This document shows positions 1 through 43,247 of a stretch of 43,247 nucleotides of DNA, piece after piece (within the stretch, counting starts at the first letter, position 1; every line of letters starts with the position of its first letter). Source of the stretch: Elusimicrobiota bacterium (GTDB taxonomy: Bacteria; Elusimicrobiota; Elusimicrobia; Elusimicrobiales; UBA9959); NCBI GenBank assembly GCA_018829985.1, contig JAHJSU010000251.1, positions 1-43,247 of the forward strand, in the 5' to 3' direction. A program made the translations under genes and the position numbers. The notes beneath the pieces were generated by a model. That model worked only from the letters and a program-made list of their open reading frames with translations. It was not told the origin of the DNA and made no database searches.

Positions 1-48
1 TATTCATCTGCGTCATCTGCGTTCCATGTATTACTGCTGAGCAGTTAC
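1..48. mobile_element. Right end of a GTAACTACTCAG-type miniature element, cut by the window edge
   Basis: The last 13 bases, GCTGAGCAGTTAC, match the right terminal repeat of the elements found intact further on. The preceding core, with ATCTGCGTC twice, matches the right half of the element at 28441-28678. The left end lies outside the window, so no target duplication can be tested. Confidence 0.6.
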
Positions 49-76
49 CAATTTCCGGCAATTTTTTATGTAAGGT

Positions 77-185
77 TTCGGTGAACCCGTTGAACTATGC
101 AGGAGGGTTTGAGATAACATCTGGAAGTCGTAGTCTTTGGTAGTCGCAGGCTAAAGCCTGCGACTACCGGGATGGGTTCACCGAA
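77..185. repeat. Nested inverted repeat with a perfect 30-base palindrome
   Basis: Outer 12-bp arms TTCGGTGAACCC (77-88) and GGGTTCACCGAA (174-185) enclose a nearly perfect hairpin at 139-168: 14-bp arms GGTAGTCGCAGGCT and its complement around a 2-base loop. The same hairpin core recurs, damaged, at 37970-38014. No direct duplication flanks the outer arms. It lies downstream of the minus-strand gene and might end its transcript, but there is no U-run. Confidence 0.6.
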
Positions 186-193
186 TGTTTACG

Positions 194-210
194 GTCCGCT
201 TTAGGCGGAC
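194..210. repeat. Small palindrome of the GTCCGCCT-AGGCGGAC family
   Basis: GTCCGC/GCGGAC arms (194-199, 205-210) match better-preserved copies at 25494-25512 and 37991-38009. Read on the minus strand it encodes the final codons and the TAA stop of the neighbouring gene (201-824), so the C-terminus of that protein is repeat-derived. Confidence 0.6.
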
Positions 211-824
211 GGGATTTGTTTTGCCGGGAATCGGCCGTGTTGTTCGCTTTTTAAGGCGTATTTTATTTCGCGGTAGTCCCATGCGGTGGAGCAGGTGTCG
301 GGCGTCGTGCCGTAAAAGGATTTTGTCCAGGGATCGGAAACGATCTTACCGCGCTCATCTATAAGTATGCTGAATTCTATGTAAGCGGCCTCCGCGGGGG
401 CGCAGACCTGGATCAGGGGCTTGCGCTCAAAAATGACCGCCGTGGCCTTGAAGAGTCCGTCGCACGGCGGGCCGAGTTTGATATCAAAGGTGCCGCTCAG
501 CACGGAGCCCTGCAGTTTAAGCTTTGGATTTTCGTGAATACCGCCGGTCATCGCCATTGAATTTATGCAGAACGTGGCGGGCATGCCCATGCGGTCGGCG
601 TTGAGCTCTTTTCCCCTGGTCCAGCAGAAGTCGCGCCTCCAGACAAAATCGTCGTTTTGCCGGACGGCGGCGGGCTCCGGGACCGCCAGGTTCAGCTCTC
701 CCGCCGGGGCGTTAATATCGACGGCGAAATTCTCAAAAGAGGCGGACCGCCTCATTTGCTCAAAATCGGAAGCCCCTATGGACTGGGCGCACGCTAACAA
801 TAAAAGTATACTTACTGCTCTCAT
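201..824 (-). CDS. Secreted hypothetical protein (207 aa)
   Basis: I do not recognise the family. The ATG is supported by a strong ribosome site, GGAGGGG, about six bases upstream. The N-terminus 'MRAVSILLLLACAQSIGA' is a short signal peptide. Cleavage could be after 'IGA' (residue 18), or at Cys12 as a loose lipobox (LLAC), which would make it a lipoprotein; the first seems likelier because only one basic residue precedes a short core. The mature part has five cysteines beyond the signal, consistent with a periplasmic disulfide-bonded protein. The last residues and TAA stop are encoded by a small mobile palindrome (194-210). It is monocistronic as far as visible, with its 5' end facing the stop of the flavoprotein gene. 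Confidence 0.7.
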   Translation of the reverse strand: MRAVSILLLLACAQSIGASDFEQMRRSASFENFAVDINAPAGELNLAVPEPAAVRQNDDFVWRRDFCWTRGKELNADRMGMPATFCINSMAMTGGIHENPKLKLQGSVLSGTFDIKLGPPCDGLFKATAVIFERKPLIQVCAPAEAAYIEFSILIDERGKIVSDPWTKSFYGTTPDTCSTAWDYREIKYALKSEQHGRFPAKQIPSA

Positions 825-903
825 CTATTCCCCTCCGGATCTCTAAAGTGCTAATTGTATTATACCATATGCCTGAATTTCCCGCTTTGACGTAAGTCAA
901 GGG

Positions 904-1031
904 GAAGGGAGAAGGGCTTTAGGGTTTAAGGGTCTTAGGTTTTTAGGGTAAGGCGGGCACTTTGTGCAGGGCTTCACTCTATCTCATCGTTGGGGTTCTC
1001 CACCCTAAAACCCTTAACACCTCAAACCCTT
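904..1031. repeat. Inverted repeat of TTTAGGG-like heptamers
   Basis: The left arm (904-952) is a run of degenerate heptamers such as TTTAGGG and TCTTAGG. The right arm (1002-1031) is its imperfect complement (CCCTAAAACCCTTAACACC). A close relative occupies 26144-26237 between ruvA and ruvB. The right arm overlaps the 3' end of the flavoprotein gene and supplies its TAA stop and last five residues. Confidence 0.65.
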
Positions 1032-2282
1032 TTGTTTTGCCGCGGCGGTTCCGGCAAGGAGGCCGGAGATCCAGGCGAAATGCAGGTTGTAACCGCCGCA
1101 GTCGCCGTCAATGTCAAGAAGTTCGCCTGTGATGAAAAGCTTTCCGGCCAGTTTGGATTCAAAAGTTTCCGGGCGGATTTCGGCCGTGTCAACTCCCCCG
1201 GCGGCGGCCATGGCGTCCTCAAAACCCAATGAGCCGGCGACCTCAAGGCGCCAGTCCTTTAAAAGCCCGGCAAACCCGGCAAGGAGCGGATCTTTGACCG
1301 AGCCCGCCGGGGCGGCGGGTTCTATCTTAAGCGCGGATGACAATAAATTAACCGTCCGTTCCTCGGCCAGGCCGCAGAGAAAATTCCTCCATGGACGCTT
1401 CGGGCCTGCGTCCCGCCTTTTCGCCAGCAGGGAAAAAAGCGTCTCCCGGGAATGATCGGGGAACAGATCTATCCGGCAGGTCACCGTGGAGGTTTCAAGC
1501 GCGGCGACGGCAGCCCTGCATAAGGAAAGGGCCGGCGGGCCGGAAACGCCGTAATCGGTAAAGAGCAGTTCCCCCCGCTCGCTGCCCATCAGCCTGCCGC
1601 CGGCATAAACGGAAAGAACGGCTTCCAGCCTTATTCCGTCGAGTTCCCGGACGGTTTTCTCCTTTATTTTAAGCGGCGTCATCACGGGCCTCGGATTTTT
1701 TACGGCGTGCCCCAGAGCGCGGGCCAGGTCCAGGCCGAGAGCCGAACCGCCTATCTGCGGATAAGCAGGGCCGCCGGCCGCCAGTATGACCGCGTCCGCC
1801 GTAAGGGTCCTGAGAGGCCCCGGCGCGGCTTTTTTGTCCCATTTGGGCGGAACCTGGCGGACCGTTATCTCAAAGCCGGAAAGTTTTTTTTTAACGCTTT
1901 GCGCGCAAGTGAGCAGCCTCATCTCCGCGCCTTTTTCCTTCAGCCGGTTGACCAGCACGTTTACCACGTCGGACGCTTTCATTGAGCGCGGGAAGATCCT
2001 GCCGTTCGGTTCCGCGCTCAAAAGAAGCCCCAGTTCCCCGAAAAAATCAAGGACCTTTCCCGGCGGCAGGGCCTTTAAAACGCGCGCCGCGAAGCTGGGC
2101 GTTCCCCCGTGATAATGCCCGGCGGTTATATTCGTGTTGGAAAGATTGCATTTGCCCGCGCCGGTGGAAAGTATTTTTCTGCCCGGCACATGGTTCTTCT
2201 CCACCAGGGTAACGCAGGCCCCCGCCCCGGCCGCGGCGCACGCGGCCGCCAGACCCGAGGCCCCGGCGCCGATGATTGTTAT
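1014..2282 (-). CDS. BaiN/YhiN-family NAD(P)/FAD-dependent oxidoreductase (HI0933-like)
   Basis: This is a flavoprotein of the HI0933/YhiN/BaiN group, whose members bind FAD through an N-terminal dinucleotide fold; the physiological substrate is not predictable here. The ORF track starts at a GTG (2204), giving 396 aa, but this cuts off the FAD site. The same open frame continues upstream with 'NITIIGAGASGLAAACAA', a textbook GxGxxG motif, followed by 'VEKNHVPGRKILSTGAGKC', the family signature. Between the upstream in-frame TAG and the motif there is no ATG, GTG or TTG; the frame opens inside a low-complexity inverted repeat. I placed the start at an ATA (2282), so the exact start is uncertain. 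The C-terminal 'ITGELLDIDGDCGGYNLHFAW' is the second conserved block. The stop codon comes from a repeat arm. Family assignment is firm; the start is not. Confidence 0.85.
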   Translation of the reverse strand: MTIIGAGASGLAAACAAAGAGACVTLVEKNHVPGRKILSTGAGKCNLSNTNITAGHYHGGTPSFAARVLKALPPGKVLDFFGELGLLLSAEPNGRIFPRSMKASDVVNVLVNRLKEKGAEMRLLTCAQSVKKKLSGFEITVRQVPPKWDKKAAPGPLRTLTADAVILAAGGPAYPQIGGSALGLDLARALGHAVKNPRPVMTPLKIKEKTVRELDGIRLEAVLSVYAGGRLMGSERGELLFTDYGVSGPPALSLCRAAVAALETSTVTCRIDLFPDHSRETLFSLLAKRRDAGPKRPWRNFLCGLAEERTVNLLSSALKIEPAAPAGSVKDPLLAGFAGLLKDWRLEVAGSLGFEDAMAAAGGVDTAEIRPETFESKLAGKLFITGELLDIDGDCGGYNLHFAWISGLLAGTAAAKQKGLRC

Positions 2283-2320
2283 GTTTTTAACGTTGATAAA
2301 ATTGATAACCTCAAAGTTAA

Positions 2321-2391
2321 GGGTATAGGGGTTAGGGGTTAGGGTATAGGGTAAGGAGTTCCTTATAACTCTACCCTAACCCCTATACCCT
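2321..2391. repeat. Inverted repeat of GGGTATA/GGGGTTA heptamers
   Basis: The left arm (2321-2353, GGGTATAGGGGTTAGGGG...) and the right arm (2372-2391, TACCCTAACCCCTATACCC) can pair into a long hairpin. The same class recurs at 18293-18455, 21861-21897 and 24816-24892. It fills the whole gap between the aldolase stop and the start region of the flavoprotein, and has apparently replaced the natural leader of the latter. Confidence 0.7.
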
Positions 2392-2395
2392 GCTT

Positions 2396-3388
2396 TTACA
2401 CCCTGTTCGCCGAGCCGAGCACGGTCTGGTTTTTGTCCATATACATCTTGATTAACTCTTCCCGGGCGGGGCCCAGGTATTTGCGCGGGTCGAACTCACC
2501 CGGTTTCTCGGAGAACACTTTCCGGATAACGGCGGTCATCACAAGTCTGCCGTCGGAGTCTATGTTTATCTTGCAGACGGCCGATTTGGCGGCTTTCCGC
2601 AGTTGCTCGGCCGGGACGCCCACCGCGCCTTCCATCTTGCCGCCGTACTTGTTGATCATGGCGATATAGCCGTCAAGCACCGAGGAGGCCCCGTGCAGGA
2701 CTATCGGGAAGCCGGGAATCCTTTTCTCCACTTCTTCAAGGATGTCGAACCGCAGCGGAGGCACGCTCTCGCCGGGCTTGACCTTGAACTTGAAGGCGCC
2801 GTGGCTGGTGCCGATGGAGATGGCCAGGGAGTCCACCTGGGTGCGCTTCACAAAATCCTCGACGACGTTCGGGTCGGTGTAGTGGGATTTTTCGGAAGAA
2901 ACCTCATCCTCTATTCCGGCCAGCCGTCCCAATTCGCCTTCCACCGTCACCCCGGACTGATGGGCGTATTCCACGACCTGTTTCGTGATCCGGAGATTTT
3001 CTTCGTAGGGCAGGCCGGAACCGTCATACATGACGGAGGAAAAGCCGTTTTCTATGCAGGATTTGCACAATTCAAAAGAATCGCCGTGGTCCAGGTGCAG
3101 GGCGACCGGGATGGGTTTATCCGCCATCTCTTTCATCATTTCAATGCCGCCGCGGCCCATCCACCTCAGCAAAGTAGGGTTGGCATATTCCCTGGCGCCT
3201 TTGGAGATCTGCAGGATCACCGGCGAGCGGCTCCTGACGCAGGCGGTCAAAATGGCCTGCAGTTGTTCCATATTGTTGAAATTATAGGCCGGCACCGCGT
3301 AGCCTTCCTTGTTAGCCCCGGCGAACATTTCTTTGGTGTTCACGAAGCCCAGTTCCTTATAGGACACGGTCGTGACTGCGTTAGCCAT
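2396..3388 (-). CDS. fba: Class II fructose-1,6-bisphosphate aldolase
   Basis: The protein (330 aa) is a zinc-dependent class II aldolase, which interconverts fructose-1,6-bisphosphate with DHAP and glyceraldehyde-3-phosphate in the cytoplasm. Visible family blocks are 'AVPAYNFNNMEQLQAIL' near the N-terminus, 'ALHLDHGDSFELC' with metal-binding His and catalytic Asp, 'VEGELGRLAGIEDEV', 'LAISIGTSHGAFKF', 'IVLHGASSVLDGYI' and 'KINIDSDGRL' for phosphate and zinc binding. The length is ordinary. The ATG follows a clear GGAGG seven bases upstream. It is divergent from the transketolase-like gene across a 227-base gap, so the two sugar-phosphate enzymes may share a regulatory region. No anomaly inside the coding sequence. 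Confidence 0.95.
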   Translation of the reverse strand: MANAVTTVSYKELGFVNTKEMFAGANKEGYAVPAYNFNNMEQLQAILTACVRSRSPVILQISKGAREYANPTLLRWMGRGGIEMMKEMADKPIPVALHLDHGDSFELCKSCIENGFSSVMYDGSGLPYEENLRITKQVVEYAHQSGVTVEGELGRLAGIEDEVSSEKSHYTDPNVVEDFVKRTQVDSLAISIGTSHGAFKFKVKPGESVPPLRFDILEEVEKRIPGFPIVLHGASSVLDGYIAMINKYGGKMEGAVGVPAEQLRKAAKSAVCKINIDSDGRLVMTAVIRKVFSEKPGEFDPRKYLGPAREELIKMYMDKNQTVLGSANRV

Positions 3389-3615
3389 ATTTTCCTCCGT
3401 TGCAAAGCATAAAATCCCGTTAAGGCCTATTATAATAATTTTACTTCAGGAAAACCACAAAACCGCAAATGCAACGCGTAACGCACAACCAGGGAATGAG
3501 TTCCAAATATGCCCGTTACTTGTCACTCGTCACTTTTTTACGGCCTTTTCCTTTATAATACGCTCATTAATTTGCTAAAATTATTATTATAATCTTGATT
3601 ATCGGCGCATTTTTT
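3389..3615. promoter_or_regulatory. Divergent intergenic region between fba and the transketolase-like gene
   Basis: This AT-rich gap must hold the promoters for both genes. TATAAT hexamers occur on the plus strand at 3554-3559 and 3588-3593 and on the minus strand at 3429-3434. I could not pair any of them with a good -35 at 16-18 bases, so these are candidates only. A degenerate pair, around GCGTAACGCAC (3476-3486) and GTTACTTGTCACTCGTCAC (3515-3533), may be an eroded hairpin. Confidence 0.3.
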
Positions 3616-6009
3616 ATGGGAAATCAAATCCTTTTTAACTGCGTAAAGCCCTCCAGATTCGCTTTAAACCCGCGCCGGGCCGATTATTACGATGTTTCGG
3701 ATATCATAATGAGCGGCCGGTACAAGGCGCCCGATGAGGATATAAAGGCGCTTGAAGATATAGACCTGATCTACAGAACGCTCGTCGCCGTGCTCTATAA
3801 TTTCGTTCCCGCCTCCGGCCATCCCGGCGGCAGCATCTCCTCGGGCAGGATAGTTCAGGCGCTGCTTTTCAGTTCGATGGATTATGATTTTTTCGAAGCC
3901 CAACGGGACGATAACGATATGATCGTCTACGCGGCCGGCCACAAGGCCCTGGGACTTTACGCGCTCTGGGCCCTGCGGAACGAACTCATCCGCGCGTCCG
4001 GCTCAAAGAACCTGCCGGAGCAGAAACTGCAGCTCAGGCTTGAAGATCTGCTGGGCTTCCGAAGAAACTCCGTAAACAATACCCCGCTTTTCAAAAAATT
4101 CAACGCCAAGGCGCTGGACGGACATCCGACGCCGCGGACCCCTTTTGTGAAGATCGCCACCGGAGCTTCAGGCGCGGGCGTGGGCGCCGGCGTCGGGCTG
4201 GCGTTCGCGGCCATGGACGCCTACGGCGGCCTCGCGCCGAAAGTAAATATCATCGAGGGCGAAGGCGGCCTGACCTCCGGCCGCGCGGCCGAGGCTATGG
4301 CATGCGCGGCGACCGCCCAGCTTTCAAACGCCGTTATGCACCTGGACTGGAACCAGGCGTCCATCGACTCCGACAGTGTCTGCCCTGAAAACTCCAGACC
4401 GGGAGATTATGTGCAGTGGTCGCCGGCCGAGCTGGCCTACCTCAACGACTGGAACGTCGTAAATGTTTCGAACGGTCATGATTTTTGTCAGATACTTACC
4501 GCCCAGAAATTCGCCGCCGACAGCGCCGCCAACAGACAGCCCACGGCCGTGGTGTACCGGACCGTCAAAGGCTGGAAATACGGCCTTGAAGGCAGGGCCG
4601 CCCACGGCGCCGGACACAAGTTCGCCTCCGACGGCTACTACTCCGCGACGGCCGAGTTTGAGCATGAATTTGGAGTTGCGATGCCCCGTGCGCGCCTTGA
4701 GGCGGACGCGCTCCTCCCCGACCCCGCTGCCGTCGAGAAATGTTTTTATGACACCTTGATGGCTGTAAGAAAAGCCGTTGAAAAAGCCCCGGCGCTGTCA
4801 AAATTCGCGCTGGGCAGGCTTGTTGCGGCCGCAGAAAGGCTTAACGCGCTGCGCAGGGCGCCCGGAGCCGGCGCCCCCAGGCCTGAAAAAGCCTATGCGC
4901 TGAAACCCGGCGAACCTCCGGCTGAGCTTAAATTCCCGCCCGGCGGAAAAATATCCCTGAGAGAAGCGCTCTCGCTGGGCCTTAATCATATCAATCGCGC
5001 CACCGGCGGCGCGGTCATAGCGCTGGCCGCGGATCTCTACGATTCCACCAGCGTGCGCCTTATCGGAAAAGGTTTCGGCGAGGGCTTCTACAATGCGGTT
5101 TCCAACCCGAAATCGCGGCTTCTCCCGGCGGGCGGCATCTGCGAGGACGCCATGGGCGCCGTCGCGTCCGGCATGGCGGGCTTCGGTCATCATATAGGCG
5201 TCACCTCTTCCTATGCCGCCTTTATAGCGCCGCTGGAGCATATTTCCGCCCGGCTTCACGTTATCGCTCAGCAGAACCGCGCGTTGCTGGATGGCCGGCC
5301 CTATAACCCGTTCATAATGATAAACGCCCACGCCGGCGCAAAGACAGGCGAGGACGGTCCGACGCACGCCGACTACCAGTCCCTGCAGCTTCTGGAAGGC
5401 AATTTTCCCGCGGGGTCGGTCATCACACTGACGCCCTGGGAACCGGCGGAACTATGGCCGCTGTTGGCCCGGGCCCTGGCTTTGAGGCCCGCTGTTATAG
5501 CGCCCTTTGTCACCAGGCCGCCCGAAAAGACCGTCGATCGCCGGGCCATGGGACTGCCCCCGGCCGAGGAAGCGGCCAAAGGCGTTTATTATATGCTCAA
5601 AGCCGGTCCAGGCAAACCCCGCCACGGCACCGTGGTGCTTCAGGGCAACGGAGCAGCAGCGGTCTTCGCGCACGAAATCCTGCCCAGGATACGGAAAGCG
5701 GGATTTAATCTGAACGTCCTGTACGTCGCCTCAAAGGAACTTTTTGAACTTTTAAGCGGCGGCGAGAGGGAAAAGATCTTTCCGGAAGAACTGGCCATGG
5801 AAGCCATGGGAATAACCGATTTTACCCTGCCCACCATGTATTACTGGGTCAGGTCCGGAGAAGGGATCGCCCGGACGCTTCACCCGTTTAAAAAGGGCCG
5901 TTACCCGGGCAGCGGCAGGGCTTCGGATGTGCTTAAAGACGCCGGCCTTGACGCCCGCGCCCAGTTTGACGCCGTAAAAGATTATGCGGAGTATATGGAG
6001 AAAAGGTAA
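3616..6009 (+). CDS. Transketolase-like thiamine-diphosphate enzyme (large variant)
   Basis: A cytoplasmic ThDP-dependent enzyme of the transketolase superfamily, about 797 aa against roughly 660 for typical transketolase. The N-terminal ThDP domain has 'PASGHPGGSISSGRI' and the cofactor motif 'EGEGGLTSG...LDWNQASID', a GDG-to-GEG variant of the usual GDG...N motif. The central and C-terminal part shows 'GICEDAMGAVASGMAG', 'TSSYAAFIAPL' and 'GEDGPTHADYQSL', the transketolase-type pyrimidine domain with its catalytic Glu and His. I chose ATG 3616 over the TTG at 3595 given in the track; neither has a ribosome site. Together with the divergent aldolase it suggests a role in C2-ketol transfer in the pentose-phosphate pathway. 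A divergent ketolase with other donors is possible, so no symbol is given. The TAA stop is the first part of a transposed element (6006); without it the frame would run on for five more codons. Confidence 0.85.
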   Translation: MGNQILFNCVKPSRFALNPRRADYYDVSDIIMSGRYKAPDEDIKALEDIDLIYRTLVAVLYNFVPASGHPGGSISSGRIVQALLFSSMDYDFFEAQRDDNDMIVYAAGHKALGLYALWALRNELIRASGSKNLPEQKLQLRLEDLLGFRRNSVNNTPLFKKFNAKALDGHPTPRTPFVKIATGASGAGVGAGVGLAFAAMDAYGGLAPKVNIIEGEGGLTSGRAAEAMACAATAQLSNAVMHLDWNQASIDSDSVCPENSRPGDYVQWSPAELAYLNDWNVVNVSNGHDFCQILTAQKFAADSAANRQPTAVVYRTVKGWKYGLEGRAAHGAGHKFASDGYYSATAEFEHEFGVAMPRARLEADALLPDPAAVEKCFYDTLMAVRKAVEKAPALSKFALGRLVAAAERLNALRRAPGAGAPRPEKAYALKPGEPPAELKFPPGGKISLREALSLGLNHINRATGGAVIALAADLYDSTSVRLIGKGFGEGFYNAVSNPKSRLLPAGGICEDAMGAVASGMAGFGHHIGVTSSYAAFIAPLEHISARLHVIAQQNRALLDGRPYNPFIMINAHAGAKTGEDGPTHADYQSLQLLEGNFPAGSVITLTPWEPAELWPLLARALALRPAVIAPFVTRPPEKTVDRRAMGLPPAEEAAKGVYYMLKAGPGKPRHGTVVLQGNGAAAVFAHEILPRIRKAGFNLNVLYVASKELFELLSGGEREKIFPEELAMEAMGITDFTLPTMYYWVRSGEGIARTLHPFKKGRYPGSGRASDVLKDAGLDARAQFDAVKDYAEYMEKR

Positions 6010-6118
6010 CTACTCAGGTCTGTCGTCGTAGTGGCAGAGTTTACTCTGCCCAAAAAGGCAAAGCAAGCTTTGCCACTACAAAAAATACGTGAAAAATACG
6101 GAGAACCTGAGTAGTTAC
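6006..6118. mobile_element. 113-bp miniature element, core B, with exact 8-bp target duplication
   Basis: Ends are GTAACTACTCAGG and its exact complement CCTGAGTAGTTAC. It is flanked by GAGAAAAG on both sides (5998-6005 and 6119-6126). The core contains two perfect hairpins, GGCAGAGT/ACTCTGCC and GGCAAAGC/GCTTTGCC, inside an outer GTAGT...ACTAC stem, so the RNA or single strand would form a three-way junction. By eye it is identical over 113 bases to the copy at 15209-15321. It carries no ORF. Its first TAA ends the transketolase-like gene. Confidence 0.9.
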
Positions 6119-6120
6119 GA

Positions 6121-6210
6121 GAAAAGACTAAAGGATAAAGGCTGAAGGATGAAGGAAAAAACACAGGGAAACAAAGAGATTGTTCCGTCCTTTAGCCTTT
6201 ATCCTTAACG
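6121..6210. repeat. Inverted repeat of AAGGMTR heptamers (class L1)
   Basis: The left arm is built of degenerate heptamers (ACTAAAGGATAAAGGCTGAA...). The right arm (6190-6210, CCTTTAGCCTTTATCCTTAA) is the complement. Six more copies of this class are in the window. The adjoining element at 6006-6118 was inserted at its left edge, since the target duplication GAGAAAAG spans the boundary. Confidence 0.7.
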
Positions 6211-6232
6211 CTACCATGGAGGTCACACTATA

Positions 6233-6682
6233 ATGCAGATTCAGGAAAAGCCCTATCTAACCGGCCGGACTTTCATGTTCAGCATTCAAAAAGGCGAAGA
6301 TCTGCTGCAGGCCGTGCAGTATTTCTGCCATCATCATCAGCTCCGCTGCGGTCTGATAACCGCCATAGGGTCGGTTGAGAGAGCTACTTTCGGAGTTTAT
6401 GACCAGAAGGCGAAAAAATACGTGAAGATAAATATTGAAAAGGAACTTGAGGTGCTGTCGCTTTCCGGCAACGTCAGCCTGTTCGACGACAAACCCATGG
6501 TCCACGCCCATCTCATGCTCGGCGATATCGAAGGGAAGGCCTACGGCGGGCATCTGATGGCCGGCACCAGGGTCTTCAGCCTGGAGGTGTTCATCCAGGA
6601 GCTTACCGGCGAACTGAAGGTCCGCAAAATCGAAAAGGCCACGCAGCTCCCGCTCTGGACCAACCCGCTCGGCTCGAAATAA
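6233..6682 (+). CDS. PPC/DUF296-domain protein
   Basis: A 149-aa single-domain protein of the PPC (plant and prokaryote conserved, DUF296) family. Members form trimers; in plants the domain is attached to AT-hook DNA-binding proteins, while stand-alone bacterial versions have no established function. Diagnostic features seen are 'CGLITAIGSVERATFGVYD' and 'MVHAHLMLGDIEGKAYGGHL', with the conserved His-x-His and GGH residues thought to bind metal, followed by 'EVFIQEL'. Length fits the family. ATG is preceded by GGAGGT nine bases upstream, a real ribosome site placed after the upstream hairpin. No partner is evident; it sits between the carbohydrate enzyme and era, separated from each by a repeat. 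Confidence 0.85.
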   Translation: MQIQEKPYLTGRTFMFSIQKGEDLLQAVQYFCHHHQLRCGLITAIGSVERATFGVYDQKAKKYVKINIEKELEVLSLSGNVSLFDDKPMVHAHLMLGDIEGKAYGGHLMAGTRVFSLEVFIQELTGELKVRKIEKATQLPLWTNPLGSK

Positions 6683-6686
6683 CAGC

Positions 6687-6812
6687 AGGTAAAGGTACAC
6701 GTACGGGAACCGCAGATAAAGGTAAAGGCACAGGCAGGGTAAATTGAAGCTTCCTCACTCTACCTAAACCTCTACCTTTACCTACACCTTCACTTTCACC
6801 TTTACCTTCTCC
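6687..6812. repeat. Inverted repeat of GGTAAA-type units
   Basis: The left arm (about 6687-6740) is rich in AGGTAAAGGTACACG and AAAGGTAAAGGCAC. The right arm (6763-6812) reads CTACCTAAACCTCTACC, TTTACCTACACCTTCAC and so on, the complement. Only nine bases separate it from the era start codon, which has no ribosome site. Confidence 0.65.
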
Positions 6813-6820
6813 TGCATCTT

Positions 6821-7738
6821 ATGGATAACGCACAAGCGTCGGAAACCTTCAGGGCGGGCTTCGCGGCTATCACGGGCCTGCCCAACACGGGCAAATCCAC
6901 TCTTTTGAACGCCTTTTGCGGAACCCGGCTTTCCATCATTTCCCCGAAACCCCAGACCACGCGGAACAATATCCTGGGCATCTTGAACACCCCCGGCTGC
7001 CAGGCGGTTTTCGTGGACACGCCGGGACTCCTGAACCCGCGCACTCTTTTTGAAAAAAGCATGTCCAACGCCATAAAAATGGCCGCCGCGGAAGAAGGCG
7101 ACCTGGTGATGCTGCTGGTCGAACCGCGTCTCCCCCCGCCGGAAAAAATGGAGTTTTTTGAGCGTTTCAGGAACGTCCGTGTCCCGCTCTACCTTGTAAT
7201 AAACAAGCTGGACCTGGCCGCGAAAGGTTCGTCCGAGGCCGCGAAGACGGCCGGGGTTTTCAGCTCGCTTCTGACGATCAAAAAGACTTTTTTCATCTCG
7301 GCGTTGGCGGGAACCGGCGTCAGGGAACTGAAAAAAGAGTTGCTCGCGGCTTTGCCGCTCCATCCGCCTTATTATCCCCAGGACCAGCTTACCGACCGCT
7401 GGGAGCGCTTCTACGCCGCCGAGATAATACGCGAGCAGATCTTCAACCTTTACTCGGAAGAGATACCTTACGCTTCAGCCGTGGAGATAGAGGTTTTCCG
7501 GGAAACGCCCGGCCTGCCGGATTATATTATGGCCGGCGTGCATGTGGCGAAAAAAAGCCAAAAGCCGATAATTATCGGCAAAGGCGGCCGGCAGATAAGG
7601 ATCTTGCGCGAGCATGCCCAGGCCGCGATAGGTAAATTCCTGGGCCGGCCGGTCAAGCTGGAACTGACGGTCAAAGTGACCGGGGACTGGCAGAACAACG
7701 CCGCATTCCTCAGGGAAATCTATGACAAAAAACAATAA
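6821..7738 (+). CDS. era: GTPase Era
   Basis: Era (305 aa) is a GTPase that binds the 3' end of 16S rRNA and helps small-subunit maturation. G1 'GLPNTGKST' (residues about 20-28), a G2 threonine pair 'PQTTRN', G3 'DTPGL', G4 'NKLD' and G5 'SALAGTG' are all present. The C-terminal KH domain shows 'IIIGKGGRQIRILREHA'. Length equals the norm. The ATG follows a repeat directly and has no Shine-Dalgarno. The 3' end overlaps the next gene by 17 bases, pointing to co-translation. Confidence 0.97.
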   Translation: MDNAQASETFRAGFAAITGLPNTGKSTLLNAFCGTRLSIISPKPQTTRNNILGILNTPGCQAVFVDTPGLLNPRTLFEKSMSNAIKMAAAEEGDLVMLLVEPRLPPPEKMEFFERFRNVRVPLYLVINKLDLAAKGSSEAAKTAGVFSSLLTIKKTFFISALAGTGVRELKKELLAALPLHPPYYPQDQLTDRWERFYAAEIIREQIFNLYSEEIPYASAVEIEVFRETPGLPDYIMAGVHVAKKSQKPIIIGKGGRQIRILREHAQAAIGKFLGRPVKLELTVKVTGDWQNNAAFLREIYDKKQ

Positions 7739-8255
7739 CCCGCCCCCTGCTCCAAAGGCGTGGGTTAACTTCGCGTACGCGCTTGTGCTTTATGCGGGTT
7801 TCTCGGCTTTTCTGATGTCCCTGCAGTTCTTTCTCTCGGGGACGCTCGTTTACGCGTTTTTCAGGACGCTGAACTTCGCGTTCGGGCCCGAGAGGCTGTA
7901 CTGGGTGAAGACGACGGGGTATGACGCGCTTGGTTTTGCCTTTCTTGCGGTCACGAACACGGTATTTCAGTATTATATGGCAAGCATGCTCTCGCGCGAT
8001 CTGAAGAACGGGCCGCGTCTTCTCCGTTCGCCCGGAGCGAACTTAGCGGGGCTTTTCGGCATTTTATTTCTTTCGTGCGGGATCTCGGCCCTGTTTTTTC
8101 TCAAACTGGCCGCGAAATCAAGTTTCAGTTCTTATGTGCTGGCCGCCTTTCCGCTGATAATATCTTATCTGCTGGGCGGGGTGCTGGGCCTTATACAGAA
8201 AGAGGAAGAAAACCCTTTCCGCAATTCCAAAGTGAAAATATTCAGGCTGGGCTGA
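7722..8255 (+). CDS. Hypothetical four-helix membrane protein
   Basis: A 177-aa protein of unknown family. Four hydrophobic stretches are visible: about residues 12-46 (one long segment or a hairpin, 'FAYALVLYAGFSAFLMSLQFF'), 65-90, 106-130 and 138-158. The N-terminus is proline-rich (PPPAP) and the C-terminal tail is charged and cytoplasm-like. It starts inside the end of era (17-base overlap), so it is translated with it, but nothing in its sequence suggests a ribosome role. A bidirectional hairpin follows the stop. Confidence 0.75.
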   Translation: MTKNNNPPPAPKAWVNFAYALVLYAGFSAFLMSLQFFLSGTLVYAFFRTLNFAFGPERLYWVKTTGYDALGFAFLAVTNTVFQYYMASMLSRDLKNGPRLLRSPGANLAGLFGILFLSCGISALFFLKLAAKSSFSSYVLAAFPLIISYLLGGVLGLIQKEEENPFRNSKVKIFRLG

Positions 8256-8268
8256 CCAAAAAAGATCA

Positions 8269-8296
8269 GGCCGCTTTTTATTTTTAAAAAGCGGCC
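8269..8296. terminator. Probable bidirectional terminator between convergent genes
   Basis: Perfect 11-bp arms GGCCGCTTTTT (8269-8279) and AAAAAGCGGCC (8286-8296) around a 6-base T-rich loop. It lies between the convergent stops of the membrane protein (8255) and tldE (8309). On the minus strand the stem is soon followed by a T-run (TGATCTTTTTT), the normal form of an intrinsic terminator; on the plus strand the T-run lies in the stem. Confidence 0.75.
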
Positions 8297-8308
8297 CGGC
8301 CCCTTTCT

Positions 8309-9598
8309 TTAAAACTCCGTTTTGCTGACAAAGTTAAAATCCCGGACCGTTATCGGGGGGATCGAGGTGTAGATCATTTCCTTTTCCTTCCCTATCTCGG
8401 CCGTATTATGGAACAGGTCGAAAACGCTCTGGTTGAAGCGGAAGTTATTGACGCTCCCGGCCAGCTTCCCGTCCTTTATCCTGAAAACCCCGTCTCTCGT
8501 CATGCCGGTAAAAATGCCGTCCATCAGGTCGACCAGCCGGATATACCAGAAGCTGTTGACGTACAGTCCGTTTTCCACGTTTGAAACAAGCTTGCCGGCG
8601 GGTTTATCCGTGCCCTTGAAAATGACGTTCGCAGGGAATTTTCCCGTCGCCTGAACCCCCTTCTTCGCAGCGTAGAACCTTGAGTGCCAGGGGCGCGCGA
8701 GTTTTCCGTTCCTGATCATATCAAAACCGATATAAGGCATGGCGTCTTCCGGCGAGAAAGGCGACAGGCTGACCTTCTCGTGGTCCGGCTTTGAATAAAT
8801 ATGTATCGCTTCATCCGCGATGCGCTCGCCCGGCCTTTTTGAGAAAGCGGTCCGTCCCTCGTCTATCGCCTTCGCGTCCATGTTGTGCCAGAGGAACATC
8901 ATAAGAAGCTCTTCAACGGCCGGAGGCCCCAGCACGACGGTGTATTTGCCGGCTTCCAGGGAAGCGGGATCAGCGGAAAGCCGCGCGTTGCCGATAATAT
9001 TCGCGAGGAACGCTTCCCCGTCATAGTCGGAGAAGTCTTTTGAGACGTGAAAATCCTTGAACGAGGAGTTTCCCGTCATGGCCGTAAGGGCGAATGTGGA
9101 ATAGCAATTGTTGTGTGAAACGCGCACGCCTTTGTTATTGTATACCTCGACAGTATACGGGTTCGTGGAGAGGCTGCCGGCGGAGTTCAGACCGGCTTTT
9201 TTAAGCTCCCTGAACGCGTCCCGGAGGATGCCGTATTTTTTGCCGTCGGACAGTTCCCCGAAGGCGGGCTTGAAATGTTTTATGGCCTGCGCCTCCTCGT
9301 TCGTCACGGGAGGCATATATTCCGGGTCTTTCGGCAGGAGTTTCGCCGCCTCATACGCTTTTTTTACCGCGTGCGTTACGCCGTCTTCCGAAAGATCGTT
9401 CGTCCTGTATGACCCGATCCTGCCGTCATAACCTACTTCGACCTTCACTTCCTCCTCCAGTTTGAACAGGTTTTCCCTGTTCACGGAATTATTGGAGAAC
9501 CTTATGTGATGCGTCTCGCTTTTTCCGTAACAGACTACGACATGGTCCGTCACGGGCTTCTTCAATATTTTTTCTATGATCAAATCCGGTCTTTTCAT
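8309..9598 (-). CDS. tldE: TldE/PmbA-family protein
   Basis: A 429-aa member of the TldD/PmbA (U62) superfamily. TldE (PmbA) forms a heterodimer with TldD, a zinc protease that trims ribosomally made peptides and unfolded chains; TldE itself lacks the metal site. Features are 'RFSNNSVNRENLFKLEEEV' at the N-terminus, the usual 'SAGSLSTNPYTVEVYNNKGV' region, and 'YTSIPPITVRDFNFVSKTEF' at the end. No HExxxH is present, which identifies it as the non-catalytic partner. Its ATG overlaps the tldD stop by one base (TAATG), so the subunits are translationally coupled. Transcription runs from tldD into tldE. Confidence 0.85.
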   Translation of the reverse strand: MKRPDLIIEKILKKPVTDHVVVCYGKSETHHIRFSNNSVNRENLFKLEEEVKVEVGYDGRIGSYRTNDLSEDGVTHAVKKAYEAAKLLPKDPEYMPPVTNEEAQAIKHFKPAFGELSDGKKYGILRDAFRELKKAGLNSAGSLSTNPYTVEVYNNKGVRVSHNNCYSTFALTAMTGNSSFKDFHVSKDFSDYDGEAFLANIIGNARLSADPASLEAGKYTVVLGPPAVEELLMMFLWHNMDAKAIDEGRTAFSKRPGERIADEAIHIYSKPDHEKVSLSPFSPEDAMPYIGFDMIRNGKLARPWHSRFYAAKKGVQATGKFPANVIFKGTDKPAGKLVSNVENGLYVNSFWYIRLVDLMDGIFTGMTRDGVFRIKDGKLAGSVNNFRFNQSVFDLFHNTAEIGKEKEMIYTSIPPITVRDFNFVSKTEF

Positions 9599-11034
9599 TA
9601 TTTCGCCCTCCGTACCATGATCTTCCTGAACCTGGCCGGGCTTGCCCCGTGGGTCATCTGGGCCAGCTGCATGGGATCGCCTTTCCCGCAGGTTATGAAC
9701 CCCGCCCGTTTAAAAGACCTTTCATCGGCTATGGCGTCGCAGCTGCGCCAGAACTCGTAGGAGATCGCGTTATATACGACGTTTTTCAGCATGCCCGTGA
9801 GCTTCCCTTTTTTTATTTCCCAGAAAGCGTCCCCGCCGAACTGCATATTGAGCCGCATCTGGTCTATGCTGAACGAACCCATGCCTTCGATGTAGATCCC
9901 GTCATCGGTGTCCGCGATCAGTTCTTCAACCGAGAGAGGCTTCGCGCCGGGCGCCAGATAGAGGTTCGGTATCCTGGTAATAGGGACATCGCAGTACTTG
10001 GCGGCCCTTGTGGTGCCGTTCGCGCGCTCCATTTTCATCCTGTGGGCGAGTTCCCGGTTCACCCCGTATCCCGTAAGTATCCCGTTTTTTATCATGTGCC
10101 ACTTCCGGCATTCAACGCCCTCGTCGTCGTATCCGCAGCTCGCGAGCCCCCCCTCAAGGGTGTTGTCCGCGATAAAGTTGACGATCTCGGAACCGTATTT
10201 AAAATTATTAAGCTTCTCCATGGTCGCGAAACTCCTGCCGGCGCAGGACTCTTCATAGCCGAGAACGCGGTCAAGCTCCGTCGGATGCCCTACGGACTCG
10301 TGCATGGTAAGGGAAAGGTGCTCCGGATCAAGTATAAGCGTGGCAGTCCCGGTTTCGCAGGACCTGGCAAAACAGTGCTCGCGGGCCTGCGCGGCTATCC
10401 TTTCCGCGTTGGTCTTGAAATCTATCCCCCTGAAATATTCATAGCCGGCATTCATGGGAGCGGGCCAGTAATGCCGCGTTTTCACCTCGCCGCCGGCCCT
10501 GGCCGTGGCTTCGATCTGGGGGAGCACGGTGAAGACGTCGGTTTCTATTACAGAGCCTTCCGTATTGGCGTATTTCTTCTTCATGTTCCGGAACACAAGA
10601 TAGGAGCCCGCTTTGATAACATCCTTTCCTTTCAGTATCGTTTCGCCGGCCTGGAGGAGCACGCCGACGGCGTCGCTCACTTTCACGTCGAACGGGTCTT
10701 CCTTTATCGTCGTCGAGAATTTCGCGGTATGCCTGGGCTCTCCGGCCAGTTCAACGGCGCCTGCCGCGGATTTGTCCGCGCTTTTGGCGAGAGCCAGCGC
10801 CTTGTCGGCGGTTTTCCTGAGGGCGGCCGGGTCCGTCCTGCTTGTGGAGGCGTAACCCCAGCCGTTTTCCCAGAGCGCTTTTATACCGACGCCGGAAACG
10901 TTCTGTTCGGTTATCTGTTCCACGCGGGTGTCTTCCGTTGTAATTTCCCGCTCGCGGAAAAGATGTTCCCGCGCGTCCGCGAAACGGACCTTTTTTCCCG
11001 CCAGATAGCTTATGATCTCCCTGAGGTTGTCCAT
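9598..11034 (-). CDS. tldD: TldD-family zinc metalloprotease
   Basis: The catalytic partner of the TldD/TldE heterodimer, 478 aa, about the length of the E. coli protein. The zinc motif 'MHESVGHPTELDRV' (HExxxH) is at about residue 250; 'EGMGSFSIDQMRLNMQFGGDAFWE' and the C-terminal 'FITCGKGDPMQLAQMTHGASP' are other family blocks. Start: ATG with AGGAA about six bases upstream. The upstream gap carries a transposed miniature element (11079-11186), separating it from the radical SAM gene on the same strand. Substrate is unknown; in other bacteria the pair matures microcins and similar peptides, but no precursor peptide is visible nearby. Confidence 0.92.
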   Translation of the reverse strand: MDNLREIISYLAGKKVRFADAREHLFREREITTEDTRVEQITEQNVSGVGIKALWENGWGYASTSRTDPAALRKTADKALALAKSADKSAAGAVELAGEPRHTAKFSTTIKEDPFDVKVSDAVGVLLQAGETILKGKDVIKAGSYLVFRNMKKKYANTEGSVIETDVFTVLPQIEATARAGGEVKTRHYWPAPMNAGYEYFRGIDFKTNAERIAAQAREHCFARSCETGTATLILDPEHLSLTMHESVGHPTELDRVLGYEESCAGRSFATMEKLNNFKYGSEIVNFIADNTLEGGLASCGYDDEGVECRKWHMIKNGILTGYGVNRELAHRMKMERANGTTRAAKYCDVPITRIPNLYLAPGAKPLSVEELIADTDDGIYIEGMGSFSIDQMRLNMQFGGDAFWEIKKGKLTGMLKNVVYNAISYEFWRSCDAIADERSFKRAGFITCGKGDPMQLAQMTHGASPARFRKIMVRRAK

Positions 11035-11078
11035 ATATTCCTTATTTTCTTATTTGAGCTGGTTTGCATCCTTAAATT

Positions 11079-11186
11079 GTTACTACTCAGCCACAAAGTC
11101 ACAAAGACACGAAGGAAATCAGACAATAAACCGTTTGATCCATAAACTTTCTTTGTGCCTTGGTGTCTTAGTGGCTGAGTAGTTAC
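11079..11186. mobile_element. 108-bp miniature element, core A, with exact 8-bp target duplication
   Basis: Ends GTTACTACTCAG and CTGAGTAGTTAC; flanks CTTAAATT at 11071-11078 and 11187-11194 are identical. The arms are tandem octamers CACNAAGN around a spacer with GTTTGATCCATAAAC. It is the reverse complement of the copies at 21970, 28490 and 31129 apart from a few bases. It lies between the amrS stop and the tldD start. Confidence 0.93.
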
Positions 11187-11224
11187 CTTAAATTATAATA
11201 CAAAAATAGGCGAAATCAGACTCT

Positions 11225-12283
11225 TTAAGACCAGACGCCCGCTATGTCCGCGGAACAGCCGGGGCATGCCCCCGTGCCGCGTCCGGAGCTCCTGACCGCG
11301 TTTTCCAGCACCTTGAAACCGCGCCGCCGCACCAGCGCCCTGCCGCAGGCCGGACAGCAAGTGTCCTCGAACCCGCGCCCCGGGATATTTCCGGTATAGA
11401 CGTATTTCAGGCCTTTCCTCAAGCCTATCTCCCTGGCTTTTACCAGCGTCGCGGGGGACGTGGCGTCCCGGTCCGTCATCTTGTAGGCGGGATAAAAAGC
11501 CGTGACATGCCAGGGAATGTCGCCGGAGAGGCCGGCGATGAAGCCCGCCAGAGCCTCAAGTTCGGCGGTTCCGTCGTTAAAGCCGGGTATAAGCAGCGTT
11601 ACTATCTCAAGCCAGAAGCCCTTGGCGTGTATCATCTCCAGCGCCTTCAGGACCTTACCCAGTTTTCCTCCGGCCGTTTTCCGGTACTTCTCGTCATCGA
11701 AAGTCTTGAGGTCCGCCTTATAGAGATCGACGTGCGGCCTTATATAATCCAGGACTTCGGCCGAGGCGTAGCCGTTCGAAACATAAGCGGCCCTGATGCC
11801 GTATTTCCGGGCTTCCCTGAAAACGGCCGCGCTCCACTCTGCGGTTATCAGCGGCTCGTTATAGGTGGAGACTATCAGGCCTGCCTCCGCTGTGCGGGCG
11901 GCGGAAGCGAGTTCTTCCGGCGTTACCGGCTCAAGGCTCCCGGCAAGGCAGGCGGGGTCTCTGAGAACCTGTGAAGTGCGGTGGTTCTGGCAGAAAGCGC
12001 ATTTAAAATTACAGCCGAGCATTCCGAACGAGAGGGTAACGGCTCCGGGCAGGACGTGAAAAAAAGGTTTTTTTTCCACGGGGTCCGGCGCGGAACCCGA
12101 GATGTAGCCCCAGGGGGCCTTCAGGGTTCCGCCTTCATTAAAGCGCACTTTGCATACGCCCGCGCCGCCGGCGGCTATGACGCATTTGTGGGCGCAGGCA
12201 AGGCACCGGCAGGCGTTGCCGGGCATTTTTTCGGCCAGCGCGGCCGGGGCGGAATATTTACGCAGCTGTTCAAAAAGAGTCAT
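11225..12283 (-). CDS. amrS: AmmeMemoRadiSam-type radical SAM enzyme
   Basis: A 352-aa radical SAM protein of the AmrS / pyruvate-formate-lyase-activase-like group. The cluster motif is 'GMLGCNFKCAFCQNHRTSQ' (CxxxCxxC, about residues 95-102). Ahead of it the family-specific 'CLACAHKCVIAAGGAGVCKVR' and 'DPVEKKPFFHVLPG' are present. Two C-terminal CxxC pairs (CPACG, CPGC) suggest a zinc ribbon. In other genomes AmrS is encoded with Memo and AMMECR1 proteins in a three-gene system of unknown chemistry; those partners are not in this window. The ATG directly follows a repeat and has no ribosome site. Confidence 0.88.
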   Translation of the reverse strand: MTLFEQLRKYSAPAALAEKMPGNACRCLACAHKCVIAAGGAGVCKVRFNEGGTLKAPWGYISGSAPDPVEKKPFFHVLPGAVTLSFGMLGCNFKCAFCQNHRTSQVLRDPACLAGSLEPVTPEELASAARTAEAGLIVSTYNEPLITAEWSAAVFREARKYGIRAAYVSNGYASAEVLDYIRPHVDLYKADLKTFDDEKYRKTAGGKLGKVLKALEMIHAKGFWLEIVTLLIPGFNDGTAELEALAGFIAGLSGDIPWHVTAFYPAYKMTDRDATSPATLVKAREIGLRKGLKYVYTGNIPGRGFEDTCCPACGRALVRRRGFKVLENAVRSSGRGTGACPGCSADIAGVWS

Positions 12284-12294
12284 AAAATAGGGAA

Positions 12295-12412
12295 GGCTTA
12301 AGGCTAAAGGATAAAGGCTAAGGGAAGATTTTTTTTGTTTTCCAGTGTCTTTACCCTAATCCTTTAGCCTTCATCCTTTATCCTTCCAGAAATTGCCATG
12401 GCAATTTTCGGG
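12295..12412. repeat. Class L1 inverted repeat plus small palindrome
   Basis: Left arm GGCTTAAGGCTAAAGGATAAAGG, right arm CCTTTAGCCTTCATCC... (12359-12387), then an AT-rich palindrome AAATTGCCATGGCAATTTT (12391-12409). This hairpin-plus-palindrome layout is seen in four other L1 copies. It fills the gap between the lipid kinase stop and the amrS start. Confidence 0.7.
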
Positions 12413-13285
12413 CTAGGGCGCAATGACGTTAAGAACCTGATGCAGGACTGAAAATCTCAAGTTCCCGTCGCTTTCAAAATCCTCACCGTCCAGATGATAC
12501 GGGGATCCGGCCGGGCAGCTGAGCTCGACCGTGCGGGCGGTGAAAGTCGTGACCAGGTCCGTATGCCTGGGCAGGGTGCCGTTAAAAAGGTCCGGGACGG
12601 CGCGCAAGGTCCGCAAAATGCCGGCTTTTTTCACCACCACGACGTTCAGTATGCCGTCGTCGATATAGGCGTCAGGCGCGATCACGGCCCCCCCGCCGTA
12701 TTGGCGGCCGTTCAGGATAGCGGTGACCATTGGCGAAAACTCATAGCGCCGGCCGTTCATTACGATTACGACGGGCCCGGGCCTGTACCGTAAAAATGTG
12801 ACAGCGGAATGATAGACATAAGGCAATATGCCTCTGCGGCAGCCGCTATTGAAGATCCGGGCCACCTCGGCGTCAAGGCCCACGCCCGCCGCGCAGAAAA
12901 ACGGTTTACCGTTCGCCAGCCCCGCGTCTATTTTCCGCGGACGCCATTGGAGCAGCCCGTTAAGGGCTTCCTCTATTTTCAGCGGGATATAGAGGTTCCT
13001 GGCCAAGCCGTTGCCTGAACCGCCGGGCAGTATCCCCAGCGCCTGGGTCCTGCCTATCAAAGGTTCGGCGGCCTCGCGGATGGTCCCGTCTCCGCCGGCT
13101 GCGACCACATGGAAAAACCCGTTTATGACGGCTTTTCTTGAAAGCTCGGCGGCATGGCCGCGCCGTTCGGTAAAGGCCAGCTCATAATGCAGGCGCCGCC
13201 CCTTAAAAAAATCATGTATAAGTTCCGGCAGTCGCGCGGCGCCGGCTTTACCGGCGGCGGGGTTTATAATGAAGAAATAAGACAT
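12413..13285 (-). CDS. Diacylglycerol-kinase family lipid kinase
   Basis: A 290-aa member of the DAGK catalytic family (YegS/DgkB/BmrU type). The N-terminus reads 'FFIINPAAGKAGAARLPEL'; the nucleotide site is 'VVAAGGDGTIREA' (about residues 60-72) followed by 'LGILPGGSGNGLARNL'. The C-terminal half has the conserved 'NGRQYGGGAVIAPDAYIDDGILNVVVV' segment and 'YHLDGEDF'. These enzymes phosphorylate diacylglycerol or related lipids at the membrane; the sequence does not show which lipid. Length is normal. ATG has no clear ribosome site and is preceded by an inverted repeat. Confidence 0.88.
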   Translation of the reverse strand: MSYFFIINPAAGKAGAARLPELIHDFFKGRRLHYELAFTERRGHAAELSRKAVINGFFHVVAAGGDGTIREAAEPLIGRTQALGILPGGSGNGLARNLYIPLKIEEALNGLLQWRPRKIDAGLANGKPFFCAAGVGLDAEVARIFNSGCRRGILPYVYHSAVTFLRYRPGPVVIVMNGRRYEFSPMVTAILNGRQYGGGAVIAPDAYIDDGILNVVVVKKAGILRTLRAVPDLFNGTLPRHTDLVTTFTARTVELSCPAGSPYHLDGEDFESDGNLRFSVLHQVLNVIAP

Positions 13286-13303
13286 AAGAGTAAAGGAAGG
13301 CTA

Positions 13304-13408
13304 AAGTGTAGAGTCTAGAGTGTAAAGTAAACAATACAAGTCGCGAGTGGAGAGGTTAAAGTAATAACGGAATGTTTTAATACTCTACACTTTAGACTGT
13401 AGACTTTC
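13304..13408. repeat. Inverted repeat of GTSTARA heptamers
   Basis: The left arm (13305-13330) is GTGTAGA-GTCTAGA-GTGTAAA-GT, four tandem degenerate heptamers. The right arm (13381-13405) is TACTCTACACTTTAGACTGT..., the complement. It fills the gap between the lipid kinase and the anchored hypothetical on the same strand. Confidence 0.7.
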
Positions 13409-13416
13409 GACTTTTA

Positions 13417-14157
13417 TTATTCTACCGCGCTTACTCCGGTGGCCCAGGAGGCTTTTTTGCCGCTTGGATTTATCCCAAGCAGTTTATTGCCGGAGCTTAA
13501 GTCTCCTTTTACGCATTTGAAAATGATATTGTAAAAATAGCCGATTTTAAGCTCCGGTTTTTCACCCAGCAGGAAATCGTCTTCTATATAGACATAATCC
13601 ACGTTTTTGCCGCCGCGGGCGTATACAAAATTAAGCGTCCAGCCGTTCTGCGTTTTCTTGGCCAGGATCATCTGGAGCTCCATCCCAAGGTCCTGCCCGG
13701 CGTAGCGCGCCGGATTTTTAAAGAAACCATCTTCAGCGCCTCTGACTACGGAGTCTTTATTCTCCGCTTTATCAGCCCTGGCCGGCTGCCCGTCTGCGGG
13801 CCCGGGGCCGGTCTGAGACTCGTCTCCGCCATAGGTTATCTCATAATCCGCTTCGGGCGCGGGCTTGACCGGCAGGGCGAAATCCTCCCCGGTCCCATCG
13901 GTTTTCGCCCGGGGTGAAACAGCCAGGCTCCTGGTTGAGGCGGCCCCCTCCCCGCCGGCGGCCGCCGGGCCTTTTGCGGCCGGGGTCTCAGGATTATCGT
14001 CCGGAGCCGGTTTAGCGGCAGTATAGCCGCGGGGATATCTGGCGACATAACGGTCCGCTTCTTTCCCGCCCAGGCGTTCTTTTATGATATAGCCAAGGAT
14101 GACGCCTATAAGCAGGACCAGCAGCGTGTTTATTATTCGCAATCTGAAAAAGTTCAC
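13417..14157 (-). CDS. Hypothetical membrane-anchored protein with Pro/Ala-rich linker
   Basis: A 246-aa protein not matched to any family. GTG start with GGAGG seven bases upstream. Residues 7-26 ('RIINTLLVLLIGVILGYIIK') form one membrane segment or uncleaved signal; residues 35-140 are a disordered Pro/Ala/Gly/Asp-rich linker; residues 145-240 form a compact domain with several beta-like stretches ('GMELQMILAKKTQNGWTLNFVYA', 'YFYNIIFKCVKGD'). The layout, with an anchor, a spacer and a periplasmic domain, suggests an envelope-spanning protein. No catalytic motif seen. Confidence 0.65.
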   Translation of the reverse strand: MNFFRLRIINTLLVLLIGVILGYIIKERLGGKEADRYVARYPRGYTAAKPAPDDNPETPAAKGPAAAGGEGAASTRSLAVSPRAKTDGTGEDFALPVKPAPEADYEITYGGDESQTGPGPADGQPARADKAENKDSVVRGAEDGFFKNPARYAGQDLGMELQMILAKKTQNGWTLNFVYARGGKNVDYVYIEDDFLLGEKPELKIGYFYNIIFKCVKGDLSSGNKLLGINPSGKKASWATGVSAVE

Positions 14158-14250
14158 TTAGGAGCCTCCGCAGAATAACTTGAACATTTGGCTGACCGAT
14201 TTTGCGGCGAAACGAGGAACGAGGAGCGCGTCGTTATTTCATTAACGTTC

Positions 14251-14397
14251 GTAACTGCTTAGGTAGCTAGGCTGCTGGACAGCTAAACTGCTAGACAGCT
14301 AGACAGCTAGGCTGCCAGAAAAATATTTTTTGTTTCTTCCTCTGCGAAGCTGCCTCGCCGTCTAGCCGCCTAGCCGCCTCGCTACCTGAGTAGTAAC
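14251..14397. mobile_element. 147-bp miniature element with CTAG-rich core
   Basis: Ends GTAACTGCTTAGGTAGC and GCTACCTGAGTAGTAAC are imperfect complements. The core arms are repeats of GCTAGACA-like octamers, the class that also occurs without these ends at 29771 and 33919. Flanks TAACGTTC and CAACGCTC match 6 of 8, a decayed target duplication. It sits in the shared upstream gap of two divergent genes. Confidence 0.75.
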
Positions 14398-14461
14398 CAA
14401 CGCTCCATATATTGTATATTTTAGTGGTATGAAGAAAACATTGATTTTTTTAGGAGGTACG

Positions 14462-15199
14462 ATGAAAAGAGTATTAACCGCTCTTATCCTGACGGGGTTT
14501 TTGACGGGTTTGTCATGGGGTGAAACAGCGTGCGTCTATGAATACAGCGGCGAAGTGTTCCTGCTTGAGCCGGGTTCCGCCGTGTGGCAGACACTGGTCA
14601 AACCGACGCCGCTTAAAGAAGGCTCGCGCGTAAAGACCGGTCCGAAAGGTTTCTGCAAAATCCTCGCCGGAGACGGCACTTTGATAGATATTGACGAAAA
14701 CTCCGAAACCGTGGTGGAAACGCTGAAACTTGAAAAAGCCAGTCGGGATTACAGCTTCAATCTGATAAAAGGCAAAATAATGTGGCTGTTCGCCAAGGCA
14801 AAAGCAAGACTCTCCAAACTTGTGGTAAAGACCCCCCGCGCCGTGTGCGCCGTCCGCGGGACAAGCTTTACCATTTTGGTCTCGTCGGATACTTCCGAGA
14901 TAGGCCTTTTTGAGGGCGCGCTGGACATAAAGGCGGGCGGCAAAGAAACGGCGCTCACTCCCGGGAAGGAGGCGCTGGTGGGCTCCGACACCGAAGTAAA
15001 AGTGAACGAGCAGCTGTCGAGATTCATGCGGGCGGAACAGCGGCGCTATCTCAAGCTTCAGAAATACGCCGACACACTCCGTAAAAAATTGGCGGCCCGG
15101 GAAGGATATATAGACGATTTTCTTAAGGTCCAGGATAAAAAGCTAAAGGCCCGTGAAGAACGGCTGAAGAACAGGCTTGAAAAGCGCGGAAAGAAGTAA
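14462..15199 (+). CDS. FecR-domain secreted protein
   Basis: A 245-aa exported protein. I chose ATG 14462 over 14429 because AGGAGGT lies just upstream and the signal peptide 'MKRVLTALILTGFLTGLSWG' then begins cleanly. The central FecR-type beta domain shows 'YSGEVFLLEPGSAVWQ', 'LKEGSRVKTGPKGFCKI' and 'VKTPRAVCAVRGTSFTI', the last being the family's 'P.a...vRGT.f' hallmark. The C-terminal 70 residues are a charged coiled coil (KLKAREERLKNRLEKRGKK). Lone FecR domains with helical tails are common in envelope clusters and are not linked to iron uptake. It is divergent from the anchored hypothetical and close to two lipoprotein genes. Confidence 0.85.
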   Translation: MKRVLTALILTGFLTGLSWGETACVYEYSGEVFLLEPGSAVWQTLVKPTPLKEGSRVKTGPKGFCKILAGDGTLIDIDENSETVVETLKLEKASRDYSFNLIKGKIMWLFAKAKARLSKLVVKTPRAVCAVRGTSFTILVSSDTSEIGLFEGALDIKAGGKETALTPGKEALVGSDTEVKVNEQLSRFMRAEQRRYLKLQKYADTLRKKLAAREGYIDDFLKVQDKKLKAREERLKNRLEKRGKK

Positions 15200-15208
15200 C
15201 GAAAATTG

Positions 15209-15321
15209 GTAACTACTCAGGTCTGTCGTCGTAGTGGCAGAGTTTACTCTGCCCAAAAAGGCAAAGCAAGCTTTGCCACTACAAAAAATACGTGAAAAAT
15301 ACGGAGAACCTGAGTAGTTAC
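15209..15321. mobile_element. 113-bp miniature element, core B, second copy
   Basis: Identical by eye to 6006-6118, with GTAACTACTCAGG ends. Flanks GAAAATTG (15201-15208) and GGAAATTG (15322-15329) match 7 of 8. Two copies 9 kb apart without divergence point to recent movement or gene conversion. Confidence 0.88.
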
Positions 15322-15327
15322 GGAAAT

Positions 15328-15405
15328 TGTAAGTTGACAAGTTGACTGGTTGATAAGTGTCGCAGCTTTCTTGCTTATCAACTGCCGTTCCCACTTATCA
15401 ACGGG
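15328..15405. repeat. Inverted repeat of GTTGAYNR octamers
   Basis: Left arm GTAAGTTGACAAGTTGACTG and GTTGATAAGT; right arm CTTATCAACTGCCG and CACTTATCAACG. Its reverse complement is related to the repeat around 35530-35734, including GTTGATAAGTGGG-AACGGC. It lies downstream of the FecR gene and the convergent lipoprotein gene, where a transcript end is expected. Confidence 0.65.
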
Positions 15406-15420
15406 GTTTTTTAACCAGCC

Positions 15421-16494
15421 TTACTTCCCCGGAGCCATTTGAAGTTCGGCCTCAAGGTCGTATGACGAGGTTCTGTTTATCTTAACCGGGAACCGCGCAT
15501 TCTTCATCAGCAGCTGGGAGAGATCCGAGGCGTTGCCTTTGCGCAGCCCCACGTCGATGGAGGCCGTATCCCCCGTCAAAGACCTCAGCCAGCACCCCCG
15601 CACCATGGGAATGTTCCTGAGGGATTTTAAAAAATCGCTCAGTTGGTTCATGCCTTCAACTTTTAAGAGAGAAAGCCGTACCATTGATTTTTCCCGCAGG
15701 CCCTTAAGAACTTTCTCTTTCAGTTCCTCGCCGGTTCTTTTGGCCGCGTTGATAATGGCGGCCTTGGCGGCGGCCGATTTGTTCAGATCTATGCCGCCGG
15801 CTGTTTCCTGGAGCGCGGCAAGCGTTTCTCCCGAGCCCTGCTTGACGGCAGCTACCGACAACGCCGCCCTGTATGAAATAAAGCCGCCCAGGCCATCCCC
15901 GGTGTTAAACTGGGATTTGACGGAGCCTTTTATAAGGATGTCGGCCTTCTCTTTTTCGCCCGTCATAAACCCGGCGTCCGCGAAAGTGTTCTTGAGTTCC
16001 AGTTCCGCGTAATTGGTTTTCTGGGCTTTTCCGTCCATGTCCTCCGCTATGTCAAAGCCGATGACGGGATTACCCAGTTTCTGGGGCTCGCTTTCAAGGT
16101 TTTTAAGCTTGGCGGATAAATCCTCTTTGCGCACATGGGCCCTTATTCTGGTCTTATAGAACTCGCCGGCAGTCTCTTCCTTGAGTATTTCGTATTTCTC
16201 GATGTAGCCCTCGGTCTGCGAAGTGATGGTATCGTTTATCAGGATGGCTTTCGCGACCATGGCCTCCTGCGAAACATAGATGCCGACCACCAGGCCCAGG
16301 GCGTTCTTCATCGCCTCGTGCAGCGCCGTCTTCTTCGCCCCCACGACGTCGCCGTTGACTATCGGAGCCTGGCCTTCCGCCTCCACAACCTCGGTTTCGT
16401 ACGCGCTGTTAAGGGCGGACCTGCGGGCGCCCGAGCAACCGCCGCTAAGGAGGGCAAAAAAAACAATACACAAGATATTCAGATATCTTTTCAT
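15421..16494 (-). CDS. Lipoprotein with FlgT-like N-terminal domain
   Basis: A 357-aa lipoprotein: signal 'MKRYLNILCIVFFALLSGGC' with lipobox LSGGC. Residues about 35-130 ('VEAEGQAPIVNGDVVGAKKT', 'TEGYIEKYEILKEETAGEFYKTRIRAHV') match the pattern of the FlgT N-terminal domain and related LPP20-like folds, which pack at the outer membrane; in Vibrio FlgT belongs to the flagellar basal body. The middle and C-terminal parts ('ADILIKGSVKSQFN', 'GCWLRSLTGDTASIDVGL') look like repeated small alpha/beta domains. No flagellar genes are near, so a flagellar role is not supported. The next gene upstream on the same strand, 23 bases away, is another lipoprotein of the same broad type. Confidence 0.75.
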   Translation of the reverse strand: MKRYLNILCIVFFALLSGGCSGARRSALNSAYETEVVEAEGQAPIVNGDVVGAKKTALHEAMKNALGLVVGIYVSQEAMVAKAILINDTITSQTEGYIEKYEILKEETAGEFYKTRIRAHVRKEDLSAKLKNLESEPQKLGNPVIGFDIAEDMDGKAQKTNYAELELKNTFADAGFMTGEKEKADILIKGSVKSQFNTGDGLGGFISYRAALSVAAVKQGSGETLAALQETAGGIDLNKSAAAKAAIINAAKRTGEELKEKVLKGLREKSMVRLSLLKVEGMNQLSDFLKSLRNIPMVRGCWLRSLTGDTASIDVGLRKGNASDLSQLLMKNARFPVKINRTSSYDLEAELQMAPGK

Positions 16495-16517
16495 TTTGGA
16501 AACCTTTAACGCCGGCG

Positions 16518-16967
16518 CTAGTCCTGGATCTTTATGCCGGCGTCTTTAAGAACTTTTTTGGGAAGCTTTAAGATCACCACGCAGCCGTCGTCCGAAGTCC
16601 ATTCGCTCCGGACCACCTGCGCGCCTTTGATGACGGAGTCTATTTTGGTGGCGAGCACGGAATCGGTTTCTATGGCTTTTTCGACCGTTATGCCGCCCTC
16701 AAGGCCGACGCCTTTGACAAAAGACAGCATACTGTGCTGGGCGCCGACTATGGCGGCGTTTCTGGAGGTGGCCATGCGCTGGGTCTTGTTTTCCAGCGTC
16801 TGATCGGCGGCGCCTATGCCGCGGGCGAAGATCGCGGTTTTGGTGATGCCTTCCTCTATCCATTCCCTTTCTATTTCGCCGCCCTTTGAGACCGTGCCTT
16901 TTTCGGACGAAGAAGCGCAGCCCCACGCCAGTACCGCGAAAACCAATATCGCCGTCGTTTTTTTCAT
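16518..16967 (-). CDS. LPP20-family-like lipoprotein
   Basis: A 149-aa lipoprotein with signal 'MKKTTAILVFAVLAWGC' (lipobox AWGC). The mature part has 'AIFARGIGAADQTLENKTQR', alanine-rich helices and 'VVRSEWTSDDGCVVILKLPK', the pattern of the LPP20 domain. ATG is preceded by GGAGGG about ten bases upstream. It is co-directional with the FlgT-like lipoprotein gene downstream, so the two probably form a small outer-membrane operon. Function unknown. Confidence 0.75.
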   Translation of the reverse strand: MKKTTAILVFAVLAWGCASSSEKGTVSKGGEIEREWIEEGITKTAIFARGIGAADQTLENKTQRMATSRNAAIVGAQHSMLSFVKGVGLEGGITVEKAIETDSVLATKIDSVIKGAQVVRSEWTSDDGCVVILKLPKKVLKDAGIKIQD

Positions 16968-17051
16968 AATCGTTCCCTCCCTGGATGGTCCGCCCAGTGC
17001 GGATACCTGCTCTTATTCTATAAATAAGGCGTTTACCTGTCAAATGAATAA

Positions 17052-17203
17052 ACCGGCAATCGCTATAGCGATTAGCCGGAAGGCTAAAGGATAAAGGCTA
17101 AAGGATGAAGGAAAAGATAAGGGAAATATAAGTTTTTTTCTGCCCTTTAGCCTTTATCCCTCATCCTTTATCCTTCCTGGAAAATTTACCTAAATTTTCC
17201 AGG
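17052..17203. repeat. Class L1 inverted repeat flanked by two small palindromes
   Basis: Left palindrome CCGGC-AATCGCTATAGCGATT-A-GCCGG (17052-17078), then L1 arms GGAAGGCTAAAGGATAAAGG and CCTTTATCCTTCC, then a right palindrome of 12-bp arms CCTGGAAAATTT/AAATTTTCCAGG (17176-17203). The right palindrome abuts the PorV-like gene's stop codon, where it could act as a transcript end. This is the clearest example of the three-hairpin layout. Confidence 0.75.
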
Positions 17204-18403
17204 TTAGTACAGCATGAAGAAATCGGAATCTTTCTTCTGACCGGGTTCCTGCGCCTTTTTCGGCCGGGCAGGCTCTTTTTTGGCGGGTTTTTTAGCTTTT
17301 TTCTGCGGCGGCGCTTTTTCGTCCTGGTTACGGTAGTGTACGGCCTTTTTATAGTCCCTGATGCGCCAGCCCGCGAATTTATAGCTGAAGGACACCTGCG
17401 AGGAATTGAAGACTTCATTGGCCAGGGACATGGCGAAATCCAGGGCGAAGCCCTCGTGATGCACGCCGACGCCCATGGTCAGGCCTTTATTGTCATCCAC
17501 GGCCTTGTAACCGAGACGCGCGTTGAGAATCTTCTGGAAATGGTATTCAAGTCCGCCCTTGAAATTTTTAAGACCCTCATTGGTATAGATGTCGTATTCC
17601 AGGGCCAGCAGGACGGACTGGTCCATTATGGTGGGCCGCTGCCAGGACAGGCCCAGCCGCATTACGGACGGCAGGGGATAGGTTTCCTTCAGATAGGTCA
17701 TGCCGCCGCCGTAATTTGAAAGAGAAGCGCCGCAGGCGAGCCCGAGCTTAGGTTCCACAAGGAGCCAGCCCGCGTCGAAAGCTATGGCCGAAGCGGAGTA
17801 TGTTTCCAGCAGTTCGGATTTTACGTACTTGGCCGAAAGGCCCAGGTATTGATCTATCCTGGCTTCATAACCTTCGATTTTCATTTCCTGGGAATATACC
17901 CTTTCGCCGTAGCTCAAAGAAAATACTTTTGTGCCTTCGGCGTCCATGCTCCTGGAAAAAATGGTGCCGTCGTCATTTATGCGGCGGTACGTGAAATCAC
18001 CGCTCTGCGAGAATATGGCCGAAACCGCGATGCCGGGTTTGTCAAGGCCGATAAGGCCGTTGATCGGCAGAGGCATGCCAAAACCCAGGAATTGGAGCTT
18101 TGCGTCGGCAAAGCCGGAAAGATACGTCGCCGAAATCTCGGGGAGATAAAGCCGGCCCAGGCCGGCCGGATTATAAGTCACGGAATAAATATCGTCCGCC
18201 ACCGACACGAAACCGCCGCCCATGCCCATGGCCCTGGGGCTGATATCGGTCTTTAAGACCTGGACGGCGGTGGAACCGGGCCCGCCCGCAAAGACAGGGG
18301 CCAGGGGATAGAGGATAGAGGCGAGGGCGAAGACAATAGAAAGCGCTGCGCGAACGCTTTCCCCTCTTCTGTGTTGACTGTTGTTCATATAGCTGCCATG
18401 CAT
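17204..18403 (-). CDS. PorV/PorQ-family outer-membrane protein
   Basis: A 399-aa beta-barrel protein of the PorV/PorQ family. The mature start 'GGPGSTAVQVLKTDISPRAMGMGGGFVSVADD' followed by 'YNPAGLGRL' is the family signature (the P-R-A-x-G-x-G-G motif). Alternating beta segments continue to about residue 350, and the tail is a Lys/Pro-rich extension (KKAKKPAKKEPARPKKAQ) ending in DFFMLY. In the Bacteroidetes type IX secretion system PorV receives cargo with C-terminal sorting domains. The gene lies directly downstream of a protease gene with such a C-terminal domain. Start is the first ATG; ATG at residue 6 is an alternative, and no ribosome site is evident. Part of the signal peptide is encoded by a heptamer repeat arm (18293-18330). 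Confidence 0.85.
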   Translation of the reverse strand: MHGSYMNNSQHRRGESVRAALSIVFALASILYPLAPVFAGGPGSTAVQVLKTDISPRAMGMGGGFVSVADDIYSVTYNPAGLGRLYLPEISATYLSGFADAKLQFLGFGMPLPINGLIGLDKPGIAVSAIFSQSGDFTYRRINDDGTIFSRSMDAEGTKVFSLSYGERVYSQEMKIEGYEARIDQYLGLSAKYVKSELLETYSASAIAFDAGWLLVEPKLGLACGASLSNYGGGMTYLKETYPLPSVMRLGLSWQRPTIMDQSVLLALEYDIYTNEGLKNFKGGLEYHFQKILNARLGYKAVDDNKGLTMGVGVHHEGFALDFAMSLANEVFNSSQVSFSYKFAGWRIRDYKKAVHYRNQDEKAPPQKKAKKPAKKEPARPKKAQEPGQKKDSDFFMLY

Positions 18404-18455
18404 TTCTGACGCTGCCCTAACCCCTATCCCCTAGCCCCTAGCCCCTAGCCTCTAT
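18293..18455. repeat. Heptamer inverted repeat reaching into a signal-peptide coding region
   Basis: The left arm (18293-18330, GGGGCCAGGGGATAGAGGATAG...) lies inside the PorV-like gene and encodes its signal-peptide end. The right arm (18413-18455, CTAACCCCTATCCCCTAGCCCC...) lies in the 48-base gap and touches the stop of the protease gene. The arms are complementary over about 35 bases with mismatches. Confidence 0.55.
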
Positions 18456-21400
18456 CTCACCACCGCTATCTTCTCCACCGTGTTCAGGCCCGCGCCGGAT
18501 ACTTTCAGGAAATAGATGCCGCTGGCCGCTTTGGCGCCGTTATTATTGGTCCCGTCCCAGTCGACGGTGCCTTTGCCCGCCGGCACGGGGCCGTCGTAGA
18601 CCGTTTTTACCAGCGTGCCGGCTACGGTATATATTTTTATGGACAAAGACCCGGCCGATTGTACGTCATATTTTATTATGGACCTTGAGTTGGCCCCCGT
18701 TATGATGTTATTGTAAGCCGTCGCGGCGGATTTATTGGTGGAAAGATTTATGGCGTTTGAAACGCCCATTGACATGATCTTACCCAGATGATTGCGGCCG
18801 AATATTTCAAGATAGACCGTTCCGACGCCCGGATAGCGGCTGGCGAAACCCGGTTTAAGTTTTACCTTGCCGGTGAGGACATCGCGCAAATTCTCCGTTG
18901 TGTAGAGCAGGGTGCCGACGAGCAGTTCAAGATAACTGCCGGCCAGGTTGGTCCTGGCCAGGGCCAGCGGAACGTAGTTGTGATCGCGCAACTGGGCGTA
19001 TTCAAACGCCGTTTCCGCCCCCGGCGGGATGTCCACGGTCGGGGAAGACGGGTGAAGCGCCATCGGGGCCTTAAGATACGGCACGGTAAAACTTATCGTG
19101 TCATTATCGTAAACGGGTGTGGCTACTACCGCGGTCGCGGAACCCCTGGGCGTATAGGAAAGGTTCAGCCTGTACGGAACCTGGGAACTGGCCTGGGAAT
19201 TGCCGCCGTATTGATTAAGCGCGCCCGCGACCACCAGGTAATAGCGGCCCGCCGCGGTAATATTATAGTCAAGCGTAACGCCGGACTTTTCCGTATAGCA
19301 GTCGCCGTAATCGGGGCAGGCGTAGTCCACGGGCGCGCAATCCGTGACATGATTCCTTAAAGCATCAAAAAGGAACAGGGAGTAGGCGTGGTAGCGGTAA
19401 GGATCGCTCGCGGGCAGGTCCAGGCGCGCGGAGAAGTTGCCGGCCGCCAGCGGTATCGAATAATAATCCGTATCGCCCATCGGCGAAATGGTGGCCGAAA
19501 GAGAAGACATGGTGCTTATATCGGTGGCCGATTCCGGGCCGTTATTTCCCTCAAAGGCGTCGCCGCCGGCCTGTATGCCCGCTATGCCGTGCACGGTAAA
19601 GGCGGTGGTTATCTTATTCTTCATGGCCGCGTCGCAGCCGGGCAGCTGTTTGCAGGCCTCGAGCATGGCGTCATAGAAATTGGCGAAATTATCCGGAAAA
19701 TAAAACAGCGAGACATAAGCGTACACGTCTGACCGGGGCAGATCCGCAAAAGTGCCTGAAGTGAACTTGCCGAGGTCCGTGCTGGTCGTCGGTGTGGTGC
19801 TGTTTTTTAACGCCCATAAGGCCTGGGATAAGATCAGGCTGTCGTCGTGCACTTCCCCGGTCCAGTTCGCAGGCATGACCCTTACGCCGGACGGCGCGCC
19901 GCCCGACAGATTGCGGGCGGAGGAATCCCCGCCGGCGACGAAATTACCGGAAATGTCCGGCAGGTTGTTTATGCCTATACTAAGCCCGTCGCGCCGGAAA
20001 GACGCCAGGGAAAAATAATCCGCCATCGCCTCGGAAACAGCCCCGAATTCGCCGAAATTGATGACAGGATAGATCCGGTTGACTACCAGATGCGTGTATT
20101 CATGACGGACAATGGTGCCGTCCAGCGCGAAAGAGTGGTAATTGCCGGATGTGTTCATCTGGCCGTCGCCGAAGACGATATTGTCGCTTTCCGAGTCGTA
20201 CCAGGCGTTAAGCATTCCGCCGACGCAATCCCCGCCGCTGATGTCGAGCGGCGGGCAGACATCGTCCGCGTCGCCGTGCGCGTGCACCATTACCGATACC
20301 TGTTTTGAAAGGTCGGCCGCCGCTGCGCCGCCGTTGTTCGGGTCTTTATTCACCATGCCGAAATAATCGCGCATTTTGGTCAAATGGTAGAAAGCGTTTA
20401 CTTCGTCCAGAGCGTTTTCCACGCCCATGCTCGTGTCCAGCATTCCCGCGGTTGCGGTGGACCAGACGACGGAGCCGGTGAGATTATCGCTGGCGCCCGG
20501 CAGGTCTTTCAGCACCAGGTATCTTGAGCTGTTAACGGAAAAGCCGTTATAGACGCCGCTTTCATCGGTCTTGAGATTAATGCTGTATGCAGGGCCTTCA
20601 ACCGCCGCGCCATAGAACGGTTTGGTCCTTAGGCCTATATAATTACCCACTGCTTCACCCGCCGCGTTTTTGATGGTAAGCTGATCCCCGTCGGTTATCG
20701 TGCCCCAGATATCGAGCCCCCCCACCTGGAATGGATTGAGGGCGGAAGCGGCGAAGTACGGCATCACCTTGGCAAAAGTATATCCGGGGTCTGTCCAGGT
20801 ATCGGGAATAGTCACTTCATAGGCAGGATACGTATACGAATTTTCATACGGGTGCGGGCTTTGTTTCGAGGTGGGGTCATCAGACCAGACCCCGCCGCCG
20901 TTGTCGAAATGGGCGCTTTGGCCCCTGAAATTGGTAACGGCGAAATACGGGCCTTTAAGCGAGGCGAACACCTTGCCTTCTACAGCGCCGCTATATGAGC
21001 CATCGTTCGCGGTGGTGACCCTGGTGGCGGGGTCATAGCTTCTTATCCAGACATACTGGTCCTTTATGGATTTTGAAACCGGTTTGGTCCAATAAGGGGC
21101 GTCCTCTGTTACTCCGGCCGGCCAGGGCGAGATCTCATAGACCGTGCCGGTGACCGTGCCGGCAGCGTTTGCATAGCGCAAATCGTTGTATTTAAAAAGA
21201 ATGCCGCCGTTTGAGGCGTTCACATAATAGATCCAGACGCCGCTGGCCGTATCCGCCGCCCTGACCTTAAGCTTCCAGGCCAGTTTCAAGGCGCCGTCCG
21301 CGTCAGCATCCGGAAATATTACCAGCTCCGGTTTCTCAGCCCTGGCCTTAAAGCCGGAGTCGGCTGACGCGGCTCCGGCGGCGGCCGCGGCCGCAATGGC

Positions 21401-21952
21401 AGGCAGTACGGCGATATTTATATCCGGCTCAAATTTGGACTGGCAGCCCGTCACCTCGCCGGAGGCGTTGACGTGCACCCTGACATAGGCGAATTCAACC
21501 GGCAGGGAATTGTAGAGCTGGGCATACTGCAGGTGGGTTACGCCCATAAAGGTCCTGGAGAGCGCGAGCTTAAGCTGGGAGACGTCCACTTTGAACAGGT
21601 TTTTATTATCGTTTAAAAAAGCCAGAGCGGCGGCCTCGGGGCCGCCCGGATATTTACGCGTTTTCCCGCCCACCACGGCTTCGGGGAGGGCGGTTTTCGG
21701 ATTATAACGCACGCGCCAGGCGGAATTGCCGGTTTTTGAAACGAATTTCCGGAAAGCTTCCCGGGCGGAGCGATCAGGCGTTTTGTTCACTTTCCGGAGC
21801 GAATCGGACAACGGCGAGATTCTGCGCGCGCTTTTATTGCGCGGCCCGGCCGCAAAGACAGGGTAGAGGGTAGAGGGTATAGGGGAGAGGGTAAAGGCAA
21901 ACAGACATGTTAAGATAAAAGCGCGTTTTCTGTTACACTTTACGGTATTCAT
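18452..21952 (-). CDS. Secreted M4/M36-like zinc metalloprotease with C-terminal FlgD/T9SS-like domain
   Basis: A 1166-aa exported protease. Signal peptide at residues 1-35. Residues about 60-185 resemble an FTP inhibitory propeptide ('KTRKYPGGPEAAALAFLNDN', 'LQYAQLYNSLPVEFAYVRV'). The catalytic motif is 'IVRHEYTHLVVNRI' with the downstream glutamate in 'GAVSEAMADYFSLASF', an HExxH...E gluzincin site. A later region ('GDTDYYSIPLAAG', 'YYLVVAGAL') looks like a bacterial pre-peptidase C-terminal domain. The final 80 residues ('IKIYTVAGTLVKTVYDGPVP', 'GIYFLKV', 'EKIAVVR') are a FlgD-like Ig fold that resembles type IX sorting domains. Part of the signal region ('LSPIPSTLYPVFA') is encoded by a heptamer repeat. 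The adjacent PorV-like gene suggests a shared secretion route. Confidence 0.85.
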   Translation of the reverse strand: MNTVKCNRKRAFILTCLFAFTLSPIPSTLYPVFAAGPRNKSARRISPLSDSLRKVNKTPDRSAREAFRKFVSKTGNSAWRVRYNPKTALPEAVVGGKTRKYPGGPEAAALAFLNDNKNLFKVDVSQLKLALSRTFMGVTHLQYAQLYNSLPVEFAYVRVHVNASGEVTGCQSKFEPDINIAVLPAIAAAAAAGAASADSGFKARAEKPELVIFPDADADGALKLAWKLKVRAADTASGVWIYYVNASNGGILFKYNDLRYANAAGTVTGTVYEISPWPAGVTEDAPYWTKPVSKSIKDQYVWIRSYDPATRVTTANDGSYSGAVEGKVFASLKGPYFAVTNFRGQSAHFDNGGGVWSDDPTSKQSPHPYENSYTYPAYEVTIPDTWTDPGYTFAKVMPYFAASALNPFQVGGLDIWGTITDGDQLTIKNAAGEAVGNYIGLRTKPFYGAAVEGPAYSINLKTDESGVYNGFSVNSSRYLVLKDLPGASDNLTGSVVWSTATAGMLDTSMGVENALDEVNAFYHLTKMRDYFGMVNKDPNNGGAAAADLSKQVSVMVHAHGDADDVCPPLDISGGDCVGGMLNAWYDSESDNIVFGDGQMNTSGNYHSFALDGTIVRHEYTHLVVNRIYPVINFGEFGAVSEAMADYFSLASFRRDGLSIGINNLPDISGNFVAGGDSSARNLSGGAPSGVRVMPANWTGEVHDDSLILSQALWALKNSTTPTTSTDLGKFTSGTFADLPRSDVYAYVSLFYFPDNFANFYDAMLEACKQLPGCDAAMKNKITTAFTVHGIAGIQAGGDAFEGNNGPESATDISTMSSLSATISPMGDTDYYSIPLAAGNFSARLDLPASDPYRYHAYSLFLFDALRNHVTDCAPVDYACPDYGDCYTEKSGVTLDYNITAAGRYYLVVAGALNQYGGNSQASSQVPYRLNLSYTPRGSATAVVATPVYDNDTISFTVPYLKAPMALHPSSPTVDIPPGAETAFEYAQLRDHNYVPLALARTNLAGSYLELLVGTLLYTTENLRDVLTGKVKLKPGFASRYPGVGTVYLEIFGRNHLGKIMSMGVSNAINLSTNKSAATAYNNIITGANSRSIIKYDVQSAGSLSIKIYTVAGTLVKTVYDGPVPAGKGTVDWDGTNNNGAKAASGIYFLKVSGAGLNTVEKIAVVR
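21861..21897. repeat. Single arm of GGGTAGA/GGGTATA heptamers inside a signal-peptide region
   Basis: GGGTAGAGGGTAGAGGGTAT is followed by AGGGGAGAGGGTAAAGG. It is the L3 class but without a nearby complementary arm. On the minus strand it encodes part of the protease signal peptide. Confidence 0.6.
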
Positions 21953-21969
21953 AGAATCAACCCTGTTCC

Positions 21970-22077
21970 GTAACTACTCAGCCACTAAGACACCAAGGCA
22001 CAAAGAAAGTTTATGGATCAAACGGTTTGTTGTCTGATTTCCTTCGTGTCTTTGTGACTTTGTGGCCGAGTAGTAAC
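21970..22077. mobile_element. 108-bp miniature element, core A, with exact 8-bp target duplication
   Basis: Ends GTAACTACTCAGCC and GGCCGAGTAGTAAC. Flanks CCTGTTCC at 21962-21969 and 22078-22085 are identical. Core octamers CACTAAGA-CACCAAGG-CACAAAGA are followed by the shared spacer. Inserted 17 bases upstream of the protease start codon, so it separates the promoter or leader from this gene. Confidence 0.93.
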
Positions 22078-22098
22078 CCTGTTCCGCATGTCTATTCT

Positions 22099-22130
22099 CA
22101 CTATTCACTAACCACTATTCACTAATCACT
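22099..22130. repeat. Single arm of CACTAWY heptamers
   Basis: CACTATT-CACTAAC-CACTATT-CACTAAT-CACTG, five tandem degenerate heptamers, lies at the 3' end of the HEAT-repeat gene and overlaps its stop by a few bases. No complementary arm is nearby. It shows the same unit size as the paired classes. Confidence 0.6.
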
Positions 22131-23409
22131 GCCCTTTGCCGCTCTGTGTCTGTTGTCTGGCGAATCTTTTTAATATCTGCAGGGCCGCGGCCAGTCTCAC
22201 ATTTACGCTGGAATCGCTTAAAGCATCCCGCAGGTATGGCTTGACTTCAGCTTCAGCCATGCTTTCAAGCACTTTCAAGGCTTCGGTTTTCACGTCCGGG
22301 TTGGCGGAGGCGAAAGCCCGGTCAAGCAGGTCCTTGTCCGGCGCCTGGCCCCCGCTCATAAGTCCTTTGAGCATCGCGATTTTCAGATTTAAATCGGTTG
22401 TCTCGCCGTATATTTCCTTCAGTTTTTCAAAAGCTTTTTTATTCCGTATGGCGCTTAAAACCCCTACCGCTTTGAATCGGATGGAGGGGTTCGCGTCATC
22501 CGCGAGCTTCAGCAGTTCCGCTATCGCATCCTTCCTGGCGTCCATGCATTTCAGGGCGTCAAGCGCCGCTATTTTAACGCGGCTGGACGTCTCTTTCATA
22601 AGCAGGGCGCCAAGCGGTTTCACGGCGCGGGAATTGCAGATCCTGGCGAACACTTTTACGCTCGCATACCTTATTGCTTCGTCCTCGCTTTCCAGCGCGT
22701 ACAGGAACTGCGCCATCTCGCCGGAGTAACCAAGCCTGGAAAGCTCCCTGGCCGCCACATCCCGGATGGAACCGTAAGCATCGTTCTTAAGCTTGAAAAG
22801 GAACTCCGACGCTTTTTCCCCTTTTATCCGCGCGTACGCCTCTATAGCGTGCTCGCGTATTTTGTTCTGGGAAATTATTTTAAGCTCGACCAGCGCGGTA
22901 TTTCCCACGGGGCCCTGCGCCGGCACATCGTTGATAATGGAGTAAATGATACGCAGTCCGCCCGTCTCTCCCAGTTTCCACAGCGACTCGGCCGCCGCGA
23001 TGCGCGTATGCTTGTCCGGGTCCGCGAGCAGTTTTTTCAAGAGGCCCGCGGCGGCCTTATTGCCCGTCCGGCCCAGAACCCCGGCCGCCAGCGCCCTGAT
23101 ATCGGAATCCGGACTTTTGACATATGTCACCGCGGTTTCAAGCGCCTTGCGCCCCAGGTCCCGATTGGATATCTCCTGGGCGCCGAGGCCTGCCTGCGCC
23201 GCAAGCGTCGCGGCGGGCAGGGGCCCCGCCATAAAAAAGGCTATGACCAGAACCGGCCACAAACTGTGGGTAAATTCCCCGGGAAGGGGTCCCGCCAAAA
23301 GCCGCAATTGCCCGCCTGCCAAATGTCCGAACCAGCGCAAGTTGACCATTTGGCGGGCAGGCAGCCCAAAAGTAGTTTTTGCGGCCAGTTCTAAAGCTTT
23401 CCCCTGCAT
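22126..23409 (-). CDS. Exported HEAT-repeat protein
   Basis: A 427-aa alpha-solenoid built of at least eight HEAT repeats of about 31-35 residues from residue 90 to the end ('AAGVLGRTGNKAAAGLLKKLLAD', 'IRFKAVGVLSAI', 'VNVRLAAALQIL'). HEAT solenoids are protein-binding scaffolds. The N-terminus is doubtful: the track's start (MQGKALELAAK) reads through a hairpin at 23309-23362. The likely ancestral export signal is 'LWPVLVIAFFMAGPLPAATLAAQA' at about residues 50-73, but it has no ATG or basic residues ahead of it; the repeat may have replaced the first codons. It precedes the protease gene on the same strand, with a transposed element in the gap. Confidence 0.75.
   Translation of the reverse strand: MQGKALELAAKTTFGLPARQMVNLRWFGHLAGGQLRLLAGPLPGEFTHSLWPVLVIAFFMAGPLPAATLAAQAGLGAQEISNRDLGRKALETAVTYVKSPDSDIRALAAGVLGRTGNKAAAGLLKKLLADPDKHTRIAAAESLWKLGETGGLRIIYSIINDVPAQGPVGNTALVELKIISQNKIREHAIEAYARIKGEKASEFLFKLKNDAYGSIRDVAARELSRLGYSGEMAQFLYALESEDEAIRYASVKVFARICNSRAVKPLGALLMKETSSRVKIAALDALKCMDARKDAIAELLKLADDANPSIRFKAVGVLSAIRNKKAFEKLKEIYGETTDLNLKIAMLKGLMSGGQAPDKDLLDRAFASANPDVKTEALKVLESMAEAEVKPYLRDALSDSSVNVRLAAALQILKRFARQQTQSGKGQ
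23309..23362. repeat. Hairpin GCCCGCC...GGCGGGC inside the HEAT gene's 5' end
   Basis: Arms TTGCCCGCCTGCCAAATG and CATTTGGCGGGCAGGC are imperfect complements. A related hairpin with GCCAAACAACC and TTGTTAGGCGGGC is inserted in the intergenic repeat at 23956-24000. The ORF stays open across it, so it appears as coding sequence, but the encoded residues look unrelated to a signal peptide. Confidence 0.5.
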
Positions 23410-23471
23410 ATGTATAGCATCTACTATATGTTTGTCAATAACATTAAGGATTAATTACGAAAATGTTGCGC

Positions 23472-23544
23472 GCCCCCTGCAGGACTCGAACCTGCAACCT
23501 ACTGCTCCGAAGGCAGCCGCTCTATCCAGTTGAGCTAAGGGGGC
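23472..23544 (-). tRNA. tRNA-Arg (anticodon UCG)
   Basis: On the minus strand the 73 bases fold as a cloverleaf: acceptor GCCCCCT/AGGGGGC, D arm GCTC...GAGC, anticodon stem GCTGC/GCAGT with loop CTTCGGA (anticodon TCG, reading CGA), and T arm GCAGG-TTCGAGT-CCTGC. CCA is not encoded. It stands alone between the HEAT gene and repeats. Confidence 0.95.
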
Positions 23545-23549
23545 AAAAA

Positions 23550-23733
23550 CCGAAAATTGCGGTTAACGTCTCCCCCCCAAGTTTTGAGGGTAGCCATAGC
23601 AATTTTCGGAAGGCTAAAGGATAAAGGCTTAAGGATAAAGGAAAAACACTGGAAGCCAAAGAGATTATTCCGCCCTTTAGCCTTTATCCCTCATCCTTTA
23701 GCCTTCCCGAAAAATTCAACTAAATTTTTCGGG
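23550..23733. repeat. Composite class L1 repeat with flanking palindromes
   Basis: An 11-bp inverted pair CCGAAAATTGC (23550-23560) and GCAATTTTCGG (23599-23609) is followed directly by L1 arms (GGAAGGCTAAAGGATAAAGG ... CCTTTAGCCTTCC). A second palindrome closes it, CCCGAAAAATT-CAACTA-AATTTTTCGGG (23706-23733). No genes lie here. Confidence 0.75.
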
Positions 23734-23816
23734 TTAGCTGCCGCTTGTGAAAGAGCTTGTATTATTATAGAATTTATTTTATCAGCCGGGTAATTTAAGT
23801 TCAGGACGCCGTTACC

Positions 23817-24041
23817 CCGAAAATTGCAGTTGGAGTCGTTTTTACAGAGAAACCAATGGATTGAAATATCTATGGCAATTTTCGGAAGGCTGAAGGATGA
23901 GGGATGAAGGATGAGGTAAAAAGCGATTCGGAAACAAGGATTGTTTTCTCCTCCCTTCCGCCAAACAACCGGCGGACCCGCCAGCTTGTTAGGCGGGCAG
24001 CCCTCATACCTCATCCCTCCGAATTCCAACTAAGGAATTCG
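23817..24041. repeat. Second composite L1 repeat with an inserted hairpin
   Basis: The same CCGAAAATTGC...GCAATTTTCGG pair (23817-23827, 23875-23885) precedes arms of GGATGAAGG-type units. The right arm is interrupted at 23956-24000 by a GCCAAACAACCGGCGG...GTTAGGCGGGC hairpin. A closing palindrome CGAATTCC-AACTAA-GGAATTCG follows (24020-24041). With the preceding copy it fills the 500 bases between the tRNA and yebC; no gene is seen there. Confidence 0.7.
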
Positions 24042-24057
24042 ACTTAAGGAGCCGACT

Positions 24058-24810
24058 ATGGGTGGACATTCTCACTGGGCGGGAATAAAGCATAAAAAGG
24101 CCATCACCGACGCGAAGAAAGGTAAAATCTTCACCAAGATCATCAAAGAAATAGCCATAGCCGCCAAAATAAGCGGGGGCAAACCGGAGGAAAATCCGCG
24201 CCTGCGCAAGGCCATGGAAGACGCCAGGAACGCCAATATGCCCATCGACAACGTGAAGCGCGCCATCATGCGCGGCACGGGCCAGCTGCCGGGCGTGAGC
24301 TATGAAGAGATAATGTACGAGGGTTACGGCCCCGGCGGCATCGCGGTCCTGGTGGAAGTCACCACCGACAACCGGAACAGGGTATTCAGCGAAATACGCA
24401 AGATCTTTGAAGTCTCCGGCGGAAACCTGGGCAGCACCGGCTGCGTGGCCTGGATGTTCAAGCCGAAAGGCTGTATTACCGTTAAAAAAGCCGCCGCCAG
24501 GGAAGAGGAGCTGATGACGCTCGCCCTTGATGCCGGCGCCGAGGATTTTAAGTCGCCGGACGGCTCCGATGAGTACGAAATCATCACCGCGCCCGCGGAC
24601 TTTGACACCGTCAGGAAAAAGCTGGAGGAGCGCAAGATCCCGATAGTCCAGGCGGAACTCGCGATGCTGGCCGAGAACGAGGTCAATGTGGGAGTAGACA
24701 AGGCCCAGCAGGTCGTGAACCTGATGAACGCCCTGGAAGACCACGACGATGTGCAGAAAGTGCACTCTAACTTCAACATTCCGGATTCTATTCTGGCCAA
24801 GCTGGAATAA
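24058..24810 (+). CDS. yebC: YebC/PmpR-family protein
   Basis: A 250-aa member of the YebC/PmpR family, formerly described as transcription regulators and more recently, for some members, as helping ribosomes through difficult sequences. The start 'MGGHSHWAGIKHKKAITDAKKGKIF' is diagnostic; 'NVKRAIMRGTG', 'EEIMYEGYGPGG' and 'LVEVTTDNRNR' follow, and the C-terminal part is full length. AAGGAG lies nine bases before the ATG. Next downstream are ruvC, ruvA and ruvB, a common bacterial order, each separated here by a hairpin. Confidence 0.96.
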   Translation: MGGHSHWAGIKHKKAITDAKKGKIFTKIIKEIAIAAKISGGKPEENPRLRKAMEDARNANMPIDNVKRAIMRGTGQLPGVSYEEIMYEGYGPGGIAVLVEVTTDNRNRVFSEIRKIFEVSGGNLGSTGCVAWMFKPKGCITVKKAAAREEELMTLALDAGAEDFKSPDGSDEYEIITAPADFDTVRKKLEERKIPIVQAELAMLAENEVNVGVDKAQQVVNLMNALEDHDDVQKVHSNFNIPDSILAKLE

Positions 24811-24815
24811 AAACA

Positions 24816-24892
24816 GGGTATAGGGTAGAGGGGATAGGGTATAGTGAAGAGGGTAGGAACTCCTTAACCCTTTACCCTAACCCCTATACCCT
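24816..24892. repeat. Inverted repeat of GGGTATA heptamers
   Basis: Left arm GGGTATAGGGTAGAGGGGAT, right arm TTACCCTAACCCCTATACCC. Same class as 2321-2391. It fills the yebC-ruvC gap; ruvC starts 12 bases later without a ribosome site. Confidence 0.7.
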
Positions 24893-24903
24893 GCGTTAAA
24901 CTT

Positions 24904-25437
24904 ATGAAAATATTCGGCATTGACCCCGGGCTCGACAGGACCGGCTGGGCTGTCGTTGAAAAAACCGGAAGCGGTCCCCTGAAACTTGCCGCCTCGGGTC
25001 TGATCCATACTGAAAAAGGGAAAAACCTGGGAAAAAGGCTTCTTGAAATATTCGACGCTATAACGGCGGAAATGCGGCGTTCGGCGCCGGATGAGATTTC
25101 CATAGAGGAAGCGTTCTTTTCCAAGCGCGCGGACACCCAGGCCAATACCACCCACGCCAGGGGAGTGATACTGCTCGCCTGCGAGAAAATGGGCCTGAGG
25201 ATAAACGCTTACAATCCGAAGACCATAAAAGCGAACTTGAGCGGCAACGGCAACGCGGACAAAAGGCAGATGCAGCGGATAGTGCAGCTCCTCCTGAATC
25301 TGAAAGAAATCCCGAAGCCCGACGACGTGGCTGACGCCATGGCCGCCGCCGTCTGCCACATAAGGCTGGGCCCTTTCCGGGCGGCTATGGCAAAAGCCGG
25401 CAGCAAAATGCGAGTAAGGATGAAAGATGAGGGATGA
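24904..25437 (+). CDS. ruvC: Holliday junction endonuclease RuvC
   Basis: RuvC (177 aa) resolves Holliday junctions with RuvAB. The four acidic residues are in place: Asp7 in 'IFGIDPGLDRTGW', Glu in 'ISIEEAFFSKR', and the Asp pair in 'KPDDVADAMAAAVCH'. The last residues 'MRVRMKDEG' and the TGA stop are encoded by the start of an L1 repeat, so the native C-terminus has been replaced or extended; this lies outside the catalytic fold. No Shine-Dalgarno is seen before the ATG. Confidence 0.96.
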   Translation: MKIFGIDPGLDRTGWAVVEKTGSGPLKLAASGLIHTEKGKNLGKRLLEIFDAITAEMRRSAPDEISIEEAFFSKRADTQANTTHARGVILLACEKMGLRINAYNPKTIKANLSGNGNADKRQMQRIVQLLLNLKEIPKPDDVADAMAAAVCHIRLGPFRAAMAKAGSKMRVRMKDEG

Positions 25438-25512
25438 AGGATGAGGCAAAAGACGATGAAAAACAAAAATTATTTTTTCATCCCTCATCCCTCCGTCCGC
25501 CTGAGGCGGACG
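25417..25512. repeat. Class L1 repeat followed by GTCCGCCT palindrome
   Basis: Left arm AAGGATGAAAGATGAGGGAT..., right arm CATCCCTCATCCCT (25480-25493), then the perfect palindrome CGTCCGCC-TGA-GGCGGACG (25494-25512). It overlaps the ruvC 3' end and stays open in the ruvA frame, which misleads ORF callers. Confidence 0.75.
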
Positions 25513-25520
25513 AGTTATTT

Positions 25521-26138
25521 ATGATCGCTTATCTCAAAGGGAAACTGATCGTTAAATCGGAAGACCGCGCGGTCATAGAGACCGGCGGCATAGGGTATGA
25601 AGTGTTTTTCTGCGCCGAGTCCCTTAAGTCCATGGGGGCTCAGGGAACCGAGACGACGGCGTTCATAGCGGAATCCGTCAGCATGTACGGCGGCACCTCT
25701 CTTTACGGTTTTTTGAGCGCCGAGGAAAAAAACCTGTTCGAGCTTTTCCGGGAAGCCGTGCCCAATACCGGCGCGAAAAAGGCTCTCGACTACCTGGGAA
25801 AGGCCCTCAAATCCCTGCCCGATTTTAAACAGTCCGTCATAAAGAACGATCTCAAGCTTCTGGTCACCATATTCGGCTTTACGGCAAAAACGGCGGAGAA
25901 GCTCATTGCGGCGCTGAAGTACAAAATGCCTGATTTTGAAACTTCCGGCGAGGAAAAGATCCGCCGCGCGTGGAAATCCGGCGCTTACGCCCAGGTGCTG
26001 AGCGCGCTTGCCACGCTCGGTTTTAAGGCGGGAGAGGCCAAAGCGGCGCTTGACGCGGCCGAGGCTGAAGACCCGGCAGGCCCGGAGAACGCGGAACAAC
26101 TGTTAAAAAGGACGCTGAAGCGGCTCTCGCCGAAATAA
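25521..26138 (+). CDS. ruvA: Holliday junction DNA helicase subunit RuvA
   Basis: RuvA (205 aa) binds Holliday junctions and loads RuvB. The track's start at 25434 adds 29 residues translated from the repeat; the real start is ATG 25521, giving 'MIAYLKGKLIVKSEDRAVIE', the normal N-terminal OB-fold. Domain II has two helix-hairpin-helix units, diverged from the usual G-x-G forms ('VPNTGAKKAL' and 'IFGFTAKTAEKLI'). Domain III is 'AYAQVLSALATLGFKAGEAKAAL', the RuvB-binding part. Length is standard. Confidence 0.92.
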   Translation: MIAYLKGKLIVKSEDRAVIETGGIGYEVFFCAESLKSMGAQGTETTAFIAESVSMYGGTSLYGFLSAEEKNLFELFREAVPNTGAKKALDYLGKALKSLPDFKQSVIKNDLKLLVTIFGFTAKTAEKLIAALKYKMPDFETSGEEKIRRAWKSGAYAQVLSALATLGFKAGEAKAALDAAEAEDPAGPENAEQLLKRTLKRLSPK

Positions 26139-26143
26139 CGGAG

Positions 26144-26237
26144 AGGGTTTAAGGGGTTTAGGGTCTTAGGGTTTTAGGGTAAAAAAATTCACCTTTACCC
26201 TTAGCCCCTCAAACCCTTAACACCTTAAACCCTAAAC
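26144..26237. repeat. Inverted repeat of TTTAGGG-like heptamers
   Basis: Left arm AGGGTTTAAGGGGTTTAGGG with TCTTAGGGTTTTAGGG; right arm TTTACCCTTAGCCCCTCAAACC and TTAAACCC. It is the same class as 904-1031 and fills the ruvA-ruvB gap. Confidence 0.7.
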
Positions 26238-26275
26238 TCCAGACGAATATTAATGGCTCTGAACTCTGCTTCCTT

Positions 26276-27301
26276 ATGACCAGTAAAGACGACATATTAT
26301 CCGCGAAGCCCACGGGCGAAGAGCTTAAATATATGGACGCGAGCCTGAGACCCCGGAATCTCGGAGAATTCGTGGGACAGGATAAGCTCAAAGACAATCT
26401 GCGTGTTTTTATAGACGCCGCTAAAGGCAGGAAAGAGCCGCTTGACCATTGTCTTTTCTATTCCCCCCCGGGCCTGGGAAAAACCACGCTCGCGCATATC
26501 CTGGCCGTGGAAATGGGAGTGAACATTAAGATCACTTCGGGGCCGGTCCTGACCAAGCCCGGCGATCTGGCCGCCATGCTCACCACGGAACTGGCCGAAG
26601 GCGACATCCTTTTTATAGACGAGATACACCGCCTAAACGCCGCGGTGGAAGAGGCCTTATACCCGGTAATGGAGGACTTTTTATTTTTTATAAGCACCGG
26701 AACCGGTCCCGGCTCCACTACGCTTAAACTGGCGGTGCCGCGGTTCACCCTGGCGGGCGCCACCACGAGAAGCGGGCTGCTGACCGGGCCGTTAAGGGAC
26801 CGCTTCGGCATAGTGTTCAACCTCGGCTTTTACTCGCAGTCCGACATAGAAAAAATACTGGCGCGGTCCGCCGGGATACTTAAAGCCGAGGCCAGGCCGG
26901 AGGGCTTAAGCCATATAGCCAGGCGCTCCCGCGGCACGCCCAGGATAGCCAACCGGCTCCTTAAGCGGGTCCGCGACTTCGCGCAGGTAAAGGCCGACGG
27001 CGTCATTACGCGGGAGGTTACGGTCGACGCCATGGATTCCCTTGAAATAGACCCGGAAGGCCTTGACCAGCTTGACCGCAGGCTTTTACTGACCATAGCC
27101 GAGAAATTCGGCGGCGGGCCCGTGGGCCTGGAAACGCTCGCCGTAAGCGTCAGCGAAGAAATAGACACTTTGACCGACGTAATAGAGCCTTACCTCATGC
27201 AGATCGGCTTTCTTCAGCGCACCGCCCGGGGCAGGACGCTGACCCCAAAAGCCTACAAGCACCTCGGGCTGAAGCCGCATCCGCAGGAAAAACTCTTTTA
27301 A
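26276..27301 (+). CDS. ruvB: Holliday junction branch-migration ATPase RuvB
   Basis: RuvB (341 aa) is the hexameric AAA+ motor of branch migration. Walker A '[13 protein letters not shown]', Walker B '[10 protein letters not shown]', sensor region '[21 protein letters not shown]' with the arginine finger, and the winged-helix C-terminus ('[18 protein letters not shown]') are all intact. ATG chosen because it gives the normal N-terminus; no ribosome site. Its stop overlaps the spoIID start by one base (TAATG). Confidence 0.97.
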
Positions 27302-28437
27302 TGCTACGGTTTCTGGTCTCCGTCCTTCTCTCACTTTCCTTCCCCGCCTCGGCCGCGGATTCCGGCGACGGGAACGGCGCCGTCATAAGAGTGGCAATCG
27401 CCAGGAATACGCCGCGGTTCACGCTCAAGACCTCGAACAGGGTGTACGCGATCGAAATCAGAACCGGGCAGAAATACATGCTGCTTGAAAACTCCTCTTA
27501 CGAGATACGGTATATCGATCCTTCCCGGCTGGCGCTGGCGGGGACTACGCTTGAGTCCCCGGTAAAGCTCCTTTCCTCCGACGGCGGCGAGAAAGTGAAG
27601 CTTAACGGCCGCTTCTATAAAGGCGACATTTTCATTAAGACCGCGCCGGTCGAAAAGCTGGAGGTCATAGAACAGCTTTCCATTGAGGATTATCTTTGCG
27701 GAGTGCTGGGGGTGGAGATGAGCCCGGACTGGCCTCTTGAAGCGCTTAAGGCGCAGGCGGTGGCCTCGCGCACCTACGCCCTTAAGAACATAAATCCGAA
27801 AAAGGATTATGACCTCACGGACGGCGCGGAGATGCAGGTTTATAGCGGCGCCGCCGCCGTAAATTCAAGGATTATCAAAGCCGTAAATTCCACCAGGGGC
27901 GAAGTGCTCACCTATAAAAGGAAACTGATAACCGCTTTTTTTCACGCCTGCTGCGGCGGGCACACGACAAGCGCCGGCGCCGCGTGGAGCGGAGCCAGCA
28001 TTAAACCCCTGGCCGGCGTTAGGGACCCTTTTTGCTCGAATTCACGGCATTTCCGCTGGGATTTCTATATCACGGCCAGAGACCTGCTGGCTTTTATACA
28101 GAAACGCGGCTCCACGGCGCTGAAGATAAAAGGCGTGCGGATATATAAAAAGGACCGCTCCGGCCGCGCGCGGACTTTGCGGTTCACGACAGATGCCGGC
28201 TCCGTTACCGTTCCGGCTTCCGACCTGCGCAAACGCTTCGGCGCCTCCGACATAAGGAGCACGTTCATTACCCGCGTAACTCGGGCCGGCGGCGGCTATA
28301 AATTCAAAGGCAAAGGCTGGGGGCACGGCGTGGGCATGTGCCAGGACGGCGCCAGACAAATGGCGCTGAACGGCAAAAACTATAAAAGGATACTCAAACA
28401 CTATTATCCGGGCGCCGCAATAGACGATGTAAAATAA
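27301..28437 (+). CDS. SpoIID/LytB-domain protein
   Basis: A 378-aa exported protein with signal peptide '[18 protein letters not shown]'. The SpoIID/LytB domain is clear: 'IEDYLCGVLGVEMSPDWPLEALKAQAVASRTYAL', with the catalytic glutamate in 'GVEM', then 'VNSTRGEVLTY', 'FHACCGGHTTSAG' and 'GWGHGVGMCQDGARQMA'. In sporulating bacteria SpoIID is a lytic transglycosylase acting on denuded peptidoglycan; homologues in non-sporulating diderms probably act on the wall too. Its place after ruvB is common outside Firmicutes and does not imply sporulation. Confidence 0.9.
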   Translation: MLRFLVSVLLSLSFPASAADSGDGNGAVIRVAIARNTPRFTLKTSNRVYAIEIRTGQKYMLLENSSYEIRYIDPSRLALAGTTLESPVKLLSSDGGEKVKLNGRFYKGDIFIKTAPVEKLEVIEQLSIEDYLCGVLGVEMSPDWPLEALKAQAVASRTYALKNINPKKDYDLTDGAEMQVYSGAAAVNSRIIKAVNSTRGEVLTYKRKLITAFFHACCGGHTTSAGAAWSGASIKPLAGVRDPFCSNSRHFRWDFYITARDLLAFIQKRGSTALKIKGVRIYKKDRSGRARTLRFTTDAGSVTVPASDLRKRFGASDIRSTFITRVTRAGGGYKFKGKGWGHGVGMCQDGARQMALNGKNYKRILKHYYPGAAIDDVK

Positions 28438-28440
28438 AAA

Positions 28441-28678
28441 ACAGCTGCTCAGCTATTAAACCATAGAACGCTGATAACGCTGATTTTTAGTAATTACTCA
28501 GCCACTAAGACACCAAGGCACAAAGAAAGTTTATGGATCAAACGGTTTATTGTCTGATTCCCTTCGTGTCTTTGTGACTTTGTGGCTGAGTAGTAACGAT
28601 TTTTATGATTAAACATGATCTGCGTCCATCACATTCATCTGCGTCATCTGCGTTCTGGTATTGCTGTTGAGTAGTTAC
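28441..28678. mobile_element. Older miniature element, core E, interrupted by a core-A element
   Basis: Ends ACAGCTGCTCAG (degenerate left) and CTGTTGAGTAGTTAC. Flanks AATAAAAA (28433-28440) and AGTAAAAA (28679-28686) match 7 of 8. The core has AACGCTGAT twice on the left and ATCTGCGTC twice on the right. The 108-bp element at 28490-28597 is inserted in it. Removing that and its duplication restores a 122-bp element. Confidence 0.8.
28490..28597. mobile_element. 108-bp miniature element, core A, nested insertion
   Basis: Ends GTAATTACTCAGCC and GGCTGAGTAGTAAC. An exact 8-bp duplication GATTTTTA lies at 28482-28489 and 28598-28605. It interrupts the core of a related but different element, which gives their relative age. 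Confidence 0.95.
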
Positions 28679-28692
28679 AGTAAAAACAAGAA

Positions 28693-29745
28693 ATGCCTAA
28701 TCGGAACTTATCGGAATTCTCAAAACTCGATATCGAACCGCTTATAGCCGCAAAACCGGCCGAGCCGCGAGACTCCTCGCGGCTTCTGGTCGTGGACCGG
28801 AAAAGCGGGACAATAACGCATAAAGCCTTCAGAGACCTGCCGGACCTCCTGGCGCCTTCCGACATCCTGGTTCTTAACCGAAGCAGGGTCTGGAAAGCCG
28901 GGCTCCCGGCCGCGCGGCCGGCCGGCGGGAAAACGGAACTGCTGCTTATGAAGCCCGCTGATCCGGGGCTGAAGGCCTGGAAAGCCCTGGCCCGCAAGAT
29001 CCGGCCGGGACAAAAACTTGTCTGCCGGGGAGGCGCCGAGGCCCAATGCCTGCGCCGGGAGCCGGACGGCAGTTTTCTTTTTGAATTTTCGGCGGCGCTC
29101 GACTCCGCCTACCTTGAAAAAAACGCCGAGGTCCCGCTTCCGGGATATATTTTGAAGGCCAGAAAAAAAGCCGGCTTCAAACCGGCTTCGGGCGAGGATG
29201 AGCGGCGCTATCAGACGGTGTTCGCGAGCGAGCCGGGTTCCATAGCGGCGCCCACCGCGGGTTTTCATTTCACCCCCGGTTTGATGGAAAGGCTGAAAGC
29301 CAGGGGCGTCAAGGCGGTTTATGTGACCCTTCATATAGGCTGGGGCACATTCAAACCCGTCAGAAGCGGCGATCCCGAACGCCATGTAATGCTGGGCGAG
29401 GATTGCTCCCTCTCCGGGGAAACGGCGGACGCAATTAACGCGGCAAAAAGAAGCGGTTCAAGGATAGTCGCCGTCGGCACTTCCTCTATGCGCGCGCTTG
29501 AGACCTTTGCCGGCGAAAACGGCCTGCTCGTTCCCGGCGCCGCGCTTGCGGAGCTTTTCATCCGCCCCGGACACCGGTTCAGGGCGGCGGACGCTTTCTG
29601 CACCAATCTGCACGTGCCCTCTTCCGCCCCCCTTTACATGACGGCCGCTTTCGCCGGCAGGGAACTGCTTTTCAGCGCCTACAGCCGCGCCGTGGAGAAT
29701 AAATACCGGTTTTACTCGTATGGCGACGCGATGCTGATTCTGTAG
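28693..29745 (+). CDS. queA: tRNA preQ1(34) S-adenosylmethionine ribosyltransferase-isomerase QueA
   Basis: QueA (350 aa) transfers and isomerises the ribosyl part of SAM onto preQ1 in tRNA, forming epoxyqueuosine. Family blocks: 'DPSRLLVVDR'-like 'RDSSRLLVVDRKSG', 'LVLNRSRVWKAGL', 'PLPGYI', 'RYQTVFASEPGSIAAPTAGFHFT' and 'VTLHIGWGTFKPV', then 'IVAVGTSSMRALET' and 'LFIRPGHRF'. Next downstream is tgt, the enzyme of the preceding queuosine step. Start is the first ATG, 14 bases after the nested element, without a ribosome site. Confidence 0.96.
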   Translation: MPNRNLSEFSKLDIEPLIAAKPAEPRDSSRLLVVDRKSGTITHKAFRDLPDLLAPSDILVLNRSRVWKAGLPAARPAGGKTELLLMKPADPGLKAWKALARKIRPGQKLVCRGGAEAQCLRREPDGSFLFEFSAALDSAYLEKNAEVPLPGYILKARKKAGFKPASGEDERRYQTVFASEPGSIAAPTAGFHFTPGLMERLKARGVKAVYVTLHIGWGTFKPVRSGDPERHVMLGEDCSLSGETADAINAAKRSGSRIVAVGTSSMRALETFAGENGLLVPGAALAELFIRPGHRFRAADAFCTNLHVPSSAPLYMTAAFAGRELLFSAYSRAVENKYRFYSYGDAMLIL

Positions 29746-29770
29746 AGGATATTATTGCTGGTATGCCGGG

Positions 29771-31022
<1,252 letters not shown>

Positions 31023-31062
31023 CCCGATACCATAGGAATTTCCTTTTTTGGTTGTTGCAGCG

Positions 31063-31080
31063 GCGGGATTACTATCCCGC
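31063..31080. terminator. Possible hairpin terminator after tgt
   Basis: Seven-bp arms GCGGGAT and ATCCCGC around TACT, 40 bases after the tgt stop. No T-run follows on the plus strand, so intrinsic termination would be weak. Confidence 0.35.
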
Positions 31081-31128
31081 AATCGGGGTTAAGGCATTTG
31101 CCGTAAAAAATTTGTTAGAATATTAAAC

Positions 31129-31236
31129 GTAACTATTCAGCCACTAAGACACCAAGGCACAAAGAAAGTTTATGGATCAAACGGTTTGTTGTCTGATTTC
31201 CTTCGTGTCTTTGTGACTTTGTGGCTGAGTAGTTAC
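31129..31236. mobile_element. 108-bp miniature element, core A, with exact 8-bp target duplication
   Basis: Ends GTAACTATTCAGCC and GGCTGAGTAGTTAC. TATTAAAC is repeated exactly at 31121-31128 and 31237-31244. It lies in the leader of the yajC-secD-secF operon. The left duplication could include a -10 hexamer (TATTAA at 17 bases from TTGCCG), and TAGAAT at 31116-31121 is another candidate. Confidence 0.94.
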
Positions 31237-31252
31237 TATTAAACAGTAAAAT

Positions 31253-31275
31253 CCGGCAAGAGGTGATTTTGCCGG
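31253..31275 (+). promoter_or_regulatory. Leader hairpin upstream of yajC
   Basis: Seven-bp arms CCGGCAA (31253-31259) and TTGCCGG (31269-31275) lie just ahead of the yajC ribosome site (AAAGGAG). It would sit in the 5' leader of the operon. No known riboswitch or leader class is recognised. Confidence 0.35.
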
Positions 31276-31293
31276 TTACATAAAGGAGCCGCG

Positions 31294-31566
31294 ATGAATC
31301 AGAACGCTTTAATGCAGTTCGTGCCGTTAATTATAATAATGTTCATATTTTATTTCCTGCTGATAAGGCCGCAGCAGAAACAGATGAAAGAAAGGAACGC
31401 CATGCTTGCGAACCTTAAAACCGGCGACAAGGTGCTTACCAACGGCGGGATTATCGGGCTGATCATCGGCATCAGGGAAGACGAACTGGAAGTGGAAATC
31501 GCCAAAAGCGTCAAAGTCACCATGGTAAGGTCCTCGGTGGCCGGCCTTGCAAATCAGAAAAAATAG
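31294..31566 (+). CDS. yajC: Preprotein translocase subunit YajC
   Basis: YajC (90 aa) is a small inner-membrane protein associated with SecDF. One N-terminal membrane helix ('MQFVPLIIIMFIFYFLLIRP') is followed by the family motif 'RPQQKQMKERNAML', then 'LKTGDKVLTNGGIIG' in a small beta domain. Ribosome site AAAGGAG seven bases upstream. First gene of the yajC-secD-secF operon. Confidence 0.95.
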   Translation: MNQNALMQFVPLIIIMFIFYFLLIRPQQKQMKERNAMLANLKTGDKVLTNGGIIGLIIGIREDELEVEIAKSVKVTMVRSSVAGLANQKK

Positions 31567-31596
31567 TCACCGGCGGAGCCGCCTCTAAGGAGATTT

Positions 31597-33030
31597 ATGA
31601 ACACCTTGCACTGGAAATTAGGCCTTGCGCTGGGCCTCCTGATACTTTCGGTCTGGCTCCTGTACCCTACCGTGGAATGGTACACAAAGCCGGCGGATGA
31701 AAGGAGCAAGCTTGAAGCCATCAAAATGCGCCCCAAGAAACTGCTCAATCTGGGCCTGGATCTGCGGGGCGGCACCCACATGCTGCTGGAACTGGACGTC
31801 GAGAAACTTGATAAGAAAACGGATTTAGCCGACGCCCTTGCCCGCGCCATCGAGATCATCCGCAACAGAATAGACCAGTACGGCGTGGGGGAAACCCCCA
31901 TCTCCAGGCAGGGCGAACGCTGGATCTCCGTGGACCTGCCCGGCATCTCCAACACCGAAGAAGCTGAAGATCTTATAGGCAGGACCGCGCTGCTTGAATT
32001 CAGGCTGGTGAATACCAGTCCCGAAGCGGAGAATGCCCTGACCAGGGTCGCCGAACTTAACGAATCCCCTTTCGCCAAAGACGGCGCGCTTAACCCGGAA
32101 ATAGCCAAACTGATGCCGAAAGGCGCCCGGCTGTTCAGGGCCTCCAGCGACGAAGACGGCGCCCGGACGAAATATTATGTTCTGGAATCTACCGTCTCCA
32201 TCACCGGCGCCTATCTTGAAAACGCCAGGGTTCAGACCGACAATCAGTTCGGCACTCCCAATATCGCGTTCACCTTTAATAAGGAGGGCGGCAAGATTTT
32301 TGAGAGTTTTACCGGAAATAATGTCGGCAAATACCTCGCCATCGTGCTTGACGATGTGGTGCATTCCGCCCCGGTCATAAAATCCAGAATAGGCGGCGGC
32401 TCCGGGGTCATAGAAGGCTCTTTCACCATAGAGGAAGCCAGAAACCTTGCGATCGTGCTGCGCGCGGGCGCCCTGCCGGCCCCGGTGAGGATAATAGAAA
32501 AAAGAGTCGTCGGCCCCGATTTGGGAGAAGACTCCATCAAAAAAGGCCTGACCGCTTCCGTGGTCGGCTTTCTGGCGGTCGTCCTGTTCATGATGGTCTA
32601 TTACAAGGCCGGCGGCCTTGTCGCAAATATCGCCCTCGGCATGAACTTCGTGCTGCTGATAGCGGCAATGAGCTATTTCTCGGCCACGCTTACGCTGCCC
32701 GGCATAGCCGGCATGATCCTAAGCCTGGCGATGGCCATAGACGCGAACGTTCTTATCCTTGAGAGAATGCGCGAGGAACTGGCGTTGTCGAAGCCTATTC
32801 AGCTGATCATCCCTACCGCCTACGACAAAGCCTGGAGCGCGATCCTGGATTCCAACGTCACCACCTGGATAGCGGCCATTTTCCTGTTCCAGTTCGGTTC
32901 GGGTCCCGTCAAGGGCTTCGCCGTCACGCTTACCATCGGCCTGTTGTGCGGTATGTTCACTTCGGTATTTATCACCAGGGCCATTTATGAATTCTGGCTT
33001 ACTTCCAACCCCAAGGAGCTTAGCGTATGA
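31597..33030 (+). CDS. secD: Protein translocase subunit SecD
   Basis: SecD (477 aa) with SecF uses the proton gradient to help late steps of Sec export. One N-terminal helix, then 'LLNLGLDLRGGTHMLLELD' (the D1 signature), the periplasmic P1 domain ('IIRNRIDQYGVGETPI', 'ISVDLPGI'), 'SFTIEEARNLAIVLRAGALPAPV', then five C-terminal helices with 'LAMAIDANVLILERMRE'. Length is at the compact end of the family. AAGGAG upstream; the stop overlaps the secF start (ATGA). Confidence 0.97.
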   Translation: MNTLHWKLGLALGLLILSVWLLYPTVEWYTKPADERSKLEAIKMRPKKLLNLGLDLRGGTHMLLELDVEKLDKKTDLADALARAIEIIRNRIDQYGVGETPISRQGERWISVDLPGISNTEEAEDLIGRTALLEFRLVNTSPEAENALTRVAELNESPFAKDGALNPEIAKLMPKGARLFRASSDEDGARTKYYVLESTVSITGAYLENARVQTDNQFGTPNIAFTFNKEGGKIFESFTGNNVGKYLAIVLDDVVHSAPVIKSRIGGGSGVIEGSFTIEEARNLAIVLRAGALPAPVRIIEKRVVGPDLGEDSIKKGLTASVVGFLAVVLFMMVYYKAGGLVANIALGMNFVLLIAAMSYFSATLTLPGIAGMILSLAMAIDANVLILERMREELALSKPIQLIIPTAYDKAWSAILDSNVTTWIAAIFLFQFGSGPVKGFAVTLTIGLLCGMFTSVFITRAIYEFWLTSNPKELSV

Positions 33031-33917
33031 TGATCCTCATCGGAAAGACAAATATCAATTTCATAGCTAAGCGGCACATATTTTTTGCCGTTTCAGGCCT
33101 CGCCCTGGCCGTGGGCATCGTTTCCGTGGCGGTCAAAGGCGCGAACCTGGGCCTTGATTTCACCGGCGGAACGCTTCTTCAGGTGAAGTTTGACAAGCCG
33201 ATAACCATTTCGGAGGTCAGGCGGGCCGTAAAAGCCGCCGGCATAGAAGCCGGCATTCAGACCTTTATCGGCCGGAACGCCTTCGCCTTAAAAGTCAAAG
33301 GCAGGCAGGAAAACGTTAATGAGATAGCCGATAAGCTCCTTCAGAGCCTTAAGTCCAATATCCAGGGCAATACTTTTTCGGAAGAAAGAAGGGATTATGT
33401 CGGGCCGGTGGTCGGCAGGGACCTTAGCAAGAAAGCCCTGTTCGCCATAATACTTTCCCTGTTCGGCATCATCATTTACGTGGCGTTCAGGTTCTCGAAC
33501 CCCGTCTGGGGCGCGGCGGGCGTTATCGCGCTGCTGCATGACGTGTTTGTGACCTTCGGCGCCATGTCCATAACCAACCGGGAAGTGGACCTGGTGGTCG
33601 TGGCGGCGCTTTTGACCATAGCCGGCTATTCCATCAACGACACGATAGTTATCTTCGACCGGATGCGCGAGAATATAAGAAAGTTTCCCAAAATGCTGCT
33701 CGGCGAGCTGATCAACGTCAGCGTCAACGAAACGCTCTCAAGGACCCTTATCACGAACATGTCGGTTCTGGGCATAGTGCTGATACTTTTCATATTCGGC
33801 GGCGACGTCATAAACAACTTCGCGTTCGCCATGCTGGTGGGCAGTATTGCCGGCACTTATTCCACCATAGCCATCTCCACCCCGCTGGTCTATCAGTGGG
33901 AGCGCCGGAGGAAGTAA
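33027..33917 (+). CDS. secF: Protein translocase subunit SecF
   Basis: SecF (296 aa), partner of SecD. 'GANLGLDFTGGTLLQVKF' is the SecF signature; 'RDYVGPVVGRDLSKKA' precedes the membrane part; 'TIAGYSINDTIVIFDRMREN' and 'NETLSRTLITNMSVL' are the conserved helices. Six membrane segments are expected. Translationally coupled to secD by a 4-base overlap. Confidence 0.97.
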   Translation: MMILIGKTNINFIAKRHIFFAVSGLALAVGIVSVAVKGANLGLDFTGGTLLQVKFDKPITISEVRRAVKAAGIEAGIQTFIGRNAFALKVKGRQENVNEIADKLLQSLKSNIQGNTFSEERRDYVGPVVGRDLSKKALFAIILSLFGIIIYVAFRFSNPVWGAAGVIALLHDVFVTFGAMSITNREVDLVVVAALLTIAGYSINDTIVIFDRMRENIRKFPKMLLGELINVSVNETLSRTLITNMSVLGIVLILFIFGGDVINNFAFAMLVGSIAGTYSTIAISTPLVYQWERRRK

Positions 33918-33918
33918 G

Positions 33919-34019
33919 CAGCCCGCTGGACAGCTAGACAGCGTGACAGCTGGACAGCTTTTTAAAGGAATTATAGACCTTATAGCTGCCCAGCCGTCTA
34001 GCTGCCTAGCCGTCTAGCT
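33919..34019. repeat. Inverted repeat of CTAGACAG/CTAGCTG units
   Basis: Left arm CAGCTAGACAGCGTGACAGC, right arm CAGCCGTCTAGCTGCCTAGC. It lies after secF in the expected position of a transcript end. The class is shared with 14251 and 29771. Confidence 0.7.
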
Positions 34020-34039
34020 TACCCACATATGGAGCGACA

Positions 34040-34750
34040 GTGCGCAAGATAAAAAAGTTCAAGATTCCCATCTACAGCTACGACATCTTGCGCAAGGCCA
34101 AAAAGCGTAAAATAGATCTGTTCGCTTTAGGGCTGTCCGCGCAGGAAAGCGCCAAAGAATATATAGCCTCGATTGCCGCCGCCATAGAGCCCGCCGTTGT
34201 TTTTGATTTCCTGGGACCGGAAGACCCGCTTGCCAAAGGTCCGGGGCCTCTTGAAGGCGGGGCGCTCACCCTGGGCGTCATCACTTTAGGCGCCGCTTTC
34301 GCGGACAAGCTAGGGGGCATTAAGGAACCCGGCCTTTTCAGGCTGGCGGAAACGGCCGCGCTGGTATTCGGCGACACGGGCCTTAAAGTCATAACCGAAC
34401 TTATAGCGCAGGAAACCGGAATGGAAGGCTTTGAACCCGGCGGCGCCGAGTACCTGTACGCCTGCCCGGAGCCTGAAGCGGAAAACCGGCCGGCGGCCTG
34501 CCCGCCTCCGCCAAACAGTCCGGCGGATCCGCCTCCGGCGGAAAGCGACCAACCGGCGCCGGTTTGCACACCCGGCAGACGGGCCGGCACGAACCCCGGG
34601 ATCATAGCGTCGGCATTAGCAAGGCTCCAGGCCGATAAAATAGGGGTCAGATTTGAGAACGGAGCGCTCAGCCCGAAATATTCCTTCCTTTTCGCCATCC
34701 CCTGGCTGTCCAGGAAAAAGAAGAAAATATCCGCCGCTCCCCGGAATTGA
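34040..34750 (+). CDS. Hypothetical protein, possible MetH-activation-like fold
   Basis: A 236-aa protein. GTG start with GGAG about six bases upstream. The N-terminus is basic (MRKIKKFKIPIYSYDILRKAKKRK). Residues 75-140 ('GALTLGVITLGAAFADKLGG', 'AETAALVFGDTGLKVITELI') weakly recall the vitamin B12-dependent methionine synthase activation domain, which is only a guess. Residues 150-180 are a Pro-rich segment (PPPPNSPADPPPAES) encoded by a small CCGCCT/AGGCGG palindrome, so it is probably an in-frame repeat insertion. The tail is basic (SRKKKKISAAPRN). It is followed by an L1 repeat, then the acyltransferase gene. Confidence 0.6.
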   Translation: MRKIKKFKIPIYSYDILRKAKKRKIDLFALGLSAQESAKEYIASIAAAIEPAVVFDFLGPEDPLAKGPGPLEGGALTLGVITLGAAFADKLGGIKEPGLFRLAETAALVFGDTGLKVITELIAQETGMEGFEPGGAEYLYACPEPEAENRPAACPPPPNSPADPPPAESDQPAPVCTPGRRAGTNPGIIASALARLQADKIGVRFENGALSPKYSFLFAIPWLSRKKKKISAAPRN

Positions 34751-34865
34751 AAGGCTAAAGGATAAAGGCTGAAGGATGAAGGAAAAGATACAACGGTTTT
34801 TTCGCCCCTTAGCCTTTATCCCTAATCCTTTATCCTTCCCGAAAAATTCAATTGAATTTTTCGGG
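34751..34865. repeat. Class L1 repeat with a perfect 28-base palindrome
   Basis: Arms AAGGCTAAAGGATAAAGGCT and CCTTTATCCCTAATCCTTTA are followed by the gapless palindrome CCCGAAAAATTCAA/TTGAATTTTTCGGG (34838-34865). A near-identical closing palindrome is at 23706-23733. The ORF of the next gene is open through all of it. Confidence 0.75.
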
Positions 34866-35534
34866 TTTATCCACCGCCTGGCGGCTCTGGCCGTGTGTCT
34901 TTACCTGAGGCTGGTGGGGTTTACTACTTCCATTAAGTTCCACGGCGCGTCCGTTCCTCCGCCTCAGGCTGACGCTGAAGCCGCGGAGGCCGCGCCCTCG
35001 GGAGTTGGGCAGGTCATATACGTCATCTGGCACTGCCAGCAGGCCTTCCTGATTTACGCCCATCGCGGCCGGGGCATAACCGCGCTGGCAAGCAGAAGCA
35101 GGGACGGGGAATATGCGGCGGAGCTGCTGAAGCGTTTCAATTATGTCCTGGTGCGCGGCTCCACCAGTTCCGGCGGCCTGCGGTCCCTGATCCAGCTTAT
35201 CCAATGCGCCCGGGACGGCCGCACGCTGGCCATCACGCCGGACGGCCCGAAGGGCCCGGCCCGCAAAGTGCAGAAAGGCGCGGTTTACCTGGCCCGGAAA
35301 ACGGGCCTGCCTGTAATAGCCATAGCCGGCGCTCTGACTAATAAGATTTCGGCCCGCTCCTGGGACCGGTTCCAGATACCCCTCCCGTTCGGCAAAGCCG
35401 TTATCGCCTATTCGGCGCCGTTTTACGTCGCGCAAGCGTCCAGCCTTGAAGAAAAGGCGGCGGAGCTTGAAAAGATCCTGAATGAAACCGAACTTAAGGC
35501 CGAAGAACTGCTTAAGGCCGGGAACAACAGTTGA
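34776..35534 (+). CDS. DUF374 lysophospholipid acyltransferase-like protein
   Basis: A member of the DUF374 family of the LPLAT acyltransferase superfamily, inner-membrane enzymes of lipid or lipid A precursor acylation. 'VIYVIWHCQQAFLIY' (with the H of the HxxxxD-like motif), 'ASRSRDGEYAAELLKRF', 'VRGSTSSGGLRSLIQLI', 'LAITPDGPKGPARKVQKGAVYLARKTGLPVI' and 'SWDRFQIPLPFGKAVI' fit well. The first 30 residues of the ORF are translated from the L1 repeat and palindrome. An alternative start is GTG 34893, which shortens a predicted membrane helix. I kept the long ORF, but the true start is unknown. A Pro/Ala-rich insert (PPPQADAEAAEAAPS) near residue 65 matches a CCGCCTCAGGC palindrome. The next gene is waaA, consistent with an envelope lipid role. 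Confidence 0.8.
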   Translation: MKEKIQRFFRPLAFIPNPLSFPKNSIEFFGFIHRLAALAVCLYLRLVGFTTSIKFHGASVPPPQADAEAAEAAPSGVGQVIYVIWHCQQAFLIYAHRGRGITALASRSRDGEYAAELLKRFNYVLVRGSTSSGGLRSLIQLIQCARDGRTLAITPDGPKGPARKVQKGAVYLARKTGLPVIAIAGALTNKISARSWDRFQIPLPFGKAVIAYSAPFYVAQASSLEEKAAELEKILNETELKAEELLKAGNNS

Positions 35535-35734
35535 TAAGTGGGGAACGGCAGGAGATAAAGTTGTTAGAGTAAATACTCTCTTACTTAGTTACTACTCAGC
35601 CACAAAGTCACAAAGACACGAAGGAAATCAGACAACAAACCGTTTGATCCATAAACTTTCTTTGTGCCTTGGTGTCTTAGTGGCTAGTTACCTTACTTAT
35701 CAACTTGTCAACCAGTCAAATTATCAACTCCTGC
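35530..35734. repeat. GTTGATAA-class inverted repeat, split by a miniature element
   Basis: Left arm GTTGATAAGTGGGGAACGGC and right arm ACTTATCAACTTGTCAACCA belong to the class seen at 15328-15405. The element at 35588-35691 lies inside it. Without that insertion the repeat is about 93 bases long. It fills the acyltransferase-waaA gap. Confidence 0.7.
35588..35691. mobile_element. 104-bp miniature element, core A, with exact 8-bp target duplication
   Basis: Left end GTTACTACTCAGCC; right end GGCTAGTTAC, missing four bases compared with the other copies. CTTACTTA is exactly repeated at 35580-35587 and 35692-35699. The core is as at 11079. It has interrupted another palindromic repeat. Confidence 0.93.
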
Positions 35735-35740
35735 GCTACT

Positions 35741-37123
35741 ATGGGAACGATCCTCTTTTTTTTCTACAACCTCCTTACCCCATTCATAGCATTGCTATAT
35801 CTCGTCTTTTTTATTTTTTCGCCGCGCCGGAGATTGTTGAGAAGTTTTCTTTCCGAACTGGGCGAAAGATTCGGGGTTTCCGGGGCGGCTCTGCCGGAGA
35901 AGCCGATCTGGCTTCACGCGGCGTCCGTGGGCGAAGCTAAAGCCGTTAAAAACCTGGCGGCAATCCTTAAGGAGAAATTCCCGGCGGCCGCCGTTATGAT
36001 AACCACCTCCACCTGGGCCGGACGGACGGAGGCGCTGAAACTCACCCCTCACGCGAGACTCTTGCCGCTTGATTTTTATCCGTTCATGAAAAAGTTCATA
36101 ACCAGGGCCAGGCCCGGGATACTGCTGATAGCCGAAACGGAGATCTGGCCCAATATGCTCGTCTGCGCGGCCGCGGCCGGGGTTAAAATCTGCATAATAA
36201 ACGGGCGCATGTCGCAAAAAACGCTCATCCTTTACCGGATCTTCTTTCCGCTGACGGCCAAAATCTTCTCGGGCGTGGAAAAGATACTCGCGGCTAGCGT
36301 CCCGGACGCCGCCAACTACGCCAAACTCCTGAAAGACGACTCAAAAGTCGCCGTCACCGGGAACATGAAATATGACGCACTGGATACCGGGCCGGATAAA
36401 CTTGAAGGGATAAACGTCTTTCTGAAAAAAATATCCTGGACGGGAAAAACCGTCTGGACCGCGGCCAGCACCCACCGGGGCGAAGAAGAAGCGATATTGG
36501 ACTCCTACCTGGCTCTCAAAAAAACCAGCCCCGGTTTAAAACTGGTCATTGTCCCCCGCCACCCGGAGCGGGCCGGGGAGACACGGGCGCTGCTGGCCCT
36601 TAAAAACATCCCCTTTATCGTCTGGAGCGATAGAGCTAGAGGGATGTTTCCATACTCCTCCCCCTTTATGGGGAAGGGCGAGGGTGGGGGCAGTCCCGAC
36701 TGCCTGCTGGTAGATGAAATTGGCTGGCTTATAAATTTCTATTCTCTTTCCGCCGCCGCGTTTGTGGGCGGGACGCTGGTGAACGTGGGCGGCCATAACC
36801 TGCTTGAACCGGCTTCTTTTTCAAAGCCGGTCCTGTTCGGACCTTATGTGCAGAACACCAGGGAAGCCGCTGAAATGCTTTTAAAAACGCGCGGCGGATT
36901 CATGGTTGAGGACGGAGAGGAATTGCGCGCGAGGCTCGCCGTCCTGCTGAAAGACCCCAAGCTCTTAAAAACCGCCGGCGGCAACGCCAAAAAAGCCCTT
37001 GAAAACCTCCAGGGCGCCACAGCCAAAACGATCGCGATAATAGAAAAATATGTAGCTGCTCAGCAGCAAGAAAACCACGGAGACACAGAGAACACAGAGA
37101 AACACGGAGGAAAAACTCCGTGA
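35741..37123 (+). CDS. waaA: 3-deoxy-D-manno-octulosonic acid transferase (Kdo transferase)
   Basis: WaaA/KdtA (GT30) adds Kdo to lipid IVA at the inner membrane, the first step of LPS core assembly. I start at ATG 35741 ('MGTILFFFYNLLTPFIALLYLV', membrane anchor); the track's TTG at 35705 adds 12 repeat-derived residues. Seen: 'IWLHAASVGEAKAVKNLAAIL', 'LLPLDFYPFMKKFI', 'AETEIWPNMLVCAAAAGVKI', 'NGRMSQKTLILYRI', 'AASTHRGEEEAIL', 'VPRHPERAGE' and 'FVGGTLVNVGGHNLLEPASF'. Between 'NIPFIVWSD' and 'LLVDEIGWL' there is an unusual insert 'RARGMFPYSSPFMGKGEGGG' encoded by a palindromic repeat. The last 20 residues and the stop come from the repeat at 37052-37161. The catalytic core is intact. Confidence 0.92.
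   Translation: MGTILFFFYNLLTPFIALLYLVFFIFSPRRRLLRSFLSELGERFGVSGAALPEKPIWLHAASVGEAKAVKNLAAILKEKFPAAAVMITTSTWAGRTEALKLTPHARLLPLDFYPFMKKFITRARPGILLIAETEIWPNMLVCAAAAGVKICIINGRMSQKTLILYRIFFPLTAKIFSGVEKILAASVPDAANYAKLLKDDSKVAVTGNMKYDALDTGPDKLEGINVFLKKISWTGKTVWTAASTHRGEEEAILDSYLALKKTSPGLKLVIVPRHPERAGETRALLALKNIPFIVWSDRARGMFPYSSPFMGKGEGGGSPDCLLVDEIGWLINFYSLSAAAFVGGTLVNVGGHNLLEPASFSKPVLFGPYVQNTREAAEMLLKTRGGFMVEDGEELRARLAVLLKDPKLLKTAGGNAKKALENLQGATAKTIAIIEKYVAAQQQENHGDTENTEKHGGKTP
36653..36691. repeat. Palindromic repeat inserted in frame in waaA
   Basis: TCCTCCCCCTTTATGGGG followed by AAGGGCGAGGGTGGGGG has C-rich and G-rich halves that pair. It encodes SSPFMGKGEGGG in a loop of WaaA where homologues go straight to the 'LLVD' strand. 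It keeps the frame. Confidence 0.65.
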
Positions 37124-37161
37124 AACTCCGTGCTTTCTGTGCCTCTGTGGTGAGCAGTTAC
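37052..37161. mobile_element. Miniature element, core F, spanning the waaA-protease junction
   Basis: Left end GTAGCTGCTCAG and right end GTGAGCAGTTAC resemble the family ends. Core arms are CACGGAGA-CACAGAGA-like octamers and their complement (CTTTCTGTGCCTCTGTGG). Flanks show no matching 8 bases, so it is old or captured by other means. It encodes the WaaA C-terminus and the start of the next gene. Confidence 0.6.
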
Positions 37162-37947
37162 AAGGAATTCAGGATTATACGCATATTACTATTATTATTC
37201 ATCCCCGTTCTGCTGTTCGCGGGGGAAAGCGGCTGGAACACCCGGTGGACGTCCCATTTCCTGATCCACCAGGAAAACAGCCGGTCCGCTAAGGGGGTCG
37301 GCGCGGAGATGGAGAAGATCTTCCGCGGCCTGCGGAAAGAACTGTGGTCATTAAGTTCGTGGATGGACACGGAAAAGGTGGAGGTATATCTTTATAAGGA
37401 CCGCAAAAGCTATCTTGAGGGCCGGTTCAAGCCGCCTGAATGGTCCGGCGGAATGGTTTATAAATCCGGGCGTCGCGGCGCGCAATGGTCGCTGGCCGTA
37501 TATGAGCCCTTCAGCCCGAAAACCGTCGCCCATGAACTGACGCATTTATATTTTGCGAGTTTCTTTAAACGGGTTCCCGGGCGCCTCCCTCTTTGGCTTA
37601 ACGAGGGCCTGGCTGTAATGATGGTGGAGGAGACGGCCGGCCGGGTGAAGCCCTCGTACCGCGGGCCTCCCGTGGACAAGGCGATCCCGGCGGAGGTTTT
37701 CTTAAAGCTGAAGAAGATCCCAAATTCCGATTCCGGTTCCGTGCAGGATTTTTATTCGCAGGCGCACAGCGTCGTCCGCTTTCTTAAAAAGGGGAATTCC
37801 CCGTTCAAATTTGAGAAATTCTGCCGGCAGCTGCGGGACGGGGAACAGGTTGAGCGCGCTTTATTCAGCGCTTACGGCTTCGGCAGCATGGAAAAGTTCG
37901 AGAAGGCCTGGAAAAAATGGGCCGCCCCGCCCGGCCCCGGCAAGTAA
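37120..37947 (+). CDS. Exported gluzincin-like metalloprotease (peptidase MA-like)
   Basis: A 275-aa protein with an N-terminal signal ('RIIRILLLLFIPVLLFAGES') and a zinc-protease motif 'TVAHELTHLYFASF' (HExxH) followed by 'LPLWLNEGLAVMM', the downstream glutamate; this is the layout of the peptidase MA-like family. Substrate unknown; location periplasm or outer surface. Start: the GTG at 37120 overlaps the waaA stop (GTGA); GTG codons at 37147 and 37150 are alternatives. All three lie inside the repeat 37052-37161, and no in-frame ATG/GTG/TTG lies between the repeat and the signal core, so translation must begin in repeat DNA. Confidence 0.8.
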   Translation: MKLRAFCASVVSSYKEFRIIRILLLLFIPVLLFAGESGWNTRWTSHFLIHQENSRSAKGVGAEMEKIFRGLRKELWSLSSWMDTEKVEVYLYKDRKSYLEGRFKPPEWSGGMVYKSGRRGAQWSLAVYEPFSPKTVAHELTHLYFASFFKRVPGRLPLWLNEGLAVMMVEETAGRVKPSYRGPPVDKAIPAEVFLKLKKIPNSDSGSVQDFYSQAHSVVRFLKKGNSPFKFEKFCRQLRDGEQVERALFSAYGFGSMEKFEKAWKKWAAPPGPGK

Positions 37948-37957
37948 TCCTTATTTC

Positions 37958-38014
37958 GTAACCACTCAGGTAGCCGCAGGCTTTAGCCTGCGTCCGCCTA
38001 AGGCGGACGACTAT
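37958..38014. mobile_element. Degraded miniature element with a palindrome nested in its core
   Basis: The left end GTAACCACTCAGG is present, the right end is lost. The core TAGCCGCAGGCTTTAGCCTGC-GACTA matches the hairpin at 139-168, but the palindrome GTCCGCCTAAGGCGGAC has been inserted between CCTGC and GACTA. It lies after the protease gene. Confidence 0.6.
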
Positions 38015-38024
38015 TTTCCCTTTT

Positions 38025-38566
38025 TCAATACAACATTAAAGGTGTTTCTTCAATCTTGCCGATTACCGGATTCACTTTAATGCCCAACATCTCTAATGTA
38101 ACGCAGCCTATTAAAACTTTGTCTATGATATCGGATATCCAGATTGTCTGAATATCCTCTTTCTTGCCGATAGTGATAATAATTCTGCCCTTGTCTATTT
38201 CAATATTCCCCGCGCCGGTTTCAACCTGTTCCCTCATAAATGTTTGAATGCCTAATTCATCAGCAAGAACTCTTGGTATGGTGGTTAAAGTAGCGCCGGC
38301 ATCTATCAATCCTTTCACATCTTTAGCCCTGGTTTTATCGGTGTTTGCTATATGCACATCAATCGTAACTACTCAGGCCTGTCTCGCGCAAAGCCGCAAA
38401 GCTCGCAAAGAAAAGTCCAAACCCCGAATTATAAGCCATTTACAAATTGTATTATGCATCCTTTCTTTGCGCCTTTGCGCCTTTGCGCGAGTATCAGTTT
38501 TGATTAAATTCCTGATAACTTTATCCCGCTACCTGAGCAGTTACCATTAATCCATGTATGACCCAT
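38025..38566 (-). pseudogene. Clan AA (retropepsin-like) aspartic protease, disrupted by a miniature element
   Basis: On the minus strand ATG 38566, with AGAGGAG eight bases upstream, begins 'MGHTWIN'; after seven codons the frame runs into the element at 38365-38544 and hits a TAA. Beyond the element the same frame resumes as 'VHIANTDKTRAKDVKGLIDA', ending 'VLIGCVTLEMLGIKVNPVIG'. Excising the element and one target copy restores 'MGHTWI-N/D-VHIANTDK...', a normal start for the small AF_0612-type aspartic proteases. The active-site motif, D-T/S-G in the family, reads DAG here, so the protein was probably already inactive or has since decayed. The 110-aa remnant could be translated from GTG 38357 but has no ribosome site. 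Confidence 0.82.
38365..38544. mobile_element. 180-bp miniature element, core D, inserted in a gene
   Basis: Ends GTAACTACTCAGG and CCTGAGCAGTTAC... in order GTAACTACTCAGG / ACCTGAGCAGTTAC. Flanks CATCAATC (38357-38364) and CATTAATC (38545-38552) match 7 of 8. Core arms are CGCAAAGN octamers (GCGCAAAGCCGCAAAGC) and the complement (CTTTGCGCCTTTGCGCCTTT). No ORF inside. Confidence 0.9.
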
Positions 38567-38849
38567 ATTTTTGTCTCCTCTGGTTTTACTCTGTTTAAAT
38601 AAATGGTGTCTGTCCCTGATTTTTTTATAAACTTTGAATCTTTAAACAACGTCCCCTATCCCCTGTCCGCCGAAGCTGTAGTGGCGGAAGGGGGGAGGAG
38701 GTTTGCTTCCAGGGCTTAAGTGACCGGCATTACCCTCAAGCCTGCGCGTTTTGCGCCTTTTTGCGGCACTCATCAAACTGCCTCTCTGCGACCTCTGTGG
38801 TGAAATTCTTTAAATAAATGGTGTCAATAAATGGTGTCTATCAGTTTTG
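38567..38849. other. Gene-free gap with direct repeats
   Basis: No convincing gene. TTTAAATAAATGGTGTC occurs at 38594-38610 and 38809-38825, and its last 13 bases again directly after (38826-38838). The first copy runs on into TGTCCCTGATTTTTTTA. A partial octamer arm CTCTCTGCGACCTCTGTGG (38782-38800) resembles core F. These look like debris of further small elements. Confidence 0.5.
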
Positions 38850-41800
38850 TCAGTTGCAGGTGCAATTTCCGGTTGTTGTGTCAATAGCCACGCAGTAACC
38901 GAGGTCGGCGGCTGTTTTTAAACAAACAACCTGGCCTACCGATGCAGTGCCAAGAGCAGCTTTTGTGGTATCGTATACCGTTATGTTTCCGGTGCCATCA
39001 AATGACACACCGTTTATGGTCCTGGCAGTAGTAAGCTTGGTCGCGGAAAAAACCGCTTTAACACTATCAGCAGTATTATCCGCGCTGCCCAACCCGACAT
39101 CCGACTTGGTTACGGTTACATTGCCTGAAAGGGCTTGACCATTGACAGTCCTTGTGGTCGGAACTTTTGAGGAATCGTATATCGTTATATTTGCGGTGCC
39201 GTCAAATGCCACCGTGTTTATGGTCCTGGCGGTAGCAAGCGCGGTCGCGGTAGCCGCGAGGCCGGTGTCATTGCCGGTACCGCCGTTGGCGACGGCGACG
39301 GTGCCGGTAACATTGGCGGCGGTGCCGGAGACATTGATGCCCCAGGTGCCGCCGATGATGCCGGCCTGGGTCTTGATCTGGGTCGTAAAATTAGCCAGCG
39401 TGTAATACCTTAGAAAAGCATCACTTGATGCGTATACTCTGGTAATCGGGGTTGTGCCGTTGTTGCCGGAAACAGTATTTATCCAGCCAAGATAGGTATA
39501 GGTGTCGGCGCTGGTCCTCACCACCTGGTTGGCGCTAGGAGCGACTCCTGCGGCAGCGGCGTACAGCCCGTCCACCTTATCGGCATTGCCGACGGTGACA
39601 TTGGCGGGCGATACATAGCGCAGGAATTTATCCCCGCCCCATTCCCCCGCAAGGTACTCCGGATTGTCGGTCCTGACATTTGCGTCCATATTGAAGTAAT
39701 TGGCGTAGACATAGCCCGGAAAAGTTGTGTTGCCACTCGCATCCAGTAATGTGGCTGTCCGGACAAGGGTTCCCCACGGGTTGCCGCTCAAATCCTGGTA
39801 TTGCCGGACATAGATCGGCTCCGTCCCGTCATCGGCAGTGGCTATCTCCAGGTAACCATTGTTATAACCCGTATCTCCACCCCTGGCTCTGATATAATCA
39901 TTAGTTCCGACGGTAGCCTGAATATAACTTGAGCCGCCTGTAGTAGTGCCGTTAAATTGGTTGGCCGTAATGGTGCTGGCGGAAAAATCGCCGTTGGCGT
40001 CGCGCCGGACTATGGTGTTGCCGACATTGGCGTCGGTGGACCGCACCCAACTGGGCGCGGCGGCCCCGTTGGCCTGCAACAGGTAATTGGCCGCGCCGGC
40101 CCCCAGCATGGCCGTGGTGTTGGCCGCCGACTGATACGGGACCGAACCCAAAGCCCCGCCTGCAAGATGCGTGGCGGTGGACGCCGTGCCGCCGAAAGTG
40201 ACGGCCGTGATGTTGCGGGCGGCAAAATCGCCGCCGGCGTCGCGCCGCACTATCGTATCCCCCACATTGGACCTGGTGGACTGAATCCAACTGGGCGCGG
40301 CGGTGCCGTTGGCCTGCAGCAGATAATCGGCCGCGCCGGCCGCAAGCGCGCTCGTGACTCCGAGGCCGGAGAAATACGGCACCGCGCCGGTCGTGGCCGC
40401 GCTCAGGTCAGACCCGGTGCCGCCGTTGGCGGCGGGCAGTATCCCGCTGACCTCGCTGGTCAATGCCACGTTCCCCGCCGTAAAAGCGGAGCCCCCGCTG
40501 GCATGCACTACGCCCGTCAGGGTGGCGGCGCCCGTGCCGCCGTTGGCGACAGGCAGTATCCCGCTGACCTCGCTGGTCAAGACCACATTGCCCGCGGTAA
40601 AAGCGGAGGTCCCGCTTGCGTGCACCACGCCCGTCAGGCTGGTCGCGCCCGTGCCGCCGTAAGGAACCGTTATCGTGTCGCCGTTCCAGGTCGTGTTGGA
40701 CAGCACGCCTCCGGCCGACATCCTCTGCGTGCCGCCGGTCCGTAACACACCGGACAGGTTGATGTCCCCGGCCGCGTCCAGTTTATATTGCGGGCTATTC
40801 GTGCCTATGCCGGTCATCCCGCCCGGCGCCGTGGAAAGATAGACATCGTTGGTAACGATCAGCGCGTTAAAAATGGCCGCCGAGGCCGAGCGCTGCTCGA
40901 TGTTGCCGTCCACCACTATATTGCCGCCCACTATCAGGTCTTCCTTATTGTCGGAAGCATAAGGGTTGTAGGGCGTGCCCAGCACCAGATCCCCGCCCCT
41001 GATATTGAGCTTTGCTACGGGGTATTGCGTGCCTATGCCCACGTTGCCGCCCGTGTTCAGCACCAGCCCGTCCAGCGCGCCCGCGCGCAGTATGACTTTG
41101 CCGGTATTGTTCAGATCGGCGTCGGACTGCACCACGGCGTCCTCATTATGCGAGATGGCGCCCGCCGAAAGGCCGCCGAGATCGGCGCTGGTCAGGGTGG
41201 TGCCGTCGGCAAATATAATGCCGTTGGAAACGGAACCCGTTATCCTTATGTTCCCGTTGACGGTAAGCTTCCAGTTCGGGTCGAGCACAGCCGTTCCCAT
41301 GCCCACATTACCCATCCAGGAACTGACGAAAATGGCCGGCGTGGTGTTGTTGGTGCCGGTGGAAACCCAGAACACACTGTTGTAGATCCGGTAATAGTCG
41401 CCGTCCACCAGCGATTTGGTGTTGCCGACGACGAGGGCCAGGTTATTGCCGGTCTGGGTTTCAAAGCGCGCCGCCTCCGTTGGCCCGCGGTAGAAATAAA
41501 GCTTTGAATTGCCGGTTCCGGCGCCGGACAGCAGATACGCCGAGGCGTCGTCGTTGGCGACCAGGCCGCCGCCTATCTGCAGATACTGCGACGGCGCGAA
41601 GCTGAAGTTTGCCGCGCCGATGCCCAGGCGGTTGGAAACGAGAATATCGCTTAAAGCCGCAACCGGGTTGGTAAAGGTGTTCAGCCCCGTGAACGTCTGG
41701 GTGGACGCCAGGTAGCCGGGAAAACCCTGGTCGGACCCCACGCGGCCGATCACCGTCAGGTCGCCGTATATGGTCGTCGAGGAAAGATGCACCCAGCTGC

Positions 41801-43247
41801 CCAGGCCGGAGTTGGCGGTGAAATTTCCGTCTACGGTCACCGCGCCGGAGAATGCGCCGGTGGCGGCGATTACGCCGTCGGACCTCACGCTGCCGCGCAC
41901 ATGAAGCTTCTCTTTGGGGCTGTCCGTGCCGATGCCCACATTGTAGCTGTTCGTCTGCTGGAGAAGAAGATGATAGTTGTCTTCGGAGCGGACCTCGTTC
42001 AAGAGATTGGCCCAGGGCGATTTAGAATAACCGCCTATCGCCACCCGGGCGCCGCGCACGCCCGTGTTGGCCGCGATGTCGCCCGCAGCCTGGAAATTAT
42101 CGACGGGATCGGCAAGCCCGCCCACGCTCACGTTGCCGCCGGTGCTGATCCTCATCGCCTCGACGCCGGCGCCGCTGGGCCCGCCGGTCAGGAAAATCAT
42201 CGGCTGGTACTGGCCCGTACCACCTTTTTCCTGATAAAATTCCAGGCCGTTGGAGGTCATGGCTATGACGCCGCGCGTATAATTGACCGGGGTCCCCGTG
42301 GATGTGTCAACCTGCGTGTAAAGTTCCAGCGCGGAGGAATTGGGGGAATCATTATCCCTCGGCATCAGCCTGAAAACCGCGTTGGCCGAGGTCTTCGGCC
42401 TGGACACCAGATAGCCGCGGGGATAGATGGCGAAATTGCCGGCCGTGTTGGCGATGTTCCCGCTGACCTCCAGCCTCTCCGACGGCGCGGCCACGCCCAC
42501 GCCCAGGTTGCCGTTTGAGGCCAGCACGCGCGCCCGCTCGGTGTTGTAGATCTGCAGGATGATATCCCCGGCCCCCGAATTGTCCGAGTCGGAGATGACG
42601 ACGGCGTCCGAAGGATTTGTAAGGTTGCCCGCACCCGCCACGCCGGCCGTGTTCTGAACCGTCCCGTCCGGAAAATAATACCCGTCGCTTAAAATCCTTA
42701 TGCCGCCGTTGACCGTAAGCTTCTTGTCCGGGTACAGCGGATTGGACGACATGTCGCCTATGCCTACATTGCCGGAAGCCGTGGCCAGCAGGACCTGGCA
42801 GGCGGCGGTCAGCGTTGACACTGAAATGGAAGCGCCGTCTTCAATTTTCTTCGCCACTATGGCGTAAACAGCGCTGCTCAACGGCTCCCTCGGAGACAGC
42901 ACTTCGCTTTCCACTCCGATGCGCACCTGCACTTCCAGATACAGCTGTTCCGCGCGGGAAAAAACGTCCCAGCACGGGGCTATCGAAGCGCTGAAGATGC
43001 CCTGAGTGGCGGTCACCTTTATTTCAGAACCCGGACAGCCCGGCGTCGGCCAGCGCAGCGTCCCGCCTTCGGCGGCGTTGTATAGGCTGAATGTCAGGTG
43101 CACGTCGCCGGTGACGGGCGTGTTATCCCGTTCAAGGCGGCCCTGGTAATTCAGCGAACCGGGAACCGCGCCGGGCGTTATTTCCCCGGCCAGGGCGGGA
43201 AAAACAAAAACGCACAGTAAGCTGGACGCTAACGCAAGCTTTTTAAA
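38850..43247 (-). CDS. Giant secreted repeat protein, tail-fibre/adhesin-like (5' end beyond window)
   Basis: The frame is open to the window edge, upstream of the track's GTG at 43103, adding 'FKKLALASSLLCVFVFPALA', a signal peptide whose Met lies just outside. The mature start 'LNYQGRLERDNTPVTGDVHLTFSLYN' is typical of large envelope proteins in uncultured diderms. At least seven 'NVGIGT..P...KL.V.G'-type modules follow (for example 'NVGIGTDSPKEKLHVRG'), then a Gly/Ala/Thr-rich region of near-identical repeats: an 80-codon pair ('NTIVRRDANGDF'), a 39-codon pair ('TSEVSGILPVANGGTG') and a 68-codon pair ('TARTINGVSFDG'). The end, 'GNCTCN', is cysteine-rich. Such modules form beta-helical fibres; an adhesin or surface fibre is likely, and phage fibre ancestry is possible. 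At least 1465 aa. Confidence 0.85.
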   Translation of the reverse strand, partial: FKKLALASSLLCVFVFPALAGEITPGAVPGSLNYQGRLERDNTPVTGDVHLTFSLYNAAEGGTLRWPTPGCPGSEIKVTATQGIFSASIAPCWDVFSRAEQLYLEVQVRIGVESEVLSPREPLSSAVYAIVAKKIEDGASISVSTLTAACQVLLATASGNVGIGDMSSNPLYPDKKLTVNGGIRILSDGYYFPDGTVQNTAGVAGAGNLTNPSDAVVISDSDNSGAGDIILQIYNTERARVLASNGNLGVGVAAPSERLEVSGNIANTAGNFAIYPRGYLVSRPKTSANAVFRLMPRDNDSPNSSALELYTQVDTSTGTPVNYTRGVIAMTSNGLEFYQEKGGTGQYQPMIFLTGGPSGAGVEAMRISTGGNVSVGGLADPVDNFQAAGDIAANTGVRGARVAIGGYSKSPWANLLNEVRSEDNYHLLLQQTNSYNVGIGTDSPKEKLHVRGSVRSDGVIAATGAFSGAVTVDGNFTANSGLGSWVHLSSTTIYGDLTVIGRVGSDQGFPGYLASTQTFTGLNTFTNPVAALSDILVSNRLGIGAANFSFAPSQYLQIGGGLVANDDASAYLLSGAGTGNSKLYFYRGPTEAARFETQTGNNLALVVGNTKSLVDGDYYRIYNSVFWVSTGTNNTTPAIFVSSWMGNVGMGTAVLDPNWKLTVNGNIRITGSVSNGIIFADGTTLTSADLGGLSAGAISHNEDAVVQSDADLNNTGKVILRAGALDGLVLNTGGNVGIGTQYPVAKLNIRGGDLVLGTPYNPYASDNKEDLIVGGNIVVDGNIEQRSASAAIFNALIVTNDVYLSTAPGGMTGIGTNSPQYKLDAAGDINLSGVLRTGGTQRMSAGGVLSNTTWNGDTITVPYGGTGATSLTGVVHASGTSAFTAGNVVLTSEVSGILPVANGGTGAATLTGVVHASGGSAFTAGNVALTSEVSGILPAANGGTGSDLSAATTGAVPYFSGLGVTSALAAGAADYLLQANGTAAPSWIQSTRSNVGDTIVRRDAGGDFAARNITAVTFGGTASTATHLAGGALGSVPYQSAANTTAMLGAGAANYLLQANGAAAPSWVRSTDANVGNTIVRRDANGDFSASTITANQFNGTTTGGSSYIQATVGTNDYIRARGGDTGYNNGYLEIATADDGTEPIYVRQYQDLSGNPWGTLVRTATLLDASGNTTFPGYVYANYFNMDANVRTDNPEYLAGEWGGDKFLRYVSPANVTVGNADKVDGLYAAAAGVAPSANQVVRTSADTYTYLGWINTVSGNNGTTPITRVYASSDAFLRYYTLANFTTQIKTQAGIIGGTWGINVSGTAANVTGTVAVANGGTGNDTGLAATATALATARTINTVAFDGTANITIYDSSKVPTTRTVNGQALSGNVTVTKSDVGLGSADNTADSVKAVFSATKLTTARTINGVSFDGTGNITVYDTTKAALGTASVGQVVCLKTAADLGYCVAIDTTTGNCTCN
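39952..40665. repeat. Coding tandem repeats within the giant surface protein
   Basis: GTCGCGCCG... blocks recur at a 240-base spacing (39999 and 40239), and GGCAGTATCCCGCTGACC... blocks at 117 bases (40435 and 40552). Both spacings are multiples of three, so copy-number change would keep the frame. Confidence 0.75.

Follow-up and report, generated by a model that had tools for sequence, protein, structure and literature searches.

One copy of a mobile repeat supplies the end of waaA and most likely the start of the following protease gene in an Elusimicrobiota genome

That MITE-derived sequence can form the C- or N-termini of proteins is established from the RU-1, QMITE and RPE elements. For the ERIC-like enterobacterial repeats RU-1, RU-2 and RU-3, the accessible part of the source describes a native stop removed and a C-terminus extended past the conserved domain in ECA3499, and other RU repeats that form N-termini or overlap signal sequences (Delihas 2007, PMC2759123). 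In Coxiella, QMITE1 and QMITE2 copies overlap several genes, ubiB and nagZ among them, at the 3' end, and QMITE2 provides 33 C-terminal residues of EnhC, where an indel sets the position of the stop (PMC5896051). Rickettsia palindromic elements (RPEs) are palindromes of about 110-150 bp kept in frame in protein genes (review PMC10969869). The ends of IS66 insertion sequences begin with GTAA, and their insertion yields 8-bp duplications (PMC11946415).

The DNA analysed here (the window) is a stretch of 43,247 nt from an uncultured Elusimicrobiota bacterium in which waaA is followed by a metalloprotease gene. A first-pass annotation had placed a repeat at 37044-37165 and proposed that it encodes the end of WaaA and all possible start codons of the protease. 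The repeat was present as described, and alignment with its family narrowed its boundaries to 37052-37161 (110 nt). That this repeat, core-F, supplies the end of waaA and holds the ATG, GTG and TTG codons available to the protease was confirmed, and the repeat itself is beyond chance, with 48 BLAST hits in its own genome and a strong single-strand fold (z of -7.3 as DNA and -10.4 as RNA). The features of the junction are as follows.

35741-37123, plus strand: waaA, Kdo transferase (Glycos_transf_N, PF04413, E 6.5e-46); alignable with orthologues as far as roughly codon 450 of the 35705 ORF
37052-37161, plus strand: core-F MITE copy, an imperfect palindrome with ends GTAGCTGCTCAG / GTGAGCAGTTAC (family ends GTAACTACTCAG / GAGTAGTTAC)
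37052-37120, plus strand: element-encoded WaaA C-terminal tail, 23 codons translated as VAAQQQENHGDTENTEKHGGKTP, missing in 29 orthologues
37103-37122, plus strand: apical hairpin CACGGAG-GAAAAA-CTCCGTG in the predicted RNA fold, with GGAG and GTG both paired in free RNA
37106-37110, plus strand: GGAGG, Shine-Dalgarno-like, 9 nt before GTG 37120 and inside the element
37120-37122, plus strand: GTG, the most likely protease start (inferred), overlapping the waaA stop as GTGA
37120-37161, plus strand: protease N-terminus from the element, 14 codons, MKLRAFCASVVSSY
37120-37947, plus strand: Peptidase_MA_2 metalloprotease gene (HELTH motif; PF13485, E 1.6e-16), with an 85% identical sister orthologue adjoining waaA
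37121-37123, plus strand: waaA TGA stop, within the element
37147-37152, plus strand: GTG GTG, the remaining in-frame ATG/GTG/TTG codons before the domain, in the element and with no Shine-Dalgarno sequence (SD)
37162-37176, plus strand: AAGGA-N7-ATT, just outside the element, perhaps a remnant of the original ribosome-binding site and start

Like the RU fusions, this case concerns a short MITE-like repeat that forms protein ends, but the RU repeats have other sequences and hosts, and each one described in the accessible part of that source makes one end of one gene, not a stop together with the next SD and start. The Coxiella QMITEs are unrelated elements, and the portion of the report available mentions no downstream start codon or overlap. 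The RPEs, likened here by description and not by sequence, lie mostly inside genes, whereas the core-F copy forms a gene junction. No report of one repeat copy giving the end of one gene plus the SD and start of the next was found in the open-access literature. A single copy supplying the waaA stop and the SD and likely start of the next gene is well supported as an observation and appears to be new, the absence of reports being in itself weak evidence.

When WaaA was aligned with its orthologues, which were present in 58 of 61 genomes, homology stopped at residues 446-450, and the 5' edge of the element falls exactly on codon 450 of the 472-codon ORF. All 29 of the orthologues compared stop no more than 0-16 residues beyond their last aligned position, which lies around residue 446-450 of the window protein, and the NCBIfam Kdo-transferase models end at WaaA residues 448-454, with bit scores under the curated cut-offs. 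The proposal that the end and stop of WaaA come from core-F was borne out, with 23 residues before the TGA instead of the 15 quoted at first.

The same adjacent gene pair is found in a sister genome of the same genus, a groundwater MAG of the Elusimicrobia (contig JACQYT010000015.1), with 83% (WaaA) and 85% (protease) identity; a protease gene within 1.5 kb of waaA was seen at no further locus of the 30 retrieved. The sister junction lacks the element and has a different sequence between the genes. Its WaaA ends in ...IAIIEKWLK*, against IAIIEKY-VAAQQQ... in the window, and the protease N-termini (MKKCGKKIPFLPRPIAFFGLALLPALLVAGESGWN, MKKCGKKIPFLPRP..., in the sister versus MKLRAFCASVVSSYKEFRIIRILLLLFIPVLLFAGESGWN in the window) are unrelated, homology starting at residue 22 in the genome search or 35 by tblastn. 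Element-free orthologues with the same terminal residues were thus not found, although the protease half of this comparison is the weaker one, as protease N-termini vary anyway. Repeat-like pieces of other kinds, CCGCCTTAGGCGG and ATTTTTCGGGTTAG, occur in the sister gap as well; ATTTTTCGGGTTAG resembles the ends of the D4 repeats described below, so that in the sister another repeat may have reshaped this junction.

Upstream of the conserved domain, the protease frame has three ATG, GTG or TTG codons (GTG 37120, 37147 and 37150), and all three lie inside the element. The initial claim that the repeat holds every possible start stands for these codons, with the qualification that a rare non-AUG candidate, ATT 37174, lies just outside. 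The two ORFs overlap by 4 nt (GTGA, 37120-37123), a stop/start overlap of the kind known from translational coupling. That this overlap is made of repeat DNA was upheld: the stop, GTGA and GGAGG are all in the element, and GTGA belongs to the family sequence, which reads CTCCGTGAAACTCCGTG in other genomic copies. The overlap was therefore carried in by the element, not made at this locus. For comparison, GGAG, GAGG or AGGA at 3-11 nt precedes 10 of the 30 putative genes of the window. The MKLRAFCASVVSSY segment would be the n-region of the signal peptide predicted for the protease, whereas chromosomal DNA encodes the hydrophobic core of that peptide.

The element could instead give only the WaaA tail and stop, with the protease starting natively at ATT (or ATA) after AAGGA and carrying a short signal peptide, MIRILLLLFIPVLLFA. 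AAGGA (37162-37166) lies 7 nt before ATT 37174, both outside the hairpin, and the third protease orthologue, from Elusimicrobia GWF2_62_30 (start MLLPRLLLLLCAPLSAMESGWN), begins about there (MLLPRLLLLLCAPLSA), which makes a native relic possible. However, ATT start codons are very rare in bacteria, decay of an ATG to ATT is what would be expected once an upstream start had taken over, and the element itself provides GGAGG-N9-GTG. A native start is on balance unlikely, and GTG 37120 is preferred as the most likely start.

The frame through the junction is set by a run of A5 in the window, where the nearest short-form copies (L032, L033 and L034) have A6, and the length of this run determines whether two genes overlap or a single fusion results. 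A sixth A would take the frame through KHGGKNSVKLRAFCASVVSSY directly into the protease. Were A5 an assembly error, which it could be as the evidence base is one draft MAG, or a population variant, the true product would be a single WaaA-MITE-protease fusion. Such a fusion is very improbable: the window does have A5, the copy differs from its family at other residues too, and a signal peptide in mid-fusion would be unusual. The indel-set stop of QMITE2, as given in the available portion of the Coxiella report, resembles this A5/A6 difference.

The RNA of the element is predicted to form a hairpin of -62.9 kcal/mol with a near-continuous stem of more than 40 pairs. The reading that we prefer, with a probability of roughly 0.68 as a whole, is that the element remade the junction, that the protease starts at GTG 37120 and that its translation is coupled to that of waaA. 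Through insertion, or through recombination of one copy with another, an IS66-type MITE would have reached the boundary between waaA and the protease gene, displacing both the native waaA stop and the sequence that natively preceded the protease. As the waaA frame stays open through the element until the TGA that the element itself carries, WaaA would have been lengthened by 23 residues and given a different stop, and the GGAGG-N9-GTG of the element would most likely start the protease, whose signal-peptide n-region would consist of 14 element residues. In free mRNA, the SD and GTG would be locked in the hairpin; a ribosome that has translated waaA as far as its TGA would keep the stem unfolded and could reinitiate at the GTG that overlaps this stop, so that the protease is probably translated by termination-reinitiation. 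In favour of this reading, a MITE lies in frame in a radical SAM gene, so such elements are tolerated as coding DNA here. Against it, a hairpin of -63 kcal/mol may obstruct translation or serve as a substrate for RNase III, and the native AAGGA-N7-ATT could still start the protease.

The same stem would also suit a signal acting mainly in RNA processing or stability, in which an RNase III cut uncouples the two genes and the coding ends are incidental; RNase III cutting is suggested for the gene-end QMITE2 in the available portion of the Coxiella report (PMC5896051). There is only a small chance of this, since a cut in the last waaA codons would leave an mRNA without a stop, and ribosomes translating waaA would hold the stem open.

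Neutral erosion, in which two genes met a repeat, ORF calling mimics design and one or both genes are decaying, draws on the fact that repeats fill most junctions of the window, so chance alone will place some of them over ORF ends. Neither ORF is shortened, however, both conserved domains are intact, and comparison with the sister gave dN/dS values well below 1 (NG86): 0.28 for waaA (0.097/0.345) and 0.14 for the protease core (0.065/0.465). By these values both genes are under purifying selection across the species pair, over the whole time since the split; they neither date the element nor show function after its arrival. The decay of either gene has little probability, and a remade junction with coupled translation is again preferred.

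The 110-nt element is short, has inverted ends, carries no transposase and has many copies, as is typical of MITEs. Exact matches to the family end motif GTAACTACTCAG numbered 266 in its own genome versus 8 in the sister, and the reversed motif, used as a control, had no matches. The window carries several palindromes with ends GTAACTACTCAG/CTGAGTAGTTAC and differing cores, flanked by direct 8-bp duplications (e.g. CTTAAATT, CCTGTTCC, GATTTTTA and TATTAAAC). Perfect 8-bp target duplications were found at 21 of 45 fetched element loci, including the core-F copies L043 and L054, and the sister sequence aligns without interruption through the sites of two family members (6006 and 15209), as expected of empty sites. 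In the sister, perfect 13-bp ends GTAACTACTCAGG...CCTGAGTAGTTAC surround a transposase fragment (C84; PF03050, E 5.4e-14), and ends GTAACTACTCAG...CTGGGCAGTTAC surround a 441-aa PF03050 frame (C92). Because of these shared ends around IS66 genes and the 8-bp duplications, the sequences assign the core-F family to the IS66-type MITEs. It differs from IS66 insertion sequences in its 110-nt length, its lack of a transposase and in ends that follow GTAACTACTC, not GTAAGCG.

Relative to the sister, the genome has undergone a MITE burst in which several unrelated cores share one end. In this expanded genome (a 96% complete draft of 362 contigs) no match to the IS66 transposase PF03050 was found; the mobiliser may have been lost, left unassembled or too diverged. 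The core pattern occurred in 3 of 341 genomes (14 copies in its own genome and one each in two others), which ruled out a phylum-wide repeat. A REP/RAYT origin was rejected, as none of eight Y1_Tnp genes had core-F in the fetched flanks and one had a terminal-inverted-repeat element with another core. A longer IS had been suspected on the ground that several contigs begin ~95 nt before the core-F end, but the complete context (C177) consists of two nested short elements without transposase. An Rfam RNA and plasmid-borne spread were also discarded, the Rfam search of the window giving only a tRNA and no plasmid match being obtained. A literature search for the tail peptide or the repeat letters returned nothing.

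The 8-bp duplication of the copy at 37052 is not clean (AAAAATAT / AAGGAATT, 4/8). From the last alignable waaA base to the first alignable protease base, the sister has ~135 bp and the window 152 bp, 110 of which are the element, so that ~95 bp of sister-like sequence are missing. Both observations speak against a plain insertion event in sequence like that of the sister. The arrival would be explained if two copies flanking the junction had recombined and the native stop and start had been deleted in the process; decay of an old insertion is an alternative route.

Other repeat-made gene ends were seen in the window and in the fetched loci of the genome, to which the gene-end counts apply. 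The ruvC/ruvA junction is the second repeat-made junction in the window: the D2 repeat at 25416-25457 gives ruvC (24904-25437) its tail ...MRVRMKDEG* and stop, overlapping the ruvA ORF (25434-26138) as ATGA. The same repeat adds an upstream in-frame extension to ruvA, the native start of which (MIAYLKG, with its own ATG) remains. A palindromic D4 repeat (34751-34869) encodes about the first 31 residues of a DUF374 gene (34776); this start is common to both species of the genus (MKEKIQRFFRPLAFIPNPL...) and so represents an older event, most other relatives aligning only from residue 32-53. The MITE at 6006-6118, which has the 8-bp duplication GAGAAAAG and whose site is empty in the sister, provides through its G-TAA end the stop of a transketolase-like gene (6009), which ends in MEKR* versus MEKRLKDKG in the sister. 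A core-F MITE with a perfect duplication (GAAAAAAG) lies exactly at the end of the PNPase gene (L054:1508-1774, C57), where the stop is the TAA of its G-TAA end and the protein end is the same as in the sister. The minus-strand gene stops at 12413 and 17204 fall in D4-type repeats (12293-12417 and 17080-17207). In the radical SAM gene (L124:480-576, C24), a 97-nt MITE plus its 8-bp duplication makes an in-frame insertion of 35 codons (VTTQVLWKAPPTLTLPPPKADEGGG...) in a protein linker of varying length among relatives, the same kind of event as that of the RPEs. ORFs entering elements at L109 and L117 were not counted, as they lack Pfam domains and are possibly antisense.

A further and rather doubtful suggestion is that the element acts as a portable gene-joining cassette: a single frame holds an open tail, a stop, a hairpin-hidden SD and an overlapping GTG, so that landing between two genes could couple them in one step, and such elements might repeatedly remake operon junctions in this lineage.

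For annotation, the case is a warning that tails such as QENHGDTENTEKHGG are translations of repeats, not conserved domains. The species pair is close enough for comparison with and without the element, and with hundreds of related ends in the genome the frequency of repeat-set stops, starts and overlaps can be counted. At this locus, the two flanks of a gene junction, and with them the signals that may allow the genes to be co-translated, come from one copy of a mobile repeat.
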